Shown in pieces: positions 1 through 15,112 of a DNA stretch of 15,112 nucleotides. The number at the start of each line of letters is the position of its first letter. Within the stretch, counting starts at the first letter, position 1. The notes beneath the pieces were generated by a model. The model was not told where the DNA came from and did not search any database. It was given only the letters and a program-made list of their open reading frames with translations. A program made the translations under genes and the position numbers. The stretch is from Scenedesmus sp. ARA3. Its lineage: Eukaryota; Chlorophyta; Chlorophyceae; Sphaeropleales; Scenedesmaceae. Where the stretch lies: NCBI GenBank assembly GCA_004335835.1, contig RWJK01000177.1, positions 1 through 15,112 of the forward strand. Direction: 5' to 3'.

Positions 1-1069
1 CCGCTGGTGTTGGTGTGTGACAAAGCTCAGCCGATAGATCAATCTGACATAAAATGCTGTATCGCACTTTCGAGACGCCTTAAAGTACTCATGTTGCATT
101 GGTGGCCTGGGGTGACCACTTCACCGGTAGTATTCAGGCAACCCAAGCAGTCACCGTCATGCACGTGTCAAACTGGGTGGTCACCCGCCTTTCCGAAGTT
201 CGAACGGCGGGACTGCTGACAGCAGTGCTGAGATGCGGGTACAGCAGGCCTAAGACTGCTGTTTTTTTGATTTTTTGTCTAATCAAAGCATTGGCGCGCA
301 GAACAACTAGCGCTGCATGCGAGTGCCGGCTCACGACAAAAGCAACAATTGCCATGATCGTGAGTGACGACTCGGTGGCCGCATGGTCAAATTTTGGCAG
401 CTTGCTAGTTACGTTCCTTGTTGGAGTCGCTGCTGCGGATGTCGCGTTACAAAGCAGAAATGTTGCTGCTACTTCAATTGTGCCGTTCTTGCGCGTCCGT
501 GAAGTCTAGACTTCAGTAAGATCTTACTGAAAGACAAGATAGAGATTTCTATAGGTAACTGGGGCCTTGGTCCAGCAGTAATCCAAAGCATGCGAGTGGC
601 CTATCCACCCGTGCCACACATCATCGGTGTTGCTGCTGGCCTTGGCAAGAGTCTTGTGCAGCTGAGAGCCCGTCTGGCCATCGGCCTCCCAAGTGAAGGT
701 AAACTTCTGACACATAGCCAGCATGTGTTGTTTCTTTCTCTTGTTAATCACGTGCTTTACTCAGGTTTTTTGAGTGGGGAAAGGCAGATGACACATGCTG
801 TTGGGCCCCACGGTGCGCAACACCTCTCTGACTTGGCCTGATCAGGCGTCATGACGTTGTCATGATTGACTCAAGTTGCCGACCAATGCCACACGGCACA
901 AGAAATGCCAGGTGTGTGCTGCATTGCTGCTATAAATTCAGCATTGCCTACAGCATGCACAAGTGCATTACATTGTACCATTGTACTTCAGGTGCTAGCA
1001 CTCCAGGCGATGCTGCACAGCCGGCACAACAAGCATGTGGCCACACGGGCGACCGCCTTCAACTGACTG
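1..1069. other. No supported gene
   Basis: Short open frames occur on both strands (75 codons on minus at 524-751, 136 codons on plus at 99-509), but I recognise no domain or consistent splice structure. A pyrimidine-poor acceptor-like TTCAG at about 985-989 precedes an open stretch in the frame of the left gene. Confidence 0.4.
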
Positions 1070-2122
1070 TTGACGATGACAATCCAGCTGGATAATGACC
1101 TGGTCACGCTGGCTATGCCGGGTTGGACAGAGGCCAAGCTGAGACAGCTCCAGATGCTGAGCAGAGAAGACAAAACGTTCTACCTGGCTGAGGTGCCTGT
1201 TGGTCAACCACGTGCCCGTGAGTTGTCTTTGCAGAAGCAGGGATACTTTACTAACATTGCATTTACAGCTGAATGCGTCAGAGCGCTGCCAGCTCTGTCA
1301 GAATGGAACAGTGCTGCTGCAACTTCCTCCGCAGCTGCAGCAGCACCAACACAAGTAGGTGGTAAGCTGCAGTGCCTTGTGACACAACTAAAAATCTGAC
1401 CTGTACATGTGCCATTACACACTTCACTCCTTTGCAGTCTATCGTGCAGCTTCCAGACTACTGGCTGGAGCTTTACCAAGCAGCTTTCTGAGCTCGAACC
1501 TGCACCAACGCAAACGCAGTGACACCTGGCTGCTGCCGCCACTGCGGCACCCCGCAGCCAGGATGTTCATCAGTTACGTCAACAGCCCGCTTGAGCGCTG
1601 GGAAGGCGCCCCAGTTGTCACAAGCAACGAGCAATACATCGACACATGTCTGGTGCTTGCAGAGCGGCTGGCTGGCTGCACCGATTTGATGTGGCAAGGG
1701 TTTCGCCTGAAATTGCTAGGTCACCTGTATGGCATCAGGCTGACCATCTCCTACACAGACGCCATGGGTGTTCCAGCAACGTGCACAACTGCACTGGGGC
1801 GGGATTACTACCAGAATGAGCAGGACCAATTGCGTACATTGCTTGGGCTGCCAAGCCTGTATGAGCAGGACTTCATCAATGACCTAGGGGCATATCAGAG
1901 TGCAGCAAGGGCGAGTTGCATATATGATGCACTTGCTGCTGCTCAAGCACACCGTAACAACTCCCCAGCAGTCATTGTGCAAGCAGTGTCAACAACAGTG
2001 CATGTTGCGTCAGCAGCCATAGCATCAGCAACAACAGAAGTTCAGCAGCAGCAGCAGCAGCAGCAGCAGTGCTGCTGCTGCAGCAGTAGCAGCAAAGCAG
2101 CAGCAGCGGCGGCGGCGGCGGC

Positions 2123-2156
<34 letters not shown>

Positions 2157-2171
2157 CAGCAGTGTCTATAG
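1070..2171 (+). CDS. Probable two-exon gene of unknown function, 341 aa, homopolymer-rich C-terminus
   Basis: I do not recognise this protein. ATG 1070 opens a frame to 1361; a 76-base GT-AG intron (1362-1437, donor GTAAGC, branch-like CTGAC near 1396, acceptor TTTGCAG) joins it in phase to an open frame from 1438 to TAG 2169-2171. The N-terminal part is soluble and acidic (QLDNDLVTLAMPGWTEAKL); the second exon contains TCLVLAERLAGCTDLMWQGF and LLGHLYGIRLTISYTDAMG. The last ~40 residues are Gln9, Cys4, Ser4, Lys and about 20 Ala from a CAG/CGG tract. No signal peptide or clear membrane segment. The same frame is open upstream from a possible acceptor at about 990, except for one TGA at 1064-1066, so the 5' end may be incomplete or broken. 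It is convergent with the dioxygenase gene. Confidence 0.5.
2043..2165 (+). repeat. Compound CAG/CTG/CGG microsatellite inside a reading frame
   Basis: (CAG)9, then TGC repeats, AGC repeats, a GCG run and a long GCA run. The adjacent CAG and TGCTGC blocks are inverted complements and could fold into a hairpin. In the reading frame of the left gene it encodes Gln, Cys, Ser and Ala homopolymers. Confidence 0.9.
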
Positions 2172-2964
2172 CAACAGCAGCTCCTGCCGCCAGTGTTGCG
2201 AGCCGTTGCAGCAGCAGCTGCGATGGTTCGTTTTGTTTGTCCTGCTGCACGTGTGGCTCGCCGCCTTCGCTGCAAGCGTGCTGGAGCCATCGGCTGTGCC
2301 AGGTAGTTGGTGAGGCTGGATTGGTTATGTGTACGAGGAGGCCAGTCGACGGCTTCAGGCTATCGCCCGCACTGCAGGGAGGCCTAATGTTGCCAGATGT
2401 TTTCGTACGTATTGTAGGGGTTGCCTGCGCAGTGTGCAGTTGATATCAGATTTCGTCAATCTCCTTTCATGTTGCCCCTGTTTTGGGGGAGAAAACAGCC
2501 GAAACATTCGTCCTCGTTGCTCCAGCCAATTTGGGTAAGGCGGTGTTGCTAGGTGCACGTGCATGGGTCAGGGTTGCTGTTGTATCATGCAGTGCACGTA
2601 TTTTCCTCCGATTTGCTGCTGGCACAGCCGCTGCAGCAGTGTGTGCAACTGTTGGCATGATGTGATTGCTGTTGCTGCTAGCAATCAGGCCCAGGAATAT
2701 GAGTTGTGTTGCTGTTGTGTTTGGAAACGTGCTGCTTCCTGAGTCTGCTATATGCTGATGTTCAACGATCAAAACAGGAGGCCTTGCAAGGCCAATTGGT
2801 GAATGTTACCAGCAGCAACATGCTGCAGCAGTCGGTCCTAGGCAGGTGAGGGCCGCTGCAGTTCACGGTAACACTTTTGCAGAGCATGTGTATTTGTGTG
2901 CTTGTGTGATGGGCATGTGGTATGCCGGTTACTTTTCATCATAGTTGTGCAGAAGCCACACATT

Positions 2965-3060
2965 GAAATCTCCAAGACTGCTCACATGACATCTTTTGTA
3001 ACGTCTTTTGTAACAAGACACCTTGTGAATTCTCCACGACTGCGCACATGACACCTGTAG
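2965..3060. repeat. Degenerate 62-bp direct duplication with an internal 12-bp repeat
   Basis: A segment starting GAAATCTCC at 2965 recurs as GAATTCTCC at 3027, followed in both by a CACATGACA motif. Inside it, TCTTTTGTAAC occurs twice in a row (2991-3014). Confidence 0.75.
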
Positions 3061-3395
3061 CAACAGAAACACCAGTCTGTTCAAGCCACTTGCTGCTGGC
3101 TGAATTCCCCATCCCCCGATCGCCCAGCCCAGCCCTCAAGCCCATGAAAACCATATGGTACATGCATGTTAGCAGCCTCACACCTCCGGCGCCTGACCAT
3201 CCCGCTTCCCCTCGTGTCTCAAACGCCAGCAGCATATGACGCCGCTGCATACAACGTTGCCAACTAGGCTGAACCATCCATCACAGAGACGGCTGCCAGA
3301 ACCAGTGGCAACACTTGCAACACATGCAATCACCGCAACAAATAGCCATTACTATATCAGCCTCCCCGCCAATTGGAAAGCAGCAAGCCTGTAGC

Positions 3396-3596
3396 AAGCC
3401 CATCTGCCAAAAAGCACAGCCAGCACAAATCAGCATGCGCACCAACCACCACCTGGACTGCAATCACCCTGCACATCAGCTGATGTCTTACACGATACTC
3501 AGCTCAAGTTGTATGCTGTAAAAAGCCCATCTGCAAACGCACAGCCAGTTCTGCATCAACCACCACCTGGAATGCAATCACCCTGCACATCAGCTC
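3396..3596. repeat. Two-copy direct repeat, about 80 bp each
   Basis: The first copy runs about 3396-3482, the second about 3523-3596. Both begin AAGCCCATCTGC and end CAATCACCCTGCACATCAGC. The second lacks about 13 bases internally. Confidence 0.8.
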
Positions 3597-4328
3597 AAGT
3601 AGTATGCCATACCTCCACCTTGTATGATAATTCAAGATTGCACGTGTGGCATGGAGTCGATTGCCCTGAAAGTAAGATTGCTATGGGCTGCCGGATGACT
3701 CATCAGCCGTACACAGCCGGCCAGCCCACCAATAACGCTGTGATCGAGAACAGCACTGCATGGACGTACAAACCTCAACTGCCACTGACCAAGAACACCA
3801 AGTCTGATCACGAGCAGCATGTTTACTTTTTCGTTTCACCATGTAAGCTGATCCCCCACCCTGCTTTGCTGAGAATCTGCTCCATCATCTGAGCTGAATT
3901 TTCAGCCATTAAAGGCAACCGGACTGAAACAGCCTGCGATCATGTAAAGCAAGGCTTCCATACTGGCAAGGGAGTGATGTCCATGATGGCATTTTCACCA
4001 CTATTGTGGACAGCCGATCACAAACAAGCCTGAAGTTGATCACGTGCACCTCCTGTAAGCTGACTGCATCACAGCATTGCAAACGGCTGAGGACGTGCAG
4101 CATCATTTGATTTGACGGCACTTTTGTATGCTCTGCTGAAACCACCTCAAGGATATGCATAGCAACTTTCTTGAGAACCCTTGATATCGTAGGGAAAGGC
4201 GTCATAATCACGCTCCCTTACCTGCCATAACACACCTCTTGCATGATTGCTGTGCAGCTGCCTCACCAGGTGTAATCCAGTTTGCTTGTTGCACATTTGA
4301 CCAGCCTCAGCTAGTCTCACAAGCTGCA

Positions 4329-4365
4329 TCACCAGCTGTAGCCCATGTCGCGCAGCCAGTTCAGC
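4329..4365 (-). repeat. Distant end echo of exon 12
   Basis: The minus strand reads LLNWLRDMGYSW followed by TGA at 4329-4331, the same last nine residues and stop as exon 12. The upstream part of the copy is degenerate and merges with a short duplicated CAGCAGTTGCAGGCTGCAG (4363 and about 4400). Confidence 0.75.
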
Positions 4366-4476
4366 AGCAGTTGCAGGCTGCAGCAGTTGCATCCCAGGCA
4401 GCAGCAGTTGCAGGCTGCAGCCAAGCCCTTCAACGAACATGCTGTGGCCAACGGTATTGCCACAGTGCAATCTGCA

Positions 4477-4626
4477 TCACCAGCTGTAGCACATGTCACA
4501 CAGCCAGCCCAGCTGTAGCACATGTCACACAGCCACCCCAGCTGTAGCACATGTCACACAGCCACCCCAGCTGTAGCACATGACACACAGCCACCCCAGC
4601 TGTAGCACATGTCACACAGCCAGCCC
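4477..4626 (-). repeat. 29-bp minisatellite, five copies, derived from the end of exon 12
   Basis: AGCTGTAGCACATG recurs at 4482, 4511, 4540, 4569 and 4598, exactly 29 bases apart. On minus each unit resembles the exon 12 tail codons (G-W-L-C-D-M-C-Y-S-W), but 29 is not a multiple of 3, so the array is not translated as a continuous repeat. One unit carries a TGACACA variant. Confidence 0.93.
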
Positions 4627-4709
4627 AGCACAGTGCCGCGCAGCACCAATCACAGGCTGCAATCAACACATTCAACAACCAGGTGTCGCCCGTACACACA
4701 CCGTGCACA

Positions 4710-4803
4710 TCACCAGCTGCAGCCCATGTCACGCAGCCAGCCCAGCACAGTCCCAGGCAGCAGCAGGTCCCATATGACGGCCTCGTGCAGGTGCCTCCGA
4801 AGT
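4710..4803 (-). CDS. Possible second alternative terminal exon; end echo of exon 12
   Basis: Encodes LHEAVIWDLLLPGTVLGWL then RDMGCSW and TGA at 4710-4712. Against the exon 12 tail, 9 of 10 codon differences are synonymous (the other is Tyr to Cys). An AG acceptor at 4805-4804 would enter in phase 2 and keep this frame, giving ILRRHLHEAV after exon 11. Splicing use is unproven; it lacks the NAFIPW block. Confidence 0.4.
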
Positions 4804-4889
4804 CTGCATCACCACCTGAACTGCAGCAGGCCTCAACCGCCAGCTAAACCCCAGCAAGACTCAATTGCCAGCTGTCAAACACATCCGCA

Positions 4890-5052
4890 TCACCAGCTGT
4901 AGCCCATGTCACGCAACCAGCCCAATACTGTGCCGGGCAGCAGCAGGTCCCAGATCACAGCCTCGTGCAGCTGCCGCTTGTTGCTGCTGCCCCAGGGGAT
5001 AAAGGCGTTGCTGCGCGGCTGCAGGTGCAGGGCCAGCTCTGGCACGTGGCGC
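4890..5052 (-). CDS. DOX: Alpha-dioxygenase exon 12, preferred terminal exon (residues 593-645)
   Basis: Acceptor GTGCAG|G completes Met592 and gives MRHVPELALHLQPRS, NAFIPWGSSNKR, then QLHEAVIWDLLLPG and TVLGWLRDMGYSW before TGA at 4890-4892. I prefer it over the 5209-5296 copy because start echoes elsewhere always lie upstream of the true exon, and because the LHEAV...W tail is conserved at the protein level in a further copy (4710-4803). No TGTAA polyadenylation signal was found close downstream. Confidence 0.7.
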
Positions 5053-5762
5053 CTGCACTCACAAAAGCACGCAACAGGTGATCACCTGTTTATGAAGCAC
5101 TCTAATGCTTTGTGGAATAGGAGCAGCAGGAGCAGCTTGAGCCTCAGCTTGCAACACCTGCATTTCAAGGGCATTTGCAATGGTTATGTCGCATGGTTTA
5201 ATAAGAAGCTAATGGTGCCGCTTGTTGCTGCTGCCCCAGGGGATGAAGGCGTTGCTGCGCGGCTGCAGGTGCAGGGCCAGCTCCGGCACGTGGCGCCTGC
5301 ATTTGCAGGAGCAAACAGTGCATTGCATTACATATGTGTTTGCACTGTCACAACTGCAGGTGCAGCTCGGGTGTCGCTCATGCGCACATCAAAACACACT
5401 CAACTGTTGTTCTACCAGCAAGTGCTTCTATAGGGTGATAGCTGCAGGTGCGGGCCCAGCTCTGGCACCTGCAGCTGCTGCTGCTTTGCTGTGCTGCTGC
5501 CACCCACGTCAGGGTGTCGCTCATGGTGGTGTCGTGCACTGACCCATGCTCGCAGAGGTGCCACTTTCTACTAGTGCTGCTGCTGCTGCTGTGTTGTGCT
5601 GCTGCCATCACTTACATAAGGATGTCGCTCATGGTGGTGTCGTGCACGTAGGCCAGCCCCGCAGCCGTGTATGCGGCCTCGTCAAAGTCTGCCGTGTAGA
5701 AGCGGTCACTCTCCAGGCGGCGCTGCGTCTGCAGCACAAAGATGGTGTACACGGCCTCGCCT

Positions 5763-5798
<36 letters not shown>

Positions 5799-5872
5799 CG
5801 GGTTCACCTTTAACACTGCTTTGCAGGCTGGGGTGCGTCTGCAGCACAAAGATGGTGTACACGGCCTCGCCT

Positions 5873-5916
<44 letters not shown>

Positions 5917-6244
5917 GAAGCTTTAGTAATGCTCTGCAGGCTGTTCTTTATCTGCAACACGATCATGGTGTTGCAGCTGCCATCACAAATTCTACTATGC
6001 GCAATCTAACCCCAAAAACCATCAAATAACAACAAGTAACACATAAAATTAACGCTCACCAAAGATCCAGCCAGGCAGCGGCGTCTCAGCCAGCAGGCCC
6101 ACCGCCACATCAATCTTGTCAATGTCGTTGCCGTACACCTGCAGCAGCAGCGGCAGCAGCAGCAGCAGCAACAGCACTGTGAGACAGTCTCAGCCAGTAG
6201 GCTTACTGCCACATCAATCTTGTCGATATCGTTGCCATACACCT

Positions 6245-6284
<40 letters not shown>

Positions 6285-9200
6285 CAGCAGGACCAGGCGT
6301 CAGCAGCTGATGCTCAGAAGCAACCATGCTAGCTGAGCACCCAGCGGCTGGCTGGGCCTTGTACCACTTTTGCCAGTGCTGTTGCCATACGGGAATGGTG
6401 CACATGCAGCATGCAGCATGGCTGGCCAGCTGCTGACGCTGTTCGTGGCGGGACATGTAGAGCATGCTGCCAGCAGCTGCTGCGTTTTAGGAGATGTGCA
6501 ACCTGCTCCAGTAGATGGCACATTTTGCGCAGACTATGCTCACCTCCTTGAGTGCGGCACGCGCGCCAGCATCCTCAATGCCCAGCTTGTCAAACGATGA
6601 GTAGGTGGGCAGCGACAGCGCCTGCAGGCACACAGCACATGCAACACATGCAGCAGTGGCTGGTAAGATGCCTCGCAAGACGTGACAGTGCGCAAAAGTT
6701 GTTGGTCTAATGCACCCAACGCTGCCGGCAGCAGGAGGTGATCAGGCCCTTCAGTCACCTTCAGGTACGAGTTGAACAGTGGCAGGCGTGACTCCCGTCC
6801 ACGCCACACGTCCACCGCAGCCATGTCCAGCAGCTTGTGCGGCTTGGGCTGCTCGGCGTTCTGGGCCTTGAGTGCGGGCGTCTCCAGGCTGCGCAGCGCA
6901 GTGGGGAAGTTGCGCAGCTCCAGCGCACCTGCAGGTACATGACATGGCGCATAGTATATGATCTGAAAACATGCGGCTTGGGCTGTTCCATGTTTTTGGC
7001 CTTGAGTGCAGGTGTCTCCAGGCTGCGCAGTGCACTAGGGAAGTTGCGCAGCTCAAGCGCGCCTGCAGGACACAGCAAGGTCAAGAATCATTGTACAACG
7101 GTGACGGATAATCGAAAGTTGCTAATAATGCTCAGTTGCCCCTCCCGCAGTGTTGGCATCTGCAGGCTGCGCAGCGCCGTGGCGAAGTCAGCAGCGGCAC
7201 ACTGGTGATGACAGCAGTGCCCTTGTCCAGAATGACGTCTCTTGTTATTCCACCTTGGCTCACAACAAAAATAACAACAGATAAGCGAAAGTTGCTGATA
7301 ACGCTCAATTGCCCCTCCCGCAGTGTTGGCATCTCTAGGCATTGTACATGTAACAGGTGTGAGAAAACAACACGGCTACACAGCCACTGGCTGTGGTCGG
7401 CCAGCCCACCTGCCTGACCCACGCCCAGTGTGTAGAACAGGTCAGGCAGTTGTACGCTGGTGTTAACAGCAGTGCCCTTGTCCAGGATGATGTCCATTGT
7501 GTTTTTGATGGTATATAACAAACTCAACAATATAACACAGCCAGCGTGGCTGCATGGTCCACGCCGAGCGTGTAGAACAAGTCAGGCAGTGGCACGCTGG
7601 TGTTGACAGCAGTGCCCTTGTCGAGGATGATTTTCCCTGTTTTTTTGTGATGGATGACAACAGATAGAACAAGATAACATGACCAGCCCACCTGCATGGC
7701 CCACGCCCAGTGTGTAGAACAGGTCAGGCAGCGGCACTTGTTTTGACAGCAGTGCCCTTGTCCAGGATCATGCCTGCTGTTATTTGTGATGGCTAACAAC
7801 AAATGTAACAAAATAACATAATAAACACACCTGCGTGGCCCACGTTGAGGGTGTAGAACAGGTCGGGCAGCGGCACGCTGGTGTTGACCGCAGTGCACTT
7901 GTCGAGGATGATGTCCTGTTATACTAAATATAAAACAAGATGTAACAAAGTAACACAGCCAGCCTACCTGCATGGCCCACGCCCAGGGTGTAGAACAGGT
8001 CAGGCAGTGGCACGCTGGTGTTGACCGCAGTGCCCTTGTCCAGGATGATGTCACCCAGGCCCACAGTCTTGATGAGTTTGCCGCTGGAGGATGCCCGCAG
8101 CTCCACGCTGTCTGGCAGAAGTGAGTGCATGCGGTACACCTGCAGCATACACATGTGCAGAAACACGGAGTTGCTTGTGAGTCCAGGCAGCGTAAGCAAG
8201 GCGTCGCTGCGTAAACAGGGCCAAGCAGCTCCACGCTGTCTGGCAGCAGCGAGTGCATGCGGTACACCTGCGGCAGAAGAGAGACAGAGAGGGACCGTTA
8301 CACCTTGGTGTGCACTATCATCAATGGACTCTTTCAAGAGCAATAAACAGGTTGTCACCAGCCACCACTGTGCTGATGCCATGATTGCTGCACAAGAACT
8401 GCCCGATGAAGGTGTCACCAGTTACACCCATACACCAGGTGTCACTAGTTGCACATATCACTCACCGCAATGAACTCCTCGGAGTGCGCGAAGGGCAGGT
8501 TGTCATCCACCATCAACGTGTTGCTGCCGGGGATGCCGCACGGGAACTGCCCGATGAAGGCGTCACTAGTTACACCCACACTCCGTGTCTCACTAGTTAC
8601 ACCTGGCGCTCACCGCAATGAACTCCTCCGAGTGAGCAAAGGGCAGGTTGTCACCGGCCATCACAGTGTTGCTGCCAGGGATGCCGCACAGGAACTGCCC
8701 GATGAAGGTGGGCAGGCGCCGCAGCAGCTTGGTGAGGGTGTGCAGCTTGCGGCCGAAGAGTGTGCCCAGGATGCCATACCACAGGAAGTACTGTGACACA
8801 ATAATAACAGACAAATAACATGATAGTGTCAGATTACATGACAGCTTGGTGAGGGTGTGCAGCTTGCGTCCAAACAGTGTGCCCAGGATACCGTACCACA
8901 GGAAGTACTGCAAAAGAAAATGGAAGACAGCAGATCATGTTATGAGCAGCTTGGTGGGGGTGTGCAGCTTGCGGCCGAAGAGTGTGCCCAGGATGCCGTA
9001 CCACAGGAAGTACTGCGGCACAAAAGTAACAGATAAGCAACATGAAAGTGACAGAATACATAAGCAGCTTGGTGAGGGTGTGCAGCTTGCGGCCAAACAT
9101 TGTGCCCAAGATGCTGTACCGCAGGAAGTACTACAGCGCAAAAAAAAACATATAGATCACATGACAGTGTCAGAATGCATGAGCAGCACGTGAGGGTGTG

Positions 9201-10711
9201 CAGCTTGCAACCGAAGAGTGTGCCCAGCATGCCGTACCACAGGAAGTACTGCAGCACAAAAGTAACAGATATATAACATGGAAGTGTCAAAGTGCATGAG
9301 CAGCTTGGTGAGGGTGTGCAGCTTGCGGCCCATTGAGCGCCCAGGATCGTTGTTACACCGGAAGTCCTGCAAAAAAGGGTTAGGAGTGAATGTAGAAATG
9401 TAGACAATGTTGTCAGCAGCCTGGTGAGGGTGTGCAGCTTGCGGCCCAGCAGTGTCTCAGAATGCCGAACCACAGGAAGTACTGCGAAAGAAAAGGGGAG
9501 ACACCAGATTACGTATGAGCAACCTGGTGAGGGTGTGCAGCTTGCAGCCCAGCAGTGTGCCCAGGATGCCGTACCACAGGAAGTACTGCAGCACAAAAAG
9601 TAACGGATTTATAACGTGAAAGTGACACAATGCATGACAGCTTGGTGAGGGTGTGCAGCTTGCGACCGAAGAGTGTGCCCAGAATGCCGTACCACAGGAA
9701 GTACTGCAAAGCATATGGAACAGAAGAGAACCTCAGGCAGCGAGCAGTGTGGTAAGGGTGTGCAGCTGTTGGCCGGGGCGCTTTCTGAATGGTGTTACTG
9801 CAATGTATTTGTAACATTGATTTGACATTGCCAGCTACAGCCACCCCGTGAACCCACACCTGAGACCCACCTGTGACGCGCGGCCTGCCGGGTGCTGAAT
9901 GATGGCGATCGTCCACTCAACTGTGGTGATGCGCACCAGCAGCGCCCTGATTCTAAACCCCTTAAACCTCTAAAACCCTGCGAATCCCTTAATCCCACCT
10001 GTGACGCGCGGCCTGCCGTGTGCTGGATGATGGCGGTCGTCCACTCCACCGTGTGGATGCGCGCTAAGGAAGCCTGAAAACCCTAATATGTGGACCCGTT
10101 AAAACCCCTGACACTCTTTTGAAAAATTTATTTGTACCTGTGACGCGCGGCCTGCCGGGTGCTGGATGATTGCAGTGGTCCACTCCACGGTGTGGATGCG
10201 CGTAAGCAGCGCCCTAATTCTAAACCTCTGAAACCTCTAAAACCCCACAAATCCACTAAGACCCACCTGTGACGCGCATCCCGCTGGGTGCTGGATGATG
10301 GCGGTCGTCCACTCCACCGTGTGGATGCGCGCAAAGGAAGTCCAAAACCCTAATCTGTGGATCCCTTAAACCCCTGACACCCTCATGAAACCTTTATTTG
10401 TACCTGTGATGCGCGTCCTGCCGGGTGCTGGATGATTGCAGTGGTCCACTCCACGGTGTGGATGCGCGCCAGCAGCGCGGTGATGATCAGGCGCGCTGCA
10501 GCAAACAGTTTGGCGTCGTCCCTGTAACAACAGCAGCAGCAGCAATGACGATTTGTGAGCTCCGTAATGATATATTACGTTGCGGCAAACAGCTTGCCAT
10601 CGTCCTTGCCAGCAACAGCAGAAGCAGCAGCAGCAGCAGCAGCATTGACAAGACATCAGCACGGTAATAATGAGGCGCGCCGTCGCAAACAACTTGGCGT
10701 CATCCCTGTGG

Positions 10712-10747
<36 letters not shown>

Positions 10748-10817
10748 TGACAAGACATCAGCGTGGTGATGAAGAGGCGCGCCGCGGCAAACAACTTGGC
10801 GCCATTTCTGTGGAAGT

Positions 10818-10848
<31 letters not shown>

Positions 10849-11934
10849 GCAGCTGTCAGACATCAGTGCGGTAATGATGGAGCGCCCTGCAGCGAATGTC
10901 TTATTGTCCTGCCTGCAGCACCATGAGCAGCGGCAGCAGTGCAGCTTCGACAACAGGACAGCGGCATCCCATCTGAACAGTGCCTTTCAGGGCGGCCGCT
11001 CGCCAGGTGGGGTTGTTGGCCTTGAGCATGTCACACACCACGTTGTGCTACTTGGCAAAACTTAAACCGCAGGCACTAGGCAGCAACAACTTGTGCATTG
11101 TGCATCGCTGCAAGAACAGCGCAGCTCACCACAGCACATCAGGCGGTCATGCCGCAATCACCGCCGTTGACTGATGGATCAAGCGTTGCAACGAGCCAAC
11201 TAACAGCCTGCTTGTTTGCGTACTACTGGTATCCGCCAGTGCTCACCATGTAGGGTTATTTGCCTTGAGCATGTCACACACCATGTTGTGCTCCTTGGCA
11301 AACAGCGCTGTCGGCCAAACCCAAGCCGCATGCACCAGGCAGCAACAGGTTGTGTATTGTGCACTGCTGCATGGGCAGGGCAGCTTACCACAGCAGATCA
11401 GGCGGTCATGCCGCAATCACCGCCGTTGACTGATGGATTGCAACGTTACAGTGAGCCAAGTGACAGCCTGCTTGGTTGTATATGTACACTAGATAGTGTG
11501 TACTATCCGCCAGAGCTCACCATGTAGGGTTCTTTGCCTTGAGCATGTCACACACCGTGTTGTGCTCCTTGGCAAACACAAAGTGCAGCAGCTGCAGCCC
11601 AGTCCACAGGTTCAAGTTAAACCCCACAAGCTCCGTCCCAGCCGCATCCAGCGGCAGATAGGTGCCATCTGACGTTACAGGGCCGTTATTAACAAGGCGC
11701 AGCTTGCCGTCGATCCCGCTGCGCAGCTCGTGGTTTTTGTCCGGGGTTGTGCCGTAGATCTGGCAGCCGCTCCACCAGTGGTCGTGGTTGTTAATAACAG
11801 AACCCTCGCGGTTTAGCACGGCGGGCTGCAGGGGCATAACAGAGCCGCCGGGGAGCGGGAAGGTGACCGGGGCGGCCTTTTGGTCCTTGCGCAGCTCAAA
11901 CCAGTCGTGTAGCATGAACTGGATCCAGGCACCT

Positions 11935-11978
<44 letters not shown>

Positions 11979-13578
11979 GCAAGAAGCATGGTTGGCATGC
12001 GTCTGTGCAGACAGCGTATTCACAACAGCAGTGCTGTGCACAGCTGCGATTGCAGCAGCACTGCAAAATTGGTGTTTGCAGCAAGCAGCGGACCTCGCAG
12101 CAGTGCACATGCCAAGGGCAGCAACAGCAGCTGCGTAAAAAGACAGCATGGGTTCTTACAACATTTGTCTTCTAGCAGTCCAAGCTCACCGCCCACCAGA
12201 TTGACCAGGAAGGTGGCAGCAGCAGCAGCAGCAACAGCAGCACCACACTGTACAGCATCAGTTGATGTCAGGCCCCACACAACACCAGCTCACCTCCCAG
12301 CAGGTTTGCCAGGGGGTGTACCTTGGTCACCCCATCAGGTCCAACAGCACGTAAAAGACAGCATGAAATAGCAACGTATGTCATTATGTGGCAGGCCCAG
12401 CTCACCTGCTATGTGCACCTGCTATGTGCAGGCCCAGCTCACCTCCCAGCAGGTTGACCAGGGGCCGCGTCTTAGTCACCCCACCAGGTCCAACATGTAC
12501 AGCATGTAAAAGGAAGCATGATATAACAATGTATGTTACTTTGCAGGCCTGGCTCACCCCCCAGCAGGTTGACCAGGGGCCGCGTCTTGGTGACGCCCCC
12601 AGGGCGTGCAAGGATCTTCTGAGCCACCAGCACTGGGTCGGGGCCGTCAAGTGGCTTCTGCAATGTACAAATGCAAGGGCTTTAGCAGTTTGCAAGTGCA
12701 GCAAAGCATTGGTTTGATTGCCAGGCTGCTGGAGACATCAGCAGAGGTTTGGGGACCATCAACTGGCTGCTGCAATTGGCAGACAGGAAAACAGGAACAG
12801 GGCAGGCGCCAAGCCTTTTGTTAAAATTGTGTGAATGTCACGGTCATCAGGCGTTTGCAAACAGCAGCAGAGGATCGGGCGCACTGCTGCTGCTGCTGCT
12901 GCCCCAGCTCACCGTCTTGTTGCCCTGAGCCACGGGCGTGTTGCGGATGAAGGGGCAGCCAGTCATGGCCAGGCAAGGACACAGCGTGCCAGTACATTTA
13001 GAGCAGTGATTGCTGGCACATTTGGACAAATCATAAAACTGCTGCTGCTGCTGCTGCTGCTGCTGCCCCAGCTCACCATCATGTTGCCCTCTGCCGCAGG
13101 CGTGTTGCGGATGAAGGGGCAGCCAGTCATGGCCATGGTAGGGCGCTGCTGGTTGTTCAATGAGCCCTCGAATGTCCTGGCGTCCAGGGGCGTGCCATTT
13201 TCGCGGATGGCGCTGGATGGGGGCAGCGTGGGGGCGGCCAGGTTCCTCTCGCGCAGGATGACCCTCTTGCTGATCAGGTATACCACCTGCCATGAAGTCA
13301 AGTAATATGTATTATGAAGCGAAATATTAGACGTTATTTCTGTGTTGGAGGGCTTTCTGTTTATGGCTGTCTGCAGCAGTGAAAGCAAGCTGCGGTACCG
13401 CTGCTGCTACTGCTGCTGCTGCTGCTGCTGCTGTGTGCCACCTGGCACAGCAGCGAGGTCTCACCTGCAGCGGGGGCCACAGCTTAAGCCAGAAGGGCTG
13501 CAAGGCTCTGTACACGACGTACAGCAGCATATCCACGATGCGTGAAACCGCACTCGAGATGAGATCTCCCACACTCAT
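4890..13578 (-). CDS. DOX: Fatty-acid alpha-dioxygenase (alpha-DOX/PIOX type heme peroxidase), 12 exons, 645 aa
   Basis: Exons (minus strand, high to low): 13578-13465, 13286-13077, 12657-12558, 11932-11521, 10521-10404, 8790-8614, 8139-7968, 6928-6759, 6621-6544, 6138-6060, 5760-5616, 5052-4890; 1938 coding bases. All introns are GT-AG and all phases agree. Known for the family: heme enzymes that add O2 to the alpha carbon of fatty acids, giving 2-hydroperoxides that decay to CO2 and a shortened aldehyde. Seen: distal His150 in HDW, WW..G..IYG (194-202), EHN (264-266), IHTVEWT (His300, Thr305; carboxylate contacts in the plant enzyme), YRMH (catalytic Tyr379, proximal His382), D.WRGRES (from 469), RRLESDRFYT (557-566), RHVPEL...NAFIPW (593-612). 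The N-terminus resembles the amphipathic membrane-binding helices of plant alpha-DOX, and length is close to the plant enzymes (about 640). An in-frame TAA at 13624-13626, with no ATG between, supports the start. Use of particular splice-site copies is inferred. Confidence 0.92.
5209..5296 (-). CDS. Alternative terminal exon or start echo of exon 12
   Basis: It copies the acceptor and first 26 codons of exon 12; over those codons it differs at two synonymous sites and at no amino-acid position. The similarity stops at NKR, and the frame then closes with two His codons and TAG at 5209-5211, which would give a 620-residue protein. It could be a real short terminal exon or a truncated duplicate. 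Confidence 0.5.
5365..5560 (-). repeat. End echoes of exon 11 in intron 11
   Basis: One copy (about 5508-5560) repeats VHDTTMSDTL plus a GTGGGT donor, 108 bases from the true exon end. A shorter one (about 5365-5390) keeps only the MSDT codons. Confidence 0.8.
5616..5760 (-). CDS. DOX: Alpha-dioxygenase exon 11 (residues 545-591)
   Basis: Acceptor formed by (CTG)11-CAG. Encodes EAVYTIFVLQ, RRLESDRFYTADFDEAAYT and GLAYVHDTTMSDIL. One arginine of RRLESDRF should be the substrate-carboxylate arginine known in rice alpha-DOX (Arg559); I cannot tell which by eye. Donor AT|GTAAGT, phase 2. Confidence 0.93.
5764..5796 (+). repeat. (CAG)11; reads (CTG)11 at the exon 11 acceptor
   Basis: In transcript orientation this CTG tract runs straight into the CAG acceptor of exon 11 and takes the place of a polypyrimidine tract. 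Confidence 0.95.
5825..5990 (-). repeat. Start echoes of exon 11 with their own CTG tract
   Basis: The copy with acceptor at 5870 repeats EAVYTIFVLQT 110 bases upstream of the true acceptor and is preceded by its own (CTG)14. A more degenerate third copy lies at about 5930-5990. Confidence 0.85.
5874..5915 (+). repeat. (CAG)14 at the exon 11 start echo
   Basis: Uninterrupted tract with the same placement relative to the echo's acceptor as the tract at 5764-5796 has to the true exon, showing that the duplicated unit included the microsatellite. Confidence 0.95.
6060..6138 (-). CDS. DOX: Alpha-dioxygenase exon 10 (residues 518-543)
   Basis: Encodes VYGNDIDKIDVAVGLLAETP and LPGWIF, the family 'lYG.didkvDl.vGl.aE' element. 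The acceptor follows an interrupted CTG tract (transcript sense); the donor is GTGAGC, phase 1. One start echo lies upstream with acceptor at 6242. Confidence 0.92.
6185..6281 (-). repeat. Start echo of exon 10 plus CTG tract
   Basis: VYGNDIDKIDVAV is repeated with an acceptor at 6242, 104 bases upstream of the true one. The tract at 6249-6281 is (CAG)11 on plus. Confidence 0.88.
6544..6621 (-). CDS. DOX: Alpha-dioxygenase exon 9 (residues 492-517)
   Basis: Short exon in phase 0, TGCAG acceptor and GTGAGC donor, encoding ALSLPTYSSFDKLGIEDAG and RAALKE. It joins FNSYLK to VYGNDIDKID as in relatives. I see no echo of its start in the short intron 8 (137 bases). Confidence 0.88.
6759..6928 (-). 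CDS. DOX: Alpha-dioxygenase exon 8 (residues 436-491)
   Basis: Encodes ALELRNFPTALRSLETP (family 'GALELWNFP..LR'), then DMAAVDVWRGRESRLPLFNSYLK, matching the conserved 'D.aalD..R.RE....yN' block. Phase 1 entry restores Gly435. The donor is GTGACT. Another copy of its start sits at 7062, and a chimeric copy near 7180. Confidence 0.93.
6973..7062 (-). repeat. Start echo of exon 8
   Basis: A TGCAG acceptor at 7062 followed by ALELRNFPSALRSLETPALK and on to about QPKPH, 134 bases upstream of the true exon 8 acceptor. Confidence 0.88.
7103..7340 (-). repeat. Chimeric exon 7 end / exon 8 start echo and duplicated flank
   Basis: On minus, 7245-7190 reads DVILDKGTAVITSVP (exon 7) and 7190-7150 continues with bases equivalent to DFATALRSL (exon 8), without an intron between but out of phase. 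The flank after it (7103-7155) is repeated at 7284-7340, 181 bases away. Confidence 0.8.
7410..7915 (-). repeat. Four end echoes of exon 7, ~140-bp period
   Basis: Exon-like ends at 7410, 7550, 7692 and 7831 follow the true end at 7968 with spacings 140, 142, 139 and 137. Each repeats LDKGTAVNTSVPLPDLFYTLG-like codons. Donors are GTGGGC at 7410 and 7692 and GTGTGT at 7831; at 7550 the GT has become CC. Confidence 0.92.
7968..8139 (-). CDS. DOX: Alpha-dioxygenase exon 7 (residues 378-434): catalytic Tyr and proximal His
   Basis: Starts VYRMHSLLPD. Tyr379 and His382 occupy the place of rice Tyr380/His383 and COX Tyr385/His388, the radical-bearing tyrosine and heme axial ligand. It continues through GDIILDKGTAVNTSVPLPD and LFYTLGVGHA, leaving in phase 1 at GTAGGC. 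Its end is repeated four more times in intron 7 and its start once in intron 6. Confidence 0.94.
8226..8267 (-). repeat. Start echo of exon 7
   Basis: CCGCAG acceptor at 8267 followed by VYRMHSLLPDSVEL, 128 bases upstream of the true exon 7. It therefore duplicates the codons for the catalytic Tyr and proximal His. Confidence 0.9.
8318..8565 (-). repeat. Two end echoes of exon 6, ~148-bp period
   Basis: A well-preserved copy ends at 8466 with GCG|GTGAGT-like bases. A more diverged copy ends near 8318; both carry the QFLCGIP...NLPF region in recognisable form. Confidence 0.85.
8614..8790 (-). CDS. DOX: Alpha-dioxygenase exon 6 (residues 319-377)
   Basis: Begins CACAG|TACTTC and encodes YFLWYGILGTLFGRKLH, equivalent to the family 'anWYGLLG..f' block, then IPGSNTVMAGDNLPF and HSEEFIA. 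Phase 0 at both ends; spliced to exon 7 it reads EEFIAVYRMHSLLPD, a close family match. About eight further copies of its first ~65 bases lie upstream in intron 5, and two copies of its end lie downstream. Confidence 0.93.
8835..9775 (-). repeat. Exon 6 start array: eight extra acceptor-plus-exon copies
   Basis: Exon-like first bases lie at 8907, 9012, 9130, 9248, 9366, 9481, 9585 and 9703 (true exon 8790); spacings 117, 105, 118, 118, 118, 115, 104, 118. Each unit is an intron tail, an acceptor and about 65 bases of exon 6 (YFLWYGILGTLFGRKLHTL-like). A ninth, poor remnant lies at about 9743-9775. Confidence 0.95.
9871..10340 (-). repeat. Exon 5 end array: four extra copies, two alternating unit types
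   Basis: Exon-like ends at 9871, 9999, 10138 and 10267 precede (in plus numbering) the true end at 10404; spacings 128, 139, 129, 137. Each carries ARIHTVEWTTAIIQHPAGR-like codons and a donor. Flanks alternate, making a 266-267 bp higher-order unit. Confidence 0.93.
10404..10521 (-). CDS. DOX: Alpha-dioxygenase exon 5 (residues 280-318): IHTVEWT
   Basis: Encodes DDAKLFAAARLIITALLA then IHTVEWTTAIIQHP. His300 and Thr305 align with His311 and Thr316 of rice alpha-DOX, which contact the fatty-acid carboxylate. The donor GTACAA is weaker than the usual GTGAGC. Both ends are heavily echoed: starts upstream (10565-10920), ends downstream (9871-10340). Confidence 0.93.
10565..10920 (-). repeat. Exon 5 start array with CTG tracts: four extra copies
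   Basis: Copies with acceptors near 10592, 10702, 10803 and 10905 repeat DDAKLFAAARLIIT-like codons, each preceded in transcript sense by a CTG tract; the longest, 10715-10744, is ten units. Each copy switches out of exon sequence after about 55-60 bases. Confidence 0.9.
11005..11315 (-). repeat. Two end echoes of exon 4
   Basis: Copies of the FAKEHN.VCDMLKA..PTW segment end at about 11005 and 11247. The first has a TAG in place of the EHN glutamate codon and GC instead of GT at the donor position; the second keeps GTGAGC. A flank with CCGCAATCACCGCCGTTGAC is duplicated as well (about 11150 and 11410). Confidence 0.9.
11521..11932 (-). CDS. DOX: Alpha-dioxygenase exon 4 (residues 143-278): distal His, EHN motif
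   Basis: This is the longest exon (412 bases, entering phase 1, leaving phase 2). It contains AWIQFMLHDW with distal heme-pocket His150, NNHDHWWSGCQIYG, NLWTGLQLLHFVFA and KEHNTVCDMLK. Most relatives have WWDG where this protein has WWSG. The acceptor is formed directly by (CTG)14-CAG, and the donor is TG|GTGAGC, completing Trp279 with exon 5. Confidence 0.95.
11936..11977 (+). repeat. (CAG)14; reads (CTG)14 at the exon 4 acceptor
   Basis: Uninterrupted tract whose transcript-sense CTG units abut the CAG acceptor of exon 4. Confidence 0.96.
12185..12480 (-). repeat. Three end echoes of exon 3
   Basis: Exon-like ends at 12190, 12294 and 12443, all followed by GTGAGC, with spacings 104, 149 and 115 to the true end at 12558. 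They repeat GVTKTRPLVNLLGG-like codons, increasingly diverged with distance. CTATGTGCA is further duplicated at 12409-12430. Confidence 0.9.
12558..12657 (-). CDS. DOX: Alpha-dioxygenase exon 3 (residues 109-141, then split Gly142)
   Basis: Acceptor TTGCAG, donor GTGAGC, phase 1 exit. It encodes DPVLVAQKILARP followed by LVNLLG; with exon 4 this becomes LVNLLGGAWIQFMLHDW, the family motif leading into the distal histidine. Three degenerate copies of its end follow in intron 3. Confidence 0.87.
12913..12970 (-). repeat. End echo of exon 2
   Basis: Repeats AMTGCPFIRNTPVAQGNKT and a GTGAGCTGGGG donor followed by a CAG tract (transcript sense), 164 bases downstream of the true exon end. Confidence 0.9.
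13039..13065 (+). repeat. (CTG)9; reads (CAG)9 just after the exon 2 donor
   Basis: In the transcript this is GTGAGCTGGGG followed by CAG units. The tract at 12885-12902 has the same relation to the exon 2 echo. Confidence 0.95.
13077..13286 (-). CDS. DOX: Alpha-dioxygenase exon 2 (residues 39-108)
   Basis: Acceptor GGCAG, phase 0 at both ends. It encodes VVYLISKRVILRERNL, equivalent to the plant 'YLA.RR.LH..YNL' segment, then DARTFEGSLNN and GCPFIRNTP, equivalent to the family 'DG.YND...GTRFGRN' block. The donor GTGAGC is followed by GGGG and a CAG tract. The end of this exon is copied once downstream (last exon-like base 12913). Confidence 0.88.
13410..13433 (+). repeat. (CTG)8 in intron 1; reads (CAG)8 after the exon 1 donor
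   Basis: About 30 bases downstream of the exon 1 donor in transcript sense. Intron 1 (178 bases) otherwise shows no exon echo. Confidence 0.93.
13465..13578 (-). CDS. DOX: Alpha-dioxygenase exon 1 (residues 1-38)
   Basis: Starts at ATG 13578 and ends CTGCAG|GTGAGA in phase 0. It encodes a hydrophobic/amphipathic stretch with LLYVVYRALQPFW, matching the membrane-associating helix region before the catalytic domain of plant alpha-DOX. No cleavable signal peptide is evident. A (CTG)8 tract on the plus strand, reading CAG in the transcript, lies in the intron just after the donor. Confidence 0.85.
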
Positions 13579-14063
13579 TTCCAGCTTGCTTGTTGCACGG
13601 TAAGAACTCGCGGTGTGAGGCCTTTACCGAGGTGATCCGCTGAAGCAGCTGCGAATGTATGTATTGACCGTGACAGGCCAAAGATCTAAGCGCCCTGTGG
13701 CCTGTGGCACGTGAGCGTTTTCCTGCAGGAATTTTGCGTTGTAAGGTGCCTGCGTGTACGTCAAACAGAACTCACACGCTCTGTATGGTATGTCAGAAGC
13801 GAAGCCAAAACTGAAGGTCGGTTGCCTGGTCGCTTTCAGTGGCTACCTGCGTGTTGCTGTCCCAACCCTACTGACAGGTGGTTCCAAGGGCCCAAAAGCA
13901 TGGTGGTCCTTTGGTCTGTCTGAGGGCTAAGCGGGTGTCCGAGCATCACACATAGCCATTTGTATGTTTCATATATACCTCTGTACAGGTCTGAATTGAG
14001 ACACCGGCCACGGAACGAAGTTCACAGCAGGTGACACCTCGCTCTGCTGCGAAGACAGGCGCC
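13579..14063. promoter_or_regulatory. Presumed 5' flank of the dioxygenase gene and divergent spacer
   Basis: No gene is evident. It must hold the dioxygenase promoter and 5' UTR on minus, but I see no convincing TATA box there. On plus, TATATA at 13972-13977 lies about 90 bases before the ATG at 14064. Confidence 0.35.
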
Positions 14064-14180
14064 ATGGCAAAGCCTTTCAGCGAAATGCCTACTTCGGAAT
14101 GTTTGTTAAGCAACGCGCTCAAGCTTACAAGCCTGGACTTCCACAGGTGGGTGCTTGAGTTGCGGGTGCGAACCTGGTGA
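14064..14180 (+). CDS. Candidate first exon of a divergent plus-strand gene (unrecognised)
   Basis: ATG in a good context (GCGCCATGG) opens 38 codons to TGA 14178-14180. The first 27 codons look protein-like (MAKPFSEMPTSE...LTSLDFH) and end at CACAG|GTGGGT near 14146, a plausible donor, so the coding part may stop there. No downstream exon could be joined to it. Confidence 0.25.
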   Translation: MAKPFSEMPTSECLLSNALKLTSLDFHRWVLELRVRTW

Positions 14181-14908
14181 CACGCAACTGTCTTTTGAAT
14201 CCCTGGTACTGCGACGTACTTTGAGGGGAAGGCCCGCTGTTATGGAAATAACTGCGCCAGAACTGCTGTTCTTCCAGCTGGCAGACGGAGTAACTTGAAG
14301 ATACTTGTTTCAGCTGCAGCTGCAGCTGCATGCATGGCGCCAGCTGCCTGATGTTCGGCTGCGGCTGAGCTGCCATGGCTGGGGTTGCATTCAACCCGGA
14401 TTTGATAGAAACTAACGTTTATTTCCTACAAATTTAGCTATCTAAGTGTAATCAATCAACTGGAGCCAGAGGCCCATGGCCCATGCGGCATGCATGGGAG
14501 CAGCAACACTGCTGTGCCTGTTGCTTGTGCCAATGCCATAAAACATCCTGCTGCAGGCATGTAGCATATTCAAATATGGGAAGCGGTTCTGCAGCCACAT
14601 CGCGGCATGCGTTCACCGCCGCTCTCCGCACAGTCATGGATTTGACCGCCACTCAAGGTCACTGCAATAAAACAGCATGCAGGTGTTTGCAGAAATTAAA
14701 CCAAACTAAAGTAAAATGCTTATGCAGTAACTGCATGCCAATGCCACATCACAGAATCGCCAGCTGGTAGAGCAGCACAGCTGTGAGTCAATTGATGGAG
14801 TGGTGCTCAGGCCCTGGTGGTGTGCTGTGCTGCAACTCCACGTCACGTGCGCACTCATGCGATGTTCAATGCACAGTGCATTCAAAGCCAAAAGCGGCAC
14901 AGAAACGG
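14181..14908. other. No supported gene
   Basis: Only short frames with no recognisable similarity. An AGCTGC-rich palindromic stretch (about 14311-14333) and scattered TGCATG motifs are the only structure I see. Confidence 0.4.
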
Positions 14909-15053
14909 CTGCTGCTGCTGCTGCTGCTTGCGCGAAGGTCTGCGCTATAGATGAAGGGTGCGGCACATCATATCAAGGAACTGCTGCTGCTGCTGGTGCT
15001 GCTTGCAGGAAGGTCGGTGCCATAGGTGAACAGTGCGGCACACTATACAATGC

Positions 15054-15054
<1 letters not shown>
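14909..15054 (+). repeat. 72-74 bp repeat, each unit headed by a CTG tract
   Basis: Units begin at CTG tracts 14909 and 14981, with the third tract at 15055. After each tract comes CTTGC..GAAGGTC and a segment with GTGCGGCACA. The second unit has CTTGCAG|GAAGG, which would be a good acceptor on plus. Confidence 0.85.

Positions 15055-15112
<58 letters not shown>
15055..15112 (+). repeat. (CTG)19+ running off the window end
   Basis: Uninterrupted 58 bases, the longest pure trinucleotide tract in the window; its true length is unknown because the window stops inside it. Confidence 0.97.

Follow-up and report, generated by a model that had tools for sequence, protein, structure and literature searches.

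The introns of a gene from Scenedesmus sp. ARA3 carry rows of diverged copies of the neighbouring exon edges, in which the exon-derived part resembles the true exon while the adjoining intron bases often do not. We regard these rows as likely, on balance, to have been founded by tandem duplication across a single exon edge and to have been kept exon-like by repeated gene conversion or unequal exchange.

Exon-edge copies in an alpha-dioxygenase-type gene

The window, by which we mean the whole stretch of 15,112 bases analysed, is contig C105 in its entirety and carries the gene on the minus strand. Twelve exons (exon 1, 13465-13578; exon 2, 13077-13286; exon 3, 12558-12657; exon 4, 11521-11932; exon 5, 10404-10521; exon 6, 8614-8790; exon 7, 7968-8139; exon 8, 6759-6928; exon 9, 6544-6621; exon 10, 6060-6138; exon 11, 5616-5760; and exon 12 with the stop codon, 4891-5052) join into an open frame of 645 residues. 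All eleven introns, which measure 178, 419, 625, 999, 1613, 474, 1039, 137, 405, 299 and 563 bases from the first to the last, are bounded by GT..AG. Table values in PMC5966456 give mean intron lengths of 230, 302, 462, 284 and 270 bases for five algae, where 462 is taken as the Tetradesmus obliquus value by our own assignment of the columns. A Pfam search placed PF03098 (animal haem peroxidase) over residues 75-604 of the protein (E = 8e-77), and the best PDB matches of a 124-residue piece were fatty acid alpha-dioxygenases; judged by these matches, the gene encodes a haem peroxidase of the alpha-dioxygenase type. The nearest protein, the independently annotated T. obliquus record P0001, is 99% identical and runs across all eleven junctions as we set them, differing at the start and at seven residues. 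On this match the alga is probably T. obliquus itself or a very close relative. The ATG of exon 1 was chosen as the start, and P0001 begins 16 residues later.

When the 12 exons were run by BLAST against the gene strand (E≤1e-3), 44 matches fell outside the query exon, 37 of them intronic and seven, two of which overlap, past the stop codon. All 37 intronic matches sit in an intron adjacent to their exon; copies of an exon's start lie upstream of it and copies of its end downstream. A few of the matches are interior pieces ending short of the exon edge. The copies occupy introns 2-7 and 9-11, and at this threshold, which copies with badly decayed exon parts escape, introns 1 and 8 showed no exon-edge copies. 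Both this distribution and the unbroken order had been claimed in a sequence-only reading of the window, and BLAST bore them out. That reading had also proposed that intron length follows copy number, with 1613 bases for intron 5 and 137 for intron 8. Both lengths were exact, and the correlation was strong (Spearman 0.96; n = 11 introns, 35 copies at E≤1e-4), each copy adding about 110 bases of intron by the slope over the same 11 introns. Its estimate of about 12 copies in intron 5 was close to the 13 matches that we counted, four end and nine start copies, one of the latter being a partial interior piece.

All copies listed here lie on the minus strand. Intron 2 holds one exon 2 end copy with the donor GTGAGC (12915-12985, 85%), and intron 3 holds two exon 3 end copies with donors (12445-12488 and 12296-12339). 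A diverged extra start copy of exon 3, upstream of that exon, was seen by eye, lies below the reach of BLAST and is uncounted. In intron 4 there are two exon 4 end copies (11247-11304 with GT, 11004-11072 with GC) and four exon 5 start copies (within 10558-10896), two of them at E = 6e-4 only. Intron 5 contains four exon 5 end copies, all with GT and with two types of intron flank (9871-10332), followed by nine exon 6 start copies, eight with AG (8842-9775; 9734-9775 is the partial piece). Two exon 6 end copies (8322-8560) and an exon 7 start copy with its acceptor (8225-8267) are found in intron 6, and five exon 7 end copies, the last partial (7187-7915), and two exon 8 start copies, the upstream one partial (6972-7188), in intron 7. 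Introns 9 and 10 hold one start copy each, of exon 10 (6187-6242) and exon 11 (5819-5870), and intron 11 holds an exon 11 end copy (5511-5560), a short exon 12 start copy of 31 bases whose junction lacks AG (5441-5471) and an 81-base exon 12 start copy with two differences (5216-5296). In the start-copy arrays at 10611-10879, 5709-5971 and 6083-6280 the intron parts are CAG/CTG microsatellites, so that likeness of flanks is uninformative there, because microsatellites look alike anyway.

The seven matches to the coding end of exon 12 lie in the 3' flank (4330-4795), and part of them forms a 29-base tandem array (4480-4629). Being located in no intron, they stand outside the per-intron tally. 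Since the edge at the stop codon was copied too, the order rule extends beyond splicing to coding edges in general.

Spread beyond the gene and architecture of the arrays

The assembly comprises 87.3 Mb in 1567 contigs. A chaperonin Pfam search of the genome gave 43 exon matches, from which ten loci with 42 matches were taken and one match, on C1192, was left out. Exon edges were set by simple splice-consensus scoring near the ends of the Pfam matches, without transcripts, so that the high consensus of the true chaperonin splice sites is partly built in. When the exons were matched to their own locus, seven of the ten loci had exon-edge copies; C837 and C1260 yielded no clean copies and C1552 only two weak matches (71-72%). 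Matches more than 3,500 bases away, simple-repeat matches and one copy near a locus end were dropped before counting. Copies accompanied 34 of the 54 exons, 10 of 12 in the dioxygenase gene and 24 of 42 in the chaperonin loci. The 119 matches over these exons divided into 112 that touch an edge on the expected side, one on the wrong side (72% identical, at C1552) and six interior pieces. The expected side was thus taken by 112 of 113 edge-touching copies, and random placement of the copies, the outcome that the sequence-only reading had named as telling against it, was not seen in this sample of genes. Seven of the 112 are the stop-edge matches, which we included in the order count and in the 111 flank comparisons given below and excluded from the splice-edge counts.

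We also sampled 20 ten-kilobase stretches chosen regardless of genes (200 kb, of which 8,494 are N). Local direct repeats made up 11.5% of this sequence. A donor-like motif stood at the repeat end in both copies in 19% of 165 pairs, compared with 2.8% at interior controls, and an acceptor-like motif in 20%, compared with 9.7% at interior control positions. The exon-edge copy pattern is therefore widespread in what was sampled, as distinct from the whole genome. In two of the stretches (L015 and L018) the local repeats show many multiple-of-three shifts and are probably repetitive proteins and not exon-edge copies.

Units within an array are spaced by a median of 130 bases (10th-90th percentile 109-184; n = 105), and the lengths of the exon parts recur inside many arrays, for example 54 and 54, 63 and 63, or 82-84. 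Of 72 pairs with unrelated flanks, 49% have interior breakpoints no more than 3 bases apart, compared with 10% between arrays, and 17 of 23 arrays hold an unrelated-flank pair with such a common breakpoint. Common interior breakpoints indicate that the units of an array mostly descend from one duplication, and these comparisons suggest that each array was, for the most part, founded by a single event. One upstream array, at exon 177-228 of the chaperonin locus L031, forms a clear higher-order repeat, its spacers of 73, 53, 73, 53 and 71 bases alternating with two exon-part lengths. Telomere-like GGGTTTAG stretches occur on the donor side of introns in several genes, for example in intron 5 and at L023; GGGTTT was counted 10 times below 47 donors and once above 52 acceptors, which are small counts.

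Exon parts, flanks and the case for exchange

We compared exon parts and flanks in 111 exon-copy pairs. The mean difference was 0.111 in the exon part and 0.284 in the adjoining 40 intron bases; as a control, random pairing of flank parts across the pool, same-array pairs allowed, gave 0.394. In 101 of the 111 pairs the flank had diverged more than the exon part. On the acceptor side identity was 0.90-0.94 over CAG and 0.60 one base further out; on the donor side it was 0.96, 0.89, 0.78, 0.62 and 0.82 over GT(A/G)NG and about 0.4 beyond. Identity thus drops sharply at the splice consensus, the CAG that ends the intron and the GT(A/G)NG that begins it.

Flanks of 105 exon-copy pairs were classed as related (27), unclear (21) or unrelated (57). 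Exon difference in these three classes was 0.048, 0.068 and 0.065 at first and second positions and 0.165, 0.212 and 0.179 at third positions, so that exon divergence is about equal whether the flank is related or unrelated. The clearest case is a chaperonin copy with no exon differences over 68 bases, followed by GTGAG and then by unrelated intron, in which flank and 120-base spacer aligned no better than shuffled sequence. Likewise, the exon 12 start copy with 2 differences in 81 bases has a flank and spacer without detectable relation when compared with shuffled sequence. In a 60-base flank test of nine young copies, five showed a flank relation and four did not (two borderline, p = 0.06). 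When the whole spacer or 120 bases of six copies was compared with the flank of the true exon, none reached p < 0.05 (0.47, 0.44, 0.057, 0.20, 0.18 and 0.59); one of these six had given p = 0.007 in the 60-base test.

According to the sequence-only reading, repeated tandem duplication of segments spanning one junction would give exactly this pattern, and the order was taken as its sign. Duplication across one junction held up on order, spacing and common breakpoints. The order itself holds but is nearly forced, because copies made by any frame-sparing tandem duplication across one edge end up on its intron side, and it is therefore neither independent evidence nor a pointer to a splice-directed process. 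The word exactly did not stand, since the flanks are often unrelated and a homogenising step seems needed. Plain serial tandem duplication followed by neutral decay, with no exchange, is accordingly an explanation that we judge unlikely. The 27 of 105 pairs with clearly related flanks, which differ by 0.167 at aligned columns, near the third-position difference of the exon parts, fit it, as does one array at exon 272-329 of C530 in which a whole unit is nearly identical. Against it stand the 57 unrelated flanks at an exon first- and second-position difference of about 6% and the identical 68-base edge described above, as it would require spacers to change many times faster than the exon-derived DNA beside them, which is just as intronic.

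Simulated arrays of six units, with turnover by duplication alone or with added homology-dependent conversion, bear on the same choice. Under duplication alone, unrelated flanks made up 0, 0, 2 and 0% in four settings at exon divergence like that observed, compared with 57 of 105 in the real pairs. Seven settings with conversion gave 92, 84, 84, 34, 4, 20 and 82%, but only one, with the weakest conversion, approached the exon divergence of the real pairs, and acceptors were kept in only 28-56% under conversion-only settings. The ratio of third- to first/second-position differences was 0-2.3 under conversion, compared with 2.75-3.5 in the exon-copy pairs, which is itself above the value of about 2 that we reason for neutral copies of a constrained exon. 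Since the conversion simulations miss this ratio, a simple conversion model is incomplete; in these models conversion can yield the decoupling of exon and flank, and they reproduce only part of the pattern. A first simulation of nine settings was replaced because exon first/second-position divergence (0.18-0.60) was far above the real values and the flanks diverged too, and a pure gene-conversion simulation was set aside, having given decoupled flanks without the codon-position ratio.

Incompatible site pairs point towards exchange among copies, although the evidence is not overwhelming. Of 13 arrays examined, nine had usable pairs of informative sites in the exon parts, and 28 of 46 pairs, in eight of the nine, were incompatible with a tree. 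Under a snapshot null the fraction was reached in 0.7% of runs (P = 0.007) and the count in 4% (P = 0.04); under a star-tree null the fraction was reached in 26% of runs and the count never, and under a random-tree null the fraction never and the count in 85%.

With exon parts about 89% identical and intron parts often unrelated, a further homogenising step seems needed, and exchange is the best supported reading, one to which the sequence comparisons point without demonstrating it. A single tandem duplication across one exon edge would found the array, and unequal exchange between units would lengthen the intron. The functional exon and its copies would exchange sequence, possibly between alleles, which would refresh the exon-derived parts, and the spacers, with too little homology to be refreshed, would drift apart. 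More tentatively, functional exons might act genome-wide as master templates that rewrite their own partial intronic copies and occasionally take sequence back, while old splice junctions pass into the intron and are succeeded by new ones; exon homology would then seed an engine of intron growth.

Splicing, coding status and relation to known systems

The splice dinucleotide is kept in 93 of the 105 splice-edge copies. Of the 55 end copies, 49 have GT and 43 the full GT[AG].G, compared with 15% of random GT in the dioxygenase introns, and start copies have AG in 44 of 50; 45 of 47 true donors carry the full motif, most having been picked by that consensus. Such retention would suit copies kept by selection for a non-coding job, for example as platforms or decoys for splice factors, which we nevertheless consider improbable. 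Exon-part identity stays level across the 60 bases next to the junction (0.909, 0.890 and 0.907 in 51 copies with an exon part of at least 66 bases), far wider than a splice signal, and is therefore neither a footprint of such a signal nor centred on the splice site. The stop-codon edge speaks against a splicing role too, and by our own arithmetic the survival of the dinucleotides is in line with the per-site change of 6% seen in exon parts. A splice-directed origin was dropped as unneeded for the same reason, the echo at the stop codon; if ancestral introns were short, an edge would fall inside most duplications of 100-150 bases.

Most copies thus keep good sites one to a few units (about 130 bases each) from the real one, which splicing must ignore. 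The junctions that give the frame, matching related proteins, are those nearest the exon body. Under exon definition, the nearest acceptor and donor are paired across the exon. For arrays ordered as these are, such pairing would always select the true splice pair, and the arrays may be tolerated because exon definition picks this nearest, true pair.

Differences between exons and copies favour third positions (391 of 654), as would be expected if the copies were alternative or mutually exclusive partial exons. We give that explanation very little credence: 20 of 22 exon-part indels are not multiples of three, stops make up 5 of 238 private changes, with 2.4% expected from mutation alone, and neither AG ahead of end copies (at most 0.11) nor GT behind start copies (at most 0.14) is concentrated at any one offset. 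No whole-exon copy with both splice sites and an open frame was found, each copy holding one edge only, and coding use of the copies was rejected on these indels, stops and one-edge structure.

Changes private to a copy number 65, 63 and 110 at first, second and third positions over all loci, where base composition predicts about 59 of the 238 at the third; once the most diverged copy of each array was dropped, 34 of 70 were at third positions. In the dioxygenase gene alone the counts are 38, 36 and 50, near neutral in look. Measured against a synonymous yardstick, private amino-acid changes (129) and stops (5) reach about half of the expectation (265 and 9, by our own arithmetic). Variants common to at least two copies and absent from the exon fall at third positions in 41 of 52 cases, and changes along the lineage of the exon itself would likewise produce such third-position-rich shared variants. 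We read the excess as a sign that copy lineages were, for part of their history, functional exons or exon edges, a past that exchange between alleles could produce, for example if unequal exchange retired edges. Three amino-acid differences between the exons and P0001 lie under readable copies, and by eye the copies carry the P0001 residue at two of them (K/N in exon 4 and Q/K in exon 8). Trans-strain sharing was not used as evidence, its polarity being unsettled by outgroups.

An assembly artefact that invented or miscounted the arrays is hardly credible, because, although the contig is only 15,112 bases long with a CTG-repeat end and the genome lies in 1567 contigs, the units are about 10% different from one another and their spacers are distinct, the pattern recurs in the seven independent chaperonin loci, and splice-like motifs mark repeat ends across the 20 random stretches.

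Introner-like mobile introns place the same sequence at many unrelated loci. A search of the genome with 390 bases of exon 4, in which common words are skipped, returned the exon itself and one 36-base copy in the same gene. In concerted evolution, tandem repeats are kept alike by gene conversion and unequal crossing-over. The arrays resemble such families in that copies stay alike despite mutation and unit types alternate in higher order, but only the exon-derived half is kept alike here, and the members include a functional exon, which is under selection. The nearest case found in print is a potato gene for an RNA-dependent RNA polymerase, in which a single tandem duplication that crossed an intron-exon boundary made a new intron (PMC4974935). 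There, as in the alga, the duplicated segment crosses one boundary and brings splice signals; the potato case is one event that gave a new intron, whereas in the alga existing introns were lengthened by many copies, and, in this comparison, only the alga shows this at many junctions of the genes examined and with the exon-derived parts kept alike. The same source reviews the AGGT model, citing Hellsten 2011, and multiple exonic duplications in fission yeast; as cited there, these likewise duplicate coding DNA in tandem with the protein unchanged, and the new intron is cut from the duplicated exon. In the alga, by contrast, each copy is an exon edge with its own acceptor or donor inside an old intron; the introns do not consist of duplicated exon alone, as the copies have flanks of their own and lie between non-exonic spacers. 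Among the titles and abstract openings listed by our literature search, which was of limited coverage, none dealt with serial exon-edge echoes as a genome-wide feature or with their homogenisation.

The arrays offer a traceable route of spliceosomal intron lengthening, apparently widespread in one genome, of a kind whose traces are usually erased. Should the exchange be real, intronic copies could be a source of synonymous variation, and even of residues, in functional exons, with consequences for dating, for population genetics and for the annotation of genes in the alga.

Further features lie outside the dioxygenase gene. An open frame of 259 codons at 1392-2171 on the plus strand, for which a Pfam search gave no match, has a long CAG-repeat tail and probably belongs to a second gene. 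The stretch 14904-15077 is a 75-base tandem array containing CTG runs, and 15055-15112 is pure CTG repeat inside which the contig ends; the assembly probably stops at 15,112 because of this terminal repeat.
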